In this document: piece by piece, positions 1 to 64,000 of the stretch
Position numbering within the stretch: position 1 is the first letter of the stretch
Layout: each line of letters opens with the position of its first letter
From: Burkholderiales bacterium 39-55-53
GTDB taxonomy: Bacteria; Pseudomonadota; Gammaproteobacteria; Burkholderiales; Burkholderiaceae_C
Direction of reading: 5' to 3'
Length of the DNA stretch: 64,000 nt
NCBI GenBank assembly: GCA_002282445.1
Contig: NCJK01000001.1
Coordinates: forward strand, 434,001 to 498,000
Notes under the pieces: generated by a model
The model's input: only the letters and a program-made list of their open reading frames with translations
Told to the model about the DNA's origin: nothing
Databases searched by the model: none
Position numbers and translations under genes: made by a program

Positions 1-285
1 ATGGGTGTCAGAGTCCAAGTGGCCATAGGCAGGACCACCAGCAGCCATGTCTTCCACCAGCTGGTCCGACAAGCCGCGCAAAGACGCGATGTACATGCGG
101 TCATGGGCCAGCTCAATATCGGCCAAGGGCGCTTCGGGCGCCTCAATCGCGGTGAGGCCCAAATCAACGCCGCTGATGAGCAAACGGTCTTGAATGGCGC
201 TGAGGCGCTCGGGACACTCGGGGTGGCCTTCGCCCATCTCATGCTTCATGCACAGGGGATGCGTGTAATAACCTGTTTTGCTCAT
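1..285 (-). CDS. histone deacetylase family protein (partial, N-terminal 95 residues)
   Basis: Only the first 95 codons are inside the window; the gene runs off the left edge. The translation carries a HPLCMKHEM stretch followed by GEGHPECPERL, the N-terminal signature of bacterial class II histone-deacetylase-like/acetoin-utilisation AcuC-type amidohydrolases. These are cytoplasmic zinc enzymes that remove acetyl or other acyl groups from lysines or polyamines. The zinc-binding Asp/His residues lie further downstream, outside the window, so activity cannot be judged. The ATG at 283-285 is the first start in frame. It diverges from the transglycosylase gene, leaving about 97 bp between the two starts for both promoters. 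The substrate is unknown. Confidence 0.85.
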   Translation of the reverse strand, partial: MSKTGYYTHPLCMKHEMGEGHPECPERLSAIQDRLLISGVDLGLTAIEAPEAPLADIELAHDRMYIASLRGLSDQLVEDMAAGGPAYGHLDSDTH

Positions 286-382
286 CTCGTCTGCCTCGGT
301 TCTTATTCAAGTCAGCTTACCATGTAGGCCTAGCTTTTTCCCTTGCAAATACTGCGTGAAAACACATACAGCCCCGTTTTAC

Positions 383-1510
383 ATGGCTTTGCAGCCAAAT
401 CTTGCGTTACGTCAAATCATTGCCACCTTGTTGCTATTGGCCACATTGTCTGGCCATGCCTCAAACAAACCGCCTGCCAAAGCGCACAAGGCGGTGTCAC
501 ACAAAGCTGCAGCCCACAAAGCATCCACCCGTGGCCCCGTCTATGGAAAAACCAAAGAAGCCACTGCACTCGCAGACGAGCTGGCCCAGCAATACAAGCT
601 GCCCCAAACATGGGTGCGCGAGCAAATCAGCAAGGCCCAACATTTAAAGGGCGTGCCCAAGATGGTGCTGCCCCCCACAGTGCCCACCGCCAAAAACTGG
701 CGCGCGTACCGCGAGCGTTTCATTGAAAGCCGACGCATCGATGCAGGCACCCAGTTTTGGCAAACCTACGAAAGCGCCCTCACCCGTGCCGAGCAAACCT
801 ACGGTGTGCCTGCTGAAATGATTGTGGGCATCATCGGTGTGGAAACCTTCTATGGCCAAAACATGGGCAACTACCGCGTGCTCGACGCCTTGACCACGCT
901 CACCCTCAACTTCCCTGCTGCACACCCACGCGCGGCTGAGCGTCAAGCGTTTTTCAAATCAGAGCTGGGCCACTTCTTGGCGCAAGCACACAGCCAAGGC
1001 AATGCCAGCGCCACGGGCAGCTTTGCAGGGGCCATGGGCTGGCCACAGTTCATGCCTTCGAGCGTGGCCAAGTTTGCGGTGGACTTTGATGGCGATGGCC
1101 GCATTGATCTGCGCAACAGCCCTGTGGACGCGATTGGCTCGGTGGCCAATTACTTCAAAGCCTTCGGCTGGCAAACCGGCATGCCCACGCACTACCCCGT
1201 GGGCTTTGATGAAGCGCGTTTGGATAAGCCCACCTTGTTGGCCCCCGATATCTTGCCCTCGTTCAGCGTGAGCAACTTCACCGCCAAAGGTGCAGTGCTG
1301 GACGAACAAGCACAAAAGCACGCAGGGCCCTTGGCATTGGTTGAGCTATTCAATGGCGATGAACCGCCCAGCTATGTGGCGGGGACTGAAAACTTTTATG
1401 TGGTGACGCGCTACAACTGGAGTAGCTACTATGCACTGGCGGTGATTGAGCTGGGGCAAGCTATAAAGGTCAACCGTGCGTTGAGCTCTATTCAGTCCAA
1501 CGCACGTTGA
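383..1510 (+). CDS. mltB: lytic murein transglycosylase B (MltB family, SLT_2/GH103)
   Basis: This 375-residue protein cleaves the MurNAc-GlcNAc bond of peptidoglycan to give 1,6-anhydro ends. It acts in the periplasm or at the inner face of the outer membrane. The first 28 residues form a hydrophobic signal peptide without a lipobox cysteine, so it looks like a soluble secreted form. The catalytic glutamate is in VGIIGVETFYGQNMG (about residue 154), and GAMGWPQFMPSS is the second family signature. The start at 383 is chosen because it places the signal peptide at the N terminus; the frame is open further upstream. The last 22 codons are repeated 1284 bp downstream (2728-2794), so the 3' end lies inside a duplicated segment. 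Confidence 0.9.
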   Translation: MALQPNLALRQIIATLLLLATLSGHASNKPPAKAHKAVSHKAAAHKASTRGPVYGKTKEATALADELAQQYKLPQTWVREQISKAQHLKGVPKMVLPPTVPTAKNWRAYRERFIESRRIDAGTQFWQTYESALTRAEQTYGVPAEMIVGIIGVETFYGQNMGNYRVLDALTTLTLNFPAAHPRAAERQAFFKSELGHFLAQAHSQGNASATGSFAGAMGWPQFMPSSVAKFAVDFDGDGRIDLRNSPVDAIGSVANYFKAFGWQTGMPTHYPVGFDEARLDKPTLLAPDILPSFSVSNFTAKGAVLDEQAQKHAGPLALVELFNGDEPPSYVAGTENFYVVTRYNWSSYYALAVIELGQAIKVNRALSSIQSNAR

Positions 1511-1680
1511 ACAGAAGACTCTCAGTCTTTGGGCAAGCTACGCTTGTCATGAATTTCGCTCACCACCGCGTCTTCAATGACATCTGCTTTGTGTTACCTA
1601 CAAGGGTCTTGCCGGTGCGCTTCATGCCATTGACCATCGCTGGTCCGAGACCAACTGGACCAGCTTGTACCCAACCCTAA
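1444..1680. repeat. direct repeat, copy 1 (mltB 3' end plus fragment of the neighbouring gene)
   Basis: This segment matches 2728-2964 at a constant offset of 1284 bp with scattered substitutions. It contains the last codons of mltB and, on the other strand, the 3' end of a gene whose intact copy is at 2806-3153. The match ends abruptly near 1680, where AT-richer sequence begins. The two copies bracket the lipoprotein gene. Confidence 0.85.
1522..1680 (-). pseudogene. 3' fragment of the small membrane-protein gene at 2806-3153
   Basis: Read on the minus strand, this fragment encodes the same C-terminal end as the intact gene (WSSWSRTSDGQWHEA ... HDKRSLPKD, then TGA). It lacks the membrane-spanning first half. 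The reading frame is broken by a TAA between the DPCR and HKADV segments, where the intact copy reads through. It therefore looks like a decayed remnant left by the duplication, not a functional gene. Confidence 0.75.
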
Positions 1681-1681
1681 A

Positions 1682-2503
1682 TTATTGGGATTTATTAATT
1701 TTTAAAAAATCACCTACTTTTATTTCAGCAGCTCTTCGAGCCGTCGCATCTGGACGAAGAGATGCACTGCCAGTTGGACTCGCAGAATCATTAAAGGAAG
1801 CGCTGATATTGCCATCAAATCCGTGATGTGCATTTTCGATGGCCAGACTATCCAATGGTCCAGACATTAATTTCAGCATTTCGGGGCAATACACGCCTTC
1901 CCCGTACTCGTCTGCCTTACCCCAAACGATGAGTGTTGGCTTTTCGCGAGGTTTTTCAGCGAGGTAAGCCCAGTAACGCGGAGGCTTAGGTTGCTGAGTT
2001 TTAGTAAAGTTCCAACAGGATGGATAAAACAATACGAATGAACTCCAAGGTCCTTGTTCCGTCATTAGTCCTAACGTTGAACCTAGGCTGAAACCCATCC
2101 AAACTACATTGCTTGGATCAACACTTGGTTGTTGAATCAACCAAGCATGTGCACTATCAATAAGAGGATAAGGGTAAAGATTTGCACGATCTTGCGGTCC
2201 TGTGAAGCGACCTGTTTTGAAGTCAACAATTAATGCGTTATACCCTCGATCATTAAAATACCTTGCCCAATGATCTTGTCTCGCATCTGGACCGTTTGTG
2301 CCATGGACTAGAAAAACGGTTGGCGACTTTCCATCTGCCTTTGAGCGAAGAAACTTGAGCGGAATTGGACGATCTGGAGCCGGAATAGAAAACCATGAAA
2401 ACGAGTTAATGGCGTTTACGCCTTCACTTGATTTAGCCGTCGGAATAGATTGACATCCAGTTATAGCGAAAGCAAATAAAACCACAAACAATTGCTTATT
2501 CAT
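1682..2503 (-). CDS. putative lipoprotein, alpha/beta hydrolase (dienelactone-hydrolase-like)
   Basis: The 273-residue product begins with a type II signal peptide whose lipobox ITGC puts the lipidated cysteine at residue 17, so it is probably membrane-anchored in the periplasm. The start at 2503 was chosen for that signal; the frame stays open further upstream. Visible hydrolase features are the oxyanion HGTNG motif, nucleophile elbow GFSLG, a candidate catalytic Asp in WGKADEYG and His in NAHHGF. The substrate cannot be named. Base composition is visibly AT-richer than both neighbours, and the gene fills the space between two copies of a direct repeat, which suggests acquisition by recombination. 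An esterase or acyl hydrolase is the safest reading. Confidence 0.7.
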   Translation of the reverse strand: MNKQLFVVLFAFAITGCQSIPTAKSSEGVNAINSFSWFSIPAPDRPIPLKFLRSKADGKSPTVFLVHGTNGPDARQDHWARYFNDRGYNALIVDFKTGRFTGPQDRANLYPYPLIDSAHAWLIQQPSVDPSNVVWMGFSLGSTLGLMTEQGPWSSFVLFYPSCWNFTKTQQPKPPRYWAYLAEKPREKPTLIVWGKADEYGEGVYCPEMLKLMSGPLDSLAIENAHHGFDGNISASFNDSASPTGSASLRPDATARRAAEIKVGDFLKINKSQ

Positions 2504-2727
2504 TAAACACTCCAGTTTCAAGTATGTGGTCCCAAGTTGCACATTGACACAAAAATAATCAACCTAGCTAACAGGTGCGAAGTTTAAGTTAATGAACCGG
2601 ACTTGATCATGAATGTCAGTAACACCCAATACATACATCTAGCAAAAGATGTTTACACATTCATTCGTGCAGAAACAAAAAGCGTTAGGTGGACTTACCT
2701 CGCTACCGCTGACAAGCTTGTAACTCA

Positions 2728-2794
2728 GATTGAGTTGGGCCAATCGATCAAGGTCAACCGTGCGTTGACCTTTATTCAGTCCAACGCACGTTAA
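2728..2794 (+). pseudogene. orphan copy of the mltB 3' end
   Basis: This stretch encodes IELGQSIKVNRAL followed by FIQSNAR and a stop, nearly identical to the C terminus of the transglycosylase ending at 1510. The frame is open back to about 2603, but that upstream part (about 42 codons) resembles neither MltB nor anything recognised. With no signal peptide or catalytic domain it is read as a remnant of the duplication. Confidence 0.7.
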
Positions 2795-2964
2795 ACAGAA
2801 GACGCTCAGTCTTTGGGCAAGCTGCGCTTGTCATGAATTTCGCGCACCACCGCGTCTTCTATGACATCAGCTTTTGAGCCCCTACTTGGGGCTTGTCCTT
2901 GCGCTTCATGCCATTGACCATCGCTGGTGCGCGACCAACTGGACCAACTTGCTCCCTGCCCTGA
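2728..2964. repeat. direct repeat, copy 2
   Basis: Second copy of the segment at 1444-1680. This copy retains the intact reading frame of the minus-strand gene ending at 2806 and carries an orphan copy of the last codons of mltB. The sequence just upstream of 2728 no longer resembles mltB. Confidence 0.85.
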
Positions 2965-3153
2965 TTGCATGCCTTTACGCATGGCTTGAATTTGTTGCCA
3001 CATCAACAGCACTTGCGGCTTTTGGCCTGTTGCCAACCAACGCAGACAAGCAAATACCACATACAAGGCCAGCCAACTCAAGACGCCAACGGCAAATAAA
3101 ACAGCGAAGGCCATGCCCAGCAGCGCGAGGATAAAACGAGTGAAAAATGCCAT
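2806..3153 (-). CDS. small membrane protein of unknown function
   Basis: This 115-residue protein has a strongly hydrophobic N-terminal half (about residues 5-40, one long or two short membrane segments) and then a polar tail rich in Ser, Gln, Arg and Asp. No catalytic motif or family was recognised. It starts about 9 bp after the queG stop on the same strand and may be translated from that transcript. A decayed copy of its 3' half lies at 1522-1680, so the tail has been duplicated together with the end of mltB. Confidence 0.6.
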   Translation of the reverse strand: MAFFTRFILALLGMAFAVLFAVGVLSWLALYVVFACLRWLATGQKPQVLLMWQQIQAMRKGMQSGQGASWSSWSRTSDGQWHEAQGQAPSRGSKADVIEDAVVREIHDKRSLPKD

Positions 3154-3162
3154 GGGGCGATA

Positions 3163-4260
3163 TTACCCGTGCACAGATTGCGCCAAAGCCCAGTGCACGT
3201 GCTCACGCACCACCTCGCTGGTGTGCGTGAGATGAGCCTGCAGAGCTGCACGCAAAGCAACATTGTCCGACTGGCGCAGCGCATTGCCCGACGCCACAGC
3301 CAAGTTACGCAACCAGCGCACATGACCAATGCGGCGAATCGGGCTGCCTTCGGTGTAGCGCAAAAATTCTTCCTCAGTCCACGCCAGCAATCTCCCCATG
3401 CTCTGCCCCACCAAGCCTGCACGCACATCAAAGTCGGGCAAGCTTGAACTCTGAGCAAACTTGTTCCAAGGGCATATCAGCTGGCAGTCGTCGCAGCCGT
3501 AAATGTGGTTGCCCATCAAGGGTCGCAGCGCTTCGTCAATCGCACCTTCGTGCTCAATCGTCAAATACGAAATGCAGCGGCGCGCATCCACCAAGCCTTC
3601 GGCCACGATGGCTTGCGTGGGACACACATCCATGCATGCCGTGCATTGGCCGCAGTGGGCGCTGGTGGGCTCAGACGCAGGTAAGGCCACATTCAGAAAA
3701 ATCTCGCCCAAGAAAAACATGGAGCCCGCTTCGCGGTTGAGCACCAAGCTGTGTTTACCCCGCCAGCCTTGACCGCTGCGTGTGGCCAGCTCTGCCTCCA
3801 TCACAGGGGCTGAATCGGTGAAGGCTCGATATTCAAAACCATTGGGCTTGAGGTTCTCAACCAACAAGGCATCAATTTGTTGAGCCAGTGTGTCCAGCCG
3901 GTTGCGCAACACCTTGTGATAGTCACGCCCTCTGGCGTAAACCGACACCACGGCTTCATTTGGGTTGCGCAAGCGTTGCCACTCGGTGTCTTGCCAGCCC
4001 TCGGCGGTGTCGCGCGGCAGGTAGTTCATGCGGGCGGTCAACACGCTCAAGGTACCCGGCACCAGCTCGGCTGGACGCGCGCGCTTTAGCCCATGGCGGG
4101 CCATATAGTCCATGCTGCCGTGGAAGTTTTGGGCCAGCCAATTCTGCAAATGTGGCTCGGCCGAAGACAAATCCAAAGGGGCCACCGCAATTTGCGAAAA
4201 TCCCAGAGATTGCCCTAAAGCTTGAATTTGCGTGAGCAACAATTTGTAATCGATTAACAA
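3163..4260 (-). CDS. queG: epoxyqueuosine reductase QueG
   Basis: QueG is the cobalamin and iron-sulfur enzyme that reduces epoxyqueuosine to queuosine in tRNA wobble position 34. The 365-residue protein shows the two [4Fe-4S] ferredoxin-type clusters as CGQCTACMDVCP and GCDDCQLICPWN, with the N-terminal domain (LGFSQIAVAPLDL onwards) that binds cobalamin in the family. No ATG is in frame near the expected N terminus. The TTG at 4260 is preferred because AAAGGTG lies four bases upstream; TTG codons at 4242 or 4239 are alternatives. It diverges from tsaE with only nine bases between the two start codons, so each gene's promoter must lie within the other's coding sequence. Confidence 0.92.
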   Translation of the reverse strand: MLIDYKLLLTQIQALGQSLGFSQIAVAPLDLSSAEPHLQNWLAQNFHGSMDYMARHGLKRARPAELVPGTLSVLTARMNYLPRDTAEGWQDTEWQRLRNPNEAVVSVYARGRDYHKVLRNRLDTLAQQIDALLVENLKPNGFEYRAFTDSAPVMEAELATRSGQGWRGKHSLVLNREAGSMFFLGEIFLNVALPASEPTSAHCGQCTACMDVCPTQAIVAEGLVDARRCISYLTIEHEGAIDEALRPLMGNHIYGCDDCQLICPWNKFAQSSSLPDFDVRAGLVGQSMGRLLAWTEEEFLRYTEGSPIRRIGHVRWLRNLAVASGNALRQSDNVALRAALQAHLTHTSEVVREHVHWALAQSVHG

Positions 4261-4269
4261 CGGACACCT

Positions 4270-4743
4270 TTGAATAATCTGCCCATTGTAAAAACTCTGG
4301 TCTGGCCCAATGAAGCCGCCACCGCCGCGTTTGCCACGCAGCTGGCCGCCGCATTGACTCGTGCCAACCTGAATGCTTGCATTGCCTTGCATGGCGACTT
4401 GGGCGCTGGCAAAACCACATTTGTGCGCCACTTGTTGCGCGCCTTGGGTGTCGAAGGCCGCATCAAAAGCCCCACCTATGCTGTGGTCGAGCCTTACACC
4501 GTGAATGCAGGCGAGGTGTGGCACTTTGACTTTTACCGTTTCAGCGACCCACGCGAGTGGGAAGACGCAGGCTTTCGCGACATCTTTGCCAGTGCTGGCC
4601 TGAAGCTTTGCGAATGGCCACAAAACGCCGCAGGCGTGATGCCCACGCCCGACCTAGAACTCGACATCCAAGTGGACGACACCGAGCAGCGCCAAGTGAC
4701 GATCAGCGCCCTCACCCCACGCGGGCAGGAGCTGCTGGCATGA
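4270..4743 (+). CDS. tsaE: tRNA threonylcarbamoyladenosine biosynthesis ATPase TsaE
   Basis: TsaE is the ATPase partner of the TsaB-TsaD complex that makes t6A37 in tRNAs reading ANN codons. The 157-residue protein carries the P-loop GDLGAGKTT, then SPTYAVVEPY and HFDFYRF, in the usual family order and length. The start is a TTG at 4270; no ATG precedes the P-loop at a suitable place. Its TGA overlaps the ATG of the amidase by four bases, the same tsaE-amidase coupling seen in many proteobacteria. Its partner tsaD is at 32044-33084 in this window. Confidence 0.92.
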   Translation: MNNLPIVKTLVWPNEAATAAFATQLAAALTRANLNACIALHGDLGAGKTTFVRHLLRALGVEGRIKSPTYAVVEPYTVNAGEVWHFDFYRFSDPREWEDAGFRDIFASAGLKLCEWPQNAAGVMPTPDLELDIQVDDTEQRQVTISALTPRGQELLA

Positions 4744-6155
4744 CACAAATGACCGGCATCAACCGCCGCAGCCTGCTTCAGGGCGGCTCGCTCGCGCTGC
4801 TGCTGGGCAGTGCCGAAATTGCTTGGGGCGCCAACATCGTGGCAGTGCGCGTGTGGCCCGCCGCGGCCTACACGCGCGTGACGATTGAGAGCGACACAGC
4901 TCTCAAGACCGTGCCCATTTTTGTGGCCAACCCCCCGCGCTTGGCAGTAGACATTGAAGGCATCGAGCTCAACCCCGCCCTCAAAGAGCTGGTGGGCAAA
5001 GTGCGCTCGGACGACCCATTCATCACCGGCGTACGCGTGGGCCAATACGCCAACAAAACCGTGCGCTTGGTGCTGGACTTGCGCCGCATGGTCAAGCCAC
5101 AAGTGTTTAACTTGCAGCCCGTGAAAACAGGCAACACGCAATACCAACACCGTTTGGTGCTTGACCTCTACCCGTCTGAAGTGGCTGATCCACTTGAAGC
5201 CTTGATCGTCGACAAACTCAAAGGCGGCACAACCTACAACGCGCCATCCATGACGGCCACGCCCACACCACCGCCCGCATCGAAGCTCGGCACACATGCA
5301 GACCCTGTGGGCGACTTGATGGCCAAGCCCAACACACCCATCGAACCTGCATCAGCTGCAGCCTCAGCGGCTTCAGCGCCCATCACCACAGCAGCTTCGG
5401 TGAACCCACCACAAAGCGGTGAGCGTTTCATCATCGTGGCACTCGACCCCGGCCACGGCGGTGAAGATCCGGGTGCTATTGGCCCCAGCGGCACACGCGA
5501 AAAAGAGGTGGTGCTGAAAATTGCACACCGCTTGCGCGACCGCATCAATAACACGGTCATCAAAACCAAACATGGCAACTTGCCGATGCGGGCCTACCTC
5601 ACGCGCGACGCCGATTACTTTGTGCCGCTGCAACAGCGTGTTGAAAAAGCCAGACGCGTGCAAGCCGATTTGTTCATCAGCATCCATGCCGATGCGTTTC
5701 AAACACCCCAAGCCAAAGGCGCCAGTGTGTTTGCTTTGAGTGATGGCGCAGCCACCAGCGCAGCGGCCAAGTGGATGGCCAAGCAAGAAAACCGCGCTGA
5801 CTTGATTGGCGGATTGAACATCAAAACCCAAGATGCAGCTGTGCAACGCGCCCTACTCGACATGAGTACCACGGCGCAAATCAAAGACAGCCTCAAGCTC
5901 GGCAGTGCCATGCTGGGTCAAATCAAACACATTGGCAAACTGCACAAAGGCCGTGTGGAGCAAGCAGGCTTTGCGGTGCTGAAAGCCCCAGACATTCCCA
6001 GCGTGTTGGTGGAAACCGCTTTCATCAGCAACCCCGAAGAAGAGAAACGTTTGATCAGCCCCCAATACCAAAACGATTTGGCCGATGCGCTGATGAAAGG
6101 CATTGAGCGTTATTTCTCACGCAACCCACCGTTGGCCAAAACCCGAAATACCTAA
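4740..6155 (+). CDS. amiC: N-acetylmuramoyl-L-alanine amidase (AmiC type, Tat-exported)
   Basis: This 471-residue periplasmic zinc amidase removes the stem peptide from MurNAc and helps split the septum during division. Residues 1-32 contain a twin-arginine signal (NRRSLLQGG, then a hydrophobic stretch ending AWGA). An AMIN domain follows (about residues 35-150), then a Pro/Ala/Ser-rich linker (about 165-220) and an Amidase_3 domain. Zinc and catalytic residues are visible in LDPGHGGEDPGA, in the following EKEVVLK, in FISIHADAF and in VETAFISNPEEE. The ATG overlaps the tsaE stop, indicating translational coupling. The name amiC reflects the architecture; amiA-type naming cannot be excluded. 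Confidence 0.9.
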   Translation: MTQMTGINRRSLLQGGSLALLLGSAEIAWGANIVAVRVWPAAAYTRVTIESDTALKTVPIFVANPPRLAVDIEGIELNPALKELVGKVRSDDPFITGVRVGQYANKTVRLVLDLRRMVKPQVFNLQPVKTGNTQYQHRLVLDLYPSEVADPLEALIVDKLKGGTTYNAPSMTATPTPPPASKLGTHADPVGDLMAKPNTPIEPASAAASAASAPITTAASVNPPQSGERFIIVALDPGHGGEDPGAIGPSGTREKEVVLKIAHRLRDRINNTVIKTKHGNLPMRAYLTRDADYFVPLQQRVEKARRVQADLFISIHADAFQTPQAKGASVFALSDGAATSAAAKWMAKQENRADLIGGLNIKTQDAAVQRALLDMSTTAQIKDSLKLGSAMLGQIKHIGKLHKGRVEQAGFAVLKAPDIPSVLVETAFISNPEEEKRLISPQYQNDLADALMKGIERYFSRNPPLAKTRNT

Positions 6156-6158
6156 AGC

Positions 6159-6410
6159 ATGACCGACGTACCCGCACAACCCAAAAACCCGCTGCACGGC
6201 ATGACGCTTGAGAAAATCGTCACCGAGTTGGCCGACTATTACGGCTGGGAAGGTTTGGGCGACCGCATCAACATCCGTTGCTTCACGCACGACCCCAGCG
6301 TGGGCTCAAGCCTCAAGTTTTTACGCAAAACTCCGTGGGCCCGTGAGAAGGTGGAGAGCTTGTATTTGTTCATGCTGCGCGACATGCGACGCGCAGAACA
6401 AGGGTATTAA
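6159..6410 (+). CDS. VF530 family DNA-binding protein (DUF2132)
   Basis: This 83-residue protein matches the VF530/DUF2132 family by length and by conserved stretches ([51 protein letters not shown]). Family members are small helical proteins reported to bind DNA; their role is poorly known. The gene begins three bases after the amidase stop, so it is probably the last gene of the tsaE-amidase operon. Its final codon and stop overlap the end of the convergent DedA gene by four bases, with no terminator between them. Confidence 0.85.
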
Positions 6411-7069
6411 TCAGCCTTAACTTGTGCTGAGCGCGACGCTTTCCAAGAGCCATAAATAGCCAATGCGCCCGGAATAAAAATCATCGCCCAGATGATTTTG
6501 TCCAAATGGGTTTTCACCCAAGGGATGTTGCCAAAGAAGTAACCCGCCGTCACGATACCGCCCACCCACAACGCACCACCGGTGATGTCAAAAAAGGTGA
6601 ACTTGCGGCGCGTCATTTGCGCCACACCCGCCACAAATGGCGCAAAGGTGCGCACAAAGGGCATGAAGCGTGCGGCAATCAAGGTCACACCACCGTAACG
6701 CTCGTAAAACGCATGGGCTTGGTCAAAGGCACGGCGGTTAAAAAACTTGGAGTCTTCCCACGCAAACACCTTCGGTCCAAAGAAGCGGCCAATCGTGTAA
6801 TTGGTCTGGTTACCGGCCACTGCGGCGGTCAACAACAAGGCCACGGACAAGCCATAGTCCATCAAGCCCACACCGCACATAGCACCAACCACAAACAGCA
6901 GCGAGTCTCCGGGCAAGAACGGCATCACCACCAAACCGGTCTCCACAAAAATGATGAGAAACAGCAAGGCATAGACCCATGTGCCATTGGCTTGCACAAA
7001 GGCCTCCAAATAACGGTCTACGTGGAGGATGAAGTCGATCAAGAAGGTAATGAGTTCCATAAGATGCAT
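6407..7069 (-). CDS. DedA family membrane protein (VTT/SNARE-associated domain)
   Basis: This 220-residue inner-membrane protein belongs to the DedA family, whose members flip undecaprenyl phosphate or phospholipids and support membrane potential. It shows the family signatures [19 protein letters not shown] and [19 protein letters not shown] (with the conserved arginines and Pro), then GGALWVGG and several hydrophobic segments. ATG codons at 7069 and 7060 are both possible; 7069 follows a GGGG stretch. It diverges from mutL across about 25 bp. Which lipid this copy moves is not determinable here. Confidence 0.88.
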
Positions 7070-7094
7070 TATCCCCTGCCTCTAAAATGAGCCC

Positions 7095-9035
7095 GTGCAC
7101 CCTGCTACCCAACCCCCACGCGCCATCCGCGAACTCCCAGATGAACTGATCAGCCAAATCGCCGCTGGCGAGGTGGTCGAACGCCCGGCCTCTGTCGTGC
7201 GCGAACTGGTAGACAACGCGCTCGACGCGGGAGCTACACAAATCACCCTGCGATTGCTCGCCGGTGGTGTGCGCCTCATCAGCGTGGAAGACAACGGTGT
7301 GGGGATTCCCGCCAACGAGCTACCCGTGGCCTTGAAGCGCCACGCCACCAGCAAGATCACCAACTTGAATGAGTTGGAATCCGTGGGCACGATGGGATTC
7401 AGGGGCGAGGCATTGGCTGCCATTCAATCGGTGTCCGAACTTTCAGTGTTGTCACGCACTGCTGCGCAAGACAGCGCCATGCTGCTCGATGGACGCAGCG
7501 GCGAGTTGCAACCCGCCGCCCGCGCTCAAGGCACAACCGTGGAAGTGAAAGAACTGTTTTACAGCACACCTGCACGCCGCAAATTTTTAAAGACAGACAA
7601 CACCGAGCTGTCTCACTGCGTAGAGGCCGTGCGCCGCCATGCCCTGACCCGACCCGAAGTGGGTTTTGCCATTTGGCACGAAGGCAAGTTGGTTGAGCAA
7701 TGGCGCGCACAAACCATCGACACTGCATCAGGTGAAGACCTGAACACACAATACCAAGCCGCGCTAGACCGCCGCTTGGCCGATGTGTTGGGTGACGACT
7801 TTTTACAAAACTCAGTCGCCGTGCATTACCAATCGGATAACGTGACCGTGGTGGGACGTGCTGGAATTCCAGACGCGGCCCGCTCACGCGCCGACCACCA
7901 GTTTGCCTATGTGAATGGCCGCTATGTTCGCGACAAAGTCATCACCCATGCCGCACGCAGTGCTTATGAGGATGTGCTGCACGGCCACCGCCAGCCTATT
8001 TATGCGTTGTATGTGGAGATTGATCCCACGCGCGTGGACGTCAACGTGCACCCCACCAAGATTGAAGTGCGATTCCGCGATGGCCGCGAGGTGCACCAAG
8101 CCGTGCGCCACGCGGTAGAAAATGCTTTGGCTGTGCCACGCGCCAACATGCTCATGGCCAATGCACTGCAAAACCATGAATTGCCGATGGCAGGCACTTT
8201 TGGCTCCGGTGGCAGTGTCAGCGGCACATCTGCTTTGGGTGCAGCCACATCACCCACTTGGCCCAACGCCAATTGGCAGCAAGCGCCCATGCCCTTGGCT
8301 GGCACACGCGTGGCGGATGTGAGTGCGCTGTGGCAATCCACATCACGCACGGCTCTACCGGCTGAAGAACAAGGTGCACAAAGCTTCGCGCCCAGCGCTT
8401 TCAGCGCGGCCAACACACCTGCACCATCGCTACAAGATGCAGCCCCCGAAACTTGGCCTTTGGGAAAAGCCATTGCGCAGCTGCATGGTGTGTACATCTT
8501 GGCTGAGAACACGCAAGGTTTGGTGTTGGTCGATATGCACGCGGCGCACGAGCGCATCGTGTACGAACAACTCAAAACCCAAATTGACGCACAGCGCATC
8601 AGCAGCCAACCGCTGTTGATTCCCGCCACCTTCCCTGCCACCGCACAAGAAGTGGCCACGGCTGAGGCCTGTGCTGAGGCGTTGCAAGAACTTGGTTTAG
8701 AAATCTCCAGCCTGTCGAGCAAAACCTTGGCTGTGCGCGCCGTGCCCAGTACCTTGGCGCAAGGCGATGCTGTGGCGCTGGCACGCAGTGTGTTGGCCGA
8801 GTTAAGCCAACACGATGCGAGCACCGTGGTGCAACGCGCACGCAACGAATTGTTGGCCACCATGGCCTGCCACGGTGCAGTGCGCGCCAACCGCAAACTC
8901 ACCCTTGACGAGATGAACGGATTGCTGCGTCAGATGGAAGTGACCGAGCGCTCTGATCAATGCAACCACGGCCGCCCTACGTGGCGACAGCTCTCTATGC
9001 GTGAACTCGACGCGCTGTTTTTGCGCGGTCGTTGA
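7095..9035 (+). CDS. mutL: DNA mismatch repair protein MutL
   Basis: MutL links MutS mismatch recognition to strand incision. The 646-residue protein has the GHKL ATPase motifs in order: VVRELVDNALDAG, DNGVGI, HATSKI and GFRGEAL. A low-complexity linker (about residues 355-450) is followed by the C-terminal dimerisation domain. That domain contains DMHAAHERIVYE, which fits the DQHA(X)2E(X)4E endonuclease motif with Met for Gln, so this MutL probably nicks DNA itself, as in organisms without MutH. The start is a GTG at 7095; an ATG at 7087 is out of frame. The TGA overlaps the next ATG. Its partner mutS is at 47059-49773. Confidence 0.96.
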   Translation: MHPATQPPRAIRELPDELISQIAAGEVVERPASVVRELVDNALDAGATQITLRLLAGGVRLISVEDNGVGIPANELPVALKRHATSKITNLNELESVGTMGFRGEALAAIQSVSELSVLSRTAAQDSAMLLDGRSGELQPAARAQGTTVEVKELFYSTPARRKFLKTDNTELSHCVEAVRRHALTRPEVGFAIWHEGKLVEQWRAQTIDTASGEDLNTQYQAALDRRLADVLGDDFLQNSVAVHYQSDNVTVVGRAGIPDAARSRADHQFAYVNGRYVRDKVITHAARSAYEDVLHGHRQPIYALYVEIDPTRVDVNVHPTKIEVRFRDGREVHQAVRHAVENALAVPRANMLMANALQNHELPMAGTFGSGGSVSGTSALGAATSPTWPNANWQQAPMPLAGTRVADVSALWQSTSRTALPAEEQGAQSFAPSAFSAANTPAPSLQDAAPETWPLGKAIAQLHGVYILAENTQGLVLVDMHAAHERIVYEQLKTQIDAQRISSQPLLIPATFPATAQEVATAEACAEALQELGLEISSLSSKTLAVRAVPSTLAQGDAVALARSVLAELSQHDASTVVQRARNELLATMACHGAVRANRKLTLDEMNGLLRQMEVTERSDQCNHGRPTWRQLSMRELDALFLRGR

Positions 9036-10222
9036 TGTCACCCACACTCATCATCGTCTTGCTGTCGATGCTGCTGGGCATTCAGCCAGTGGCCACCGAT
9101 TTGTATTTGCCCGCTCTGCCCACCATCAAGGCTGAGTTTGGCGCAGAGTTGTCTCAGGTTCAACTCACCCTCAGCGCTTTGCTGTTGGCATTCGGCACAT
9201 CTCAGCTGGCGTGGGGGCCGCTGTCTGACCGCTTTGGTCGCCGCCCGATTTTGTTGTGCGGATTAGGCTTGTTCACACTCGCAGGCTTGGGCTGCGTGTT
9301 GGCCAGCAGCATGCAAGAGCTGATCGTGTGGCGCGCCTTGCAAGGTGCAGCCATGGGTGCAGTGGTGATGTGTGCCCGTGCCATCGTGCGTGACCTGTAC
9401 ACCCCAGAAACAGGCGCTGGCGTGATGTCGAAGGCGCTCTCAGGCTTGGGCCTCTTGGCTTGCGCCAGTGCACCCTTGGGTGGACTGTTGACGGACCTCT
9501 GGAGCTGGCATGCAGCGCTGGGTTTAGTGATGGGCTTTGGTGCAATCACACTGGCGTTGGTCGCATGGACTTTCAAAGAAACCGTGCACCGTAAAAATCC
9601 ACATACCTTGCAGTTTCAAGTCTTGGCAAAAACATGGTGGCACATCTTGCGTCACCCCACGTTCGTCGCGTTTATTAGCGTATCAATTGGCTCTTACGGC
9701 GGACTGTTTGCGTTCTTGGCATCCTCTTCATTTGTGTTCATCAATTTGCTTGGGTTAGCACGTTGGGAATATGGGCTGCTGCTGTTTTCCATGGCCTTCA
9801 CTTATTTGTTAGGCACCATGTTATGCCGTCGGTTGTTGGCACGTTGGGGTGTTACACATACGGTAGCAATTGGCGGTGGCTTCAGCCTGCTAGGCGGCTG
9901 CTGGATGATGCTCAACGCTTGGCTAGGTTGGCAAAGCGTGATAGGTTTGATGGGGCCGTTTTATTTGTTTGTGCTGGCACATGGCATTCATCAGCCTTGC
10001 GGTCAAAGCGGTGCTGTCGGCCCCTTCCCAAAGGCAGCAGGTGCAGCATCTGCACTGGGTGGTTTTTTGATGATGGCCGCAGCCTTTGCCACAGGCTTAT
10101 GGCTGGGCAGCGCCAAAGATGGCTCGGCCATGCCCATGGCGCAGAGCATTGCGTTTTGGTCGGTACTGACAGCCCTCTCCGCTTGGCTGCTAGTGCTGCG
10201 TCGTGGAGGCCCTCGTGTCTAA
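9035..10222 (+). CDS. Bcr/CflA family multidrug efflux MFS transporter
   Basis: This inner-membrane major-facilitator protein of about 395 residues has roughly 12 hydrophobic segments. Signatures include [11 protein letters not shown] near the N terminus (the drug:H+ antiporter 1 Bcr/CflA signature), motif A as [14 protein letters not shown], and [11 protein letters not shown]. Family members export bicyclomycin, chloramphenicol or other small molecules by proton antiport; the substrate here is unknown. The ATG at 9035 overlaps the mutL stop and the 3' end overlaps miaA, so mutL, this gene and miaA probably form one operon. The N terminus starts almost directly with the first membrane segment. 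Confidence 0.88.
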
Positions 10223-11216
10223 AGCAACGTCTACAGCCACCGGTTGGACAGTAGGCGCCATCGCCTTGGTTGGTCCTACCGCTAGCGGCAAAACGGCAGC
10301 AGCTTTGGCCATTGCACAAGCATGGCCCGTTGAGATCATCAGCATCGACTCCGCCTTGGTGTACCGCGGCATGGACATTGGCACAGCCAAACCCAACGCT
10401 GACGAACTGGGCCAAGTGCCCCATCACTTGATTGACATTCGTGACCCGCTGCACGCCTACAGCGCCGCTGAATTTGCGCGTGATGCCACTGTGCTGATGG
10501 CCGACATCCGCGCGCGTGGCAAGTTGCCATTGCTGGTGGGTGGCACCATGCTTTACCTCAAAGCTTTGCGTGATGGCATTGACGACTTGCCCACTGCACA
10601 GCCAGAACTGCGCGCTGAGATTGAGCAACAAGCCCTGGCCTTGGGCTGGCCCGCCATGCATGCCGAACTGGCCAAAGTCGACGCCATCACAGCGGCACGT
10701 TTGGCGCCCAACGATGCACAGCGCATCTCGCGTGCACTCGAAGTGTGGCGTGTGAGTGGCAAAGCTTTGTCGCAATGGTTTGCTGAAGGTGAAGCCACAC
10801 GAGCAGCGCAACCTGCGCTGAACATGCCACTTCTATCACTAGAGCCGGTTGACCGTGCTTGGCTACATGCGCGCATCGCGCAGCGTTTTGATTTGATGTT
10901 GGCGGGTGGTTTCTTAGAAGAGATGCATGCCCTACGTGCGCGTGGTGATCTGCACATGGATTTACCGAGCATCCGCTGTGTGGGCTATCGCCAAGCATGG
11001 GAGTTGCTCGACAGAGCCGAAGCTACGAACGCTCCAATTGAAAGCATCTTGCCGCCTCTACACGAACTCGGTGTGGCCGCCACGCGTCAGTTGGCCAAAC
11101 GTCAACTCACGTGGTTGCGCGGCATGGATGAGCGCATCGTCATTGCTTGTGATGCGCCCGATGCTTTGGCGCAGACACTGGCTGCAGTGCAGCGATTTAC
11201 TGCAACGGCTCTTTGA
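10215..11216 (+). CDS. miaA: tRNA dimethylallyltransferase MiaA
   Basis: MiaA prenylates A37 of tRNAs reading UNN codons, giving i6A, the precursor of ms2i6A. The 333-residue protein shows the P-loop [34 protein letters not shown] and [10 protein letters not shown], all in expected order, and [13 protein letters not shown] near the C terminus. The GTG at 10215 is chosen because GGAGG lies five bases upstream; a GTG at 10203 is also in frame. The 5' end overlaps the transporter gene. The last 20 bases overlap the convergent DUF1178 gene, so the two transcripts share antisense ends. Confidence 0.95.
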
Positions 11217-11754
11217 GAGCGTCGGGCAGTGGCAAAGGCATAACAGCAATGCCTTCGTCGATCAACTCTTCGGTTTCTTCAGGTGTGGCGTGGCCACGAA
11301 TGTTTCGCGCCTCAGTTTCGCCGTAGTGCATCTTGCGTGCTTCTTCAGGGAAGCTGCTGCCCACGTCTTCTGTATTTGCCACAACATGTCGCACCATCTT
11401 GAGCAGCGCTGCTTGCAGTTGTGCGGGTTCTAAGTTGGCTACATCTTGCAAACTGGGCAATGTGGGAGCGACGTTAGCAGATGCGTCAGTTGAGACTGGT
11501 TCAGGCAATGCTGCCTCTGCACCATGGCTGATATGTGCAGAGGACGCTTTCGAAGCAGCACTTGTTGCTTCACGATCACCACGCGCAGTATTCAAATTCA
11601 AACGAGGCGCGCTGAGCTTTTTGCTCACACTGGCATCGCCGCACATGGGGCAAGTCAGCAAACCACGTGTGAGCTGGCTTTGGTAATCGTCTTCGGAACC
11701 AAACCAGCCTTCAAACACATGGTGTTGGGCGCATTGAAGGTCTAGAACTTTCAT
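11197..11754 (-). CDS. DUF1178 family protein
   Basis: This 185-residue protein has the DUF1178 pattern: [20 protein letters not shown] at the start, then a putative metal-binding [21 protein letters not shown] variable Ala/Ser/Thr-rich middle (about residues 60-105) leads to a conserved C terminus with [16 protein letters not shown] and IRGHATPEE. The Cys pair and His residues suggest a small zinc-binding protein, but no function is established for the family. The gene converges on and overlaps miaA by 20 bp. The NUDIX gene lies just upstream on the same strand (about 30 bp), so the two may be co-transcribed. Confidence 0.85.
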
Positions 11755-11784
11755 GGCTCAATTATCCCCGCAGCCGTGCACGCA

Positions 11785-12366
11785 TCACACGCGCTGCCAT
11801 TGCAGGGGCCAAGCGCCGCTGAGGTGGTTTTGCAGCCAGAGCAAGCCAGTGAGGGTTTTGGCATCGGTCAGCTGACCGTCACGGGCCCAAGCCAGCAGCT
11901 CGTCCATGCTGGCATCAAACACATCCAGAAATTCACCCTCATCCAGTTGGCGTTCGCCTTGCGTCAAACCACGTGCAAACCAAATGTCAATGAACTCGGT
12001 GGAATAGCTGATGACGGGATGCAACACGCCCGCATGCGCCCACTCGGTGGCTTGATAACCCGTTTCCTCTAGCAACTCGCGTTGGGCACACACCAACCGG
12101 TCTTCACCCGGATCGAGCTTACCCGCTGGAAACTCGATCATCACTTGTTGCACGGGGTAGCGGTATTGGCGCTCCATCACCAAGCGACCGTCGTCATGCA
12201 TGGCGATGATCATCACCGCGCCCGGATGAATCACAAACTCACGCGTGGCGGTGTCACCACTGGGCAAGCGAACGGTGTCGCGAAAGGCGTGCAAGAAGTG
12301 GCCTTTGAGCAGCTCCACGTGGTCTAACGTGTGCTCAACCAAATGTTCATCAGAGTTAGTTTTCAT
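11785..12366 (-). CDS. NUDIX hydrolase (ADP-ribose pyrophosphatase type)
   Basis: This roughly 193-residue enzyme carries the Nudix box GX5EX7REUXEEXGU as GKLDPGE then CAQRELLEETGY. It also has EFPAGKLDPGE and the downstream SYSTEFIDIWFA typical of ADP-ribose pyrophosphatases (NudF-like), which hydrolyse ADP-ribose to AMP and ribose 5-phosphate. The start at 12366 (MKTNSD) is chosen because upstream in-frame codons run through the complex I operon terminator hairpin at 12380-12403. Substrate assignment rests on overall resemblance and is moderate; other nucleoside-diphosphate sugars are possible. Confidence 0.85.
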   Translation of the reverse strand: MKTNSDEHLVEHTLDHVELLKGHFLHAFRDTVRLPSGDTATREFVIHPGAVMIIAMHDDGRLVMERQYRYPVQQVMIEFPAGKLDPGEDRLVCAQRELLEETGYQATEWAHAGVLHPVISYSTEFIDIWFARGLTQGERQLDEGEFLDVFDASMDELLAWARDGQLTDAKTLTGLLWLQNHLSGAWPLQWQRV

Positions 12367-12377
12367 AGGCATCATGA

Positions 12378-12405
12378 AAAAAGCCAGCTCGAAAGCTGGC
12401 TTTGA
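12378..12405 (-). terminator. rho-independent terminator of the nuo operon
   Basis: A perfect 10-bp stem (12380-12389 with 12394-12403) encloses a four-base loop. On the minus strand it is followed by a run of T. It lies just after the nuoN stop, so it should end the complex I transcript and separate it from the NUDIX gene. Confidence 0.85.
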
Positions 12406-12420
12406 AAAAGTCATTGAAGC

Positions 12421-13911
12421 TTAGCTGCCCAAGGTTGAAATGACGGCGTTGGCACACAAAGTCATCAAGCCACCAGGCAACAAACCCAGCACCAACAACA
12501 AGCCACTGTTGATCAACAACACCACGCGCACATCAGCTGCTGCCGAAGCAGTAGTAGCAGTCAGTGGTGCATCAAAGTACATCACTTTAACCACGCGCAA
12601 GTAGTAGAAGGCTGCCAGCAATGACATCAGCACGGCATAAGTGGCCAAGCCAATTGCACCGGGTTGCCCCGACGCGATCAAAGCTTGCAACACTGACAAC
12701 TTGCCTGCAAAGCCCACCATCGGTGGAATACCAGCCAAGGAGAACATGCACAACGCCATCACACCGGCATAGAAGGGACTGCGTTGGTTCAAGCCAGAGA
12801 AATCTGCAATCTCTTCGCTCTCAAAACCTTCACGAGTCAACAACATCATCACGCCGAACACGGCCAATGTGGTGAGCACATAAGTCACCACATAGAACAT
12901 GGCTGAGCTATAGGCATTGGCTGCTGCCGCAGTGTTGCCATTGACCACGCCTGAGAACAAACCAATCAAGACAAAACCCATTTGTGAAATGGTCGAGAAG
13001 GCAATCATGCGCTTCATGTTGGTTTGCGCAATACCTGCCAAGTTACCAATCAACAGCGACGCCACGGACATGACCATGAGCATCTGCTGCCAATCAATGG
13101 CCAAAGGCATCAAGCCTTCGACGAGCAAACGCACCGTCATGGCAAAGCCAGCCAGCTTGTGTGCGCCACCAATCATCAAGGTGATGACGGTCGGAGCACC
13201 GTGGTAAACGTCAGGGACCCACATGTGGAATGGCACCACACCAAATTTAAAGCCCAAGCCACAGACCAAGAAGACCAGACCCAAAATCAACACTTTGTGA
13301 TTGATTTGTCCAGCAGACACCGCCTTGAAAACGGTGGTGATATCCAAAGAGCCTGTTGCGCCGTACAACATGGACATGCCGTACAACAAGAAGCCACTAC
13401 CCAAAGCACCCAGGATGAAGTATTTCATCGCAGCTTCAGCAGCTTTGGGGTCATCGCGGTGCAAGGCCACCAAGGCATAACTGGACAGCGCCAAGAGCTC
13501 AACACCCAAGTAAAGCACCACAAAGTTGTTGCCCGAGATCATGACGTACATGCCCAGTGATGCAAACAAGCCCAGCGTGAACAACTCACCACCGCTGTTG
13601 AGCATGTTGCGGTCTGCAGCGTAGGGACGGCCGTAGATCAAGGTGACGAGTACCGCCACTGTCGAGAAGCACTTGAGCCAGTTACCCATGGGGTCTGAGA
13701 CCACCATGTTGTTGAAGCTGTAAACCGTCAGGCCTTCCAAGGCGTCATGCGCTTGCATCGCAGCCACAACGGTCAAGGTCAACACTGTCAACACATAGGT
13801 CGTCGTGCGGCGTGGTGACTTGACATACAAGTCGACCATGGCAATCAAGATCGCCATGCACACCAACACCATCTCTGGCAGCAGCGCTAAAAGGTTGAGT
13901 TTTTCGATCAT
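12421..13911 (-). CDS. nuoN: NADH-quinone oxidoreductase subunit N
   Basis: NuoN is one of the three antiporter-like proton-pumping subunits of complex I, in the distal membrane arm. The 496-residue protein has about 14 hydrophobic segments and the proton-translocation/antiporter core with GVELLALSSYALVAL, HMWVPDVYHGAPT and the broken-helix region typical of the family. Length is normal. It is the last gene of the operon, 14 bp after nuoM, and is followed by a strong terminator. Confidence 0.95.
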   Translation of the reverse strand: MIEKLNLLALLPEMVLVCMAILIAMVDLYVKSPRRTTTYVLTVLTLTVVAAMQAHDALEGLTVYSFNNMVVSDPMGNWLKCFSTVAVLVTLIYGRPYAADRNMLNSGGELFTLGLFASLGMYVMISGNNFVVLYLGVELLALSSYALVALHRDDPKAAEAAMKYFILGALGSGFLLYGMSMLYGATGSLDITTVFKAVSAGQINHKVLILGLVFLVCGLGFKFGVVPFHMWVPDVYHGAPTVITLMIGGAHKLAGFAMTVRLLVEGLMPLAIDWQQMLMVMSVASLLIGNLAGIAQTNMKRMIAFSTISQMGFVLIGLFSGVVNGNTAAAANAYSSAMFYVVTYVLTTLAVFGVMMLLTREGFESEEIADFSGLNQRSPFYAGVMALCMFSLAGIPPMVGFAGKLSVLQALIASGQPGAIGLATYAVLMSLLAAFYYLRVVKVMYFDAPLTATTASAAADVRVVLLINSGLLLVLGLLPGGLMTLCANAVISTLGS

Positions 13912-13925
13912 GTTTTCAATCTCTT

Positions 13926-15404
13926 TTATTGTGGCAACTTAGACATTGCAACGTGTTTGAGCAACTCAGCCACGGACACGTCCATCACATCGGTGAATGG
14001 CTTGGGGAAGATACCCATGGCCAACACAGCGATTGCCAACAGGGCCAACATCAAGAACTCGCGGCTGTTGATGTCGGTCAATTCTTTGACGTGGTCATTG
14101 GTCACAGGACCCAAATACACACGCTTGATCATCCACAAGGTGTAAGCCGCACCGAAGATCAAGGCAGAAGCCGCTGCAAAGCCAACCCAGAAGTTGTATT
14201 TGATGGCACCCAAGATGACCATCCACTCGCCCACAAAACCGGCTGTACCTGGCAGACCGCAATTGGCCATACCGAACAACAATGCAAAAGCAGCGAACTT
14301 AGGCATGGTGTTGACTACACCACCGTAAGCAGCGATTTCACGAGAGTGCACGCGGTCGTACAACACACCAATCGACAAGAACATGGCAGCTGACACAAAG
14401 CCGTGGGCAATCATTTGCACCAAAGCGCCGGACACACCGATGTCATTGAAGATGAAGAAACCCAAGCTCACAAAGCCCATGTGTGCAACCGATGAGTAAG
14501 CCACCAGCTTTTTCATGTCTTCTTGCACCATGGCCACCAAGCCCACGTAGACCACCGCCACAAGTGACAAAGCAATCATGAGCCATGCATATTCGTGTGC
14601 AGCATCAGGCGCGATGGGCATAGAGAAGCGCAAGAAACCATAAGCACCCAGCTTCAACATGATCGCAGCCAACACAGCAGAACCACCCGTAGGCGCTTCC
14701 ACGTGAACGTCTGGCAACCAAGTGTGCACGGGCCACATGGGCACCTTCACGGCGAATGCGGCAAAGAATGCAAAGAACAACAAGGTTTGCGCAGACATTG
14801 GCAATGGCATCTTGTGCCAAGCAGCCAAATCAAAGCTACCACCCGATTGGGTGTACAGATAAATCAAGGCAACCAACATCAACAAGGAACCCAACAACGT
14901 GTACAAGAAGAACTTGAACGCTGCGTAGATCTTGTTGGGGCCACCCCAAATACCAATGATCAAGTACATCGGAATCAGTGTGGCTTCAAAGAACACATAG
15001 AACAGCATGCCGTCAGCAGCAGCAAACACGCCGACCATCAAGCCGCTCAAGATCAAGAACGCGCCCATGTATTGATTCACGCGCTCGGTGATCACTTCCC
15101 AACCAGCGATCACGACGATCACGGTGATGAAAGCAGTCAGCAGCACGAACCACAAAGACAAACCATCTAAACCGAGGTGGTAGAACACATTGAAGCGGTC
15201 AATCCACATCGCCTTTTCAACAAACTGCAACGCAGCGGTACTGTTGTCAAAGCCACTGTACAAAGGCAATGTGACAGCCAAGCTGACCACTGAACCAATC
15301 AAAGCAAACCAACGCACTGCCCTTGCGTGTTCGTCACGCCCGAAGGCGAGCAAGATGACACCGAACAGAATTGGCGTCCAAATGGCAAGGCTCAATAAAC
15401 CCAT
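13926..15404 (-). CDS. nuoM: NADH-quinone oxidoreductase subunit M
   Basis: NuoM is the second antiporter-like proton channel of the complex I membrane arm. The 492-residue protein contains LGLDGLSLWFVLLT, YVFFEATLIPMYLIIGIWGG (with the conserved Glu), HTWLPDVHVEAPTGGSA and SVAHMGF, with about 14 membrane segments and the usual length. It begins 12 bp downstream of nuoL. The start ATG at 15404 is preceded by AAGGAGAAT, a good ribosome-binding site. Confidence 0.96.
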   Translation of the reverse strand: MGLLSLAIWTPILFGVILLAFGRDEHARAVRWFALIGSVVSLAVTLPLYSGFDNSTAALQFVEKAMWIDRFNVFYHLGLDGLSLWFVLLTAFITVIVVIAGWEVITERVNQYMGAFLILSGLMVGVFAAADGMLFYVFFEATLIPMYLIIGIWGGPNKIYAAFKFFLYTLLGSLLMLVALIYLYTQSGGSFDLAAWHKMPLPMSAQTLLFFAFFAAFAVKVPMWPVHTWLPDVHVEAPTGGSAVLAAIMLKLGAYGFLRFSMPIAPDAAHEYAWLMIALSLVAVVYVGLVAMVQEDMKKLVAYSSVAHMGFVSLGFFIFNDIGVSGALVQMIAHGFVSAAMFLSIGVLYDRVHSREIAAYGGVVNTMPKFAAFALLFGMANCGLPGTAGFVGEWMVILGAIKYNFWVGFAAASALIFGAAYTLWMIKRVYLGPVTNDHVKELTDINSREFLMLALLAIAVLAMGIFPKPFTDVMDVSVAELLKHVAMSKLPQ

Positions 15405-15416
15405 TTCTTATTCTCC

Positions 15417-17438
15417 TTATTTGAGCCAGACGAACCACGTCATCAGCAAGAACACGCCAAGGATCATGACCAAGGCATAGTGGTAGAGGTAGCCGGTTTG
15501 CAACAAACGCGTCACGGCAGACACACGATCCACCAGTTTCCATGAGGCGTTCACCACACCACCTTCGATGATGGCTTGGTCGCCGCCCTTCCACAAACCA
15601 GTACCCAACGCACGTGCACCACGGGCCAAGACGTTTTCGTTGAACCAATCCATGTAGTACTTGTTTTCAAACAAAACATAGATGGGGTTGAACACACGTT
15701 TGATCGCCGCAGGCACAGCTGGGTTGATCATGTACATGTAGTAAGACGCTGCCACACCCGCCACAGCCAACCAGAAAGGTGCAGTGCTGAATGCATGCAA
15801 AGCCATCGCGACAGCACCGTGGTAGTGGTGTGCTAACTCGTGCATGGCAGGGTGCTTGTCTGCATTGATGAAGATGGCGTCACTGAAAAACTCACCAAAC
15901 AACATCGGGTCGATGGTGTAGAAGCCAATCAGCACAGATGGAATCGCGAGCAGGACCAAAGGCACAGTCACCACCCATGGGGACTCGTGTGGGCTGTGGT
16001 CATGGCCATGATCGTCGTGACCATGGTGATCGTCGTGGTGCGCGTCAGGGTTTTGGTCGTAACGCTCTTCACCGTGGAACACGAGGAAGTACATGCGGAA
16101 CGAATAGAACGCTGTCACGAAGACGCCGGCCAACACGGCAAAGTGGGCGAAGCCAGCAGCAGGCAAGGTGCTTTCAGCCACAGCTTCGATGATGCTGTCT
16201 TTTGAATAGAAGCCAGAGAAGAACGGTGTACCGATCAAAGCCAGAGAACCCAACAAGGAAGTGATCCAGGTGATGGGCATGTACTTGCGCACGCCGCCCA
16301 TCCAGCGGATGTCTTGGTTGTGGTGCATGCCCATGATGACGGAACCGGCACCAAGGAACAGCAGAGCTTTGAAGAATGCGTGGGTCATCAAGTGGAACAC
16401 GGCCACGGAGTAAGCCGATGCGCCCAATGCCACGGTCATGTAACCGAGTTGCGAGAGTGTGGAATAAGCCACCACGCGCTTGATGTCGTTTTGGATCAGG
16501 CCCAAGAAGCCCATGAACAAGGCTGTGATGGCGCCGATCACCAAGATGAAGTTCAACGCAGTGTCTGACAACTCAAAGAAAGGTGACATACGCGCCACCA
16601 TAAAGATGCCGGCCGTCACCATGGTCGCAGCGTGAATCAACGCAGAGATTGGTGTTGGGCCTTCCATGGAGTCAGGCAACCAAACGTGCAGTGGAAACTG
16701 AGCTGACTTACCCATCGCGCCGATGAATAAGCAGATACAGATCACAGTCACCAGCATCCAGTCGGTGCCAGGGAATGTGAGCGCGCCCAATTCACCAGCT
16801 TTGGCAAATGCTTCGGTGTAGTTCAAAGTACCGCCGTAGGCAGCGATCAAACCAATACCCAAGATGAAGCCAAAGTCACCCACGCGGTTGACCAAGAAGG
16901 CCTTCATGTTGGCGAAGATGGCCGTGGGTTTGTTGAACCAAAAACCAATCAACAGGTAAGACACCAAGCCCACTGCTTCCCAACCGAAGAACAGTTGGAG
17001 CATGTTGTTGCTCATGACGAGCATCAACATCGAAAAAGTGAACAAGGAGATGTAAGAGAAGAAGCGGTTGTAGCCCTCGTCCTCTTGCATGTAACCAATG
17101 GTGTAGAGGTGGACCATCAATGACACAAAGGTCACGACGCACATCATCATGGCAGTCAGGCCATCGACCATGAAGCCGATTTCCATTTTGAGATCGCCCA
17201 CCACCATCCATGTGTAGAGGGTTTCGTTGAAACGTGCGCCGTCCATAGCCACGCTTTGCAGCGTCATGGCAGACAACACGAAGGCAATGAACACACCCAA
17301 AATGGTGAATGAGTGAGTCAAGCCACGGCCAATTTTGTTACCGCCAAAGCGCGTACCAAAAATACCAGCCAAGGCTGAACCGACCAGCGGTGCCATGGGC
17401 ACTGCCAATAAAGTAGAAGCTTGCAGGGTTTGTGACAT
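15417..17438 (-). CDS. nuoL: NADH-quinone oxidoreductase subunit L
   Basis: NuoL is the distal antiporter-like subunit whose long lateral helix runs along the membrane arm. The 673-residue protein shows FFGWEAVGLVSYLLIGFW (with the conserved Glu), HVWLPDSMEGPTPISALIHA and STLSQLGYM. A striking His/Asp-rich loop lies at about residues 463-485, with HHDDHHGHDDHGHDHSPH, between membrane segments; such loops are seen in other betaproteobacterial NuoL proteins and might bind metal. Length is slightly above that of E. coli NuoL. It starts six bases after the nuoK stop. Confidence 0.96.
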   Translation of the reverse strand: MSQTLQASTLLAVPMAPLVGSALAGIFGTRFGGNKIGRGLTHSFTILGVFIAFVLSAMTLQSVAMDGARFNETLYTWMVVGDLKMEIGFMVDGLTAMMMCVVTFVSLMVHLYTIGYMQEDEGYNRFFSYISLFTFSMLMLVMSNNMLQLFFGWEAVGLVSYLLIGFWFNKPTAIFANMKAFLVNRVGDFGFILGIGLIAAYGGTLNYTEAFAKAGELGALTFPGTDWMLVTVICICLFIGAMGKSAQFPLHVWLPDSMEGPTPISALIHAATMVTAGIFMVARMSPFFELSDTALNFILVIGAITALFMGFLGLIQNDIKRVVAYSTLSQLGYMTVALGASAYSVAVFHLMTHAFFKALLFLGAGSVIMGMHHNQDIRWMGGVRKYMPITWITSLLGSLALIGTPFFSGFYSKDSIIEAVAESTLPAAGFAHFAVLAGVFVTAFYSFRMYFLVFHGEERYDQNPDAHHDDHHGHDDHGHDHSPHESPWVVTVPLVLLAIPSVLIGFYTIDPMLFGEFFSDAIFINADKHPAMHELAHHYHGAVAMALHAFSTAPFWLAVAGVAASYYMYMINPAVPAAIKRVFNPIYVLFENKYYMDWFNENVLARGARALGTGLWKGGDQAIIEGGVVNASWKLVDRVSAVTRLLQTGYLYHYALVMILGVFLLMTWFVWLK

Positions 17439-17444
17439 GTTGAA

Positions 17445-17753
17445 TTAACCCTTGAGCGTGTTGAGTTCATCCACGTTGATGCTGGACTTCTCACGGAAGA
17501 TGTGAACCAGAATCGCCAAACCAATCGCAGACTCAGCAGCCGCCACGGTCAAGATGAAGAAAACAAAGATTTGGCCGTTCAAGTCGCCCAAATAGTGCGA
17601 GAACGCCACAAAGTTCATATTGACCGCGAGCAACATCAATTCCACTGCCATCAGCAACACGATGAGGTTCTTACGGTTCAAGAAAATTCCAACCACTGAG
17701 AGTGCGAACAAAATCGCGCCCAGCGTGAGGTAATGGCCTAGGGTAATACTCAT
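17445..17753 (-). CDS. nuoK: NADH-quinone oxidoreductase subunit K
   Basis: NuoK is a small MrpC-like subunit of the proton path next to the quinone site. The 102-residue protein has three membrane helices, with the conserved glutamates in [14 protein letters not shown] and [12 protein letters not shown]. Length is exactly typical. Its ATG overlaps the nuoJ stop (ATGA), so the two are probably translationally coupled. Confidence 0.97.
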
Positions 17754-18508
17754 GCTTTTGTCTCCTCAGCTGCAGGGGCAGGTGCTGCGGGCTTGACCGC
17801 ATCCATCTTGACCAGCGACACGCGGTCGCTGGCTTTGACGCGAACTTGATCAGCTGGGTTTTGGAACTTGCTGTCTTTACGCTTGCGCAGTGTCAAACCG
17901 ATGGCGGCAATCAAAGCCACCAACAAAATCAAGGCGGCCACTTGAACGGGGTACAAGTACTCGGTGTAGAGCAAGATGCCCAAGGATTTGGTGTTGGACT
18001 CTTGCGCCACCACCATATGGCCAACATCGGCTGCAGGTGCAGCAGACATCGCAGCTGATGCTGCATCCATAGCTGCAGAGCCAGCGTCAACAGGAGCGAC
18101 TGCCGTCACCGCTGCAGGCGATATGAGCTGAGCCTTCGCGGGTTGCTGTGGTTCATACACTCTGAAACCGCCTAACAAAACAGCGGCCAATTCCAAAGCA
18201 ATCACCGCACCCATCGTGGCTGCGAGTGGGAAATGCTTCCAGAACCCTTGGCGAATACTGTCATGGTTGATGTCAAGCATCATCACCACAAACAAGAACA
18301 AGACCATCACTGCGCCCACGTAAACGAGCACCAAAGCAATGGAGAGGAATTCTGCTTTGAGCAGCATCCAAATGCCAGATGCTTGGAAGAAAGCCAAGAC
18401 CAAGTACAGCGCTGCATGCACTGGGTTACGCGCCGTGATGACGCGGAATGCGGCAAACAGCAAGACTGCTGAAAACGCGTAAAAAAGAGCCGATTGAACG
18501 TCCATCAT
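17750..18508 (-). CDS. nuoJ: NADH-quinone oxidoreductase subunit J (extended)
   Basis: NuoJ is a membrane subunit whose third helix takes part in coupling quinone reduction to proton movement. Conserved features are [15 protein letters not shown], and [18 protein letters not shown], which contains the pi-bulge helix. The 252-residue product is well above the common length of about 180. An Ala/Pro-rich insertion (about residues 120-165) separates the fourth and fifth helices, and a charged Ala/Pro-rich tail follows about residue 208. ATGs at 18508 and 18505 are possible. It starts eight bases after nuoI. Confidence 0.95.
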
Positions 18509-18516
18509 GAAATCTT

Positions 18517-19029
18517 TCAACGGTATTTGGCGTCAGCTGCCTTGTTGGCAGCAATTTCGGGTTCGTAGCGGTCACCCACGGCCAACAACATTTCTTTGGT
18601 GAAGTACAGGTCACCGCGTTTTTCGCCGTGGTACTCAAAGATGTGTGTTTCAACAATCGAGTCAACGGGACAGCTCTCTTCGCAGAAACCGCAGAAGATG
18701 CACTTGGTCAAATCGATGTCGTAGCGCGTGGTACGACGGCTACCGTCTTCGCGCTGGTCTGATTCGATGGTGATTGCCATCGCTGGGCACACAGCTTCGC
18801 AGAGTTTGCAAGCGATGCAACGCTCTTCGCCGTTTTCATAACGACGCAAAGCATGCAGACCGCGAAAGCGTGGAGACAACGGTGTCTTCTCTTCCGGGAA
18901 CTGAATGGTGATGCTGCTTGAAAACATGTACTTGCCGGTGAGGGCCATGCCTTTGAACAGCTCGATCAAGAGGAAGCTCGACAAAAAGTCGCGCAACGAG
19001 AAAGGAGCGGAATGTGTAGTTGTGGTCAT
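18517..19029 (-). CDS. nuoI: NADH-quinone oxidoreductase subunit I
   Basis: NuoI carries the two [4Fe-4S] clusters N6a and N6b that pass electrons toward cluster N2. The 170-residue protein has the two expected ferredoxin motifs, [12 protein letters not shown] and [12 protein letters not shown], and an N-terminal amphipathic helix ([13 protein letters not shown]) that docks on the membrane arm. Length and start are typical of the family. It lies 15 bp after nuoH and eight bases before nuoJ. Confidence 0.97.
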
Positions 19030-19044
19030 GGTATTTTTCCGGCC

Positions 19045-20127
19045 TTAGTTCCAGATATTCCAAGGTGTTTGGATCCAAACACCCACCACCAACAACCAGA
19101 TCAGGGTCAGTGGAATGAAAATCTTCCAACCCAAGCGCATGATCTGGTCATAGCGATAACGTGGGAACGTGGCACGCACCCACAAGAACATGGTCACGAC
19201 CACGAAGGTCTTGATGCCAAGCCAAATCCAGCCAGGGATCATGTTGAACAGTGCGTTATCGATGGGTGACAACCAACCGCCCAAGAACATGATGACGGTC
19301 AACATCGAAACCAAGATCATGTTGGCGTATTCAGCCAAGAAGAACATGGCGAAAGACATGCCCGAGTATTCGATCATGTGGCCGGCCACAATTTCAGATT
19401 CACCTTCCACCACGTCAAACGGGTGACGGTTGGTTTCGGCCAAACCAGAGATGAAGTAAATCAGGAACACGGGGAACAAAGGCAACCAGTTCCAAGACAA
19501 GAAGTTCAAACCTGCGTTGGCCATGCTGCCCTTGGCTTGGCTCATCACGATGTCAGTCATGTTCAAGCTGTTCGAGATCATCAAGACGATCACGAAGCAA
19601 AAGCCCATCGCGATTTCGTAGCTCACCATTTGGGCCGATGCGCGCATAGCGCCAATGAAAGCGTACTTGGAGTTGGATGCCCAACCCGCGATGATCACGC
19701 CGTACACCTCAAGCGAAGTGATGGCCATCAAGAACAGCAAACCGGCGTTGACGTTGGCCAAAGCCACATCAGGACCAAAAGGCACCACCGCCCATGCAGC
19801 CAGTGCTGGCATGATGGTCATGATGGGGCCCAAGAAGAACAAGCTGGTGGTTGCCTTGGTTGGAATGATGATTTCTTTGGTGAGCAACTTCAGCGCGTCA
19901 GCGATGGGTTGCAACAATCCACCAGGACCTGTGCGGTTAGGGCCTATACGGATTTGGGTGTAACCAATGGCTTTGCGTTCCCACAAAGTCAGGTAAGCCA
20001 CGCAACCCAGCAAAGGCAAGAGCACTGCCACGATTTTGATCAACGCCCAAAGCACAGGCCAAGCGATGGTGGTCCACCATGGATCAGCCAGCAAACCAAA
20101 GCCTGCGTTGTAAATGTTGTCAACCAT
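19045..20127 (-). CDS. nuoH: NADH-quinone oxidoreductase subunit H
   Basis: NuoH forms much of the quinone-binding chamber and the link between the peripheral and membrane arms. The 360-residue protein shows [19 protein letters not shown]-type sequence ([20 protein letters not shown]), [33 protein letters not shown] and [20 protein letters not shown], all diagnostic, with about eight membrane helices. The ATG at 20127 overlaps the nuoG TGA; a GTG one codon upstream is possible. A GGAGG ribosome-binding site precedes it. Confidence 0.97.
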
Positions 20128-22250
20128 CACAGACCTCCTTGCGACTGGGCAGCAACCGCAGGTTGCTTCGCATCAGCGGTGAGTTGCAGCGATGGCGCGC
20201 GACGCACCAAGCTGTCGAGTTGGTAAATCGCCGCTGCAGCAGGCTGGCCTGTTGCTGGGCTCATGTCCACGCTTGCGGAGCAAGCGTTGGACAACAAGGC
20301 TTGTACGTCAGCGGGAATCGCTTGAACGCGAACTTCTTCGATGGTTTCGAATTCGAAGCCAGGCACGTGGAGCATGGAACCCAACACACGCAAGACTTTC
20401 CATGCAGGACGTGCCTCGCCCAAAGGCTTGACCACACCATGGAAGCTTTGTGCGCGACCTTCGGTATTGATGAACGTGCCAGCAGTCTCAGTGAAGGGCG
20501 AGATGGGCAACAGCACATCGCTGATGTCCATGTTGGCCTTGAAGGGAGACAAGGTGATGACCATTTCGGCTTGACCGATGGCTTGTGCAGCCGCAGCGCC
20601 ATTGGCAGCATCGAAAGCAGGTTCAGTGTTGAGCAACACCACCGCCTTCAAACCACCTGCCAACATTTGGCCTGCAGTTTGACCACCCGCTTTTGGCAAG
20701 GCCCCCACCACTTGTGCACCCACGGTGTTAGCCGCTTCGCCGAGGTAACCCACAGTCGCGCCAGTTTGTGCGCCGATCCAGTTGGCCAAGCTGAGCAAGC
20801 TAGACGCTTTGGCATGGTGTGCCGCTGCGTTGCCCAACAAAATGGCTTTGCGCTCACCGCCTGTCAATGACTTGGCGATGGCTTGTGCTTCTGCGCTGTT
20901 GGCGTTGCCCGCCACAGGGGCAGCAGTACCCGTGATAGCGCCCACAGCGGCTGCGATGTCAGCCAAGGCTTGCACCCAGTTGGCGGCATCTGCCACCAAG
21001 GTGTTGGCCACAGGCATGGCCCAATCGTAGGCTTGTGCGTTCAAGGCATTGACCTTGCCGCCGTTGCGCACCGCTTGGCGCAGACGTTGGGCCAACAAAG
21101 GTTGGTCTTTGCGGATGTTTGAGCCAATCACCAATGCACGTTGCAGTGTGGTGAGGGAAGCCACAGAAGTACCCAACCAACGGACTTTGCCATCAGTTTG
21201 GAAATCTGCAGCACGCAAACGTGTGTCGATGTTTTGGCTACCCAAACCACGCGTCAGATTGGCAGCCAAGAACAACTCTTCAGCCGTGCTGTGTGGACTG
21301 GCTAAAGTGCCGATGGCTTGTGGGCCATGCTGGGCTTTGACGCCTTGCAAGCCGTTGGCCACGTATTCGAGGGCAGTTTGCCAATCGACTTCTTTCCACT
21401 CGCCGCCTTGCTTGAGCATGGGCTTGGTCAAGCGGTCTGCGCTATCCAAAGCTTCGTAGCTGAAACGGTCGCGGTCAGCAATCCAGCATTCGTTGACGTC
21501 TTCGTTTTCCAAAGGCACGACACGCATGACTTTGTTGTTCTTGACTTGAACGATCAGGTTAGCACCTGTTGCATCGTGTGGGCTGACCGACTTGCGACGG
21601 CTCAACTCCCAAGTACGTGCGCTGTAACGGAATGGCTTGCTGGTCAACGCGCCCACGGGGCAGATGTCGATCATGTTGCCTGAGAGCTCGGAATCGACCG
21701 ACTGACCCACAAAGGTTTCAATCTGAGCGTGCTCACCACGGTGGGACATACCCAACTCCATGATGCCAGCCACTTCTTGCCCAAAGCGCACGCAGCGTGT
21801 GCATTGGATACAGCGGCTCATCTCTTGCATGCTCACCAAAGGACCCACGTCCTTGGGATTGACCACGCGTTTTTCTTCTTCGTAACGTGAAGTGGTACCA
21901 CCGTAGCCCACCGCCAAGTCTTGCAACTGGCACTCACCGCCTTGGTCGCAAATTGGGCAATCCAGTGGGTGGTTGATGAGCAAGAACTCCATCACCGACT
22001 GTTGGGCCTTGATGGCGCGTTCGCTCTTGGTGCGAACAATCATGCCTTGCGTCACGGGCGTGGCGCATGCGGGCATGGGCTTAGGAGCCTTCTCCACGTC
22101 GACCAAGCACATGCGGCAGTTGGCCGCGATGCTGAGTTTCTTGTGATAGCAGAAGTGCGGAATATAGGTGCCGGCCTTTTCAGCTGCATGCATGATCATG
22201 CAGCCTTCTTGGACGTCAACTTTTTTACCGTCGAGTTCGATTTCAATCAT
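20127..22250 (-). CDS. nuoG: NADH-quinone oxidoreductase subunit G
   Basis: NuoG is the large iron-sulfur subunit of the peripheral arm (about 707 residues). The N-terminal [2Fe-2S] ferredoxin domain has [15 protein letters not shown]. The His-liganded cluster is in [18 protein letters not shown], and another [4Fe-4S] cluster in [16 protein letters not shown]. The C-terminal part is a molybdopterin-oxidoreductase-like fold that no longer binds the cofactor in this family; it is Ala/Gly-rich here and the least conserved region. The start at 22250 (MIEIELDG) follows the family; the in-frame TTG further upstream would overlap nuoF. Confidence 0.96.
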
Positions 22251-22264
22251 GGCACTTATCCGTG

Positions 22265-23620
22265 TCAAACGTAGGCAGCGACCGTGCAGGTCTTGTGCGT
22301 GATGTGGTGTTCAAATTCATGTCGGAAGTGCTTGATCATGCCGCGCACGGGCATGGCTGCTGCGTCTCCGAGGGCGCAAATCGTGCGGCCCATGATGTTC
22401 TCTGCCACGTTGTCGAGCAAAGCCAAGTCGCTTTCGCGGCCCTCACCACGCTCAATGCGGTCCACCATGCGCCACAACCAACCAGTACCTTCACGGCAAG
22501 GTGTGCATTGGCCGCATGACTCGTGCATGTAGAAGTAGCTCAAGCGCAGCAGGCTCTTGACCATGCAGCGTGAGTCGTCCAACACAATCACAGCACCTGA
22601 ACCCAACATTGAACCGCCGTCTTTGGCGATGCTGTCGTAATCCATGGTGAGCTTCATCATCAAGTCGCCAGGAACCACGGGCGAAGAAGAACCGCCAGGA
22701 ATCACAGCTTTGAGCTTGCGACCTTTGCGAACGCCACCCGCCAACTCCAACAATGTGGAGAACGGTGTGCCCATGGGCACTTCGTAGTTGCCAGGACGCT
22801 CGACATCACCGCTGACCGAGAAGATCTTGGTGCCGCCATTGTTAGGCTTGCCGCATTCGAGGTAAGCCTGACCACCGTTGTTGATGATCCAAGGCACTGC
22901 TGCGAATGTTTCGGTGTTGTTGATGGTGGTGGGCTTGCCGTACAAACCAAAGCTCGCGGGGAACGGTGGCTTGAAACGGGGTTGGCCTTTTTTGCCTTCG
23001 AGCGACTCGAGCAAAGCGGTTTCCTCGCCGCAGATGTAAGCGCCAAAACCGTGAGCCGCGTGCAACTGGAAGCTGAACGTCGACCCCAAGATGTTGTCAC
23101 CCAAGAAACCTGCTGCGCGGGCTTCTTCGAGGGCAGCTTCAAAACGCTCGTAGGTTTGGAAGATTTCGCCGTGGATGTAGTTGTAGCCCACGCTGATGCC
23201 CATGGCAAAAGCGGCGATGGCCATACCTTCAATCACGATGTGGGGGTTGTGTTGCAAGATCTCGCGGTCTTTGCAAGTACCGGGCTCGCCCTCGTCCGAG
23301 TTACAGACCAAGTACTTTTGGCCTGGGAACTGGCGAGGCATGAAGCTCCACTTCAAACCCGTTGGGAAACCCGCACCGCCGCGACCACGCAAACCTGATT
23401 CTTTGACGGTGGCGATAACTTCGTCTTGTGTCATGCCCGTGGTCAAGATCTTGCGAAGGGCTTGGTAACCGCCGCGTGCGACGTAGTCTTGCAGAGACCA
23501 GTTATTGCCATTCAAACCAGCCAAAATTTGTGGGCCGATGTGACGGTCGTGGAAACATGTTTCCGCTGCGGTCGTTTGGAATTGGGAGAGAACTTGTAAA
23601 GCTTGGCTAGAGGTAGTCAT
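22265..23620 (-). CDS. nuoF: NADH-quinone oxidoreductase subunit F
   Basis: NuoF binds NADH, FMN and cluster N3 and is the entry point for electrons. The 451-residue protein has the FMN/NADH glycine-rich motif [27 protein letters not shown], the region with [12 protein letters not shown], and the cluster ligands in [15 protein letters not shown]. The start at 23620 (MTTSSQAL) fits two bases after nuoE and matches family length. The frame is open upstream into nuoE but that extension is not used. Confidence 0.97.
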
Positions 23621-23622
23621 GC

Positions 23623-24138
23623 TTATTCCTTCACCGCGCGCAAGCCTGCGACCATTTGGTCGATCTTGTCGTCGCTCATGTAGCTGCACATGGTGCGGTC
23701 ATTCACCAACAACACAGGCGCGTCGGCGCAAGCGCCCATGCATTCGCCGGGTTGCACGGTGAACATGCCATCAGCGGTGGTTTCACCCACTTCAATGCCT
23801 AAGGTCTTCACCAAGTGCATCAAAGCGCCCTGCCCGTTGCGCAATTGGCAAGGCAGGTTGGTACACACGTTGATCTTGAACTTACCAACCGGTTGTTGGT
23901 TGTACATGTTGTAGAAGGTGGTCACTTCGTGCACAGCCATAGGGGCCATGCCGAGCAACTCAGCAATCACGCGTTCGCTTTCGGCACTGACGAAGCCCTG
24001 CTCTTGCTGGACGATGGCCAAACAAGCCATGACGGCAGATTGCTTCTGATCGTCTGGGTATTTGGCGACTTCACGCGCAAAACGCGCCTGAGCCTCGGCC
24101 GACAGCGGTGCGCTGTGGTGGGTGTTTACAGAACTCAT
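23623..24138 (-). CDS. nuoE: NADH-quinone oxidoreductase subunit E
   Basis: NuoE is a thioredoxin-fold [2Fe-2S] subunit (cluster N1a) that sits beside NuoF. The 171-residue protein has the four cysteine ligands in VCTNLPCQL and [17 protein letters not shown], preceded by a helical domain with [18 protein letters not shown]. The ATG overlaps the nuoD stop (ATGA), suggesting coupled translation. Length and spacing are typical. Confidence 0.97.
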
Positions 24139-25388
24139 CGGTCAATTTCCCCGAACACAATGTCCATCGTGCCAATCACCGCCACGGTGTCAGCGATCAT
24201 GTGGCCACGCGCCATTTCATCCATGGCCGCCAAGTGGGCAAAGCCAGGCGCGCGAATCTTCATACGGTAGGGCTTGTTGGCACCATCGCTCACTAGGTAG
24301 ATACCAAACTCACCTTTGGGATGCTCAACGGCGGCATAAGCCTCGCCTTCGGGCACGTGGAAGCCTTCTGTGAAGAGTTTGAAGTGGTGGATCAACTCTT
24401 CCATGTTGGACTTCATGCCTTCACGGCTAGGTGCAGCCACCTTGTGATTGTCCGTGATGACAGGGCCGGGGTTGACGCGCAACCAGTCCACACACTGCTT
24501 GATGATGCGGTTGGACTGACGCAACTCTTCAACGCGCACCAAATAGCGGTCGTAGCAGTCACCGGTTTTGCCCACAGGAATGTCGAAATCCATGCGGTCA
24601 TACACGTCATACGGCTGGTGCTTGCGCAAATCCCAAGCCACACCTGAACCGCGCAACATCGCACCTGTAAAACCAAGGTTTTTCGCGCGCTCTGGTGTGA
24701 CCACGCCAATACCAACAGTACGTTGCTTCCAAATGCGGTTGTCAGTAAGGAGTGTTTCGTACTCATCAACCAACTTGGGGAAGCGCTTGGTGAAATCGTC
24801 GATGAAGTCGAGCAAAGAGCCTGAACGGCTTTCGTTCAAACGCGCCACCGACTTGGCGTTACGCACCTTGCTGGCCTTGTACTGAGGCATGCTGTCTGGC
24901 AGGTCGCGATATACGCCGCCTGGACGGAAGTAAGCCGCGTGCATACGCGCACCAGACACGGCTTCGTACATGTCGAACAAGTCTTCACGTTCGCGGAAGC
25001 AGTAAATCAAGATGTTCATTGCGCCGCAGTCAAAACCGTGCGCGCCCAACCACAACAAGTGATTGAGTAAACGCGTGATTTCGGCATACATCACACGGAT
25101 GTACTGCGCACGTTCTGGCACCTCGATGCCCATCATTTTTTCGATGGCCAAGCAGTAGGCGTGCTCGTTACACATCATGGACACGTAGTCGAGACGGTCC
25201 ATGTACGGCAAAGATTGAATGTAGGTTTTGCTCTCGGCCAGTTTTTCAGTGGCGCGGTGCAACAGGCCAATATGAGGATCAGCGCGTTGAACCACTTCGC
25301 CGTCGAGTTCCAACACCAAACGCAGCACACCGTGTGCGGCAGGATGTTGAGGGCCCAAGTTCAGGGTGTAGTTCTTGATATCAGCCAT
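24135..25388 (-). CDS. nuoD: NADH-quinone oxidoreductase subunit D
   Basis: NuoD is the 49-kDa subunit that forms the quinone site with NuoB. The 417-residue protein contains [20 protein letters not shown] (with the quinone-contacting His pair), [31 protein letters not shown] and the C-terminal [19 protein letters not shown]. The start MADIKNYTL at 25388 overlaps nuoC by eight bases. nuoC and nuoD are separate here, unlike the fused NuoCD of E. coli, as expected for betaproteobacteria. Confidence 0.97.
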
Positions 25389-25995
25389 GGGTTGCACCGT
25401 AGTTGTCTTCACGAATGATGCGCGGCGTAATTTCGCGCAACTCAATGGTGACCGGTTGATAAACCACACGTTTTTGCTCTGCGTCGTAACGCATTTCAAC
25501 GTGACCAGTGGTGGGGAAATCTTTGCGGAAGGGATGACCCACAAAACCGTAATCCGTCAAGATACGGCGCAGATCCAAATGCCCTTCGAACACGATGCCA
25601 AACAGGTCAAACGCTTCGCGCTCAAACCAGTTGGCCGAGTTCCACAAATCATTGACAGACGCAACCATCGGAAGGTCTTCGCTCACAGCGAACACACGCA
25701 CACGCAAACGCCAGTTGTGCGTCACCGACAACAAATGATTGACCACTGCAAAACGTGGCACATCTGTGAACTTTGAATGGGCACCGTCTTTGTAGCCCGA
25801 GTAGTCAATGCCACACAAATCCATCAACTGCTCAAAACACAAACGCGAATCGTCACGCAAGGTTTGGCACACATCGTGGTAATCGGCAGCAGAGACCGTC
25901 AAAGTCAATTCGCCCAAGGCGGACTCGAGAAGCCTGATCTTGTCGCCCAGCACATCGTGCAAAGCCGCTTCAAGCGTTTGAATGGAATGACTCAT
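25381..25995 (-). CDS. nuoC: NADH-quinone oxidoreductase subunit C
   Basis: NuoC is the 30-kDa peripheral subunit that packs against NuoD. The 204-residue protein has the family signatures ERELFDLFGI-like ([17 protein letters not shown]), [20 protein letters not shown] and [15 protein letters not shown]. The start at 25995 is 24 bases after the nuoB stop. The overlap with nuoD implies coupled expression. Confidence 0.96.
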
Positions 25996-26019
25996 TTATC
26001 TTTCCTAGGGAATGCGCAA

Positions 26020-26496
26020 TCAGCGCGCAATGGTGTTTTCGCGGCGGATCTTGCTTTGCAATTGCAAGATGCCATAAAGCAAAGCTTCTGCTGTAGGCGG
26101 GCAACCCGGCACATACACATCCACCGGCACCACACGGTCACAACCGCGCACCACCGAGTAGCTGTAGTGGTAATAACCACCGCCGTTGGCGCACGACCCC
26201 ATGGACAGCACCCAACGTGGCTCAGACATTTGGTCGTAAACCTTACGCAGCGCGGGGGCCATCTTGTTGCACAACGTACCAGCCACGATCATCAAATCCG
26301 ATTGACGTGGGCTTGGACGGAACAACATGCCGAAACGGTCGATGTCATAGCGGGCAGCACCCGCATGCATCATCTCAACCGCACAACAAGCCAAACCGAA
26401 TGTCATAGGCCACAACGAGCCCGTCTTGGCCCAATTCACCACCGAGTCATACGATGTGGTGATAAAGCCTTCTTTGAAAACGCCTTCAAGTGACAT
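26020..26496 (-). CDS. nuoB: NADH-quinone oxidoreductase subunit B
   Basis: NuoB holds cluster N2, the last electron carrier before quinone. The 158-residue protein has the unusual adjacent cysteine pair in [13 protein letters not shown] and the other ligands in [16 protein letters not shown] and [16 protein letters not shown]. Length and order are normal for the family. It follows nuoA by 40 bp. Confidence 0.97.
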
Positions 26497-26536
26497 AGTT
26501 ATTCCTTATTCCCAATAGGTCAGAACGCCGATTGGG

Positions 26537-26896
26537 TTACTCCCAGTCGATGGCACCCTTGATCCACATGTAGGCGAAGCCTGCGACGAGGATGGCAAGG
26601 AAGATCATCATGTCGATGAAGCCAATGAAACCAATTTCCTTGAGCGCAACAGCCCAAGGGAACAAAAATGCGATTTCTAAGTCGAAAAGAATAAAAAGGA
26701 TGGCGATCAAGTAATAGCGCACATCGAACTTCATGCGAGCGTCTTCAAACGCTTCGAAGCCACATTCGTAGGGGGAGTTTTTTGCTTCGTCAGGACGACG
26801 AGGGCCAAGGAAGAAGCCAATGAGTTGCGGAGCTACCCCCACACCAAGGCCTACAAGGATGAATAGGAGGACGGGAAGGTATTGCTCTAAGCTCAT
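26537..26896 (-). CDS. nuoA: NADH-quinone oxidoreductase subunit A
   Basis: NuoA is a three-helix membrane subunit at the junction with the peripheral arm. The 119-residue protein contains the conserved [20 protein letters not shown] loop and [14 protein letters not shown]. It is the first nuo gene. The 86 bp between it and the tRNA-Leu gene on the same strand hold no clear terminator, so read-through from the tRNA/secG transcript is possible in addition to any local promoter. Confidence 0.97.
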
Positions 26897-26982
26897 CTCA
26901 ATCTCGCAGTATGACAGTCGATCACTAGTCAGCGAAGCTGCATAACTCTAGGATCACCAGAGTTGTGCAAACTTTGTTTGGA

Positions 26983-27067
26983 TGGTGCCGTCGGCGAGAC
27001 TCGAACTCGCACAGCTTTCGCCACTACCACCTCAAGATAGCGTGTCTACCAATTTCACCACGACGGC
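26983..27067 (-). tRNA. tRNA-Leu (anticodon GAG)
   Basis: An 85-nt cloverleaf can be drawn on the minus strand. The acceptor stem pairs GCCGTCG with CGACGGC and is followed by A and an encoded CCA end. The D-arm carries AATTGGTAGAC, and the anticodon stem CTATC/GGTAG encloses loop TTGAGGT (anticodon GAG, reading CUC/CUU). There is a long variable arm typical of class II tRNAs, and a T-arm with GTTCGAGTC. The position between secG and nuoA is a common betaproteobacterial arrangement. Confidence 0.97.
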
Positions 27068-27134
27068 TTTGGGGTTTTGTTCTATAAAAGCGAAGAGGTA
27101 TAACGCCTAAGAACAGCCTCGAAGTTTAACCCGA

Positions 27135-27167
27135 AAAGAGAGCCAAATGCTTCGAGGCATCTAGCTT
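27135..27167 (-). terminator. possible terminator hairpin after secG
   Basis: On the minus strand an imperfect hairpin (AGC..GATGC with GCAT..GCT around a six-base loop) is followed by CTCTTTTC. It lies between secG and tRNA-Leu. The stem is interrupted and the T-run weak, so it may only reduce transcription into the tRNA. Confidence 0.45.
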
Positions 27168-27174
27168 TTTAAGC

Positions 27175-27513
27175 TTATTTTGTGGGGATTTGCGCTGCAC
27201 CAGAAGCTGGCATTTCGGCAACAGGCGCAGGCGCAACTACAGCACCTTCAAGCACACTGCCAGTGCTCGCGGGACGCAAGTTTCCGAAGTACGCCAACGT
27301 CAAGGTACAGACAAAGAAAACTGCAGCCAACACACCTGTTGTGCGTGACAAAAAGTTTGCACCACCGCTGGCACCAAACAAGCTGCCAGAACTGCCACTA
27401 CCGAATGCAGCACCCATGTCAGCACCTTTGCCGTGCTGTACCAAGATCAAACCAATCATGCCCAGCGCAGACAGCAACTGGACCACTTGAACAATATTCA
27501 AAATCACACTCAT
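27175..27513 (-). CDS. secG: protein translocase subunit SecG
   Basis: SecG is the accessory membrane subunit of the SecYEG export channel. The 112-residue protein has two membrane helices, with the conserved cytoplasmic loop VQHGKGADMGAAFGSGSSGS between them and the family-typical FLSRTTGVLAAVFF second helix. A Pro/Ala-rich tail of about 35 residues follows. The start at 27513 (MSVILNIVQVVQLL) fits the family. It is 25 bp downstream of tpiA, an order found in many proteobacteria. Confidence 0.95.
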   Translation of the reverse strand: MSVILNIVQVVQLLSALGMIGLILVQHGKGADMGAAFGSGSSGSLFGASGGANFLSRTTGVLAAVFFVCTLTLAYFGNLRPASTGSVLEGAVVAPAPVAEMPASGAAQIPTK

Positions 27514-27538
27514 AAAAACTCCGAAAAAAATATTACTT

Positions 27539-28297
27539 TTAACGCGCTGCAGCCGCAATGATGGTCAAGAAATCTGCAGGCTTCAATGCAGCGCCACCAA
27601 TAAGACCGCCATCAATATCAGGTTGCGTCAGCAGTTCAGCAGCGTTCGCAGCATTCATGCTGCCACCGTACAAAATGTGGACGCGATCCGAGTGCTCTGT
27701 GGCTGCTTTGAGCTGAGCACGCAACACGGCATGCACAGCTTGCGCTTGTTCTGGCGAAGCTGTTTTGCCTGTGCCGATCGCCCAGACGGGTTCATAAGCC
27801 ACGACGATTTCACTGATGCAATGACCATTGGCATGAATCACAGCCGCCAACTGACGCTTGACCACTTCTTCGGTCTTACCAGCTTCACGTTCAGACAGTG
27901 TCTCACCCACACACACGATGGGCGTGATGCCAGCAGACAAAGCGCGTTGAGCCTTGGTGGCCACTTGCTCATCGGTTTCACCGTGGTACTGACGACGCTC
28001 AGAATGGCCGACGATGGCGTAACGCACCGCAAAGTCTTTCAACATGGCGGCAGAGGTTTCACCCGTGAAAGCGCCCTGCTCGTGCGCCGACACATCTTGC
28101 GAACCTAGGTCGATACCCGATCCCTTGACGAGTTGCTGCACTTGCGACAGATACGCCGCAGGCACGCACACCGCCACCTCCGCGTGCTTGCCACCTAAAG
28201 CCTGTGCCAAGCCTTGCTGCACACCGTGCACCAAGGCCTCGTTGGCAGCCAATCTGCCATTCATCTTCCAATTTCCCGCAATAAGTTTTTGCTTCAT
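27539..28297 (-). CDS. tpiA: triosephosphate isomerase
   Basis: TpiA interconverts dihydroxyacetone phosphate and glyceraldehyde 3-phosphate in glycolysis and gluconeogenesis. The 252-residue protein shows the active-site Lys in GNWKMNG, the electrophilic His in VGHSERRQ, the catalytic Glu in [13 protein letters not shown] and the phosphate-binding YGGS and GGLIGGAAL. Length is normal. Its ATG overlaps the TGA of the quinone oxidoreductase gene. Confidence 0.97.
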
Positions 28298-29301
28298 CAC
28301 TTACCCCAAGTCAAAACAATCTTGCCAATGTGTCCATTGGATTCCATCAATCGGTGCGCATTTGCAGCACCATCCGCCGAATTTGCATCAAAAGTTGCAT
28401 GAATCACAGGCTTGATAAGCCCAGACGCCATCAATGGCCAAATGCGTTCGCGCAAGTTGCGTGCAATCGCCGCTTTGAATGCCACAGAGCGAGGACGTAA
28501 AGTCGAACCCGTGATGTGCAAACGACGACGCAACACCTTGCCCGCATCAAAGCTGCCTTTGGTGCCACCTTGCAAAGCAATGATGACCAAACGGCCATCT
28601 TCTGCCAAACAATCCACCTCGCGCGCCACATAGTCGCCAGCGACCATATCGAGCACCACATCCACGCCTTTGCCGTTGGTCAGGCGCATGGCCTCGGCCG
28701 CAAAGTCGTGGGTTTTGTAGTTGATCGCATGGTCTGCGCCCAGCGCCACACAAGCCGCACATTTATCGTCGCTACCCGCAGTCACGATGACGGTCGCGCC
28801 CATGGCCTTGGCCATTTGAATCGCCGTCACACCAATGCCACTAGAGCCGCCTTGCACTAGCAATGTCTCGCCCGATTGCAATTGCGCACGGTCAAACACA
28901 TTGCTCCACACGGTAAAGAATGTCTCGGGCAACGACGCTGCCTCCACATCACTCAACCCTGCGGGCACTGGCAAGCACTGAGCCACAGGCGCCACGCAAT
29001 ACTGCGCATAGCCACCACCAGCCACCAAGGCACACACACGGTCACCCACTTTCAGACCTGCAGCAGCCAAAGCTGCTGCATCGCCTGATTCGATGACACC
29101 CGCCACCTCAAGACCTGGCACGTCAGACGCACCGGCAGGCACGGGGTAGTGGCCCATTCGCTGCAACACGTCAGGGCGGTTCACGCCACTGGCGCTGACA
29201 CGAATCAGCAACTCACCCTCACCTGCCTGCGGCACAGACCGCTGGCCAACGCACAGCACCTCTGGGGCGCCGTACGTGGTGATTTCAACGATGTGCATCA
29301 T
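28297..29301 (-). CDS. NAD(P)H-quinone oxidoreductase, zinc-type alcohol dehydrogenase superfamily (PIG3-like)
   Basis: This 334-residue cytoplasmic MDR-superfamily enzyme resembles the TP53I3/PIG3 quinone oxidoreductases, which use NADPH to reduce quinones. Motifs are [19 protein letters not shown] and PGLEVAGVI in the catalytic domain and [19 protein letters not shown] as the dinucleotide-binding loop. No structural zinc cysteine cluster is seen, as expected for the subfamily. It sits between pnp (25 bp gap) and tpiA (ATGA overlap), so it belongs to the same operon. ATGs at 29301 and 29298 are both possible. Confidence 0.88.
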
Positions 29302-29326
29302 GTGCGCAACCGCCTTTCAAGCACGA

Positions 29327-31459
29327 TCAGGCTTGAGGCGCTGCGTCGTGTGCGTGGTCAGCTTGGGGGCGCTCGATCAAAGCTTTCATCGACAACTTCA
29401 CGCGACCTTTTTCGTCTGTCTCGAGCACTTTGACGCGCACGATTTGACCTTCGCTGAGGTAGTCAGTGACCTTCTCGACGCGCTCGTGCGCGATTTGGCT
29501 GATGTGCAACAAACCGTCTTTGCCAGGCAACAAGTTAACCAAAGCGCCGAAGTCCAACAACTTGGTGATGGGGCCTTCGTAGACCTTGCCGATTTCGACT
29601 TCAGCCGTGATCTCTTCGATGCGACGCTTGGCCTCTTCAGCCTTCGCGCCGTCTGTGGCAGCGATGGTGATGGTGCCGTCTTCTTCGATGTTGATTTGTG
29701 TACCGGTTTCTTCGGTCAACGCACGGATGGTGGCGCCGCCTTTGCCGATCACGTCACGGATCTTCTCTGGGTTGATCTTCATGGTGAACAACTTAGGTGC
29801 GAAGTCAGACACTTCGGTCTTGGCTTCACCCATGGCTGCTTGCATCTTGTCCAAGATGTGCATGCGAGCTTCTTTGGCTTGAGCCAACGCGACTTGCATG
29901 ATTTCTTTGGTGATGCCTTGGATCTTGATGTCCATTTGCAAAGCAGTAATACCGTTGGTGGTACCGGCCACTTTGAAGTCCATATCGCCCAAGTGATCTT
30001 CGTCACCCAAGATGTCGGTCAACACAGCAAAACGGTTGCCGTCTTTGATCAAGCCCATGGCGATACCGGCCACGTGTGCTTTCATAGGCACGCCTGCGTC
30101 CATCATGGACAAGCAGCCACCGCAGACCGAAGCCATCGATGAAGAACCGTTGGATTCAGTGATTTCAGACACCACACGCATCGTGTACGGGAACTCTTCT
30201 TTGGTTGGCAACACAGCCACCAAAGCACGCTTGGCCAAACGGCCGTGGCCGATTTCTCGGCGCTTTGTAGAGCCCATACGGCCCACTTCGCCCGTGGCAA
30301 AGGGAGGCATGTTGTAGTGCATCATGAAACGGTCTTCGTACTCACCAGCCAAGGCGTCGATGCGTTGTGCGTCGCGCTCTGTACCCAAAGTGGTGACTAC
30401 CAAAGCTTGAGTTTCACCGCGTGTGAACAAGGCAGAACCGTGGGTGCGTGGCAACACGCTGTTACGGATTTCGATGGGGCGCACTGTGCGTGTGTCGCGG
30501 CCGTCGATGCGTGGCTCACCTGCCAAGATTTGGCTGCGAACGATGTGGGCTTCGATGTCGAACAACATGTTTTCGACTTTGACCGAATCAAACTCAACAC
30601 CGTCGGCCTTGAGGGATTCCATCACAGCAGCGTAGGCTTGGCGGCAAGCCAAGGTGCGTGATTGCTTGTTGCGAATTTGATAGGCAGCGCGCAGTTTTTC
30701 TTCGGCGTGTGCTTGAACCTTGGCGATCAGTGGCTCGTCCTTGGCAGGAGCAGCCCAATCCCATGCTGGTTTGCCAGCGTCGCGCACCAAGTCGTGGATG
30801 GCGTTGATCGCGATGTTGCCTTGCTCATGGCCGAACACCACAGCACCCAACATGATTTCTTCTGACAGCTGTTGAGCTTCAGATTCCACCATCAACACAG
30901 CGGCTTCTGTACCAGCGACCACGAGGTCCATCTGGCTGTCTTTGCGTTGTGTTTGGCCTGGGTTCAAAACGTATTCGCCGTTGATGTAACCCACGCGAGC
31001 GGCACCGATAGGACCGTTGAAAGGAATGCCAGAAATGCTCAAAGCTGCAGACACAGCGATCAAAGCTGCGATGTCAGCATCGACTTCTGGGTTCAATGAA
31101 ACGGTGTGCACAACGACGTGCACATCGTTGTAGAAACCCTCTGGGAACAAAGGACGAATGGGGCGGTCGATCAGACGGCTGGTCAATGTCTCGTGTTCGC
31201 TAGGCTTGGCTTCGCGCTTGAAGAAGCTGCCAGGGATCTTGCCTGCAGCGTAGGTTTTCTCGATGTAGTCAACAGTCAAGGGGAAGAAGTCTTGGCCAGC
31301 TTTGGCGATCTTCGAACCCACGACAGTGGCCAACACAACTGTGTCGTCCATGTTGACGAGCACAGCGCCGCCGGCTTGGCGAGCAACTTCGCCGGTTTCC
31401 ATGGTGACCGTGTGTTGGCCCCACTGGAATGTCTTGGTAACTTTATTGAAAATGGACAT
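29327..31459 (-). CDS. pnp: polyribonucleotide nucleotidyltransferase (PNPase)
   Basis: PNPase degrades RNA 3' to 5' by phosphorolysis as part of the degradosome. The 710-residue protein has two RNase PH domains; the second contains [20 protein letters not shown] and [16 protein letters not shown] domain ([13 protein letters not shown]) and a C-terminal S1 domain ([20 protein letters not shown]) follow. The start at 31459 ([11 protein letters not shown]) is standard. It is preceded by rpsO, the classic rpsO-pnp arrangement, with a terminator and a second long hairpin in between. Confidence 0.97.
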
Positions 31460-31506
31460 GTGATTTCCTTGTGAAATTTGCAATCAACCGGTGCAGCACA
31501 CGATGC

Positions 31507-31538
31507 CATTCCAGAAAAGTTGGGGCTTTTTTGGAATG
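31507..31538 (-). promoter_or_regulatory. pnp leader hairpin (candidate RNase III/PNPase autoregulation site)
   Basis: An almost perfect 13-bp stem (31507-31519 with 31526-31538, one G-U type mismatch) encloses a six-base loop about 48 bases upstream of the pnp start codon. In enterobacteria the pnp leader forms an RNase III-cut hairpin that mediates autoregulation. The same role here is inferred from position and shape only. Confidence 0.5.
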
Positions 31539-31602
31539 ACACAGCTGTCGAATCTGCGCCTTGTTGTCTTGCCGTTGGTGAAAAAGCGTGTTTAAAAGTG
31601 CA

Positions 31603-31635
31603 AAACGCCTGAGCTTGTTGAAAACTCAGGCGTTT
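31603..31635 (-). terminator. terminator hairpin between rpsO and pnp
   Basis: A perfect 11-bp GC-containing stem (31603-31613 with 31625-31635) encloses an 11-base loop, followed on the minus strand by a short T-rich run. It lies about 20 bases after the rpsO stop and should end or attenuate the rpsO transcript, with partial read-through into pnp. Confidence 0.8.
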
Positions 31636-31654
31636 GTCGTTAGAACTTTAACGA

Positions 31655-31918
31655 TTACTTGCGCAGACCAAGCTTAGTGATCAGAGCAGCGTAACGGTCA
31701 AAATCTTTGGACTTGAGGTAGTCGAGCAATTTGCGACGACGGCTCACCATGCGCAACAAACCGCGACGACCGTGGTGGTCTTTGGCGTGTTGTTTGAAGT
31801 GAGGTGTGAGTTCGTTGATACGTGCAGTCAACAAAGCCACTTGGACTTCGGGACTACCTGTATCGCCGGCTGAACGTGCGTTGTCTTTGACGACTTCGGC
31901 TTTTTTAACTGTCAACAT
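31655..31918 (-). CDS. rpsO: 30S ribosomal protein S15
   Basis: S15 binds 16S rRNA at the three-way junction and the central domain. The 87-residue protein contains the signatures [35 protein letters not shown] and [13 protein letters not shown]. Length is typical. It heads the rpsO-pnp block and starts with ATG at 31918 after AAGGAAAAACC-type sequence. The 125 bp separating it from tsaD presumably contain its promoter. Confidence 0.98.
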
Positions 31919-32043
31919 GGTTTTTCCTTAAATATTTGACTTGCGTTGAACCGTGGAAGTTGGTGCAACGTGCTTTGCTTACCCCAAAAGGTAAAGCCCA
32001 CAGAGTATAGCAGGCGCAGCCACCTTGGGGCCTAGGGCTTAAA

Positions 32044-33084
32044 TCAGGTCAATTCGGTCAGTGGCCAGCGGGGTTTGACGTCAAAGCTGTAGCGCGGCTG
32101 GGCTTGGGCCATACCGGCCTCGCCGCTTTGCAGGCGCATGGCCGCAGCCATGGCAATCATGGCGCCGTTGTCGGTACACAAATGCAGCTCGGGGTAATGC
32201 ACCCGCACGCCTTGGCGTTTGCAAGCCGCATTGAGCTGCTCGCGCAAATGGCGGTTGGCGCCTACCCCCCCCGCCACCACCAAGCGTTTCAGCCCAGTTT
32301 CGCGCAGCGCTGTGAGAGATTTCTTCAAAAGTACCTCGACGATTGCAGCCTCAGTCGATGCCGCCAAGTCAGCCTTTCGGGCTTCCAAGTCATCGCCCAG
32401 CTTTTTGGCTTGGGTCATCACCGCGGTTTTGAGGCCCGCGAACGAAAAATCTAAGTTGCCGTTGTGCAGCAAGGGGCGCGGCAGCTTGAATGCAGCTGGG
32501 TCGCCCTGCTCAGCCAGTTTTGACAAGGCTGGGCCACCGGGGTAGCCCAAGCCCATGAGCTTTGCTGATTTGTCAAACGCCTCGCCCGCAGCGTCATCAA
32601 TGGTTTCGCCCAACAACTCGTAGCGACCCACCCCATCCACACGCATGAGCTGGGTGTGGCCACCGGAGACCAATAGCGCGACAAACGGAAACTCGGGTGG
32701 GTCTTCGCTCAAAAACGGTGACAGCAAATGACCTTCTAAGTGATGAACCCCCAGCACCGGCTTGTTCAGCGCAGCGCCCAAGGCGCAGGCCACGCCAGCC
32801 CCCACCAGTAAGGCGCCTGCCAAGCCTGGGCCACGGGTGTAGGCCACGACATCGACATCTTGCAAACTGTGCTTCGCCTCGGCCATCACCTCACGCGCCA
32901 GCGGAATGACGCGGCGAATGTGGTCGCGACTCGCCAACTCGGGCACTACGCCGCCGTAGGCCACATGCATGGCCACTTGGCTGTAAAGCGCATGTGACAG
33001 CAATACGGGCAAGGCTTGGCCGTCGGAGTGGACCAGCGCCACACCTGTTTCGTCACAAGAGGATTCAATACCGAGGATCAACAT
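32044..33084 (-). CDS. tsaD: tRNA N6-adenosine threonylcarbamoyltransferase TsaD
   Basis: TsaD transfers the threonylcarbamoyl group to A37 of ANN-decoding tRNAs, working with TsaB, TsaC and TsaE (tsaE is at 4270-4743). The 346-residue protein starts with [17 protein letters not shown]. It has [13 protein letters not shown], the metal-binding [21 protein letters not shown] and [13 protein letters not shown], all family hallmarks. Length is normal. It is transcribed toward rpsO; the short gap to the TerB gene upstream (about 50 bp) leaves room for little more than a promoter or terminator. Confidence 0.97.
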
Positions 33085-33135
33085 AAGCCGCAGAGTTTAT
33101 GCGCTCTGCAGCTGCACTACCTGCCAGCCGGACAG

Positions 33136-35028
33136 TTATTGCACTTGCAAGGATGCAATCCGCTCCGCATCCAGCACAGGTCTGAAGTCGTAAAACTCAG
33201 ACTTATCAATCATGACCAAAGGGCCAGTGGATATCCGACCTTGGGCAGGTCGGGTGTAGATCGGCGATGCAAACACCAACGCAGCCAAAGCCAGTGCAAT
33301 TTGTTTGTAAGGCATCACAAAACGGCGCTTTGACAATTGGGCCGAGCCACGAAGCAAGCGATTCTCTGGCGATGTCTTTTGGGATGCAGGGCTAAGTTTG
33401 AGAAAAGAATTGTTCTGGGTAGAGACCGTGAATCGGTCTCCCGCATCGGGTTGAGCATCATGCACCGGCGTCAAGCCTTTGTCAGTGATGACGGGCTTTT
33501 CATCTGAATAAATCGAACGGGCCACAACACCCATTCTGCTCAACGAAGCCTCTAGTAGCTGTCGATTGGCAGGCAACACATCCTCTTCAACCAAAACAAA
33601 GTCATCCGTGAATTTTTGAGCGCGCCCCAGCTGAAGAAAGCTGTAATTCGTCGACTCAAAATGATCCAGTCGCTTGTTGACCTTCTCCACCACCTCTTGA
33701 ATGTTTTGTGCGCGGACCTCTGGAGCAAGCGACTCGCGGTGGGCTTTCAATACATCCACGCCAATATCTTGCACATTGAGATCCAGGACTCCTGAATCAA
33801 TCAACTGTTTGTTGGCAGGCGACTGAGAAGCATCAATTTGCTGTCGGTTCGCATCAAACTGCGGATTTTCTATCTGTTGCAAATTCAAGCCGTCTTGCGC
33901 GTTTTTTTCAACCAATGCGATATTGACTTGACCCTTGAAATCTTCTGAAAGCGATTGCTTGTTCTCCTGCATTTGGCGAGTAATGAATTGATTCATTTCA
34001 AGCTCAGCGGCTCCGACTTGCCAAGCCTCTTGCGGTAAAGCAGCTTGCACTAAAGCGTCAGCCCCCACGAGGTTTGGCGAGCTCAATTCATTGTTAAACG
34101 TGACACCTTCACCATCATCGCTACCGGCTAAACGTTCATGCCTCACGCGATTTTTAAAGTTGCTGGTGTCAAATGGTTTGACATTCTTAATCTCTATCAC
34201 CTGATAGAAGCGAGCAAACGAAGCCTCGTTAAAGCCAAAGGCGTGCAGCATCGATAAAAATAGCTTGTCCTCAATGCTGGCAACCTCGCCGTCCGCCAAC
34301 ATGGAGTCACACACATTGGTCAATATGTAGAGCGTTTGCTCTGACGTTAAGACCGCAGCGGCCTCGTCCAGAAACGCCTTCATCTTGACAGCACGAACGT
34401 AATTGAGAGCCACCTTTTGCAAGTTCTCAAACTCACCGATCACAGATTCAAGCTGTCCAATTTCCTGCGCACCAATCGAGCCGTCTGATGTCAACATGTA
34501 CAACAAGGCGCTCGCTAAAGCCAAGTGGGGCGTCATTGGCTGACGATCTTCGCGAACCCCGGCATAACGGCCCAATATCGATTTATCGTTTTTGAACGCA
34601 AGAATCTTGAAATAGGGTTCGAACTGTTTTTCTGTCACGCCAAATGCATGACGAAGCCTCGCGAAAAGAGCCAATTCGGCTGTGTCAGCGTGTCCATCAG
34701 ACAGCAAGGCATCACACACATTGGCAAGGATGCACCACTTGTCTTTCATGCTCAGCAACTCAGGTGCATCCAGCAAGAAAACATCAAACGAGACAGTTTG
34801 AACAAAATGCACGCCGTACCGCAGAACTTCTTCGTCACCACCCAATACAGACTGAAGATGGCTGCTTTCATGAATGCCAAGCTCACCATCTGATGAAGCC
34901 ATGTACAGCAATGCGCAAGCAAGGCTCAGGTATGGCGTCAGTTGGATTTTTTCGCTACGGCCATCACTTACATCAAGCCCCCGCTTGAGGTGCTCCTGAA
35001 AGTTTACTTGTAGGGTATTCGTGACCAT
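33136..35028 (-). CDS. double TerB-domain membrane protein with dodecapeptide repeats, unknown function
   Basis: This 630-residue protein has two TerB-like helical domains (about residues 30-145 and 165-285). Each opens with a YLSLACALLYMASSDGE-type segment and carries the acidic SDG motif expected of tellurite-resistance TerB. A region of about 12-residue imperfect repeats follows (about 352-450, again near 485-497), with DANRQQID, PANKQLID, DLNVQDIG and PANRQLLE. One membrane helix (about 573-590) leads to a short tail, probably periplasmic. It lies 86 bp downstream of a sensor kinase on the same strand. The whole architecture is not one recognised here; a link to envelope stress is inference. 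Confidence 0.7.
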   Translation of the reverse strand: MVTNTLQVNFQEHLKRGLDVSDGRSEKIQLTPYLSLACALLYMASSDGELGIHESSHLQSVLGGDEEVLRYGVHFVQTVSFDVFLLDAPELLSMKDKWCILANVCDALLSDGHADTAELALFARLRHAFGVTEKQFEPYFKILAFKNDKSILGRYAGVREDRQPMTPHLALASALLYMLTSDGSIGAQEIGQLESVIGEFENLQKVALNYVRAVKMKAFLDEAAAVLTSEQTLYILTNVCDSMLADGEVASIEDKLFLSMLHAFGFNEASFARFYQVIEIKNVKPFDTSNFKNRVRHERLAGSDDGEGVTFNNELSSPNLVGADALVQAALPQEAWQVGAAELEMNQFITRQMQENKQSLSEDFKGQVNIALVEKNAQDGLNLQQIENPQFDANRQQIDASQSPANKQLIDSGVLDLNVQDIGVDVLKAHRESLAPEVRAQNIQEVVEKVNKRLDHFESTNYSFLQLGRAQKFTDDFVLVEEDVLPANRQLLEASLSRMGVVARSIYSDEKPVITDKGLTPVHDAQPDAGDRFTVSTQNNSFLKLSPASQKTSPENRLLRGSAQLSKRRFVMPYKQIALALAALVFASPIYTRPAQGRISTGPLVMIDKSEFYDFRPVLDAERIASLQVQ

Positions 35029-35114
35029 GTGGCCACGTTATTCAAACTACTAATTAGGTGGGTGACAACTGCATCATCACGACGCCGAATGACGGATTTG
35101 TCATTGACCTCAAT

Positions 35115-36524
35115 TCAGTTGGCTAGCACCGCGATTGGCGCTGTGAGTGTGACCAACACAGTTTGCTGATTGGTGACGTGCAAGGACAAGCTGCCATGAT
35201 GAATCTTGGCAATTTCAAAGCAAATACTCAACCCCAAACCCAACCCATCAATTTGGCGCGTGTGTGACGCATCACCCCGGTAAAAGCGATCAAACGCACG
35301 TGTCGTTAAATCTGCTGGCGTGTTCATGCTGGGGTTTTCTATGGTCAGCCGAAACTTCTGAGACTCACGCACAAGTGAAATACGAATCCAACCTTGAGGC
35401 TGGTTGTACTTTTGCGCGTTTTCATACAAGTTGTGAATCAACTGCACAACCAAGGTTTTGTCACATAACCAAAAAATACCGGGCTCAATGTCGCTGCTGA
35501 TCGTCAAGCGTGATCTGGCCTCGATCTCATCCTCATCCAACATGAGCATTTCCTGCAGCATTTGGCTGATATCGACAGGGGTAAATGCACGCACCAAACT
35601 ATTGGCGTCAGCCCGCGAGAGAAGCAACAGCTTTTCGGTAATGTCAATCAGGCGCTCCACCTCGTCACCCATGTTTCTCACCCGCACCTGCAACTCAGAG
35701 CCAGTGGGCAAATCATGTATCAATCGCTCAGTACTGCCACGCAAAATGGTCAATGGCGTACGCAATTCATGTGACGCATCCGATGCAAAGCGACGCGCTT
35801 TGGTAAAACTGTCATTCAAGCGAAATCGCAATGACTCAAACACACTGACCAATGTTTCAAACTCTCGGAAAGGCGCAGTCAAACCACTAGGGCCTCCCAA
35901 ATTACTGGCATCCAAGGCTGACATCTTTTTTTCAATCGAGATCACTGGTTTCAAAACAGAGCGTGTCATGTACCACGCAGACAAAAACAATAGAACAATG
36001 ACCACCGGCAACACACGAAACAAATTTTGATCGCGCAGTTGCCACATTTGCATCACCATGCGATCTGCATCGATTTGCTTGAGCCTGATCTCTTGTCCAT
36101 TGAACGCGTCCGCATATTTGACCGAAAACACAATTTCCTCACCCAGATGCCCACGCACCAGTTCAACCGCCTGATGACTTACATCACTCAAGATAGTAGA
36201 TGTGACTTGCGTCAATTGACCTCGGCATGCAAGCGTATGGGGGTCTGTCGCAGGTTGATTGACCGTGTTGCAACGCACATAAAAATCAGAGACATTGCTG
36301 AGCAAGCTGCCCTTGTCCAACGCCTTGAAGCAATTTAAAAATGCACTGCTGTGATTGAAATCATTGCCACACGTCGTGAGAGCACGCGCCATGTCTTGAT
36401 GAATTTGGTCTCTTAACTGCTCAGTCAAGAAATGCTGCGCCAATAGGCGGTTCGACAAAATAATTCCAAACGAGATCAACAGCAATTGGATAAAGAGGTG
36501 ACCTTTGATTGACCGCCTAAACAT
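35115..36524 (-). CDS. sensor histidine kinase
   Basis: This 469-residue inner-membrane kinase has an N-terminal membrane helix (about residues 9-28) and a periplasmic sensor domain of about 140 residues containing three cysteines (TCGNDF, LNCFKAL, VRCNTV) plus ACRG. A second helix (RVLPVVIVLLFLSAWYM) leads to a HAMP-like linker, the phosphorylated His in FASDASHELRTPL, and a HATPase domain with NLYENAQKY and GLGLGLSICFEIAKIHHG. The signal is unknown; the periplasmic cysteines could form disulfides. It starts two bases after the response regulator stop, making an obvious two-component pair. Confidence 0.9.
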   Translation of the reverse strand: MFRRSIKGHLFIQLLLISFGIILSNRLLAQHFLTEQLRDQIHQDMARALTTCGNDFNHSSAFLNCFKALDKGSLLSNVSDFYVRCNTVNQPATDPHTLACRGQLTQVTSTILSDVSHQAVELVRGHLGEEIVFSVKYADAFNGQEIRLKQIDADRMVMQMWQLRDQNLFRVLPVVIVLLFLSAWYMTRSVLKPVISIEKKMSALDASNLGGPSGLTAPFREFETLVSVFESLRFRLNDSFTKARRFASDASHELRTPLTILRGSTERLIHDLPTGSELQVRVRNMGDEVERLIDITEKLLLLSRADANSLVRAFTPVDISQMLQEMLMLDEDEIEARSRLTISSDIEPGIFWLCDKTLVVQLIHNLYENAQKYNQPQGWIRISLVRESQKFRLTIENPSMNTPADLTTRAFDRFYRGDASHTRQIDGLGLGLSICFEIAKIHHGSLSLHVTNQQTVLVTLTAPIAVLAN

Positions 36525-36526
36525 AG

Positions 36527-37204
36527 TTACTCCATCCGCAATCGATAACCTACGCCACGCACAGACTCTATGGGTGAAGGCTGCCCACGCAAACCCCTGT
36601 CAAGCTTTCGCTTGATACGACGCACGCACACATCCACCAAATTGGTTTCTGGGTCGAAATGGATCTCCCACACATGCTTGAGAATTTGTTGCCTTGAATA
36701 AATGTGTCCTGGCGAACGCATCAAGTAGGCCAACAAACTGAATTCGCGCTGGCTCAACAGCGCATTGACATCAAACCATTTGGCTTGATGCGTGACGACA
36801 TCCAGACTCAGATGTCCCACTGAAATTTCTCGTATTTCCTCTGCCTTTTGACGCTTAGACACAAGCGTGATGCGCGCCAGCAGTTCTTCCACAAAGAATG
36901 GCTTAGGCAAATAGTCATCTGCCCCCATTTCAAAGCCTTTGAGCCGATCTGGCAGGTCTACCTTGGCGCTCAGAATGATGATAGGAACGGGATTTGCAGC
37001 GGCTTTGGCTTGTTGCAACACATCAAAACCACTGAGTTTTGGCAGCATCAAATCTAAGATTGCGACATCGTGAGCCTCTTCAAGAATCAGGGCCAAGCCT
37101 TGTTCGCCGTCGTCAACGTGAGTCACTTGATGTCCAGCCGCAGTCAACCCCTTGAGTACAAATTCGGCAATCTTGTATTCATCTTCGATTAACAAAATTT
37201 TCAA
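36527..37204 (-). CDS. OmpR/PhoB-family response regulator
   Basis: This 225-residue transcription factor has a receiver domain (acidic pair in LLIEDEYKIAEF, phosphoacceptor Asp in VAILDLMLPKLSGFDVL, Thr/Ser in IILSAK, Lys in YLPKPF). A winged-helix DNA-binding domain follows (LLSQREFSLLAYLM, RVGYRL-type end VRGVGYRLRM). The start appears to be a TTG at 37204, giving the normal MKILLIEDE N terminus. It is first in a unit with the sensor kinase and the TerB protein. Likely targets include its own operon and the divergent gene at 37370, but no operator was identified. Confidence 0.93.
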   Translation of the reverse strand: MKILLIEDEYKIAEFVLKGLTAAGHQVTHVDDGEQGLALILEEAHDVAILDLMLPKLSGFDVLQQAKAAANPVPIIILSAKVDLPDRLKGFEMGADDYLPKPFFVEELLARITLVSKRQKAEEIREISVGHLSLDVVTHQAKWFDVNALLSQREFSLLAYLMRSPGHIYSRQQILKHVWEIHFDPETNLVDVCVRRIKRKLDRGLRGQPSPIESVRGVGYRLRME

Positions 37205-37369
37205 CTTAGCCTGCCATTTCTTGTTTTTGAGATTTTCAAGGGCAAGGGATCAGATTACTCGAATACAAAATGACATATGCGTCATCGAATCAGCGATGGC
37301 TGACTTGTCATTCATCTTAGGAGCTTTTTTGACGATATTGAGTTGACTCAACACTCAGCAAAGCCAAGT

Positions 37370-37699
37370 ATGTCGCCATCTCTAACTCTTCCCCTGAATG
37401 CTGCCGCGCATCCGGATGAAGGAGCGAACGACTTCAAAGCAAGCCTTGTTCAGCCAGCAACCCGTGTTCATGACTCAAACATGAACATCCAAAAGCTTGA
37501 AACGCCCACCGAAACCTCCATCAAAGCCAGCAATGTCGCACTGTCTTTCGCCTATGACATTGCAACGAAATCGCTCCATGTTGTCATGACGGACAAAGCC
37601 TCCGGCGAAGTCGTTAGAAAGATGTCATACACACATTTCCCAGTCGGTACGCATCGAACCGAACAACTGCACGGACTCTTGCTTGACCAGATGGTCTGA
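37370..37699 (+). CDS. FlaG-like small protein, function uncertain
   Basis: This 109-residue protein (118 if a TTG at 37343 is used) has a low-complexity N-terminal half. Its C-terminal half, LSFAYDIATKSLHVVMTDK then SGEVVRKM, resembles the strand pattern of FlaG (a V-x-D-x-x-T-G-E-V-I-R-x-I type core). FlaG proteins affect flagellar filament length, but no flagellar gene is in this window and the conserved Pro-Pro-Glu end of FlaG is not present. It diverges from the response-regulator operon. The similarity is weak; it may simply be a small protein sharing that fold. Confidence 0.45.
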   Translation: MSPSLTLPLNAAAHPDEGANDFKASLVQPATRVHDSNMNIQKLETPTETSIKASNVALSFAYDIATKSLHVVMTDKASGEVVRKMSYTHFPVGTHRTEQLHGLLLDQMV

Positions 37700-37768
37700 A
37701 AGTGCGCTCATCACACATGAAATTCGCCATATAGCTTTAAGTTATCAAGCCCGCGACACAATCGCAAT

Positions 37769-38557
37769 ATGTTTGATGCAAAGCACTCCCAACCCCACGT
37801 CACCTTGGTAGGCGCCGGCCCTGGTGACCCCGAACTGTTGACGCTCAAAGCGGTCAAAGCCATTGCCGCGGCCACCGTGTTGTTGGTGGACGATTTGGTG
37901 AGCGATGCCATCACAGCACACGCATCTGCCAACGCACGCATTGTTTATGTGGGCAAGCGTGGCGGCTGCAAATCGACCCCGCAAGCCTTCATTGAAAAGC
38001 TCATGGCACAAGAAGCGCTTGCCGGCGAAAACGTGGTGCGACTCAAGGGTGGTGACCCTTTCATCTTTGGCCGTGGTGGTGAAGAGGTCGAGCACCTGCA
38101 AGCCCAAGGCATTGCCGTCACTGTCATCAATGGCATCACCTCTGGTTTGGCTGGTGTCACCTCACTGGGCATTCCCCTCACCCACCGTGAACACGCGCAT
38201 GGTGTGGTGTTCATCACAGGTCATGCCAAACAAGGCGCAGCAGATAGTGTGGACTGGGTAGCCTTGGGAAAAACCGTACAACAAGCCAAACTCACTTTGG
38301 TCATTTACATGGGCGTGAGCGGTGCTGCGCAGCTGCAAAAGTCGCTACTACAAGCCATGCGTGCTGATACGCCTGTGGCCGTGATTCACCAAGTGAGCCT
38401 TCCTACGCAGCGTCATGTGGTGTGTGAGCTCCAAGAGCTGCATGACACCATCGTTCGCGAACAGTTGGCTAGCCCGTCTGTCATCGTCGTTGGCGATGTG
38501 TTCAAGGGTTTGTTGGCCATGCACAGTGGCTCGGAGCTGCAAGCCTCTGTCGGGTAA
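37769..38557 (+). CDS. cobA: uroporphyrinogen-III C-methyltransferase
   Basis: This SAM-dependent enzyme methylates uroporphyrinogen III at C2 and C7 to make precorrin-2 for siroheme or cobalamin. The 262-residue protein shows VGAGPGDPELLTLKA, DDLVSDAI, VGKRGGCKSTPQ, RLKGGDPFIFGRGGEEVEHL and GITSGLAGVTSLGIPLTHR, all diagnostic. It is the stand-alone form, not fused to the CysG dehydrogenase/ferrochelatase domain. It is a single gene, followed by a large inverted repeat that could end its transcript. Confidence 0.95.
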   Translation: MFDAKHSQPHVTLVGAGPGDPELLTLKAVKAIAAATVLLVDDLVSDAITAHASANARIVYVGKRGGCKSTPQAFIEKLMAQEALAGENVVRLKGGDPFIFGRGGEEVEHLQAQGIAVTVINGITSGLAGVTSLGIPLTHREHAHGVVFITGHAKQGAADSVDWVALGKTVQQAKLTLVIYMGVSGAAQLQKSLLQAMRADTPVAVIHQVSLPTQRHVVCELQELHDTIVREQLASPSVIVVGDVFKGLLAMHSGSELQASVG

Positions 38558-38608
38558 AACTGACGCCCTTGCGCAGTCACGCCATCAATGAAGCGCTTGG
38601 GCACGCGC

Positions 38609-38713
38609 TTCGGCTCATACGCCGCTACGCGGCTCGAAATCGCCTCAGCGCGCACCCAAGCACTCCATTGCAGGCTTTCCACTTCCGAGCCGCGCAGCGG
38701 CGTATGAGCCGAA
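38609..38713. repeat. large inverted repeat after cobA
   Basis: Two 28-base arms (38609-38636 and 38686-38713) are complementary at all but one position and are separated by 49 bases. No gene lies between them. A 34-base part of the left arm and its flank (38611-38644) recurs with about three differences at 51459-51492, so this is a dispersed repeat family, not merely a terminator. No T-run follows. Confidence 0.85.
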
Positions 38714-38764
38714 ACTCGTGCCCGTGTGCGGCAGCGTCAAAGCAACGCCAACTAAACTCACGTC

Positions 38765-40015
38765 ATGAAAACCTTTGACGTTGTGATTGTGGGCGCCGGT
38801 GCAGCCGGTTTGTTTTGCGCGGGCGTGGCTGCACAACAAGGTTTGCAAGTGCTTGTGTTGGACCACAGCGAGAAAGTGGCCGAAAAAATTCGCATCTCAG
38901 GCGGCGGCCGCAGCAACTTCACCAACCGCGAGCTCGATGTTCGCGCCCCACACAAGCACTTCTTGGGCGACAACCCGCAGTTTTGCCGCAGCGCGCTATC
39001 GCGCTACACGCCACAAGACTTTGTGGCGCTCATGCAAAAACACAACATCCCGTTTCACGAAAAGCACAAAGGCCAGCTGTTTTGCGACCGCTCCGCCGAA
39101 GACCTGATTCAAATGCTCTTGGCCGAATGCAACGGCTCCGCCAATGGCGGCAGCGTCACGCGCTGGCAACCTTGCAGCCTCAAAGACATTCGCTACTCTG
39201 ACGCAGCCCCCGAGGCGCAACGCTACGAAGTCGACACCAACCAAGGCACAGTGCACGCTGCAGCCGTGGTGGTCGCCACCGGCGGCTTGTCCATCCCAAA
39301 AATTGGCGCGACCGACATCGGCTACAGACTGGCCAAGCAATTCAACCTGCGCTTGGTCGAGCCCCGCCCAGGTCTTGTGCCCCTGACCTTTGACGACAAA
39401 GCTTGGGCGCCATACGCCCAGCTCTCTGGCCTCTCGCTGCCTGTGCGCATCGAAACGGGTACGAAGAAAACGCTGCAAAGCTTTGATGAAGATTTGCTGT
39501 TCACGCACCGAGGGCTGTCTGGCCCAGGCGTGCTGCAAATCTCAAGCTACTGGCAAGCAGGCACTGACTTACGTATCAACCTCGCCCCAGAGGTGGACTT
39601 GCAAGAAGCGCTCATGACCGCCAAGCAGCAGTCTAAGAAACTCATTGCCAACGAACTCAACGCTTGGGTTCCCTCTCGCTTGGCCGATACCTGGGCCAGC
39701 CAAGACCCCGCTTGGCAACGCCCCGTGATTGAAGCCAGCGACAAAGCCCTGAACCTCTTGGCCCAGCGCCTCAGCGCTTGGCCACTCACCCCCACGGGCA
39801 CGGAAGGCTATAAAAAAGCCGAAGTCACCGTAGGCGGCGTGGACACGCGCGATTTATCGCAGCAAACCATGGAATCCAAGCAACCAGGCCTGTATTTCAT
39901 CGGCGAAGTGGTCGACATCACGGGCTGGCTGGGGGGCTACAACTTCCAGTGGGCGTGGTCCAGCGCGCATGCCTGCGCAAAAGCCTTGGGCGCCCGTTTA
40001 AAACCGGCGGTTTAG
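38765..40015 (+). CDS. HI0933-family flavoprotein (YhiN-like), NAD(P)/FAD-dependent oxidoreductase
   Basis: This 416-residue protein has the N-terminal FAD-binding Rossmann motif VGAGAAGLFCAGVA, the family signature KIRISGGGRSNFTN, ATGGLSIPKIGATDIGY, FTHRGLSGPGVLQIS, and the C-terminal GEVVDITGWLGGYNFQWAWS that completes the FAD site. The physiological reaction of HI0933/YhiN proteins is not established. Length is normal. It is preceded by the inverted repeat and followed by the rpsU promoter region, so it is probably a single-gene transcript. Confidence 0.88.
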   Translation: MKTFDVVIVGAGAAGLFCAGVAAQQGLQVLVLDHSEKVAEKIRISGGGRSNFTNRELDVRAPHKHFLGDNPQFCRSALSRYTPQDFVALMQKHNIPFHEKHKGQLFCDRSAEDLIQMLLAECNGSANGGSVTRWQPCSLKDIRYSDAAPEAQRYEVDTNQGTVHAAAVVVATGGLSIPKIGATDIGYRLAKQFNLRLVEPRPGLVPLTFDDKAWAPYAQLSGLSLPVRIETGTKKTLQSFDEDLLFTHRGLSGPGVLQISSYWQAGTDLRINLAPEVDLQEALMTAKQQSKKLIANELNAWVPSRLADTWASQDPAWQRPVIEASDKALNLLAQRLSAWPLTPTGTEGYKKAEVTVGGVDTRDLSQQTMESKQPGLYFIGEVVDITGWLGGYNFQWAWSSAHACAKALGARLKPAV

Positions 40016-40025
40016 TCGCTATAAT
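39997..40025 (+). promoter_or_regulatory. candidate sigma-70 promoter of rpsU
   Basis: A consensus TATAAT -10 box (40020-40025) is preceded at 17 bp by TTTAAA (39997-40002), a weak -35. It straddles the end of the flavoprotein gene. Predicted transcription would start near 40032 and give a leader of about 120 bases before rpsU. Confidence 0.45.
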
Positions 40026-40045
40026 TTCGGTCTTTGCTGGCAAAC

Positions 40046-40076
40046 CCCCAACGGCCTGATCAACTTAATGTTGGGG
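40046..40076 (+). promoter_or_regulatory. rpsU leader hairpin
   Basis: CCCCAAC at 40046-40052 pairs with GTTGGGG at 40070-40076 around a 17-base loop, inside the untranslated leader of rpsU. Its position suggests a role in translational control of S21, but no such element was recognised from known families. Confidence 0.4.
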
Positions 40077-40151
40077 AACACCGCAGGCATGGCGCTTAGG
40101 CACGATCTTCTTAGGCACCCTCTGACTGCAAATATTTGGAAACTTTGGTAA

Positions 40152-40364
40152 ATGACCACCATCCGTGTAAAAGAAAACGAACCGTTTGACGTCGCTCTGC
40201 GTCGCTTCAAGCGCACCATTGAAAAATTGGGTCTGTTGACCGACTTGCGCGCTCGCGAGTTCTACGAGAAGCCAACCGCTGAACGTAAACGCAAAAAAGC
40301 AGCAGCCGTGAAACGCAACTACAAGCGCATCCGCAGCATGCAGTTGCCCAAGAAGCTGTACTAA
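40152..40364 (+). CDS. rpsU: 30S ribosomal protein S21
   Basis: S21 is a small basic protein of the 30S platform needed for efficient initiation. The 70-residue protein contains [19 protein letters not shown] and [20 protein letters not shown] with a basic C-terminal tail, exactly the expected length. It has its own candidate promoter upstream and is followed by a strong terminator and then yqeY, the first genes of the classical rpsU-yqeY-dnaG-rpoD neighbourhood; dnaG and rpoD are not here. Confidence 0.97.
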
Positions 40365-40381
40365 GCAGCCTCTGCCCCAAA

Positions 40382-40418
40382 AAAGCTCGCTAGGGACGCC
40401 TCAGCGGGCTTTTTTTTC
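40382..40418 (+). terminator. rho-independent terminator after rpsU
   Basis: A seven-pair stem (GCTCGCT at 40386-40392 with AGCGGGC at 40404-40410, one G-T pair) is followed by eight T residues. It lies about 20 bases after the rpsU stop and before yqeY, so yqeY expression depends on read-through or its own promoter. Confidence 0.85.
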
Positions 40419-40446
40419 GAATCATTTTTCCCTTTAGGAATGCACC

Positions 40447-40893
40447 ATGAGCCTCAAAGCACAAATCACCCAAGACATGAAAACCGCCATGCGCGCCAAA
40501 GACAGCGTGCGCTTGGGCACCATCCGCTTGCTGCAAGCCGCGATGAAGCAAAAAGAAGTTGACGAGCGCGTGGAGCTGGACGATGCCATGGTGATTGCCA
40601 TCGTGGACAAGCTGATCAAGCAGCGTAAAGACTCTGTGGCCGCTTACCTCACAGCCCAGCGCCAAGACTTGGCTGACATCGAAAGCGCCGAGATGAAAGT
40701 GCTGGAGGTTTATTTGCCTCAGCGTTTGAGCGCCGAAGAAATCACAGCTGCCGTGAAGGCCATCGTGGCTGAAGTGGGCGCTGCTGGCCCAGGCGATATG
40801 GGCAAGGTCATGGGTGCTGTGAAGACGCAATTGGCGGGCAAGGCGGATATGGGTCTGGTGTCTGCGGCTGTTAAGGCGGCATTGGCGGGCTAA
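40447..40893 (+). CDS. yqeY: GatB/YqeY domain protein
   Basis: This 148-residue protein is the stand-alone YqeY/GatB-tail domain: MSLKAQITQDMKTAMRAKD, LGTIRLLQAAMKQKEVDERV, KQRKDSVAAY, VLEVYLPQRLS and GAAGPGDMGKVMGAVKTQLAGKADM. The domain resembles the tRNA-binding tail of the GatB amidotransferase subunit, but the role of free YqeY is not settled. Position after rpsU is conserved in many bacteria. It is followed by about 370 bp of structured repeats without a gene. Confidence 0.92.
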   Translation: MSLKAQITQDMKTAMRAKDSVRLGTIRLLQAAMKQKEVDERVELDDAMVIAIVDKLIKQRKDSVAAYLTAQRQDLADIESAEMKVLEVYLPQRLSAEEITAAVKAIVAEVGAAGPGDMGKVMGAVKTQLAGKADMGLVSAAVKAALAG

Positions 40894-40951
40894 GTCTTAG
40901 CCTCTCTTGACTCACTGTTGCGGTTGAGCGGGAAGGACTCCCCTGCTTTGA

Positions 40952-41222
40952 CTGTTGACGGGGCTAGGCCCCACTACCCTAGGCTCCTCTTCGCTTTGCT
41001 CAGAATGTCGCTACGGGTTGCGGGGCCTCGCCCCGTCAACAGCGGTTTTTTCTGCTTAGCGTTTTCACACCAACGGAGTTCAGTCAAAGATGCGGCTTTG
41101 AGCGCAGCGATAAAGCCGTACGTAGAGCGCCCGTAGCGAATGCGGTGTGGCGTGACTGCCCGTAGCGACATTCTGAGCGCAGCGAAGAGGAGCCTAGGGC
41201 AGTTACGCCACACCGCATTCGC
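40952..41222. repeat. nested inverted repeats filling the yqeY-pmbA gap
   Basis: The 374-bp gap holds no gene but three overlapping inverted repeats. First, 28-base arms at 40952-40979 and 41015-41042 pair with about four mismatches, followed by a T-run (terminator-like for yqeY). Second, about 44 bases at 40974-41017 recur inverted at about 41161-41204, nearly identical. Third, 26-base arms at 41136-41161 and 41197-41222 pair with one mismatch. The shared pieces can pair in alternative ways. No coding potential or transposase was seen. The stretch between yqeY and pmbA converges on both genes. Confidence 0.8.
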
Positions 41223-41267
41223 GCAGAGTCAAACTACAAAACCAAAATCGCATCGAGCCAAAATAGA

Positions 41268-42656
41268 TTAGCTACCAGCCACCTTCATGCGATTGATCAG
41301 CACAGAACCAATCGTCTTTGCACCCATCGTGTATGCATCCGAACCAATAGCTTCAATGCCTTGGAACATGTCTTTCATATTCCCTGCGATGGTGATCTCT
41401 TGCACAGGGTAGGCAATGCGACCGTTCTCCACCCAAAAGCCGCTGGCTCCGCGTGAATAGTCACCCGTCACGTAGTTCACACCTTGGCCCATCAGCTCAA
41501 TCACAAACAAGCCCGTGCCTAGTTTTTTCAACATGGCATCGAGGTCGTCTGTGCTTTGCGTGAGGCGTGAAGACATCACCAAGTTGTGCGAACCGCCTGA
41601 GTTACCCGTGGTGGGCATGCCCAGTTTGCGAGCGGTGTAGCTGCTTAGGAAATAGCCTTCCACACGGCCAGCATCCACCACGCGACGTGCGCGAACGGTC
41701 ACACCTTCGTCGTCGAATGGCGAGCTGCCTTTGCCGCGCATGACAAACGGGTCTTCTGAAATATCGATGTGCTTGGGGAACACCGTCTTACCCAGCGAGT
41801 CAAGCAAAAACGTGCTCTTGCGGTACAGCGCACTACCGCTCACGGCTTGCACAAAACCACCCAACAAGCCTGCGGCCACGGGTGCTTCAAACAACACGGG
41901 GCATTCAATCGTGGCGATCTTGCGAGACTTCAAGCGGCTCAAGGCACGCTCGGCGGCGTAGCGGCCGACGGACTCGGGTGAGGCCAATTCATGGGCATCG
42001 CGCATGGAGCTATACCACGCATCGCGCTGCATGCCGTCGCCTTTGCCTGCAATGGGCGCTACCGAAATGGTGTGGCGTGAGCTGGCATAGCCGCCGCGAA
42101 AGCCGTGGGTGTGCGCGCTGAAGAAATGGCTTTGTTGGGCCGACACCGCAGCGCCTTCGCTGTTGGTGATGCGCTTGTCGGTTTGCATGGCAGCAGCCTC
42201 GCAACGCAATGCGAGGGTGGCAGCGTCTGCGCTGGTGATGTTCCAAGGGTGGAACAAATCCAAATCGGGGTGGTGCGTGGCAATGTCTTTTTCGTCAGGC
42301 AAGCCAGCCACGGGGTCTTCGGCGGTGAAGCGAGCGATGTCATAGGCCGCTTGCACGGTGCGCTCAATCGCAGCTTGCGAAAAGTCTGACGTGCTGGCAT
42401 TGCCACGGCGGTGGCCCAAGTACACCGTCACGCCTAGCGATTTGTCGCGGTTGCGCTCCACATTTTCAAGCTCGCCTTTGCGCACCGACACGCTCAAACC
42501 GCAGCCCTCTGACGCATCGGCCCCCGCATCGGTGGCTCCCAGCTTTTTGGCGTGCTTCAGGGCTGCATCGACGAGCGACTCGAAGTGCTCGCGGCTGTAG
42601 CTGAAACCTTGAGCAGGCGTGTGGGATGAGGCTTGGGTTTTGGTGGCTTTGGTCAT
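41268..42656 (-). CDS. pmbA: metalloprotease subunit PmbA/TldE
   Basis: PmbA (TldE) with TldD forms a heterodimeric metalloprotease that removes leader peptides and degrades unfolded peptides; the metal site is in TldD, which is not in this window. The 462-residue protein shows the family features GADASEGCGLSVSVRKGELE, GVTVYLGHRRGNASTSDFS, the segment with NSGGSHNLVM, and a conserved C terminus GSDAYTMGAKTIGSVLINRM. The start at 42656 (MTKATKTQ) avoids overlap with the divergent darP promoter region. Upstream in-frame codons are unused. Confidence 0.94.
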   Translation of the reverse strand: MTKATKTQASSHTPAQGFSYSREHFESLVDAALKHAKKLGATDAGADASEGCGLSVSVRKGELENVERNRDKSLGVTVYLGHRRGNASTSDFSQAAIERTVQAAYDIARFTAEDPVAGLPDEKDIATHHPDLDLFHPWNITSADAATLALRCEAAAMQTDKRITNSEGAAVSAQQSHFFSAHTHGFRGGYASSRHTISVAPIAGKGDGMQRDAWYSSMRDAHELASPESVGRYAAERALSRLKSRKIATIECPVLFEAPVAAGLLGGFVQAVSGSALYRKSTFLLDSLGKTVFPKHIDISEDPFVMRGKGSSPFDDEGVTVRARRVVDAGRVEGYFLSSYTARKLGMPTTGNSGGSHNLVMSSRLTQSTDDLDAMLKKLGTGLFVIELMGQGVNYVTGDYSRGASGFWVENGRIAYPVQEITIAGNMKDMFQGIEAIGSDAYTMGAKTIGSVLINRMKVAGS

Positions 42657-42735
42657 ATCGACGGCTATGATACTGGTCACTGCGTTTGTCCTTTGTGTTG
42701 AAGGGCAACCCGACCTATTTAAAGCTCCCCAATTT

Positions 42736-43410
42736 ATGTCACGTAAACCCAAAAAAGGTTACTTTGTCCGAGGCCAGTTTGTGGCCGAAGGCAGCGAACT
42801 CGACCTCGAACTCAAAGCCGAACTCAAAGGCACTGAGGGCCTGAGTCGCACCGACCGCAAAAAAGACAGCGACGACCGCCAAGATTTGGGCGTCGAGCTG
42901 CTCACGCTGCGCACTGAGTTGATGGACCGCCTGAACACGCAAGGCCACATCACCGACCTGTTGCGCGAAGCATTGGCCGAAGCACGCCGCATTACCAACT
43001 TTGAAGGCAAGCGCCGTCAAATGCAGTTTGTTGGCAAGCTCATGCGCAAGCTCACCGAAGAATCTGTGGAAGCCGTCAAAGACGCGCTCAACGAGCAACG
43101 CATGGGCAGTACCAAAGACACCTTGGCCCTGCACTTGGCCGAAAGCTGGCGTGACCGCCTGATGGCCGACGACGCAGCACTGCAAGAGTGGATGAACGAA
43201 TACCCCAGCACCGACAGCCAGCAGCTGCGTGCCTTGGTGCGTCAAGCCCGCAAGGATGACGTCACCACCAAAGCCGACATTGCCAAAGGTTTGCTGCCGC
43301 GCCAAAGCCGCGCGTTCCGCGAAATTTTCCAGCTCATCAAAGAGCAGTTCAACCTCGTGGACGATGTGTTGCACACGCCCGAAGACGACGAAGAAAGCTA
43401 CAAGCCATGA
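42736..43410 (+). CDS. darP: ribosome biogenesis protein DarP (YjgA, DUF615)
   Basis: DarP/YjgA associates with late pre-50S particles. The 224-residue protein contains MSRKPKKGYF, LGVELLTLRTELMDRL, GKRRQMQFVGKLMRKL, EEWMNEYP-like DAALQEWMNEYPSTDSQQLR and LVRQARKD. Length is normal for betaproteobacteria. The start at 42736 matches the family. It diverges from pmbA with about 80 bp for both promoters, a common pairing (pmbA next to yjgA), and overlaps mog by four bases. Confidence 0.92.
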   Translation: MSRKPKKGYFVRGQFVAEGSELDLELKAELKGTEGLSRTDRKKDSDDRQDLGVELLTLRTELMDRLNTQGHITDLLREALAEARRITNFEGKRRQMQFVGKLMRKLTEESVEAVKDALNEQRMGSTKDTLALHLAESWRDRLMADDAALQEWMNEYPSTDSQQLRALVRQARKDDVTTKADIAKGLLPRQSRAFREIFQLIKEQFNLVDDVLHTPEDDEESYKP

Positions 43411-44027
43411 CAGACACCACCCTGCCCACCCCCGATGCACGTTGCGACACCATCAAGGTGGGCATCGTGTCCATCAGCGACCGTGCCTCCAGCGGCACTT
43501 ACGAAGACAAAGGCCTGCCCGCCCTGCGCGATTGGCTAGGCCATGCTTTGTACAACCCGATTGAATACGTCGAGCGCCTGATTCCCGACGAGCAAGCCAC
43601 CATCAGCCAAGCGTTGATTGAGTTGGTGGATGCGGGCTGCGCCTTGGTGCTGACCACCGGCGGCACAGGCCCTGCCAAACGTGACGTGACCCCCGAAGCC
43701 ACATTGGCCGTGGCCCACAAAGAAATGCCAGGCTTTGGCGAGCAAATGCGCCAAGTGAGTTTGAAGTTTGTGCCCACCGCCATCCTGTCACGCCAAGTGG
43801 CGGTGATTCGCGATGAGACGCTGATCATCAACTTGCCAGGTCAACCCAAATCCATTCAAGAGACCTTGGGCGGTTTGAAAGACGCAGACGGCAAGCAGTT
43901 GGTAGACGGTGTGTTTGCAGCTGTGCCCTACTGCATCGACTTGATCGGCGGCCCTTACATGGAAACGCGTGACGATTTTTGCAAAGGCTGGCGTCCTAAA
44001 ACTGCGCTGAAATCGAAGCGTGTGTGA
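43407..44027 (+). CDS. mog: molybdopterin adenylyltransferase
   Basis: Mog adenylates molybdopterin before molybdenum insertion. The 206-residue protein has VGIVSISDRASSGTYEDKG, LVLTTGGTGPAKRDVTPEAT, the segment with EMPGFGEQMR, TAILSRQVAVIRDETLIINL and LPGQPKSIQE, matching the Mog family. The ATG overlaps the darP stop. It is followed directly by a strong terminator, so darP and mog form a two-gene operon. No molybdoenzyme gene is seen in the window. Confidence 0.95.
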   Translation: MTDTTLPTPDARCDTIKVGIVSISDRASSGTYEDKGLPALRDWLGHALYNPIEYVERLIPDEQATISQALIELVDAGCALVLTTGGTGPAKRDVTPEATLAVAHKEMPGFGEQMRQVSLKFVPTAILSRQVAVIRDETLIINLPGQPKSIQETLGGLKDADGKQLVDGVFAAVPYCIDLIGGPYMETRDDFCKGWRPKTALKSKRV

Positions 44028-44043
44028 CGCAGCACACACCTAC

Positions 44044-44073
44044 AAAAAAGCCCGCTGAGTCGCGGGCTTTTTT
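44044..44073 (+). terminator. rho-independent terminator after mog
   Basis: A six-base GC stem (GCCCGC at 44050-44055 with GCGGGC at 44062-44067) with A-run on one side and T-run on the other. The symmetric A/T tracts mean it may also serve the convergent gene ending at 44076. Confidence 0.9.
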
Positions 44074-44075
44074 AT

Positions 44076-44459
44076 TTACTTAGCGTCAGTGCCAATCTTT
44101 TGCACCACAGGATCGTCTCCCGACATGTCAAAGTAAATGCCATCAAAGAAAATTTTGACTGCGGCTAAATCCTTGCCCGTTGCAATTCGATTGGGCGTGA
44201 ACTGCAGCACCTCAAACACATAGTGATTGAGGGTGTCCACAAACTTGTCGAAGTGCGGCATGTCCACGTCAAACAAAGGTTTCACCCAAATCTTCCACTG
44301 CCCCACCATCACAGGGTCTTCTGTCACGGTGACATCACACACCACGTTGTTGGTGATGAGTCCATATTGCTCAAGGTCGAACGTGAACTGCCCTTCGAAA
44401 GCCCCAACAGGATTCAAAGTGGCCCACAGGCGCTTGGGATAGACATTTAAAAAACGCAC
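44076..44459 (-). CDS. hypothetical protein, coupled to cysE
   Basis: This protein of about 127 residues has no recognised domain. It contains no signal peptide or membrane segment, and is rich in aromatic and beta-prone stretches (VRFLNVYPKRLWATLNP, VGQWKIWVKPLFDVDMPHF, YVFEVLQFTPNRI, IYFDMSGDDP). The start is placed at a GTG at 44459, two bases after the cysE stop, because the longer upstream frame would lie inside cysE. Co-transcription with cysE is likely. A soluble cytoplasmic protein of unknown role is all that can be said. Confidence 0.55.
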   Translation of the reverse strand: MRFLNVYPKRLWATLNPVGAFEGQFTFDLEQYGLITNNVVCDVTVTEDPVMVGQWKIWVKPLFDVDMPHFDKFVDTLNHYVFEVLQFTPNRIATGKDLAAVKIFFDGIYFDMSGDDPVVQKIGTDAK

Positions 44460-44461
44460 GG

Positions 44462-45232
44462 TCAGTCCAACAGTTGGTTGATACGTGCCGCCGCAAAGTG
44501 CTCTTGGCGAGCGGCATCGGTCGGAACGCAATCGGGTTTGGCTTGGCCGGCAGAAAGCTGCTCGATAGCTTTCCACAACAAAGCAATTTGGTGTTCTTGT
44601 GAGGTGGCGTTGTCAATCAAGCCACGCATGGCTTGGCTCACAGGGTCGTCGTTTTGAGTCACGCCGTAGGCTGAGAAGCCCATCTTCGAAGCAGCTTCTT
44701 CACGCTTGGCATCGGTGTCCGCTTGGATGATGCGTGCGGGGTTACCAACGGCGGTCGCGCCAGCTGGCACGGGCTTGGTGACCACGGCGTTGCTGCCCAC
44801 TTTGGCGCCATCGCCCACGGTGAAACCGCCCAACACTTTGGCGCCTGCGCCAATCACCACGTCTTTACCCAATGTGGGGTGGCGCTTTTCGCCTTTGTAG
44901 AGCGAAGTGCCGCCCAAGGTCACGCCTTGGTAAATCGTGCAGCCGTCACCAATCTCGGCGGTCTCGCCCACCACCACGCCCATGGCGTGGTCGAAAAACA
45001 CGCGGTTGCCAATCTTGGCGGCGGGGTGAATTTCAATGCCGGTGAACCAGCGCGAGATGTGTGAAATGAAGCGGCCCAACCACTTGAAGCCGATGTTCCA
45101 GCAGCCGTGCGCCAAACGGTGCAGCAGCACCGCGTGCAAGCCGGGGTAGCAAGTCAGCACTTCCCAGCGGCTTCGAGCGGCGGGGTCGCGGTCCAAAATG
45201 CATTGAACATCAGAGCGTAGGCGTGAAAACAT
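44462..45232 (-). CDS. cysE: serine O-acetyltransferase
   Basis: CysE makes O-acetylserine, the carbon acceptor for cysteine synthesis. The 256-residue protein shows the N-terminal helical part ([29 protein letters not shown]) and the left-handed beta-helix with hexapeptide repeats. Catalytic residues are in [19 protein letters not shown], and [20 protein letters not shown] follows. A C-terminal extension of about 70 residues follows the beta-helix. It lies between trmJ (about 20 bp) and the hypothetical protein, all on the minus strand, as commonly found. Confidence 0.95.
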
Positions 45233-45253
45233 AGTGGCTTGATTATCGTTGCC

Positions 45254-46030
45254 TCAACAGCTGCTTTTTTCAGCAGCTGTTTTGGCGACTTGCGACATGG
45301 TTTTGGCAATGCCACGCAAGATGTGAATTTCCTCTTGCGTGACCTGTGCGCGGTTGAACAGCTGGTTCAAGCGCGGCATGAGTTTCTTGGGCGCTTCTGG
45401 GTCCAAAAAGCCAATGTCAGTCAGCGACTGTTGCCAGTGGTCAAGCAAGCCTGCGAGTTGTTGGGCATCGGCCAAGGGGGTAGGTTCTTGCGCTGCAGGC
45501 GCAATTTCTTCAGAAGGCAACATCGTGGCAAGCCCGCCCAAAGCCTCCCGCCAGTCATACGCCAGCACCTGCACCGCAGCGCCTAAGTTCAACGAACCAA
45601 ACTTCGGGTCTGTCGGAATACTCAGGCAGGTGTGGCAGCGGTACACATCTTCGTTGCGCATGCCAAAGCGCTCGGAGCCAAACAAAAAGCCCACGCCAAA
45701 GTCAGCGTTCCGTTTGTGCTCGGCTGCCAAGGCGGCAAAGTGGGGGCGCGGCTCAAGCGTAGGCGGACCAAAGTCACGCGGTGTCATGGCGGTGGCGCAC
45801 AGGTGGTGCAGTCCATCAATCGCTTCATCCAAAGTGGCCACCACACGGGCATTGGCCAGCACGTCTAGGGCGCCGCTGGCACGCTGGATGGTCTCTTCGC
45901 GGCGCAGCACGTTGTCCCAGCGGGGCGCGACCAGCACTAAATCGGTGAAACCCATCACCTTCATGGCGCGGGCGGTAGCGCCCACGTTGCCGGCGTGGCT
46001 GGTATTTAAAAGAATGAAGCGGGTTTTCAT
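45254..46030 (-). CDS. trmJ: tRNA (cytidine/uridine-32-2'-O)-methyltransferase TrmJ
   Basis: This SPOUT-class RNA methyltransferase modifies ribose of position 32 in tRNA. The 258-residue protein has the SpoU motifs NTSHAGNVGATARAMKVMG, FLFGSERFGM and LNLGAAVQVLAYDWRE. The start at 46030 (MKTRFILLNTS) is preferred over in-frame upstream codons. The gene diverges from suhB with about 100 bp between starts. A hairpin overlaps its stop codon but has no T-run. Pairing with cysE is frequent in proteobacteria. Confidence 0.92.
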   Translation of the reverse strand: MKTRFILLNTSHAGNVGATARAMKVMGFTDLVLVAPRWDNVLRREETIQRASGALDVLANARVVATLDEAIDGLHHLCATAMTPRDFGPPTLEPRPHFAALAAEHKRNADFGVGFLFGSERFGMRNEDVYRCHTCLSIPTDPKFGSLNLGAAVQVLAYDWREALGGLATMLPSEEIAPAAQEPTPLADAQQLAGLLDHWQQSLTDIGFLDPEAPKKLMPRLNQLFNRAQVTQEEIHILRGIAKTMSQVAKTAAEKSSC

Positions 46031-46134
46031 AGATGGTTTTGTAAGTCTTAGCGCGTAAAATCTGTCCCATTGTCGCCGCCCGCATCGCCGGGCGTTCATC
46101 TTCGGTCTGCCAAGGCCAGCTCTTCACAAAATCT

Positions 46135-47028
46135 ATGTCGTCCTCTTCTTCTGTACACCCCATGCTCAATGTGGCCGTCAAGGCTGCACGCGCCGCAGGC
46201 GCCATCATCAACCGCGCCGCGCTCGACGTGGAAGCTGTGCGTATTTCACAGAAGCAAGTGAACGACTTTGTGACTGAAGTTGACCAAAACAGCGAACGCA
46301 TCATCATCGAGACCCTGCTCACCGCCTACCCCGATCACGGCATCTTGGCCGAAGAGTCAGGCACCATGCACGGCAACCCCAACGCGGACCACATCTGGAT
46401 CATCGACCCGCTCGATGGCACGACCAACTTCATCCACGGCTTCCCCTACTACTGCGTGAGCATCGCCTTGCAAGTGCAAGGCCGCTTAGAGCAAGCCGTC
46501 ATTTACGACCCCACCCGCAACGACTTGTTCACCGCCACCAAAGGCCGTGGCGCGTTCATGAACGACCGCCGCATCCGCGTGAGCAAGCGCACCCGCTTGG
46601 AAGAGTGTTTGTTGGCCACGGGCTTTCCGTTCCGTCCCGGTGACGACTTCAACAAATACCTCAGCCTCATGGGCGAAGTCATGCAACGCACCGCTGGCTT
46701 GCGCCGCCCCGGTGCTGCTGCACTCGACTTGGCCTATGTGGCCGCAGGCTTTAGCGATGGTTTCTTTGAACTCGGCTTGAAGCCTTGGGACATGGCCGCA
46801 GGTGCTTTGCTGATCACCGAAGCCGGTGGTTTGGTGAGCAACTTCACAGGCGAAGGCCCCTACCTTGAGCATGAAGAGTGCTTGGCCGCCGCTCCTCGCA
46901 TCTACGCACAGTTGGTACCACTCACCACCAAGTACTCCAAGTTTGCAGGCGCAGACGACAAGCGTGCAGCCAGCACAGCGGCCAAAACCTTGAGCCTGTC
47001 ACGCCAAGCGCCAGACGCGCCGCTGTAA
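46135..47028 (+). CDS. suhB: inositol monophosphatase family protein SuhB
   Basis: SuhB is an Mg-dependent inositol-1-phosphatase that also takes part in rRNA antitermination and ribosome assembly. The 297-residue protein shows the metal-site motifs [25 protein letters not shown] and [19 protein letters not shown], with [10 protein letters not shown]. Starts at 46135 (MSSSSSVHP) or 46162 (MLNVAV) are possible; homologues often begin HPMLN, so the shorter one is plausible. It is 30 bp upstream of mutS on the same strand. Confidence 0.93.
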
Positions 47029-47058
47029 ACCTCTCAATACTTTCTGGCAGGCACTGCG

Positions 47059-49773
47059 ATGCGTGATTTATCTGGGCACACCCCCATGATGCAGCAGTAC
47101 TTGGGGCTCAAAGCTGACCACCCCGAGACGCTGTTGTTCTACCGCATGGGCGACTTTTATGAGTTGTTCTTTGCGGACGCTGAGAAGGTCACGCGCCTGC
47201 TCGACATCACGCTCACGCAACGCGGCCAGTCCAACGGCGAGCCCGTGGTGATGGCAGGTGTGCCGTTTCACTCGCTCGAAACTTATCTATCGCGCCTGAT
47301 CAAACTCGGCGAATCCGTGGCGATTTGCGAGCAAGTGGGCGATGTGGGCGCGAGCAAAGGCCCCGTCGAGCGCAAAGTGGTGCGCGTGGTCACGCCGGGC
47401 ACGCTGACCGACAGCGCCTTGCTCAGCGACAAAACCGAAGCCTACGTATTGGCCATTCACCAAAGCGACCGCGCAGGTTGCGGCTTGGCATGGCTCAGCG
47501 TCACCCAAGGCTTGGTGCATTTGGCCGAGTGCGACACGTCCGAGCTGCCCAACTGGATTGCCCGCGTGGCCCCCAGCGAAATCATTTACAGCGCCGAAGT
47601 CAGCCCTGCGTTTGAGCAACAGCTGAAAAACTTTTGCAGAAACCTTGGCCTGCCCACCCAAGTGCGCCCTGCGTTTCAATTTGATGCCGCTTTGGGTGGC
47701 CGCAAACTGTTGGAGCATTTGCAAGCCGCTTCACTCAACGCGTGGAACGCACAAGACGTGTTGCAATCCCACGCCGCCGCCGCCGCACTGCTGGCCTACG
47801 CGGAACACACCCAAGGCCGCGCCCTCACACACGTGCACGGCGTGTACGTGGCGCGCAACGATGCGCTGATCGACCTGCCTCTCACCACCCGTCGCAACCT
47901 AGAGCTGACCCAAACCCTGCGCGGCGAAGACTCGCCCACCTTGTTCTCGTTGCTCGACACCTGCATGACGGGCATGGGCAGCCGCCAGCTCAAAAACTGG
48001 CTGCTCTCACCCGAGCGCGACCGCACCCAAGCCTTGCACCGCTTGGCCGCTATTGAAGCCCTGCAAGACAACCGCACGCAAAGCTACAAAGTGCTGCGCG
48101 ACGCCCTCAAAGGCTCGGGCGACGTGCAGCGCATCAGTGCCCGCGTGTCGCTACGCCAAGTGCGTCCGCGCGAGTTGGTGTCGCTGGGCCAAGCGCTACA
48201 AAAAGCGCTACGCATTCAGCCGCTCATTCCTATCGCCTCAGAAGCGAGGGCGGTGGAGCGCTCTGCGAAGGTCAAGGAGGAGCTCGCGCAGCGAGCGGGG
48301 GACACGCAGCAGAGCGCTCTGCCGCCCTCGCTTCTGTCGCCCACGTTGCTGGTGCAGATCGCCCAACATATGTGCGTGCCGCCCGAATGCGGTGCATTGC
48401 TGGAACGCGCTTTGCTACCCGAACCCGCCGTCTTGGTGCGCGATGGTGGCGTCATTGGCCACGGCTACGACGCCGACTTGGACGAACTACGCGCCATCCA
48501 AAACAACTGCGACGGCTTCTTGCTCGAACTCGAAGCCCGCGAACGCGAGCGCACTGGCATTGCCAACCTGCGCGTTCAGTTCAACAAAGTGCATGGCTTT
48601 TACATCGAGGTCACGCAAGGCCAGATCGACAAAGTGCCGGCCGACTACACGCGCCGCCAAACTTTGAAAAACGCAGAGCGCTTCATCACACCCGAGCTCA
48701 AAGCCTTTGAGGACAAAGCCCTCAGCGCGCAAGAGCGTGCCCTAGCCCGAGAGAAGTTTTTGTTCGAGCAACTGCTCGACACCTTGCAGCAGTTTGTGCC
48801 CGCCATCACCCGCTTAGCGCAAGCTGTGGCCACACTCGATGCGCTGTGCGCCTTGGCTGAACGCTCGCTCACGCTGGGCTGGTGCGCACCTGAGTTTGTG
48901 AAAACACCGTGCATCGAAATCGAGCAAGGCCGCCACCCCGTGGTGGAAGCCCGCTTGGCCGAAACGCATGGCGTGGTGGCTGGCGGCGCTGCCAAAACCT
49001 TCATTGCCAACGACACGCGGTTGGGCCATCTGCACCGCATGCAAGTCATCACCGGCCCTAACATGGGCGGTAAATCAACTTATATGCGCCAAGTGGCCAT
49101 CATCGTGTTGCTCGCCAGCATTGGCAGCCATGTGCCCGCCACCGCTTGCCGCTTAGGCCCGATTGACGCCATCCACACCCGCATTGGTGCGGCTGATGAC
49201 TTGGCCAACGCGCAATCGACCTTCATGCTGGAGATGACCGAGGCCGCGCAAATCTTACACGCTGCCACGCCGCACAGCTTGGTGTTGATGGACGAAATTG
49301 GCCGCGGCACATCCACTTTTGACGGCCTAGCCTTGGCCAGCGGCATCGCCACGCACTTGCATGACAAGACCCAAGCCTTCACGCTGTTTGCCACGCATTA
49401 CTTTGAACTCACCGAGTTCCCTGCCAACCACCGCGCTGCGGTGAACGTGCATGTGAGCGCGGCCGAGAGTGGCGCGAGCATTGTGTTCTTGCACGAAATT
49501 CAACCTGGCCCCGCCAGCCGCAGCTACGGTATTCAAGTGGCTCGCTTAGCTGGCATGCCTTCTGCTGTACTCAGCCATGCCCGCCATGCCTTGGCCTCGC
49601 TTGAAGCGGGAGCTGATGCATCGAAGGTTCAAGTCGACCTCTTTGCGCCACCGCCGTTGCAAGACGATGTGGGCCCCAGCCCTCTGCAAGCCAAGCTGGC
49701 CGAGATCGACCCCGACAAACTCAGTCCACGCGATGCGTTGGACGCCCTGTATCAACTGAAGAAACTTTTATGA
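47059..49773 (+). CDS. mutS: DNA mismatch repair protein MutS (with an in-frame palindromic insertion)
   Basis: MutS binds mismatches and small loops and recruits MutL. The 904-residue protein has the mismatch-contacting GDFYELFF motif near the N terminus, the connector and lever domains, the Walker [25 protein letters not shown], Walker [17 protein letters not shown] and ATHYFEL. It is longer than usual because about 33 residues (about 394-426, including [13 protein letters not shown]) are encoded by a 98-bp palindromic repeat inserted in the lever domain. The reading frame is intact and all catalytic motifs remain, so it is probably functional. Its TGA overlaps the Anbu ATG. Confidence 0.96.
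48239..48336 (+). repeat. palindromic element inserted inside mutS
   Basis: Two 28-base arms (48239-48266 and 48309-48336) pair with two mismatches. Between them lies GTCAAGGAGGAG, a small hairpin (CTCGC-gca-GCGAG) and CGGGGGACAC. The core matches the two repeats at 63166-63428. The insert stays in frame and adds hydrophilic residues to MutS, as palindromic elements do in Rickettsia genes. Confidence 0.85.
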
Positions 49774-50597
49774 CCTACTGCGTCGGCATCAAACTCAAAG
49801 CGGGCCTCGTGTTCTTGTCTGACTCGCGCACCAACGCGGGCCTAGACCAAATCAGCACCTTCCGCAAAATGATCGTGTACGAGAAGCCGGGCGACCGCTT
49901 CATGGTGTTGTTGTCGGCAGGCAATTTGTCCATCTCGCAATCGGTGCGTGAGATCTTGCAAGTCGAGCAACTCAAAGACACAACCGAGAGCGAACCCATC
50001 ACCATCTGGAACGCCAAGAGCATGTTTGATGCCGTGCGCGTCTTGGGCGCGGCCATTCGCCGTGTGCACGAGCGCGATGCAGCCGCCCTCAAAGCCTCGG
50101 GGGTGGACTTCAATGTGTCCCTCATCTTTGGTGGACAAATTGCAGGCGAAGGCATGCGTTTGTTCCAGGTGTACTCACCCGGCAACTTCATCGAAGCCAC
50201 GGCTGAAACGCCCTACTTCCAAATTGGCGAATCCAAATACGGCAAGCCCGTACTTGACCGCGTGTTGCACCCCGACACCCCGCTGGACGAGGCCGCCAAG
50301 TGCGCGCTGGTGTCGATGGACTCCACCCTCAAATCCAACCTGTCCGTCGGCTTGCCGCTCGACATGGTGGTTTACGAAGCCGACAAGTTTGAAAGCGACA
50401 AGGTGGTTTGCATCGACGAGAACAATCCGTACTTCCAAATGATGCACAACAGCTGGGGCCAGAAATTGCGCGAGGTGTTTGACGGCATTGAAGATCCCGT
50501 GTGGGACGGTGCAGCCACGGCCACGCCTCTGTTGCAACCTGCACAGCGTGTGCAAGTTTTGAAGAAAATTCAAACCCCTGACGACAAACTCATCTGA
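49770..50597 (+). CDS. Anbu-type proteasome-like peptidase
   Basis: This 275-residue protein matches the Anbu (ancestral beta-subunit) family of Ntn hydrolases: [60 protein letters not shown] and [15 protein letters not shown]. The N-terminal Thr after Met would be the catalytic nucleophile. Anbu forms helical or ring assemblies; substrates are unknown. In most genomes it sits with transglutaminase-like, alpha-E and ATP-grasp genes, which are absent next to it here. Instead its ATG overlaps the mutS stop and an alpha/beta hydrolase follows after a few bases. Confidence 0.9.
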
Positions 50598-50602
50598 CCG
50601 GC

Positions 50603-51421
50603 ATGACACAACCGCTCATCGTTTTCTCGCACGGCAACAGCTTTCCGGCCTGCACGTACCGCGTCATGCTCGAAGCCGTTCGTGCGCGTGGCTTTCGCGT
50701 CGAGGCCATCGATAAATTTGGCCACGACCCGCGCTACCCCGTCACAGACAACTGGCCGCACTTGGTGCAGCAGTTGACCGACTTTGCCACGCCCTTGGTT
50801 GCGCAAAACGGCCCCGTGTTTTTGGTGGGCCACTCGTTGGGCGGCATCCTCAGCATGATGGTGGCGGCTAAGCACCCAGAGCTGGTGCGCGGCGTGGTGT
50901 TGCTCGATTCGCCCATGTTGGGCGGCTGGAAAGCCAAGCTGCTCAAAACGGTCAAGCGTGTGCCAGGCGCAGAGGTGTTTTCACCGGCGGCCATCAGCCG
51001 CAAACGCCGCACCACTTGGGCCAGCGAAGCGGAGGTGATGGAGCACTTTCAAAGCAAAAAACTGTTTGCCAAATGGCATCCGCAAGTACTGAAAGACTAC
51101 GTGACTTTCGGCACGCACGACGAACAAACCGCACAAGGCACACGCCGCGTGCTGAGCTTTGACCGCGACGTGGAAAGCGCCATTTACAACGGCCTTCCCG
51201 ACCATTTGGAAACCTATTTCAAACGCCATCCGCTCAAATGCAAAGCCGCCCTGATAGGCGGCTTGCAATCGCGTGAGTTGAAACAAGTGGGCTTAGATTT
51301 CAGCCGTCGTGTCACACATGGCCGCGTGATGAAGATAGATGGCACGCATCTGTTTCCAATGGAGCATCCATTGGTGGCAGCAGCGGCTGTGGAAACCGCG
51401 CTGCTCAATTTGATCGACTAA
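50603..51421 (+). CDS. alpha/beta hydrolase
   Basis: This 272-residue cytoplasmic hydrolase has an oxyanion segment VFSHGNSFPA, the nucleophile elbow VGHSLGGILS and a likely catalytic His in KIDGTHLFPMEHP. A lid-like region (about residues 110-180) separates the core strands. The substrate cannot be deduced; esterase or C-C hydrolase activities are typical of the fold. It begins five bases after the Anbu stop and probably shares a transcript with mutS and Anbu. A repeat-rich 110-bp gap follows before the convergent uppP. Confidence 0.82.
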   Translation: MTQPLIVFSHGNSFPACTYRVMLEAVRARGFRVEAIDKFGHDPRYPVTDNWPHLVQQLTDFATPLVAQNGPVFLVGHSLGGILSMMVAAKHPELVRGVVLLDSPMLGGWKAKLLKTVKRVPGAEVFSPAAISRKRRTTWASEAEVMEHFQSKKLFAKWHPQVLKDYVTFGTHDEQTAQGTRRVLSFDRDVESAIYNGLPDHLETYFKRHPLKCKAALIGGLQSRELKQVGLDFSRRVTHGRVMKIDGTHLFPMEHPLVAAAAVETALLNLID

Positions 51422-51424
51422 GTG

Positions 51425-51529
51425 ACTTGAAGCTGGCAAGCGCGGCCAGCTCCCGCGGCGGCTCATACGTCGCTACGCGCCTCAAAATCGCCTTCGCGAG
51501 CGCTGACCACGCTCACCAACTTCAAGTGT
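51425..51529. repeat. repeat between the hydrolase gene and uppP
   Basis: The gap between two convergent genes contains a 34-base segment (51459-51492) matching the inverted repeat at 38611-38644 with about three differences. It also holds a small CTGGC/GCCAG hairpin and outer arms of about 12 bases (from 51425 and ending near 51529). It may act as a two-way terminator. No gene lies here. Confidence 0.65.
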
Positions 51530-51530
51530 C

Positions 51531-52388
51531 TTAGGCGGCCCAAGTCACTGTGCCGGTCCACGCGGTGGCCAACACCACGATGCCAAACACGATGCGATAC
51601 CAAGCAAATGGGATGAAGCTGTGGCTGGCGATGTAGCGCAGCAACCAACGCACACAAATCCACGCGCTGATGAATGAGAACACCAAGCCCACGGCAAACA
51701 CGGGCGCATCGGCCATGCTCAGCAGCTCACGCTCTTTGTAAAGGCTATACGCACCCGCGCCAATGAGCGTCGGGATGGCCAGGTAAAACGAAAAGTCAGT
51801 AGCCGCTTTGCGCGACAAGCCCAGCAACATGCCACCAATGATGGTTGCGCCGCTGCGGCTCGTGCCGGGAATCATGGCCAAGCACTGCACCAAGCCGACT
51901 TTCAAAGCGTCAGTAGCCGACATGGCTTCCACCGTTTCAATGCGTGCTGGCTCAACCGCTGGCTCTTCTTCGCCCTCAGGCTTGGCACGACCCCAGCCTT
52001 CGGCCCACAAAATGATGAAGCCACCAATGATGAAGGTACTGGCCACCACGGTAGGCGTGAACAAATGCGCTTTGATGAACTTACCAAACAACAAGCCCAG
52101 CACCACGGCAGGCACAAAGGCGATGAACACGTTCAGAGCAAAGCGGCGCGCCTCGACCTGCGTAGGTAAAGCCACCACGGTGCTGAAAATCTTTTGCCAG
52201 TAAACAATGATCACGGCAAAGATCGCGCCGGTCTGAATGGCGATGTCAAACACCTTGGCTTTGTCGTCATCCATGCCCAGCAAAGCGCCAGCCAAGATCA
52301 GGTGACCCGTCGATGAAATAGGCAAAAACTCGGTCAAACCTTCGACCACACCCATGGCTGCAGCTTTGAGCAATAAAACGATATCCAT
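51531..52388 (-). CDS. uppP: undecaprenyl-diphosphatase
   Basis: UppP (BacA) dephosphorylates undecaprenyl diphosphate in the inner membrane, recycling the lipid carrier of peptidoglycan synthesis; extra copies give bacitracin resistance. The 285-residue protein has the active-site motifs [17 protein letters not shown] and [20 protein letters not shown] with about eight membrane helices. A charged loop with [13 protein letters not shown] (about residues 150-165) is longer than in many homologues. The start at 52388 is preferred; upstream in-frame codons are not needed. It diverges from the DUF2306 gene. Confidence 0.95.
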
Positions 52389-52448
52389 ACAACTCCTTAG
52401 ATGGGTTGAATTATCCCTTGTACGCTTGCCTCCTAAAATCCAAAACAC

Positions 52449-52862
52449 ATGCAACTCTCGCCCGTTATCGCTATCCACATGAGCGCAGCCATCGCGGCCT
52501 TAGCCATTGGCCCCGTTGTGCTTTGGGCTCGTTTGGGCAAACACATCAGACCGTGGCTGCACCGCGCACTGGGCTATGCGTGGACCACGCTGATGTTGGT
52601 GGCTGCCATCAGCGCCATCTTCATCCGCGATTTCAACCTGCCCAACATCGCGGGCTACACCCCGATTCATGTGCTTATTCCGGTCACGCTGGTGAGCTTG
52701 TTTTTTGCATTCCGCGCATTGGCCAGACGTGAATTTGTGGCCCACCGACAAACCATGCAATACCTCTACATCAGTGCTTGCGTGGTGGCTGGGGCATTCA
52801 CGTTGCTACCGTCGCGCTATTTGGGCCAATTGATTTGGCATGAATGGCTCGGCTGGCTCTGA
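52449..52862 (+). CDS. DUF2306 family membrane protein
   Basis: This 137-residue protein has four predicted membrane helices and the DUF2306 pattern: [18 protein letters not shown], the segment [31 protein letters not shown]-like [18 protein letters not shown] and [17 protein letters not shown]. Conserved His residues in helices suggest a heme- or metal-linked role for the family, but no function is known. It ends 31 bp before glnS, on the same strand, with no terminator between. Confidence 0.85.
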
Positions 52863-52893
52863 TTCAGCCCGTCATGCCGCCTAAAATCACGGC

Positions 52894-54693
52894 ATGACGA
52901 AACCCGCCAACCCCGCGACAGAACAAGACCACAAGCCCAGCAACTTTTTGCGCCAAATCATCGAAAACGATTTGGCCCAAGGCACTTACGCCAGCCGCCG
53001 CTGGGCGGGCAGCCCCGGCGACGCCGCACATCACGCCAAGGGCGAGCCAGACCCCGCCAAGATTCGCACGCGTTTTCCGCCAGAGCCCAACGGCTACTTG
53101 CATGTGGGCCACGCCAAAAGCATTTGCATCAACTTCGGTTTGGCGCGTGACTACGGTGGCGTGTGCCACCTGCGCTTTGACGACACCAACCCCGAAAAAG
53201 AAGACACGGAATACGTCAACTCCATCATCGACGCGGTGAAGTGGCTGGGCTTTAGCTGGAGCCAACCGGGCAACGATGCGGCCTACCAAGCCAGCGACTA
53301 CTTTGACTTCATGTACCGCGCTGCCGAGGCCTTGATCGAAGCTGGCCACGCTTACGTGGACGAACAAACACCAGAAGAAATGCGCGTCAACCGTGGCGAC
53401 TTTTCTAAGCCAGGCGTGAACAGCCCTTTCCGTGCGCGTACTCCCGCTGAAAACCTTGCACGTTTTCGCGAAATGCGCGACGGCAAGTTGGCTGATGGTG
53501 CTGCCGTGCTGCGCGCCAAGATTGACATGGCCTCGCCCAACATCAACCTGCGCGACCCTGCCATCTACCGCATTCGCCGCGCCACGCATCACAACACGGG
53601 CGACACCTGGTGCATCTACCCGATGTACACCTTTGCCCACCCCATCGAAGACGCGCTGGAGCAAATCACACACAGCATCTGTACGCTGGAGTTTGAAGAC
53701 CAACGCCCGTTCTACGACTGGCTGATGGACCGCCTGTGCGAATGCGGCCTGCTGGCTGCACCTGCACCCCAGCAATACGAGTTCTCGCGCCTCAACCTCA
53801 CCTACGTCATCACCAGCAAACGCAAACTGGCACAACTGGTGAACGAAGGCAAGGTCAACGGTTGGGACGACCCCCGCATGCCCACCATCGTCGGCCTGCG
53901 CCGCCGTGGCTACACGCCCGAAAGCCTGCAACTGTTTGCCGAACGCATTGGCGTGACCAAGAGCGACAGCTGGATTGACTACAGCACGCTCGAAGGCTGC
54001 TTGCGCGAAAGCCTAGAAAACACCGCACACCGCGCCATGGCCGTGCTCGACCCCGTCAAACTCGTACTCACCAACTGGGACGAAGTGATGGGCGCAGGCC
54101 ACCTAGAGCCTTGCACACAACCTGCACTGCCCCACGCAGAAGAAGGCGCTGAAGTGCCCACACGCCATTTCAAAATTGGCAAAGAAGTGTGGATTGAGCG
54201 TGACGACTTCGCCGAAGTGCCCCCCAAAGGCTACAAACGCCTCTACCCCGGTAACAAAGTGCGCCTCAAAGGCGGCTACGTCATCGAGTGCACAGGCTGC
54301 ACAAAAGACGCGGCTGCCAACATCACCGAGGTGCAAGCCACCGTCATCCCCGACACCAAGAGCGGCACGCCCGGCAGCGCCACCGTCAAGGCCAGCGCCG
54401 CCATCACATGGGTGGGCGTGAGCGACGGCCTGCAAGCTGAAGTGCGCATGTATGACCGCTTGTTCACCGACGCACAACCCGACGCAGGCGGCAAAGACTT
54501 CCTAGCCGCCCTCAACCCCGACAGCCTGAAAGTGGTGACTGCGTATGTGGAGCCAACACTGGCCCACGTGCCCGCAGGTGCGCACTTCCAGTTTGAGCGC
54601 CACGGCTACTTTGTGACCGACCGCGTGGACCATGCGGGGGGTAAGTTGGTGTTTAACAAGATTACGGGACTTAAAGAAAGTCGAGAAAAGTAA
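52894..54693 (+). CDS. glnS: glutaminyl-tRNA synthetase
   Basis: GlnS charges tRNA-Gln in the cytoplasm. The 599-residue class I synthetase shows the HIGH-type motif PPEPNGYLHVGHAKS, RFDDTNPEKED, the KMSKS-type ITSKRKL, the segment WDDPRMPTIVGLRRRGY, and the anticodon-binding beta-barrels at the C terminus. The N-terminal extension (about 40 residues) is short. The ATG at 52894 fits. It is followed by a hairpin terminator and then sharply AT-rich sequence, which marks the edge of the conserved block. Confidence 0.97.
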   Translation: MTKPANPATEQDHKPSNFLRQIIENDLAQGTYASRRWAGSPGDAAHHAKGEPDPAKIRTRFPPEPNGYLHVGHAKSICINFGLARDYGGVCHLRFDDTNPEKEDTEYVNSIIDAVKWLGFSWSQPGNDAAYQASDYFDFMYRAAEALIEAGHAYVDEQTPEEMRVNRGDFSKPGVNSPFRARTPAENLARFREMRDGKLADGAAVLRAKIDMASPNINLRDPAIYRIRRATHHNTGDTWCIYPMYTFAHPIEDALEQITHSICTLEFEDQRPFYDWLMDRLCECGLLAAPAPQQYEFSRLNLTYVITSKRKLAQLVNEGKVNGWDDPRMPTIVGLRRRGYTPESLQLFAERIGVTKSDSWIDYSTLEGCLRESLENTAHRAMAVLDPVKLVLTNWDEVMGAGHLEPCTQPALPHAEEGAEVPTRHFKIGKEVWIERDDFAEVPPKGYKRLYPGNKVRLKGGYVIECTGCTKDAAANITEVQATVIPDTKSGTPGSATVKASAAITWVGVSDGLQAEVRMYDRLFTDAQPDAGGKDFLAALNPDSLKVVTAYVEPTLAHVPAGAHFQFERHGYFVTDRVDHAGGKLVFNKITGLKESREK

Positions 54694-54705
54694 TCCTTAA
54701 GAATT

Positions 54706-54740
54706 AAAAATGAGTTAAAATAATTTTCGACTCATTTTTT
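54706..54740 (+). terminator. terminator after glnS
   Basis: A 10-bp AT-rich stem (54706-54715 with 54730-54739) with a 14-base loop, flanked by A and T runs. It lies about 12 bases after the glnS stop and separates glnS from the foreign-looking pair. Confidence 0.65.
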
Positions 54741-54756
54741 GTCAAGAGGGTTAATT

Positions 54757-55518
54757 TTGTTTGCTAATTTTAAAATTTTTTTATTTCGCTTGTGGGCTAA
54801 ATGGAAATCTACTTCTACACATCCTGAAGAAATAGAATTAGATTTATTTGCTATAACTTCTAAGCGACACGCCATACGTGTAGCAATAATTGACGATCAA
54901 CCTTTTCCATATACCCCTGCCCTAGAAGCTGAAGGCTGTATCGTAAAAATTTTTGATGACTATTCGACAAAAGTATCCCAAAGAAATCAAAAATCTAAAA
55001 TAATTCAATTAAAAAATTACGATGTAATTATTTGTGACATTAATGACATAGGGACAGAAATATACCCTGGGTCAGAAGGAATTAGCGTCCTAGAAGATTT
55101 ACGCAATAAACATCCACTTAAAGTTATTGTTGCTTACACAGCGGATCCTGGAAAAATACTTGTCAAATTAAAGAAACAAAACACCATAGATAAAACATTC
55201 GCCAAAGAGTGGCAAGTGGATGATTTTATAATTAATTTTCGCCCAATTCTTGATATTTTCACTAAACCCAAAAATCGATGGGACTTTATACAGTGTAGAT
55301 TAAATCATTTGGGTTTGGCGCAACAAAAAATAAATGCAATTCAAAAAGTCTTTGTAGAGAATATTTTATTTTGTCAAATGATAAGTTCTCTTCCATCTTT
55401 TAACGAAGCGCATTTACAAGATGTAATTTCAAACTCTGCTTCGCGCATTGACCCTAAGTCAACACTTATGGTTGGTTTAAATTCAATAGAAATAGCGCAA
55501 ATTTTTTTTCCTAGCTGA
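54757..55518 (+). CDS. receiver-domain protein of an AT-rich two-gene cassette
   Basis: This protein of about 253 residues begins with a short hydrophobic/basic stretch (FKIFLFRLWAKWK) that could touch the membrane. A receiver-like domain (about 40-160) follows, keeping all expected residues: the acidic pair in VAIIDDQPF (D46/D47), a phosphoacceptor in VIICDIND (D94), Thr in VAYTAD (T128) and Lys in IDKTFAK (K146). The C-terminal 90 residues are unrecognised and have no DNA-binding motif. The start is set at a TTG at 54757 because AGAGGG lies six bases upstream; TTG at 54739 is the alternative. Codon use is far more AT-rich than in neighbours, suggesting transfer. Confidence 0.7.
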   Translation: MFANFKIFLFRLWAKWKSTSTHPEEIELDLFAITSKRHAIRVAIIDDQPFPYTPALEAEGCIVKIFDDYSTKVSQRNQKSKIIQLKNYDVIICDINDIGTEIYPGSEGISVLEDLRNKHPLKVIVAYTADPGKILVKLKKQNTIDKTFAKEWQVDDFIINFRPILDIFTKPKNRWDFIQCRLNHLGLAQQKINAIQKVFVENILFCQMISSLPSFNEAHLQDVISNSASRIDPKSTLMVGLNSIEIAQIFFPS

Positions 55519-55528
55519 GAGGTGTTGC

Positions 55529-56266
55529 ATGATTGACCCTAATCAATTCCTTGAAAGATTTCGTACTTTGCAAAGGGATATTCAAAACAGTTTGCAGAAT
55601 CTTCAAAAAAATACAGAAGCAATTTTATTAGATAAAAAATTGCCGGAAATCGAGAAAATATTAACTGGGATTAATGAAGTTACAGAATATTGGCAAGATT
55701 TTTCTGGATGGGTATTAATTAGTACCTTAGAGGATGCTAATGAGGCTCGTAAAAATTGCGCACCTGGTAGATTAGATATTGCATCTAAAATTCATCGATC
55801 AAAACTCAAACGTCGCCGTGATTTGACTAATTCCGCAATAAAGATTGATACAAGCAATGTATCTAGCATTGTCATTGATACTTATATACCGTACTTTGAA
55901 CAACTCCTGGATCTAATCATCTCGAATTGCATTAAGTACTCCCCTAAAGGTGGGTCTATCGAAATCACTACAACTTTAATTGGCGACTCTTGCAAGATTT
56001 GCTTCTCGTCAATTGGGCCTTTAGTCGCCAACCATGAGAAACCATCTCTTGGTTTTAAGGGCTTCAGATCTGAAGCAGCCAAAAAACTCGCAGTGACAGG
56101 AGATGGTTTCGGACTATTTAATGTCAAACGCATTGCAGAACTAATTGGTGCAAGCACTTCATTCAATCCACAAACTCGCACAACAATGGAATTCGGGGGG
56201 GTCCCCTACGCCAATTTCGAAGTTACAGTTTCTGTGCCGAAAACCCTTAAATTTGTTACGCATTAA
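55529..56266 (+). CDS. HATPase-domain protein paired with the receiver gene
   Basis: This 245-residue protein has an N-terminal helical, probably coiled-coil region (about residues 1-75) with no phospho-His box, then a HATPase-like domain. The N box is LLDLIISNCIKYSPKGG (N133) and the G2 loop GDGFGLFNVKRIAELIGAS. The G1 Asp expected in DxGxG is not seen: that place reads CFSSIGPL. ATP binding may therefore be weak or altered. It lies 10 bp after the receiver gene and has the same AT-rich composition, so the two are surely one unit. A truncated kinase, a phosphatase, or a HATPase switch of a larger system are all possible. Confidence 0.65.
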   Translation: MIDPNQFLERFRTLQRDIQNSLQNLQKNTEAILLDKKLPEIEKILTGINEVTEYWQDFSGWVLISTLEDANEARKNCAPGRLDIASKIHRSKLKRRRDLTNSAIKIDTSNVSSIVIDTYIPYFEQLLDLIISNCIKYSPKGGSIEITTTLIGDSCKICFSSIGPLVANHEKPSLGFKGFRSEAAKKLAVTGDGFGLFNVKRIAELIGASTSFNPQTRTTMEFGGVPYANFEVTVSVPKTLKFVTH

Positions 56267-56442
56267 ATAACAAATCAAACGAAACAAGCAAATATATAAA
56301 GCTATCTTACTTGGCTGAGTATGAACCCATGGACAACATCTTGGATATCTCTTCAAGCCTAGATTTCATCAGGCTTGGCAAGCATTGCTTTGAAAATAGG
56401 CAATCAAACACCACCTAGTTATAAGCATCTCGCAATAGCCCC

Positions 56443-56466
56443 AAGCCAGCAACCGACTGCTGGCTT
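56443..56466. terminator. hairpin between the AT-rich cassette and the nitroreductase gene
   Basis: A perfect nine-base stem (56443-56451 with 56458-56466) with a six-base loop; the following T-run is weak. It lies in the 233-bp gap before the nitroreductase gene, which otherwise shows nothing recognised and returns to GC-richer sequence near this point. Confidence 0.45.
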
Positions 56467-56499
56467 CGTTATGCTTAGCAGCACAAAGAAATTAATTCA

Positions 56500-57138
56500 A
56501 TGTCAACGCTTCTCGACAAATTGCAATGGCGCTACGCCGCTAAAAAAATGGATGCCACCAAAGTGGTGCCTCAAGACAAAGTGGAGCGCATCATCGAAGC
56601 GGCTCGCTTAGCACCTACATCAAGCGGCTTGCAGCCGTTTGAAATTGTGTTGGTCACCAACCCAGAAGTGCGCGCCAAGATTCAAGCCAGTGCACATGGC
56701 CAAGCGCAGATCACCGAAGGCTCACACCTCTTGGTCTTTGCTGCGTGGGACAACTACACGGCTGACCGCATCAACATGATGTTTGACCTGACCAACTCCC
56801 AACGCGACGGCACAAACGAAGGCTGGGAAAACTACCGCCAAATGTTGTTGGCCAACTACCCTGCGCGTAACGCGCATGTGAACTTCGAACACGCCGCTCG
56901 CCAAGCCTACATTGGCATGGCCGCGTCATTGATCGCTGCAGCGTTTGAAGAAGTAGACGCTACGCCAATGGAAGGTTTTGACCCTAAGGCTGTGGACGAA
57001 ATTTTGAACTTGCACGCACGCGGTTTGCGCAGCGTGGCCATCATGCCTTTGGGCTACCGCTTGGCTGAGCAGGACTGGCTTGCACCACTCAAGAAAGTGC
57101 GCCGCCCACGCGAGCAGTTCGTGACCGAAGTGAAGTAA
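56500..57138 (+). CDS. nitroreductase family protein
   Basis: This 212-residue FMN-dependent oxidoreductase of the NfnB/NfsB class shows ARLAPTSSGLQPFEIVLV (FMN phosphate site), the segment HAARQAYIGMAASLIAAAF, and LRSVAIMPLGYR near the C terminus. Members reduce nitro compounds or quinones with NAD(P)H; the physiological substrate is unknown. The ATG at 56500 fits the family start MSTLLDKLQWRYAAKKMD. It converges with the SRAP-domain gene, whose stop begins at the next base, without a visible terminator. Confidence 0.88.
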   Translation: MSTLLDKLQWRYAAKKMDATKVVPQDKVERIIEAARLAPTSSGLQPFEIVLVTNPEVRAKIQASAHGQAQITEGSHLLVFAAWDNYTADRINMMFDLTNSQRDGTNEGWENYRQMLLANYPARNAHVNFEHAARQAYIGMAASLIAAAFEEVDATPMEGFDPKAVDEILNLHARGLRSVAIMPLGYRLAEQDWLAPLKKVRRPREQFVTEVK

Positions 57139-57807
57139 TTACTTCTTCTCGACGGGATTGGCCGTCAACAAGTTAGTCGAGTAAGCGCGCATAAATTCGC
57201 GGGCTTTCTCGGCTTTTGTATTGAGCCACGCGTCATATGCGCCTTCGCCCAAAATGACGGGCATGCGTTTTTCGTTGCCGTTTTGTTGGTAGCGGTGCAG
57301 CAAGGCGTGGCTGTTGGCGTTCACTGTCAGTAGCGTGAAGCTGGTGATTTCTGTGCCGTCCTTGGCCCAACGCTCCCAAATGCCCGCCGCGCCCATGGGC
57401 TTGCCGTCCACACGGGCGATGCGGGTGGGCACAGCTTTGCCGCTGCGCCAGTCGTCTTCAAAAAACGCCATCATGGGCACGATGCAGCGCTGGCCTGCCA
57501 GCCACGCATCACGAAAGTTGTTGGACGTAGTGACGGTTTCCGAGCGGGCATTGACCATCTTGGTGGATCGCAACTTGGCGTCAGATGCCGACTTGACCCA
57601 CTGGGGCACAAAGCCAAACTGGCCTACGCCGAGTTCGCGCACTGTTTTTGCATCAGGTTCAGCGCCTTCAGCCGCAGGCCCATTGCGCACAAACACGCCC
57701 AGCTTGCGCGGCCACAGGTCGCGCTCAAAGGCAATTTCGGGGGCTGCCACATCAAAGGCATCGGGGTACATCGCGGCGTTTTGCACGCTTTCAAAATGGG
57801 CAGTCAT
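57139..57807 (-). CDS. SRAP-domain protein (YedK/HMCES family) lacking the N-terminal Cys
   Basis: SRAP proteins form a covalent DNA-protein link at abasic sites in single-stranded DNA through a cysteine that becomes residue 1 after Met removal. The 222-residue protein has recognisable family features: VNARSETVTTSNNFRDAW, the segment RCIVPMMAFFEDDW with the conserved Glu, PMGAAGIWERW, FTLLTVNANS and RMPVILGEGAYDAWL. The N terminus reads MTAHFES, not MCGR or MC-something, and no in-frame upstream start supplies a Cys. Activity could be lost or altered. The His of the common H-R/MP motif is replaced by KRMPVIL context. Confidence 0.8.
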   Translation of the reverse strand: MTAHFESVQNAAMYPDAFDVAAPEIAFERDLWPRKLGVFVRNGPAAEGAEPDAKTVRELGVGQFGFVPQWVKSASDAKLRSTKMVNARSETVTTSNNFRDAWLAGQRCIVPMMAFFEDDWRSGKAVPTRIARVDGKPMGAAGIWERWAKDGTEITSFTLLTVNANSHALLHRYQQNGNEKRMPVILGEGAYDAWLNTKAEKAREFMRAYSTNLLTANPVEKK

Positions 57808-57885
57808 GTGGCCATGGTAGCCGCCCGCACCAGAGCACTGCAGCGCGCCTGATACGCTCTAGCCTTAGTTCGCTTTACATTCTCC

Positions 57886-58425
57886 ATGCTGATTCGTTTT
57901 AACAAGCCATACGGCGTGCTGAGCCAGTTCACCCCCGAGGGGAAATGGCGCGGCCTGAAAGATTTCATCACCCTGCCCGGCGTGTATGTGGCTGGCCGCT
58001 TAGACGCAGACAGCGAAGGCCTGCTGCTGCTCACCGACGATGGCCAGCTGCAAGCCCGCATTGCCGACCCGCGCTTCAAGATGGAAAAAACCTACCTCGC
58101 ACAAGTCGAAGGCATTGCCGATGACGCCGCGCTGCAAGCCCTGTGCAGTGGCGTGATGCTCAACGACGGCATGACCCTGCCCGCCCGCGCCCGCGCCGCA
58201 GAAGCCCCCGCCTACCTGTGGGAGCGCAACCCTCCCATCCGTGTGCGGCAAACCAAGCCCACCTCATGGATAGAGCTGACCATCCGCGAAGGCCGCAACC
58301 GCCAAGTCCGCCGCATGACCGCCGCCGTGGGCCTGCCCACGCTGCGCTTGATACGTACAAACATCGGCCCCTACAGCGTGCAGGATTTACCGCTGGCAAC
58401 TTGGCAAGAGACTGAATTACCATGA
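57886..58425 (+). CDS. rluE: 23S rRNA pseudouridine synthase RluE-type
   Basis: This 179-residue RsuA-family enzyme lacks the N-terminal S4 domain, as RluE does. It shows FNKPYGVLSQF, the catalytic Asp in AGRLDADSEGLLLLT, KTYLAQVEG, WIELTIREGRNRQVRRM and RLIRTNIGPY. RluE modifies U2457 in 23S rRNA of E. coli; the equivalent site is inferred. It begins a run of closely spaced plus-strand genes, and the next short gene starts about 38 bp after its stop. Confidence 0.9.
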   Translation: MLIRFNKPYGVLSQFTPEGKWRGLKDFITLPGVYVAGRLDADSEGLLLLTDDGQLQARIADPRFKMEKTYLAQVEGIADDAALQALCSGVMLNDGMTLPARARAAEAPAYLWERNPPIRVRQTKPTSWIELTIREGRNRQVRRMTAAVGLPTLRLIRTNIGPYSVQDLPLATWQETELP

Positions 58426-58462
58426 CACCATCTCAATCCGAGACAACTACAACGAAGGTGAT

Positions 58463-58603
58463 ATGGCCAAAGGCGAACAACACAGCAACAAAATGACAAA
58501 GAAGCCTAAAAAGGACACGTCACCTCCCAAGACCTCCACCTCGGATCGTCCCAACCCTCCCACCACTTTCGTCGCGCCACGCGGCAAGATTAAGAACAAG
58601 TAA
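58463..58603 (+). CDS. small basic Lys/Pro-rich protein (46 residues)
   Basis: A 46-residue open frame begins at an ATG preceded by GAAGGTGAT and ends with TAA at 58601-58603. The peptide starts MAKGEQHSNKMTKKPKKD and ends with FVAPRGKIKNK; it is strongly basic with a Pro/Ser/Thr-rich middle. No family was recognised, though short basic proteins of this style recur in betaproteobacteria. Its TAA shares a base with the next ATG (TAATG), arguing that it is a real translated gene coupled to the next one. Confidence 0.6.
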   Translation: MAKGEQHSNKMTKKPKKDTSPPKTSTSDRPNPPTTFVAPRGKIKNK

Positions 58604-58884
58604 TGTCTGCCACCCTTGCTCTCGCCACCCTTCGCATTGCACTGACCGATTTGCGCAACAACGCACTGACGGACCGTGCGTTCATACAAACCGCCCGCTC
58701 GCAAGAGGCTTTGTTCAAAGCCCTGCCGCCCAAGTTTGAAGAGGTGTGGTTAGAGCTGGTGGACCGACTGGAATCGAGCGCTTTGTTCAGCGAAGAAAGC
58801 TGCTCATTCAGCCAAACCGATTTGCTAGACAACCTCGCGCTGGTGCTGGACAAAGCGGAAGCGAAATTAACCGCCTCGAATTAA
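58603..58884 (+). CDS. hypothetical small protein
   Basis: This 93-residue protein is predicted helical and acidic, without signal peptide or membrane segment. It includes LATLRIALTDLRNNALTDRAF and FEEVWLELVDRLESSALFSE. No family was recognised. Its ATG overlaps the stop of the preceding small gene, and it ends 10 bp before the ferredoxin gene, so it is part of a co-transcribed run from rluE or the 46-residue gene to the RluA-type synthase. Confidence 0.65.
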   Translation: MSATLALATLRIALTDLRNNALTDRAFIQTARSQEALFKALPPKFEEVWLELVDRLESSALFSEESCSFSQTDLLDNLALVLDKAEAKLTASN

Positions 58885-58894
58885 CCATCTAAGC

Positions 58895-59200
58895 ATGACT
58901 GCCCCAGAGAATTTTGAAATCTTCACCGTGAAGGTGGAGCCCGCTGGACTGCAATACGACGTCGAGGGTGACCTCACCCTGCTAGAGGCCGCCGAGATGT
59001 CACGCATCGAGCTGCCCAGCTCTTGCCGCAATGGCACATGCCGCACCTGCGTATGCCGCCTTGTGAGCGGCGAAGTGACCTACACCATCGAGTGGCCAGG
59101 CCTGAGCGCCGAAGAAAAAGCCGAGGGTTATGTGCTGCCCTGCGTGGCACGCCCCACCTCGAATGTGGTGCTAGAGCAAACACAGGCTCGCGCTACCTAA
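58895..59200 (+). CDS. [2Fe-2S] plant-type ferredoxin
   Basis: This 101-residue electron carrier has the plant-type [2Fe-2S] ligands CRNGTCRTC and a fourth Cys in VLPCVARP, with LTLLEAAEMSRIELPSSCRN leading in. Length is typical. No oxidoreductase partner gene is adjacent; it sits between a small unknown gene and a pseudouridine synthase, so its partner cannot be named. It could serve a hydroxylase or oxygenase encoded elsewhere. Confidence 0.9.
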   Translation: MTAPENFEIFTVKVEPAGLQYDVEGDLTLLEAAEMSRIELPSSCRNGTCRTCVCRLVSGEVTYTIEWPGLSAEEKAEGYVLPCVARPTSNVVLEQTQARAT

Positions 59201-59202
59201 AC

Positions 59203-59862
59203 ATGAACCCGATTTACGAAGACGAACACCTGCTGGTGTTCGAAAAACCCAGCGGCCTGCTGTCTGTGCCGGGCCGTGGGCCTGAGAAGCAAGACTGCTT
59301 GTCCAAGCGCGTGCAAGACATTTACACCGATGCGCTGGTGGTGCACCGCCTCGACCAAGACACCTCGGGCCTCATCGTGATGGCGCGTGGCATTGAAGCA
59401 CAGCGTCGCATCAGCCGCTTGTTTGAAACCCGTCAGGTGAGCAAGCGCTACATGGCCGTGGTGGCGGGCAACCCGCTGCTCACCCAAACGCATGTGCCTA
59501 CCAACGAAGAAGGTTGGCGAGCCATTGAGGGCAACATCATGCTCGACTGGGAGCGTCGCCCCATTCACATCATTCATCCCGACGGAAAGCCCAGCCTGAG
59601 CCTGTGGCGCATGGTGCAAGCGGGCGACACAGCCAGTTTGATTGAACTAGAGCCCTTCACAGGCCGCACCCACCAACTGCGCGTGCACATGCAAAGCGTA
59701 GGGCACCCCATACTGGGCGATTCGTTGTATGCGCCGCCAGAAATCAAAGCACTCACGCCGCGCTTGATGCTGCATGCGCAAGACATCGGTTTTCCCCACC
59801 CGTTTACGGAAGAACCGCTGTTTTTCAGCGCACCCGTGGCGTGGTCTGCTGTAAACCCCTAG
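59203..59862 (+). CDS. RluA-family pseudouridine synthase
   Basis: This 219-residue enzyme lacks an S4 domain. It shows FEKPSGLLSVPGRGPEKQDC, the catalytic Asp in VHRLDQDTSGLIVMARG, KRYMAVV, LIELEPFTGRTHQLRVHM and HPILGDSLYAPPE. Length and motifs fit the RluA group that modifies 23S rRNA position 746 and tRNA position 32; the exact target is inferred. The start at 59203 lies two bases after the ferredoxin stop; the frame is open much further upstream inside the ferredoxin gene, but that part is not family-like. Confidence 0.88.
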   Translation: MNPIYEDEHLLVFEKPSGLLSVPGRGPEKQDCLSKRVQDIYTDALVVHRLDQDTSGLIVMARGIEAQRRISRLFETRQVSKRYMAVVAGNPLLTQTHVPTNEEGWRAIEGNIMLDWERRPIHIIHPDGKPSLSLWRMVQAGDTASLIELEPFTGRTHQLRVHMQSVGHPILGDSLYAPPEIKALTPRLMLHAQDIGFPHPFTEEPLFFSAPVAWSAVNP

Positions 59863-59943
59863 GTTTTCTCGCATTTCTGTAAGAGATCTGTAGCAAAAGC
59901 AGCGCAAACTGCTTCGGTTCAATTTTTATAACTGGAGACAGAA

Positions 59944-61125
59944 ATGCGTGAAGTAGTTGTGGTCAGCGGTGTTCGTACGGCAATTGGTACTTACGGCGGC
60001 AGCCTGAAGGACATTCCCCCCACCGAGTTGGCCGCCCAAGTGGTGCGCGAGTCATTGGCACGCGCCAACGTCGAAGGCAAAGATGTGGGCCATGTGGTGT
60101 TTGGACATGTGGTCAACACAGAACCCAAAGACATGTACCTCTCACGCGTGGCAGCCATCAACGGCGGTTGCGCCGAAGGCACGCCCGCATTCAACGTGAA
60201 CCGTTTGTGCGGTTCGGGCCTGCAAGCCATCGTGTCTGCCAGCCAAGCCATCATGCTGGGTGACTGCGACATCGCCATTGGCGGCGGCGCAGAAAACATG
60301 AGCCGCGGCCCTTACGCCTCTCTCAGCGCACGCTGGGGCGCACGCATGGGCGACACCAAGATGGTCGACATGGTGGTGGGCGCTTTGCATGATCCTTTTC
60401 ACACCATCCACATGGGTGTGACCGCTGAAAACGTGGCTGCCAAATTTGGCATCACCCGCGAAATGCAAGATGCCACAGCCGTCGAGAGCCACAACCGCGC
60501 CCAACGCGCTACAGAGGCTGGCTACTTCAAAGACCAAATCGTGCCTGTGATGCTCAAGAGCAAAAAAGGCGATGTGGCCTACGCGACTGACGAGCACTTC
60601 CGCCCCAACTGCAAACTCGAAGACATGGCCAAGTTAAAGCCCGTCTTCATCAAAGAAAACGGCACGGTCACCGCAGGTAACGCTTCAGGCATCAACGACG
60701 CAGCTGCTGCTGTGGTGTTGATGGACGCCAAAACTGCGCAAGCACGTGGCGCGAAGCCACTGGCACGTTTGGTGTCTTACGCCCACACTGGCCTTGACCC
60801 AAAAATCATGGGCATGGGCCCTGTGTCGGCGTCTCGCCTGGCTTTGCAAAAGGCAGGCCTCACCACCAACGACATGGACGTGATTGAAGCCAACGAAGCC
60901 TTTGCTGCACAAGCCTGTGCCGTGAGCAAAGAGCTCGGCCTCGACCCAGCCAAAGTCAACCCCAACGGTTCTGGCATTTCTTTGGGTCACCCCATCGGTG
61001 CGACCGGCGCTTTGATTACAGTTAAGGCCCTGTACGAACTGCAACGCATCAACGGCAAGTACGCTTTGGTCACCATGTGTATTGGTGGCGGCCAAGGTAT
61101 CGCTGCTATTTTTGAGCGTCTTTAA
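59944..61125 (+). CDS. bktB: acetyl-CoA acetyltransferase / beta-ketothiolase (BktB-like)
   Basis: This 393-residue thiolase condenses or cleaves acyl-CoAs and feeds short-chain acyl metabolism, including polyhydroxyalkanoate precursors in related bacteria. It shows the nucleophilic Cys in [40 protein letters not shown] with the catalytic His, and the second Cys in [14 protein letters not shown]. The sequence closely resembles the BktB thiolase of Cupriavidus from memory, so broad chain-length use is inferred. A GGAGA ribosome-binding site precedes the ATG; the 80-bp upstream gap probably holds a promoter. Confidence 0.93.
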
Positions 61126-61131
61126 AACCAC

Positions 61132-62475
61132 ATGAACCGCCCTACCGACGACAGCTTTATCCAACGCGAAGCCAACCAGTTCGCACTTTTAAATCAACGT
61201 CGGTTTGGGCCGTTCTTCTGGACGCAGTTTTGCGGTGCAGCGAACGACAACCTGTTCAAGTTCGCCTTCACCGTGATGGTGACCTACCAGCTCAGCGTGA
61301 GCTGGTTGCCCGTCTCATTAGCGGGCTTGGTGATTGGGGCACTGTTTATCCTCCCCTATTTGTTGTTCTCTGCCACCAGTGGGCAGCTGGCTGAAAAGTA
61401 TTCAGACACGACCATCATGCGATGGGTCAAGAACAGTGAGATCGGCATCATGCTATTGGGCGCTGTTGGCTTTGTCACACAACAAGTGCCTGTGCTGCTT
61501 TTATGCACGTTTTTGATGGGCCTGCATTCCACTGTGTTCGGGCCAGCTAAATATTCATACCTGCCACGCGTGTTGGATGAGCACGAGCTCACTGGCGGCA
61601 ACGGCATGACCGAGATGGGGACATTTATTGCCATCTTGCTAGGCAATGTGGTGGGTGGGTTACTGGTCGCCATTCCTGAGATTGGCCCCGCCGCCGTGGC
61701 CGTGGCTTGTGTGGCGGTGGCTCTGTTTGGTCGCTGGATGAGTGGGCGTATTCCTTCGCTGAATGCAATGCGCCCAGACGAAGCTATCAACTGGAACCCC
61801 ATCACCGAAACCATGCGCAACCTGCGCTTGGCACGCGCCAACGCCAAAGTGTTTCAAACCCTGTTGGGCATCAGCTGGATGTGGTTTTTTGGCGCGGTGT
61901 TTTTAAGCCAGTTCCCTAGCTTTTCCAAAGAGGTGCTGCATGGCGATGCGCAGGTGGCATCGCTGTTGTTGGTGCTGTTCTCGGTCGGCATTGGGGCGGG
62001 TTCACTCTTGTGCGAGGCATTGAGCCGTGGCCGAGTGGAGATTGGTTTGAGTCCGTTGGGAGCCATTGGCATGACGCTGTTTGCCGTGGACTTGTATGTA
62101 GCTGCTAGCAATCTGCCAGCGTCTGAGCTCATGAGCATCAGCGCCTTCTTGGCCCAGAGCGCACACTGGCGGATCATGGCTGATTTGCTGTTGCTGAGTC
62201 TGTTCACGGGCATCTATAGCGTGCCCATGTATGCGCTCATTCAAATCGAGAGCAAAGCCCATGAAGTGGCCCGCATCATTGCGGCCAACAACATTATCAA
62301 TGCGATTTTCATGATTACCAGCTCACTCATTGCAGGGGCCATGCTGAGCGCGGGCATGAGCATCCCCGACATCTTCTTGTGGACAGGCTTAGCCAACGCG
62401 GTGGCAACGCTGGCCATCTTCATGGCCGAGCCCAGTTATTTGCAACGATTTGTAGCATGGCTGCGCGGGGTTTGA
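61132..62475 (+). CDS. MFS transporter (LplT-like lysophospholipid transporter family)
   Basis: This 447-residue inner-membrane protein has about 12 hydrophobic segments. The N-terminal QRRFGPFFWTQFCGAANDNL, AEKYSDTTIMRWVKNSEI, STVFGPAKYSYLP and ELTGGNGMTEMGTFIAILLG match the LplT-like family, often fused to or adjacent to an acyltransferase that re-acylates lysophospholipids. No acyltransferase is adjacent here. It starts six bases after bktB and is probably in the same transcript. Substrate assignment is inferred from family only. Confidence 0.82.
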   Translation: MNRPTDDSFIQREANQFALLNQRRFGPFFWTQFCGAANDNLFKFAFTVMVTYQLSVSWLPVSLAGLVIGALFILPYLLFSATSGQLAEKYSDTTIMRWVKNSEIGIMLLGAVGFVTQQVPVLLLCTFLMGLHSTVFGPAKYSYLPRVLDEHELTGGNGMTEMGTFIAILLGNVVGGLLVAIPEIGPAAVAVACVAVALFGRWMSGRIPSLNAMRPDEAINWNPITETMRNLRLARANAKVFQTLLGISWMWFFGAVFLSQFPSFSKEVLHGDAQVASLLLVLFSVGIGAGSLLCEALSRGRVEIGLSPLGAIGMTLFAVDLYVAASNLPASELMSISAFLAQSAHWRIMADLLLLSLFTGIYSVPMYALIQIESKAHEVARIIAANNIINAIFMITSSLIAGAMLSAGMSIPDIFLWTGLANAVATLAIFMAEPSYLQRFVAWLRGV

Positions 62476-62589
62476 CCCAGCGCAAAGGCGTGGCAGCCTC
62501 TTACATTTAAGCTAACGCATCTAACCGTTCAACAACAACGCACGGCGCGTTCGCTGCGAACCGGCACACTGTTTCATTCGAAAGCATTT

Positions 62590-63111
62590 ATGTCCGACAC
62601 ACTCACCGCCACACTGCCCACCCTCGAAGTCACCCTCGCTTGGACGGACGCTTTGTCACTCGAGCTGGATTTCATGGACGACACGCACCGCGAATTTGTC
62701 GACTTGCTGGCCGCCACCGAACTGGCCGATGACGACACCTTGACCGAGCGCTTTGCTGCCTTGATCGAGCACACCGAAGATCACTTTGGCGGTGAAGACA
62801 AATGGATGAAAGACACCAAGTTTTCATCCAGCAACTGCCACACCATGCAGCACAACGTGGTGCTAGAAGTCATGCGGGAAGGCTTACGCCGTGGTCGTGA
62901 AAAAGGCGACATGGCCGTGATGCGCCAAATGGCACATGAGCTGGGCATTTGGTTTCCACAACACGCGCAAACCATGGACGCCGCTTTGGCGCTTCACTTG
63001 CGCCGTGTGGGCTACGACGCTGCCACTGGCATCGTCTCAGCGCCTGAGGCCTTGCCTGAAGACGAAATTCACGGCAGCGGTAGCGGTGGTGATAGCGGCT
63101 GCACTTCTTAA
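62590..63111 (+). CDS. bacteriohemerythrin-like protein
   Basis: This 173-residue hemerythrin-fold protein keeps the full set of diiron ligands: His33 (DDTHREF), His65 and Glu69 (HTEDHFGGED), His84 and His88 (CHTMQH), His125 and Asp130 (PQHAQTMD). Such proteins bind O2 or NO reversibly. A C-terminal tail of about 25 residues is Gly/Ser-rich and ends with a Cys. It is a single gene, separated by about 115 bp from the transporter, and is followed by the repeat cluster at 63166-63428. Confidence 0.88.
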   Translation: MSDTLTATLPTLEVTLAWTDALSLELDFMDDTHREFVDLLAATELADDDTLTERFAALIEHTEDHFGGEDKWMKDTKFSSSNCHTMQHNVVLEVMREGLRRGREKGDMAVMRQMAHELGIWFPQHAQTMDAALALHLRRVGYDAATGIVSAPEALPEDEIHGSGSGGDSGCTS

Positions 63112-63165
63112 GTAGCGTCTTTTTCTTCTTTGGCGTTAGACGGCTCACGCATCTTGGGCGCCTTG

Positions 63166-63428
63166 TTACGCTCATGTCCCCCGAGAGGCGCTGTGCGCCT
63201 CTCTCCTCCTTGACTTCGCTTCACAAGACACCCAAGCTGCATGAGCCTTTGGGTTTGCACACGAAAGTCTGGCAGCAGCGACTTCTGCAATGAGCAGTGG
63301 ATTCTGTTGCTAGCAAAGCCAAAGGCGAGCAAGCGTCTTCGTGAGCGAAGAGAGGGGTTTGGGTATCTGTTGTAGCGAAGTCAAGGAGGAGATTCAGGCT
63401 CTGCCTGAATCGGGGGACATGAGCGTAA
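63166..63428. repeat. inverted pair of hairpin-containing repeats
   Basis: The 362-bp gap after the hemerythrin gene contains two facing copies of one repeat. Each has two 19-base arms that match perfectly between copies (63166-63184 with 63410-63428, 63202-63220 with 63374-63392). Between the arms of each copy sits a hairpin of different sequence but equal form: GAGGCGC/GCGCCTC in one and TTCAGGC/GCCTGAA in the other, each with a three-base loop. The interior 63221-63373 holds no gene. The repeat core GTCAAGGAGGAG...CGGGGGACA also occurs inside mutS. Confidence 0.9.
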
Positions 63429-63473
63429 ACTGATGCCCAAACCCCTCGCCTCCAGAACAACAACAAAACGAAC

Positions 63474-64000
63474 TCAGGCGTAACGCGTACGAGCCAACGC
63501 AGCACCAGCCGCCAAAGCTTCCAGCTTCTTCATAGCCACCTCACGGCTCATAGGTGCTAAACCGCAGTTGGTACAAGCAATCAAACGGTTCTTGGGCACA
63601 TATTTCAACGCCATACCAATGGTGTCGGCAATTTGCTCTGGCGTTTCAATCACATCGCTGGCCACGTCAATCACGCCCACCATCACGTCTTTGCCTTCTA
63701 GCAACGCCATCATCTCTGGCGGTACATGCGAGTGATAACACTCCAAGCTCACTTGCTGGATGCTGCTCTTGGCCAACGCGGGCAACACTTTTTCGTATTG
63801 ACGCCACTCGTCGCCCAGTGTCTTCTTCCAGTTGTTGTTGGCTTCGATGCCGTAGCCGTAGCAAATGTGAACCGCGGTGGTGCAGGTCAAACCTTGCGCG
63901 GCACGCTCTAGCGCTTTAACGCCCCAATCGGCAGCTTCATCTAGGTAAACGTTGAACGCGGGTTCGTCAAACTGAATGATGTCCACGCCGTCAGCTTGCA
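63474..64000 (-). CDS. core methionine synthase (MetE C-terminal-domain family, MesD-like), 5' end missing
   Basis: The last 175 codons of a gene entering from the right edge. The sequence includes DIIQFDEPAFNVYLDEA, HICYGYG, LECYHSHVPPEM, VMVGVIDVASD and NRLIACTNCGLAPMSREVAM with the zinc-site Cys, typical of the MetE-like catalytic domain. The end matches the short stand-alone synthases (about 340 residues) that work in some Comamonadaceae with a DUF1852 partner, but neither the N terminus nor a partner gene is visible here. The start lies outside the window. Repeat sequence follows its stop. Confidence 0.82.
   Translation of the reverse strand, partial: QADGVDIIQFDEPAFNVYLDEAADWGVKALERAAQGLTCTTAVHICYGYGIEANNNWKKTLGDEWRQYEKVLPALAKSSIQQVSLECYHSHVPPEMMALLEGKDVMVGVIDVASDVIETPEQIADTIGMALKYVPKNRLIACTNCGLAPMSREVAMKKLEALAAGAALARTRYA

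Follow-up and report, generated by a model that had tools for sequence, protein, structure and literature searches.

A dispersed family of nested hairpins with freely varying stems and a conserved purine core in Comamonadaceae and Xanthomonadaceae

Here we describe a repeat whose folded shape is kept while the sequence of its stems is replaced, starting from a 64,000-nt stretch of the Burkholderiales bacterium 39-55-53 genome (assembly GCA_002282445.1, contig NCJK01000001.1, positions 434,001-498,000, forward strand; in the following, the window). Its copies are dispersed and occupy sites that are filled in some species and empty in others, neighbouring copies form pairs of near-fixed geometry, the fold is maintained by compensatory change, and wobble pairs are strand-specific. 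We see an even chance that the repeat is a REPIN-like, non-autonomous miniature mobile element with a fold of its own, the folded single strand of which would be read through its shape and its purine core. The main rival is a structured RNA acting at transcript ends.

Results

Three copies of a nested hairpin in the window

The three motif copies are present where the original prediction placed them, at 48276-48304 (+), 63175-63209 (-) and 63385-63419 (+), as compared to 0 in 100 dinucleotide-preserving shuffles, and a fourth copy is located elsewhere in the 2.56-Mb genome (C1:570485). The prediction described kept flanks, GGAGGAG and CGGGGGACA, around the inner stems AGAGGCGC/GCGCCTCT, ATTCAGGC/GCCTGAAT and CTCGC/GCGAG with three-base loops. 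Stems, loops and flanks are recovered, except that the last G of the first flank and the first C of the second constitute the closing pair of the inner hairpin. The extent of the element was however underestimated, as a second, outer stem of 21-22 bp flanks the conserved core on either side in every copy. The complete element is thus a nested hairpin of about 92-112 nt overall, in which an outer stem of free sequence is followed inwards by a short G.A-rich stem, a purine loop (AAGGAGGA / GGGGGACA) and the inner hairpin.

With the outer stem included, the two copies at 63 kb span roughly 63144-63245 (-) and 63349-63450 (+). In the latter (covariance-model match 63353-63445, 79.4 bits), the outer stem forms an inverted repeat around the short stem GCGAA/TGAGC with tandem G.A, the purine internal loop and the inner hairpin ATTCAGGC-TCT-GCCTGAAT. 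Conserved are the 5' strand of the purine loop, TCAAGGAGGA, together with the closing G of the inner hairpin (63381-63391, +), and the closing C together with the 3' strand, GGGGGACA (63411-63419, +). The copy on the minus strand (match 63149-63241, 77.0 bits) carries the inner hairpin AGAGGCGC-ACA-GCGCCTCT, and the linker in-between the two elements (63246-63348) differs among species in an alignment of the same locus. The pair, originally portrayed as facing copies, is in -/+ orientation with the CGGGGGACA ends pointing outward, and it separates two genes that converge with their 3' ends, a hemerythrin-domain gene (62590-63111, +) and a cobalamin-independent methionine-synthase-like gene (63474-64000, -, continuing past the window end). 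The third element, roughly 48240-48335 (+; match 48244-48330, 77.3 bits), is placed in frame within mutS (47059-49773, +), in the MutS domain III region; the Pfam MutS_III match, residues 276-600 of the product, spans it.

Other structured sequences are also found in the window. A second hairpin class at 38592-38665 (-) and 38686-38709 (+), likewise a -/+ pair, displays a similar scaffold and another core, CGAG-CCGC-GYA-GCGG-CGTATGAGC, with the former copy weakly matched by the model (30.1 bits). A third kind of long hairpin at 41143-41214 (+) has a similar outer scaffold and the core ATTCTGAGCGCAGCGAAGAGG (weak match, 25.6 bits). Rfam 15 reports Bcj11 at 61817-61938 (+), within a long open frame (61132-62475), at 49.3 bits against a threshold of 49, which may be chance. 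No Rfam family reaches threshold over the copies of the element in the window, and at relaxed limits only a miRNA model is reported for 63100-63480 (22.7 bits versus 72).

The stems covary

As originally claimed, the stems show covariation, and the fold of the motif strand appears to be selected. In alignment A1, 88.2% of cells are paired as compared to 52.2% after shuffling (100 of 103 listed copies; L094, L135 and L164 were left out by hand). In the same alignment, 1002 cells are altered on both sides (299.5 when shuffled), and the covariation score amounts to 0.868, compared with 0.202 for shuffled data and 0.11-0.20 with partners slid. Pairs with two-sided change are about as frequent after shuffling (28.4) as in the real alignment (29 of 30), so that discrimination comes from the other A1 measures only. 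In an arm test without any pairing filter, the median score was 65 for the two arms of one copy and 34 when arms were combined across copies; the 95th percentile of the latter distribution was exceeded by 123 of 137 copies, and its maximum by 42 of 137.

The architecture was resolved by placing 118 of 137 de-duplicated copies in one gapless register, with k denoting the position. Since the register sets admit copies with at least 12 of 18 standard (fold) or at least 11 of 18 Watson-Crick (strand test) outer pairs, pairing at k=9-26 is partly selected. Positions k=9-29 are paired in 90-100% of the 118 copies and k=30 in 81%, as compared to 42-75% and 39%, respectively, when the 3' arms are dealt among copies. 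At k=27-30, outside the selection rule, the values are 97, 94, 90 and 81% versus 42, 51, 43 and 39%. All four Watson-Crick types are used at nearly every outer-stem position. Pairing then fades at k=31-33, which marks the edge of the element. In genome G009 the outer stem extends further according to our reading. In the segment joining the outer stem to the core, pairing amounts to 97-99% at k=1 and k=5, and positions k=2, 3, 4, 6 and 8 alternate between Watson-Crick pairs and A.G or G.A; 117 of 118 copies retain a T just 5' of the core. Common subtypes among 172 exact-pattern copies are GCGAA-AT..TTCGC (44), GCGAA-GT..TGAGC (28) and CGCAG-GT..CGGAG (21).

Exchange of stem sequence is visible even at a single site. 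Among sister species sharing the 63-kb locus, the inner stems differ and yet remain paired, copy 1 being AGAGGCGC, AGTCTTGC or AGTGGCGC and copy 2 ATTCAGGC or AGTGGCGC. The fold is maintained by compensatory change.

Four copies, L033, L086 (275-312, +), L126 and L175, harbor a near-identical insert, TGG(A/G)CTTGGGGTTTTGCC, on the 5' strand, in the segment that separates outer stem and core; these and the insert-bearing or altered copies L074, L180 and L164 were left out of the register sets.

Wobble pairs are biased to the motif strand

Among mismatched stem cells of the 118 elements in fixed register, the motif strand shows 208 G.T and 22 A.C combinations. G.T prevails over A.C in 96 of the 118 elements and A.C over G.T in seven, whereas arms of different copies yield 275 G.T and 171 A.C. 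The same direction is seen for the inner stems (24 versus 7) and in a freer alignment of 129 elements (271 versus 80), as well as in core set A3 (117 versus 2), for which the finding model itself rewards G.T. The AAGGAGGA strand is therefore the one whose fold matters. This strand bias fits RNA best, with single-stranded DNA also possible.

The purine core

The exact-motif set cannot reveal variation of the core, which was assessed in set A3, comprising 75 model matches from 19 genomes. The A3 rows are hand-picked and high-scoring, and the model was trained on exact cores, so the following conservation is overstated: eight Gs are kept in 75 of 75 rows (one of them in 74), and A38, C107, A108 and T28 are likewise kept. 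Within TCAAGG, the position of the C varies freely (A 59, G 7, T 6, C 3). Two further positions vary, one within the 5' G run (A 64, G 8, C 3) and one within the 3' G run (G 64, A 10, one gap), in the combinations A.G (61), G.A (8), C-G (3) and A.A (2), with one gap. Their association is pronounced (Fisher p = 4e-9 on A and G), although the rows are related and p thus overstates it. A model-free pattern search with both bases open, counted by hand with rows lacking a hairpin left out, returned G.A 24 times in six genomes among the matches listed (G082 5, G114 2, G076 7, G053 1, G064 5, G009 4), next to C-G 3, A.A 1, A.C 1, A-T 1, G.G 0 and the remainder A.G. A base pair or contact between the two varying positions is indicated by this sequence pattern. 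Other core changes exist in G161 and G150 at the 63-kb locus, in L221 and L223 at mutS and in L416.

The layout of GG-N-GG, hairpin and GG-N-GG would allow a two-tier quadruplex. That the internal loop indeed holds a natural two-tier G-quadruplex or a purine-purine helix, acting as the recognition core of a mobile element, we regard as an unlikely but consequential proposal, as it would define a dispersed element family by a helix-quadruplex-helix fold, of which we know no example. The quadruplex option of ViennaRNA made no difference; the loop limits of this option exclude a long hairpin loop.

Distribution and pair geometry

A covariance-model search uncovered a large repeat family that is not confined to the window copies, with matches in 58 of 120 genomes of the same bacterial family and in one of 40 genomes that represent other families within the order. 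The exact pattern occurs in 31 of the 120, at least two of which (G028, G051) represent chance, having no hairpin, and a fuller scan of G113 gave 48 model matches. The contigs with exact copies among the matches listed are mostly from Comamonadaceae, with some from Xanthomonadaceae (Luteimonas, Thermomonas, Stenotrophomonas). Eight stretches of viral contigs contain the pattern; two of the eight are full-score model matches and one is a weak partial match. Six loci where the model finds nothing were dropped as chance pattern matches (L083, L091, L121, L122, L161 and L176; record titles Actinomycetospora, Verrucomicrobia twice, Clostridia, Alicyclobacillus and a euryarchaeote).

Neighbouring copies less than 500 bp apart are oriented -/+ in 45 of 46 cases (119 loci), and for 36 of these 45 the core-to-core distance is 103-133 bp. 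Two same-direction neighbours were encountered, L167 and, outside the 119-locus count, L009, which is +/+. The usual unit consists of two copies on opposite strands with outward-pointing CGGGGGACA ends and a linker of roughly 40-100 bp. For pairs more than 300 bp apart the geometry is not fixed (three -/+, four +/- and one -/-), and lone copies may be remnants or single insertions. One longer -/+ pair, in G020, encloses a membrane-protein-like reading frame.

Larger repeated units holding the element are also present. Genome G044 has five repeats of a ~350 bp unit with inverted ends ATACnGnCTTGC, and G009 has a ~450 bp unit in many copies that are 77-93% alike. A further palindrome like AACAATTGGGGTCAGACCCCAATTGTT lies beside some copies of the latter (L425, L426, L429, L430). 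Two aligned pairs of G064 have their hairpins in common and not their linkers, which is odd for a recently moved pair, and inverted ends were not seen there.

Filled and empty sites, and copies in genes

Sites that are filled in some species and empty in others, together with the repeated units of G044, agree with the behaviour of a dispersed mobile repeat, a possibility raised in the original prediction. At the 63-kb locus, six of ten aligned genomes hold both copies, one holds a single copy after a deletion and three are empty, with 23-28 bp between the flanks as compared to about 370-380 in the window; the additional sites L202, L206 and L212 were extracted and left out of the alignment. 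In one aligned relative (G130, L193) both inner hairpins are identical and short tandem repeats occupy the linker, which suggests conversion between copies, judging from the sequence. For mutS, the 30 orthologues considered are loci from the best of 55 genomes with matches (61 searched). The whole element is found in seven of these, a remnant in one, an inverted element in one and none in 21, including L227, where a short residue may be a remnant. The reading frame is kept by all 30 lengths. The inverted case, L226 of G130, is still in frame, with the model match on the minus strand. At both sites the relatives are too diverged for a target-site duplication to be read.

Further in-frame copies in sense orientation reside in two Mur-ligase genes, which we take to be mpl, and in one DUF4147/MOFRL gene, and a partly altered copy lies antisense in a CobB/CobQ-like gene. 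More generally, 43 of 106 copies with 600 bp on each side are spanned by an open frame of 60 codons each side, which in GC-rich DNA is not proof of a gene. The frame is identical (VKEE..RAGDT) in four sense cases, mutS, L004, L012 and L145. A fixed encoded peptide was ruled out by L164 and by the mutS copy of L226, both of which are read from the opposite strand. By eye, a copy is seen in an apparent propionyl-CoA carboxylase region of L017, L029, L077, L085, L143 and L159, perhaps an old shared insertion.

Proposed roles of the motif that find no support

While covariation, a large family and dispersed mobile-repeat behaviour stand from the initial interpretation, three of its proposals fall away. 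A Shine-Dalgarno role of AAGGAGG is contradicted by its central A, which some copies replace by G or C together with the corresponding partner across the loop (A opposite G, G opposite C), and by the presence of copies within genes in both orientations. The ATG after the hairpin is present only in the ACA-TGAGC subtype and is absent from ACA-TTCGC and ACA-CGGAG copies. The suggested REP-associated transposase partner was searched for through Y1_Tnp, which gave 35 matches in 26 genomes; neither the motif nor a model match occurs within about 1.5 kb of the 30 loci given. The gene is present in 26 of 26 genomes tested, eight of which have it without any model match. A link to a RAYT was accordingly rejected for the Y1_Tnp genes examined.

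No transposase was recognised by eye near copies in the 40 largest gene clusters (141 loci; L028 and L034, with no hairpin, were dropped from this gene-neighbourhood set). Equally, no autonomous copy was found, and the G044 ends were not seen to bound any unit of 1-3 kb.

Discussion

We propose that the element spreads by the following mechanism. Whenever it is single-stranded, be it as DNA during replication or transfer or as RNA, one of the strands would adopt the nested fold, from the outer stem through the G.A-rich stem and the purine loop to the inner hairpin. The fold would then be recognized through its shape and its purine core, and not through the stem sequence, by a trans-acting factor, for which a transposase reading folded single strands is the most likely candidate. 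With recognition of this kind, the sequence of the stems would be free to drift, and pairing and core would be maintained.

Alternatively, the fold may in reality be kept for an RNA function at the level of the host, since a selected RNA would be expected to show just such a G.T excess. On this view, copies located in 3' untranslated regions would fold in the transcript, with the purine loop binding a protein, a part of the ribosome or a ligand, and the mRNA end would be protected or terminated; in a -/+ pair, the last hairpin reached by each convergent transcript would be the sense one. The wobble bias of the motif strand and the conserved loop are in agreement with such a function, as is the position of the 63-kb pair between convergent genes, to which the pair geometry would also fit. 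However, the inverted mutS copy of L226 implies an mRNA bearing the other strand, the CobB/CobQ-like gene carries its altered copy antisense, copies in coding regions are translated, and Rfam holds no matching family. We judge this explanation possible, yet rather doubtful.

A REP nature of the hairpins, with the Y1 transposase of these genomes as their mover, appears very unlikely to us. The gene is found throughout the genomes tested, and the pairing and the intragenic copies are REP-like (PMC3733652, PMC3116915), but the motif is absent beside the Y1_Tnp loci, genomes with the gene and zero model matches exist, and no GTAG or CGTC tag is found at the hairpin foot of aligned copies. Least probable of all is purely mutational upkeep, whereby template switching or arm conversion keeps the palindromes perfect and covariation needs no function: the now identical hairpins of G130 point to conversion between copies, yet copying between arms is strand-blind while the wobble is strand-biased, which argues against it, and the purine loop is non-palindromic and nevertheless kept, its central positions covarying from A.G to G.A.

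Should the mobile-element reading be right, these hairpins represent a repeat family, common to Comamonadaceae and Xanthomonadaceae, whose upkeep depends on three-dimensional shape and a non-standard purine core, not on stem sequence, and for which Rfam is without a model. The natural variants would then form a covariation data set for solving a nucleic-acid fold and for finding its protein reader. The mutS copy also leads one to ask whether mismatch repair is affected by such inserts.

Among known systems, integron attC sites are sequence-variable and structure-conserved, and are read by an enzyme as a folded single strand; the element described here differs through conserved bases in its middle. 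Spinach-type RNA aptamers have a purine-rich internal loop with clustered Gs between two helices, whereas the present element is natural and repeated and its quadruplex is a putative one. As regards transposons with terminal inverted repeats (MITEs), inverted ends bound the G044 unit (ATACnGnCTTGC) and were not seen in the two aligned G064 pairs, and no autonomous copy was found. Rickettsia palindromic elements are palindromic inserts read in frame within genes. Compared by description, the in-frame inserts in mutS, the Mur-ligase, DUF4147/MOFRL and CobB/CobQ-like genes resemble these elements, which are named in PMC3733652, while the present family shows both intragenic orientations and has Comamonadaceae and Xanthomonadaceae as hosts.

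REPs, REPINs and BIMEs are short dispersed palindromes, often in inverted pairs with short spacers and some in genes including repair genes (PMC3733652, PMC3116915). REPs and REPINs carry a GTAG or CGTC tag and adjoin a RAYT. The over-representation of inverted short-spacer pairs (45 of 46 neighbours -/+) is shared. In contrast, the bases beside the inner hairpin in the aligned copies are GG(A/G/C)GGA and GG(G/A)GGACA with rare exceptions and without GTAG or CGTC, none of the 30 Y1_Tnp loci pairs a RAYT with a cognate repeat, a second outer stem is nested around the core, the stems are free in sequence between copies, and the purine internal loop holds a covarying non-standard pair. The element is not filed as a REP because the tag is absent from the aligned copies and the RAYT link from the 30 loci.

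None of the papers listed by literature searches could be tied to the motif by sequence, but one of them describes a possible relative, the beta-proteobacterial repeat element BRE (Hot et al. 2011, PMC3110155). BRE measures ~90 bp, occurs in many copies, some within coding sequence, and is hosted by Bordetella and by Comamonadaceae such as Polaromonas, Rhodoferax and Delftia, and it is described, unlike the present element, as often tandem and sequence-conserved. BRE is similar in size and hosts, and its name may thus be an earlier one for the family described here.
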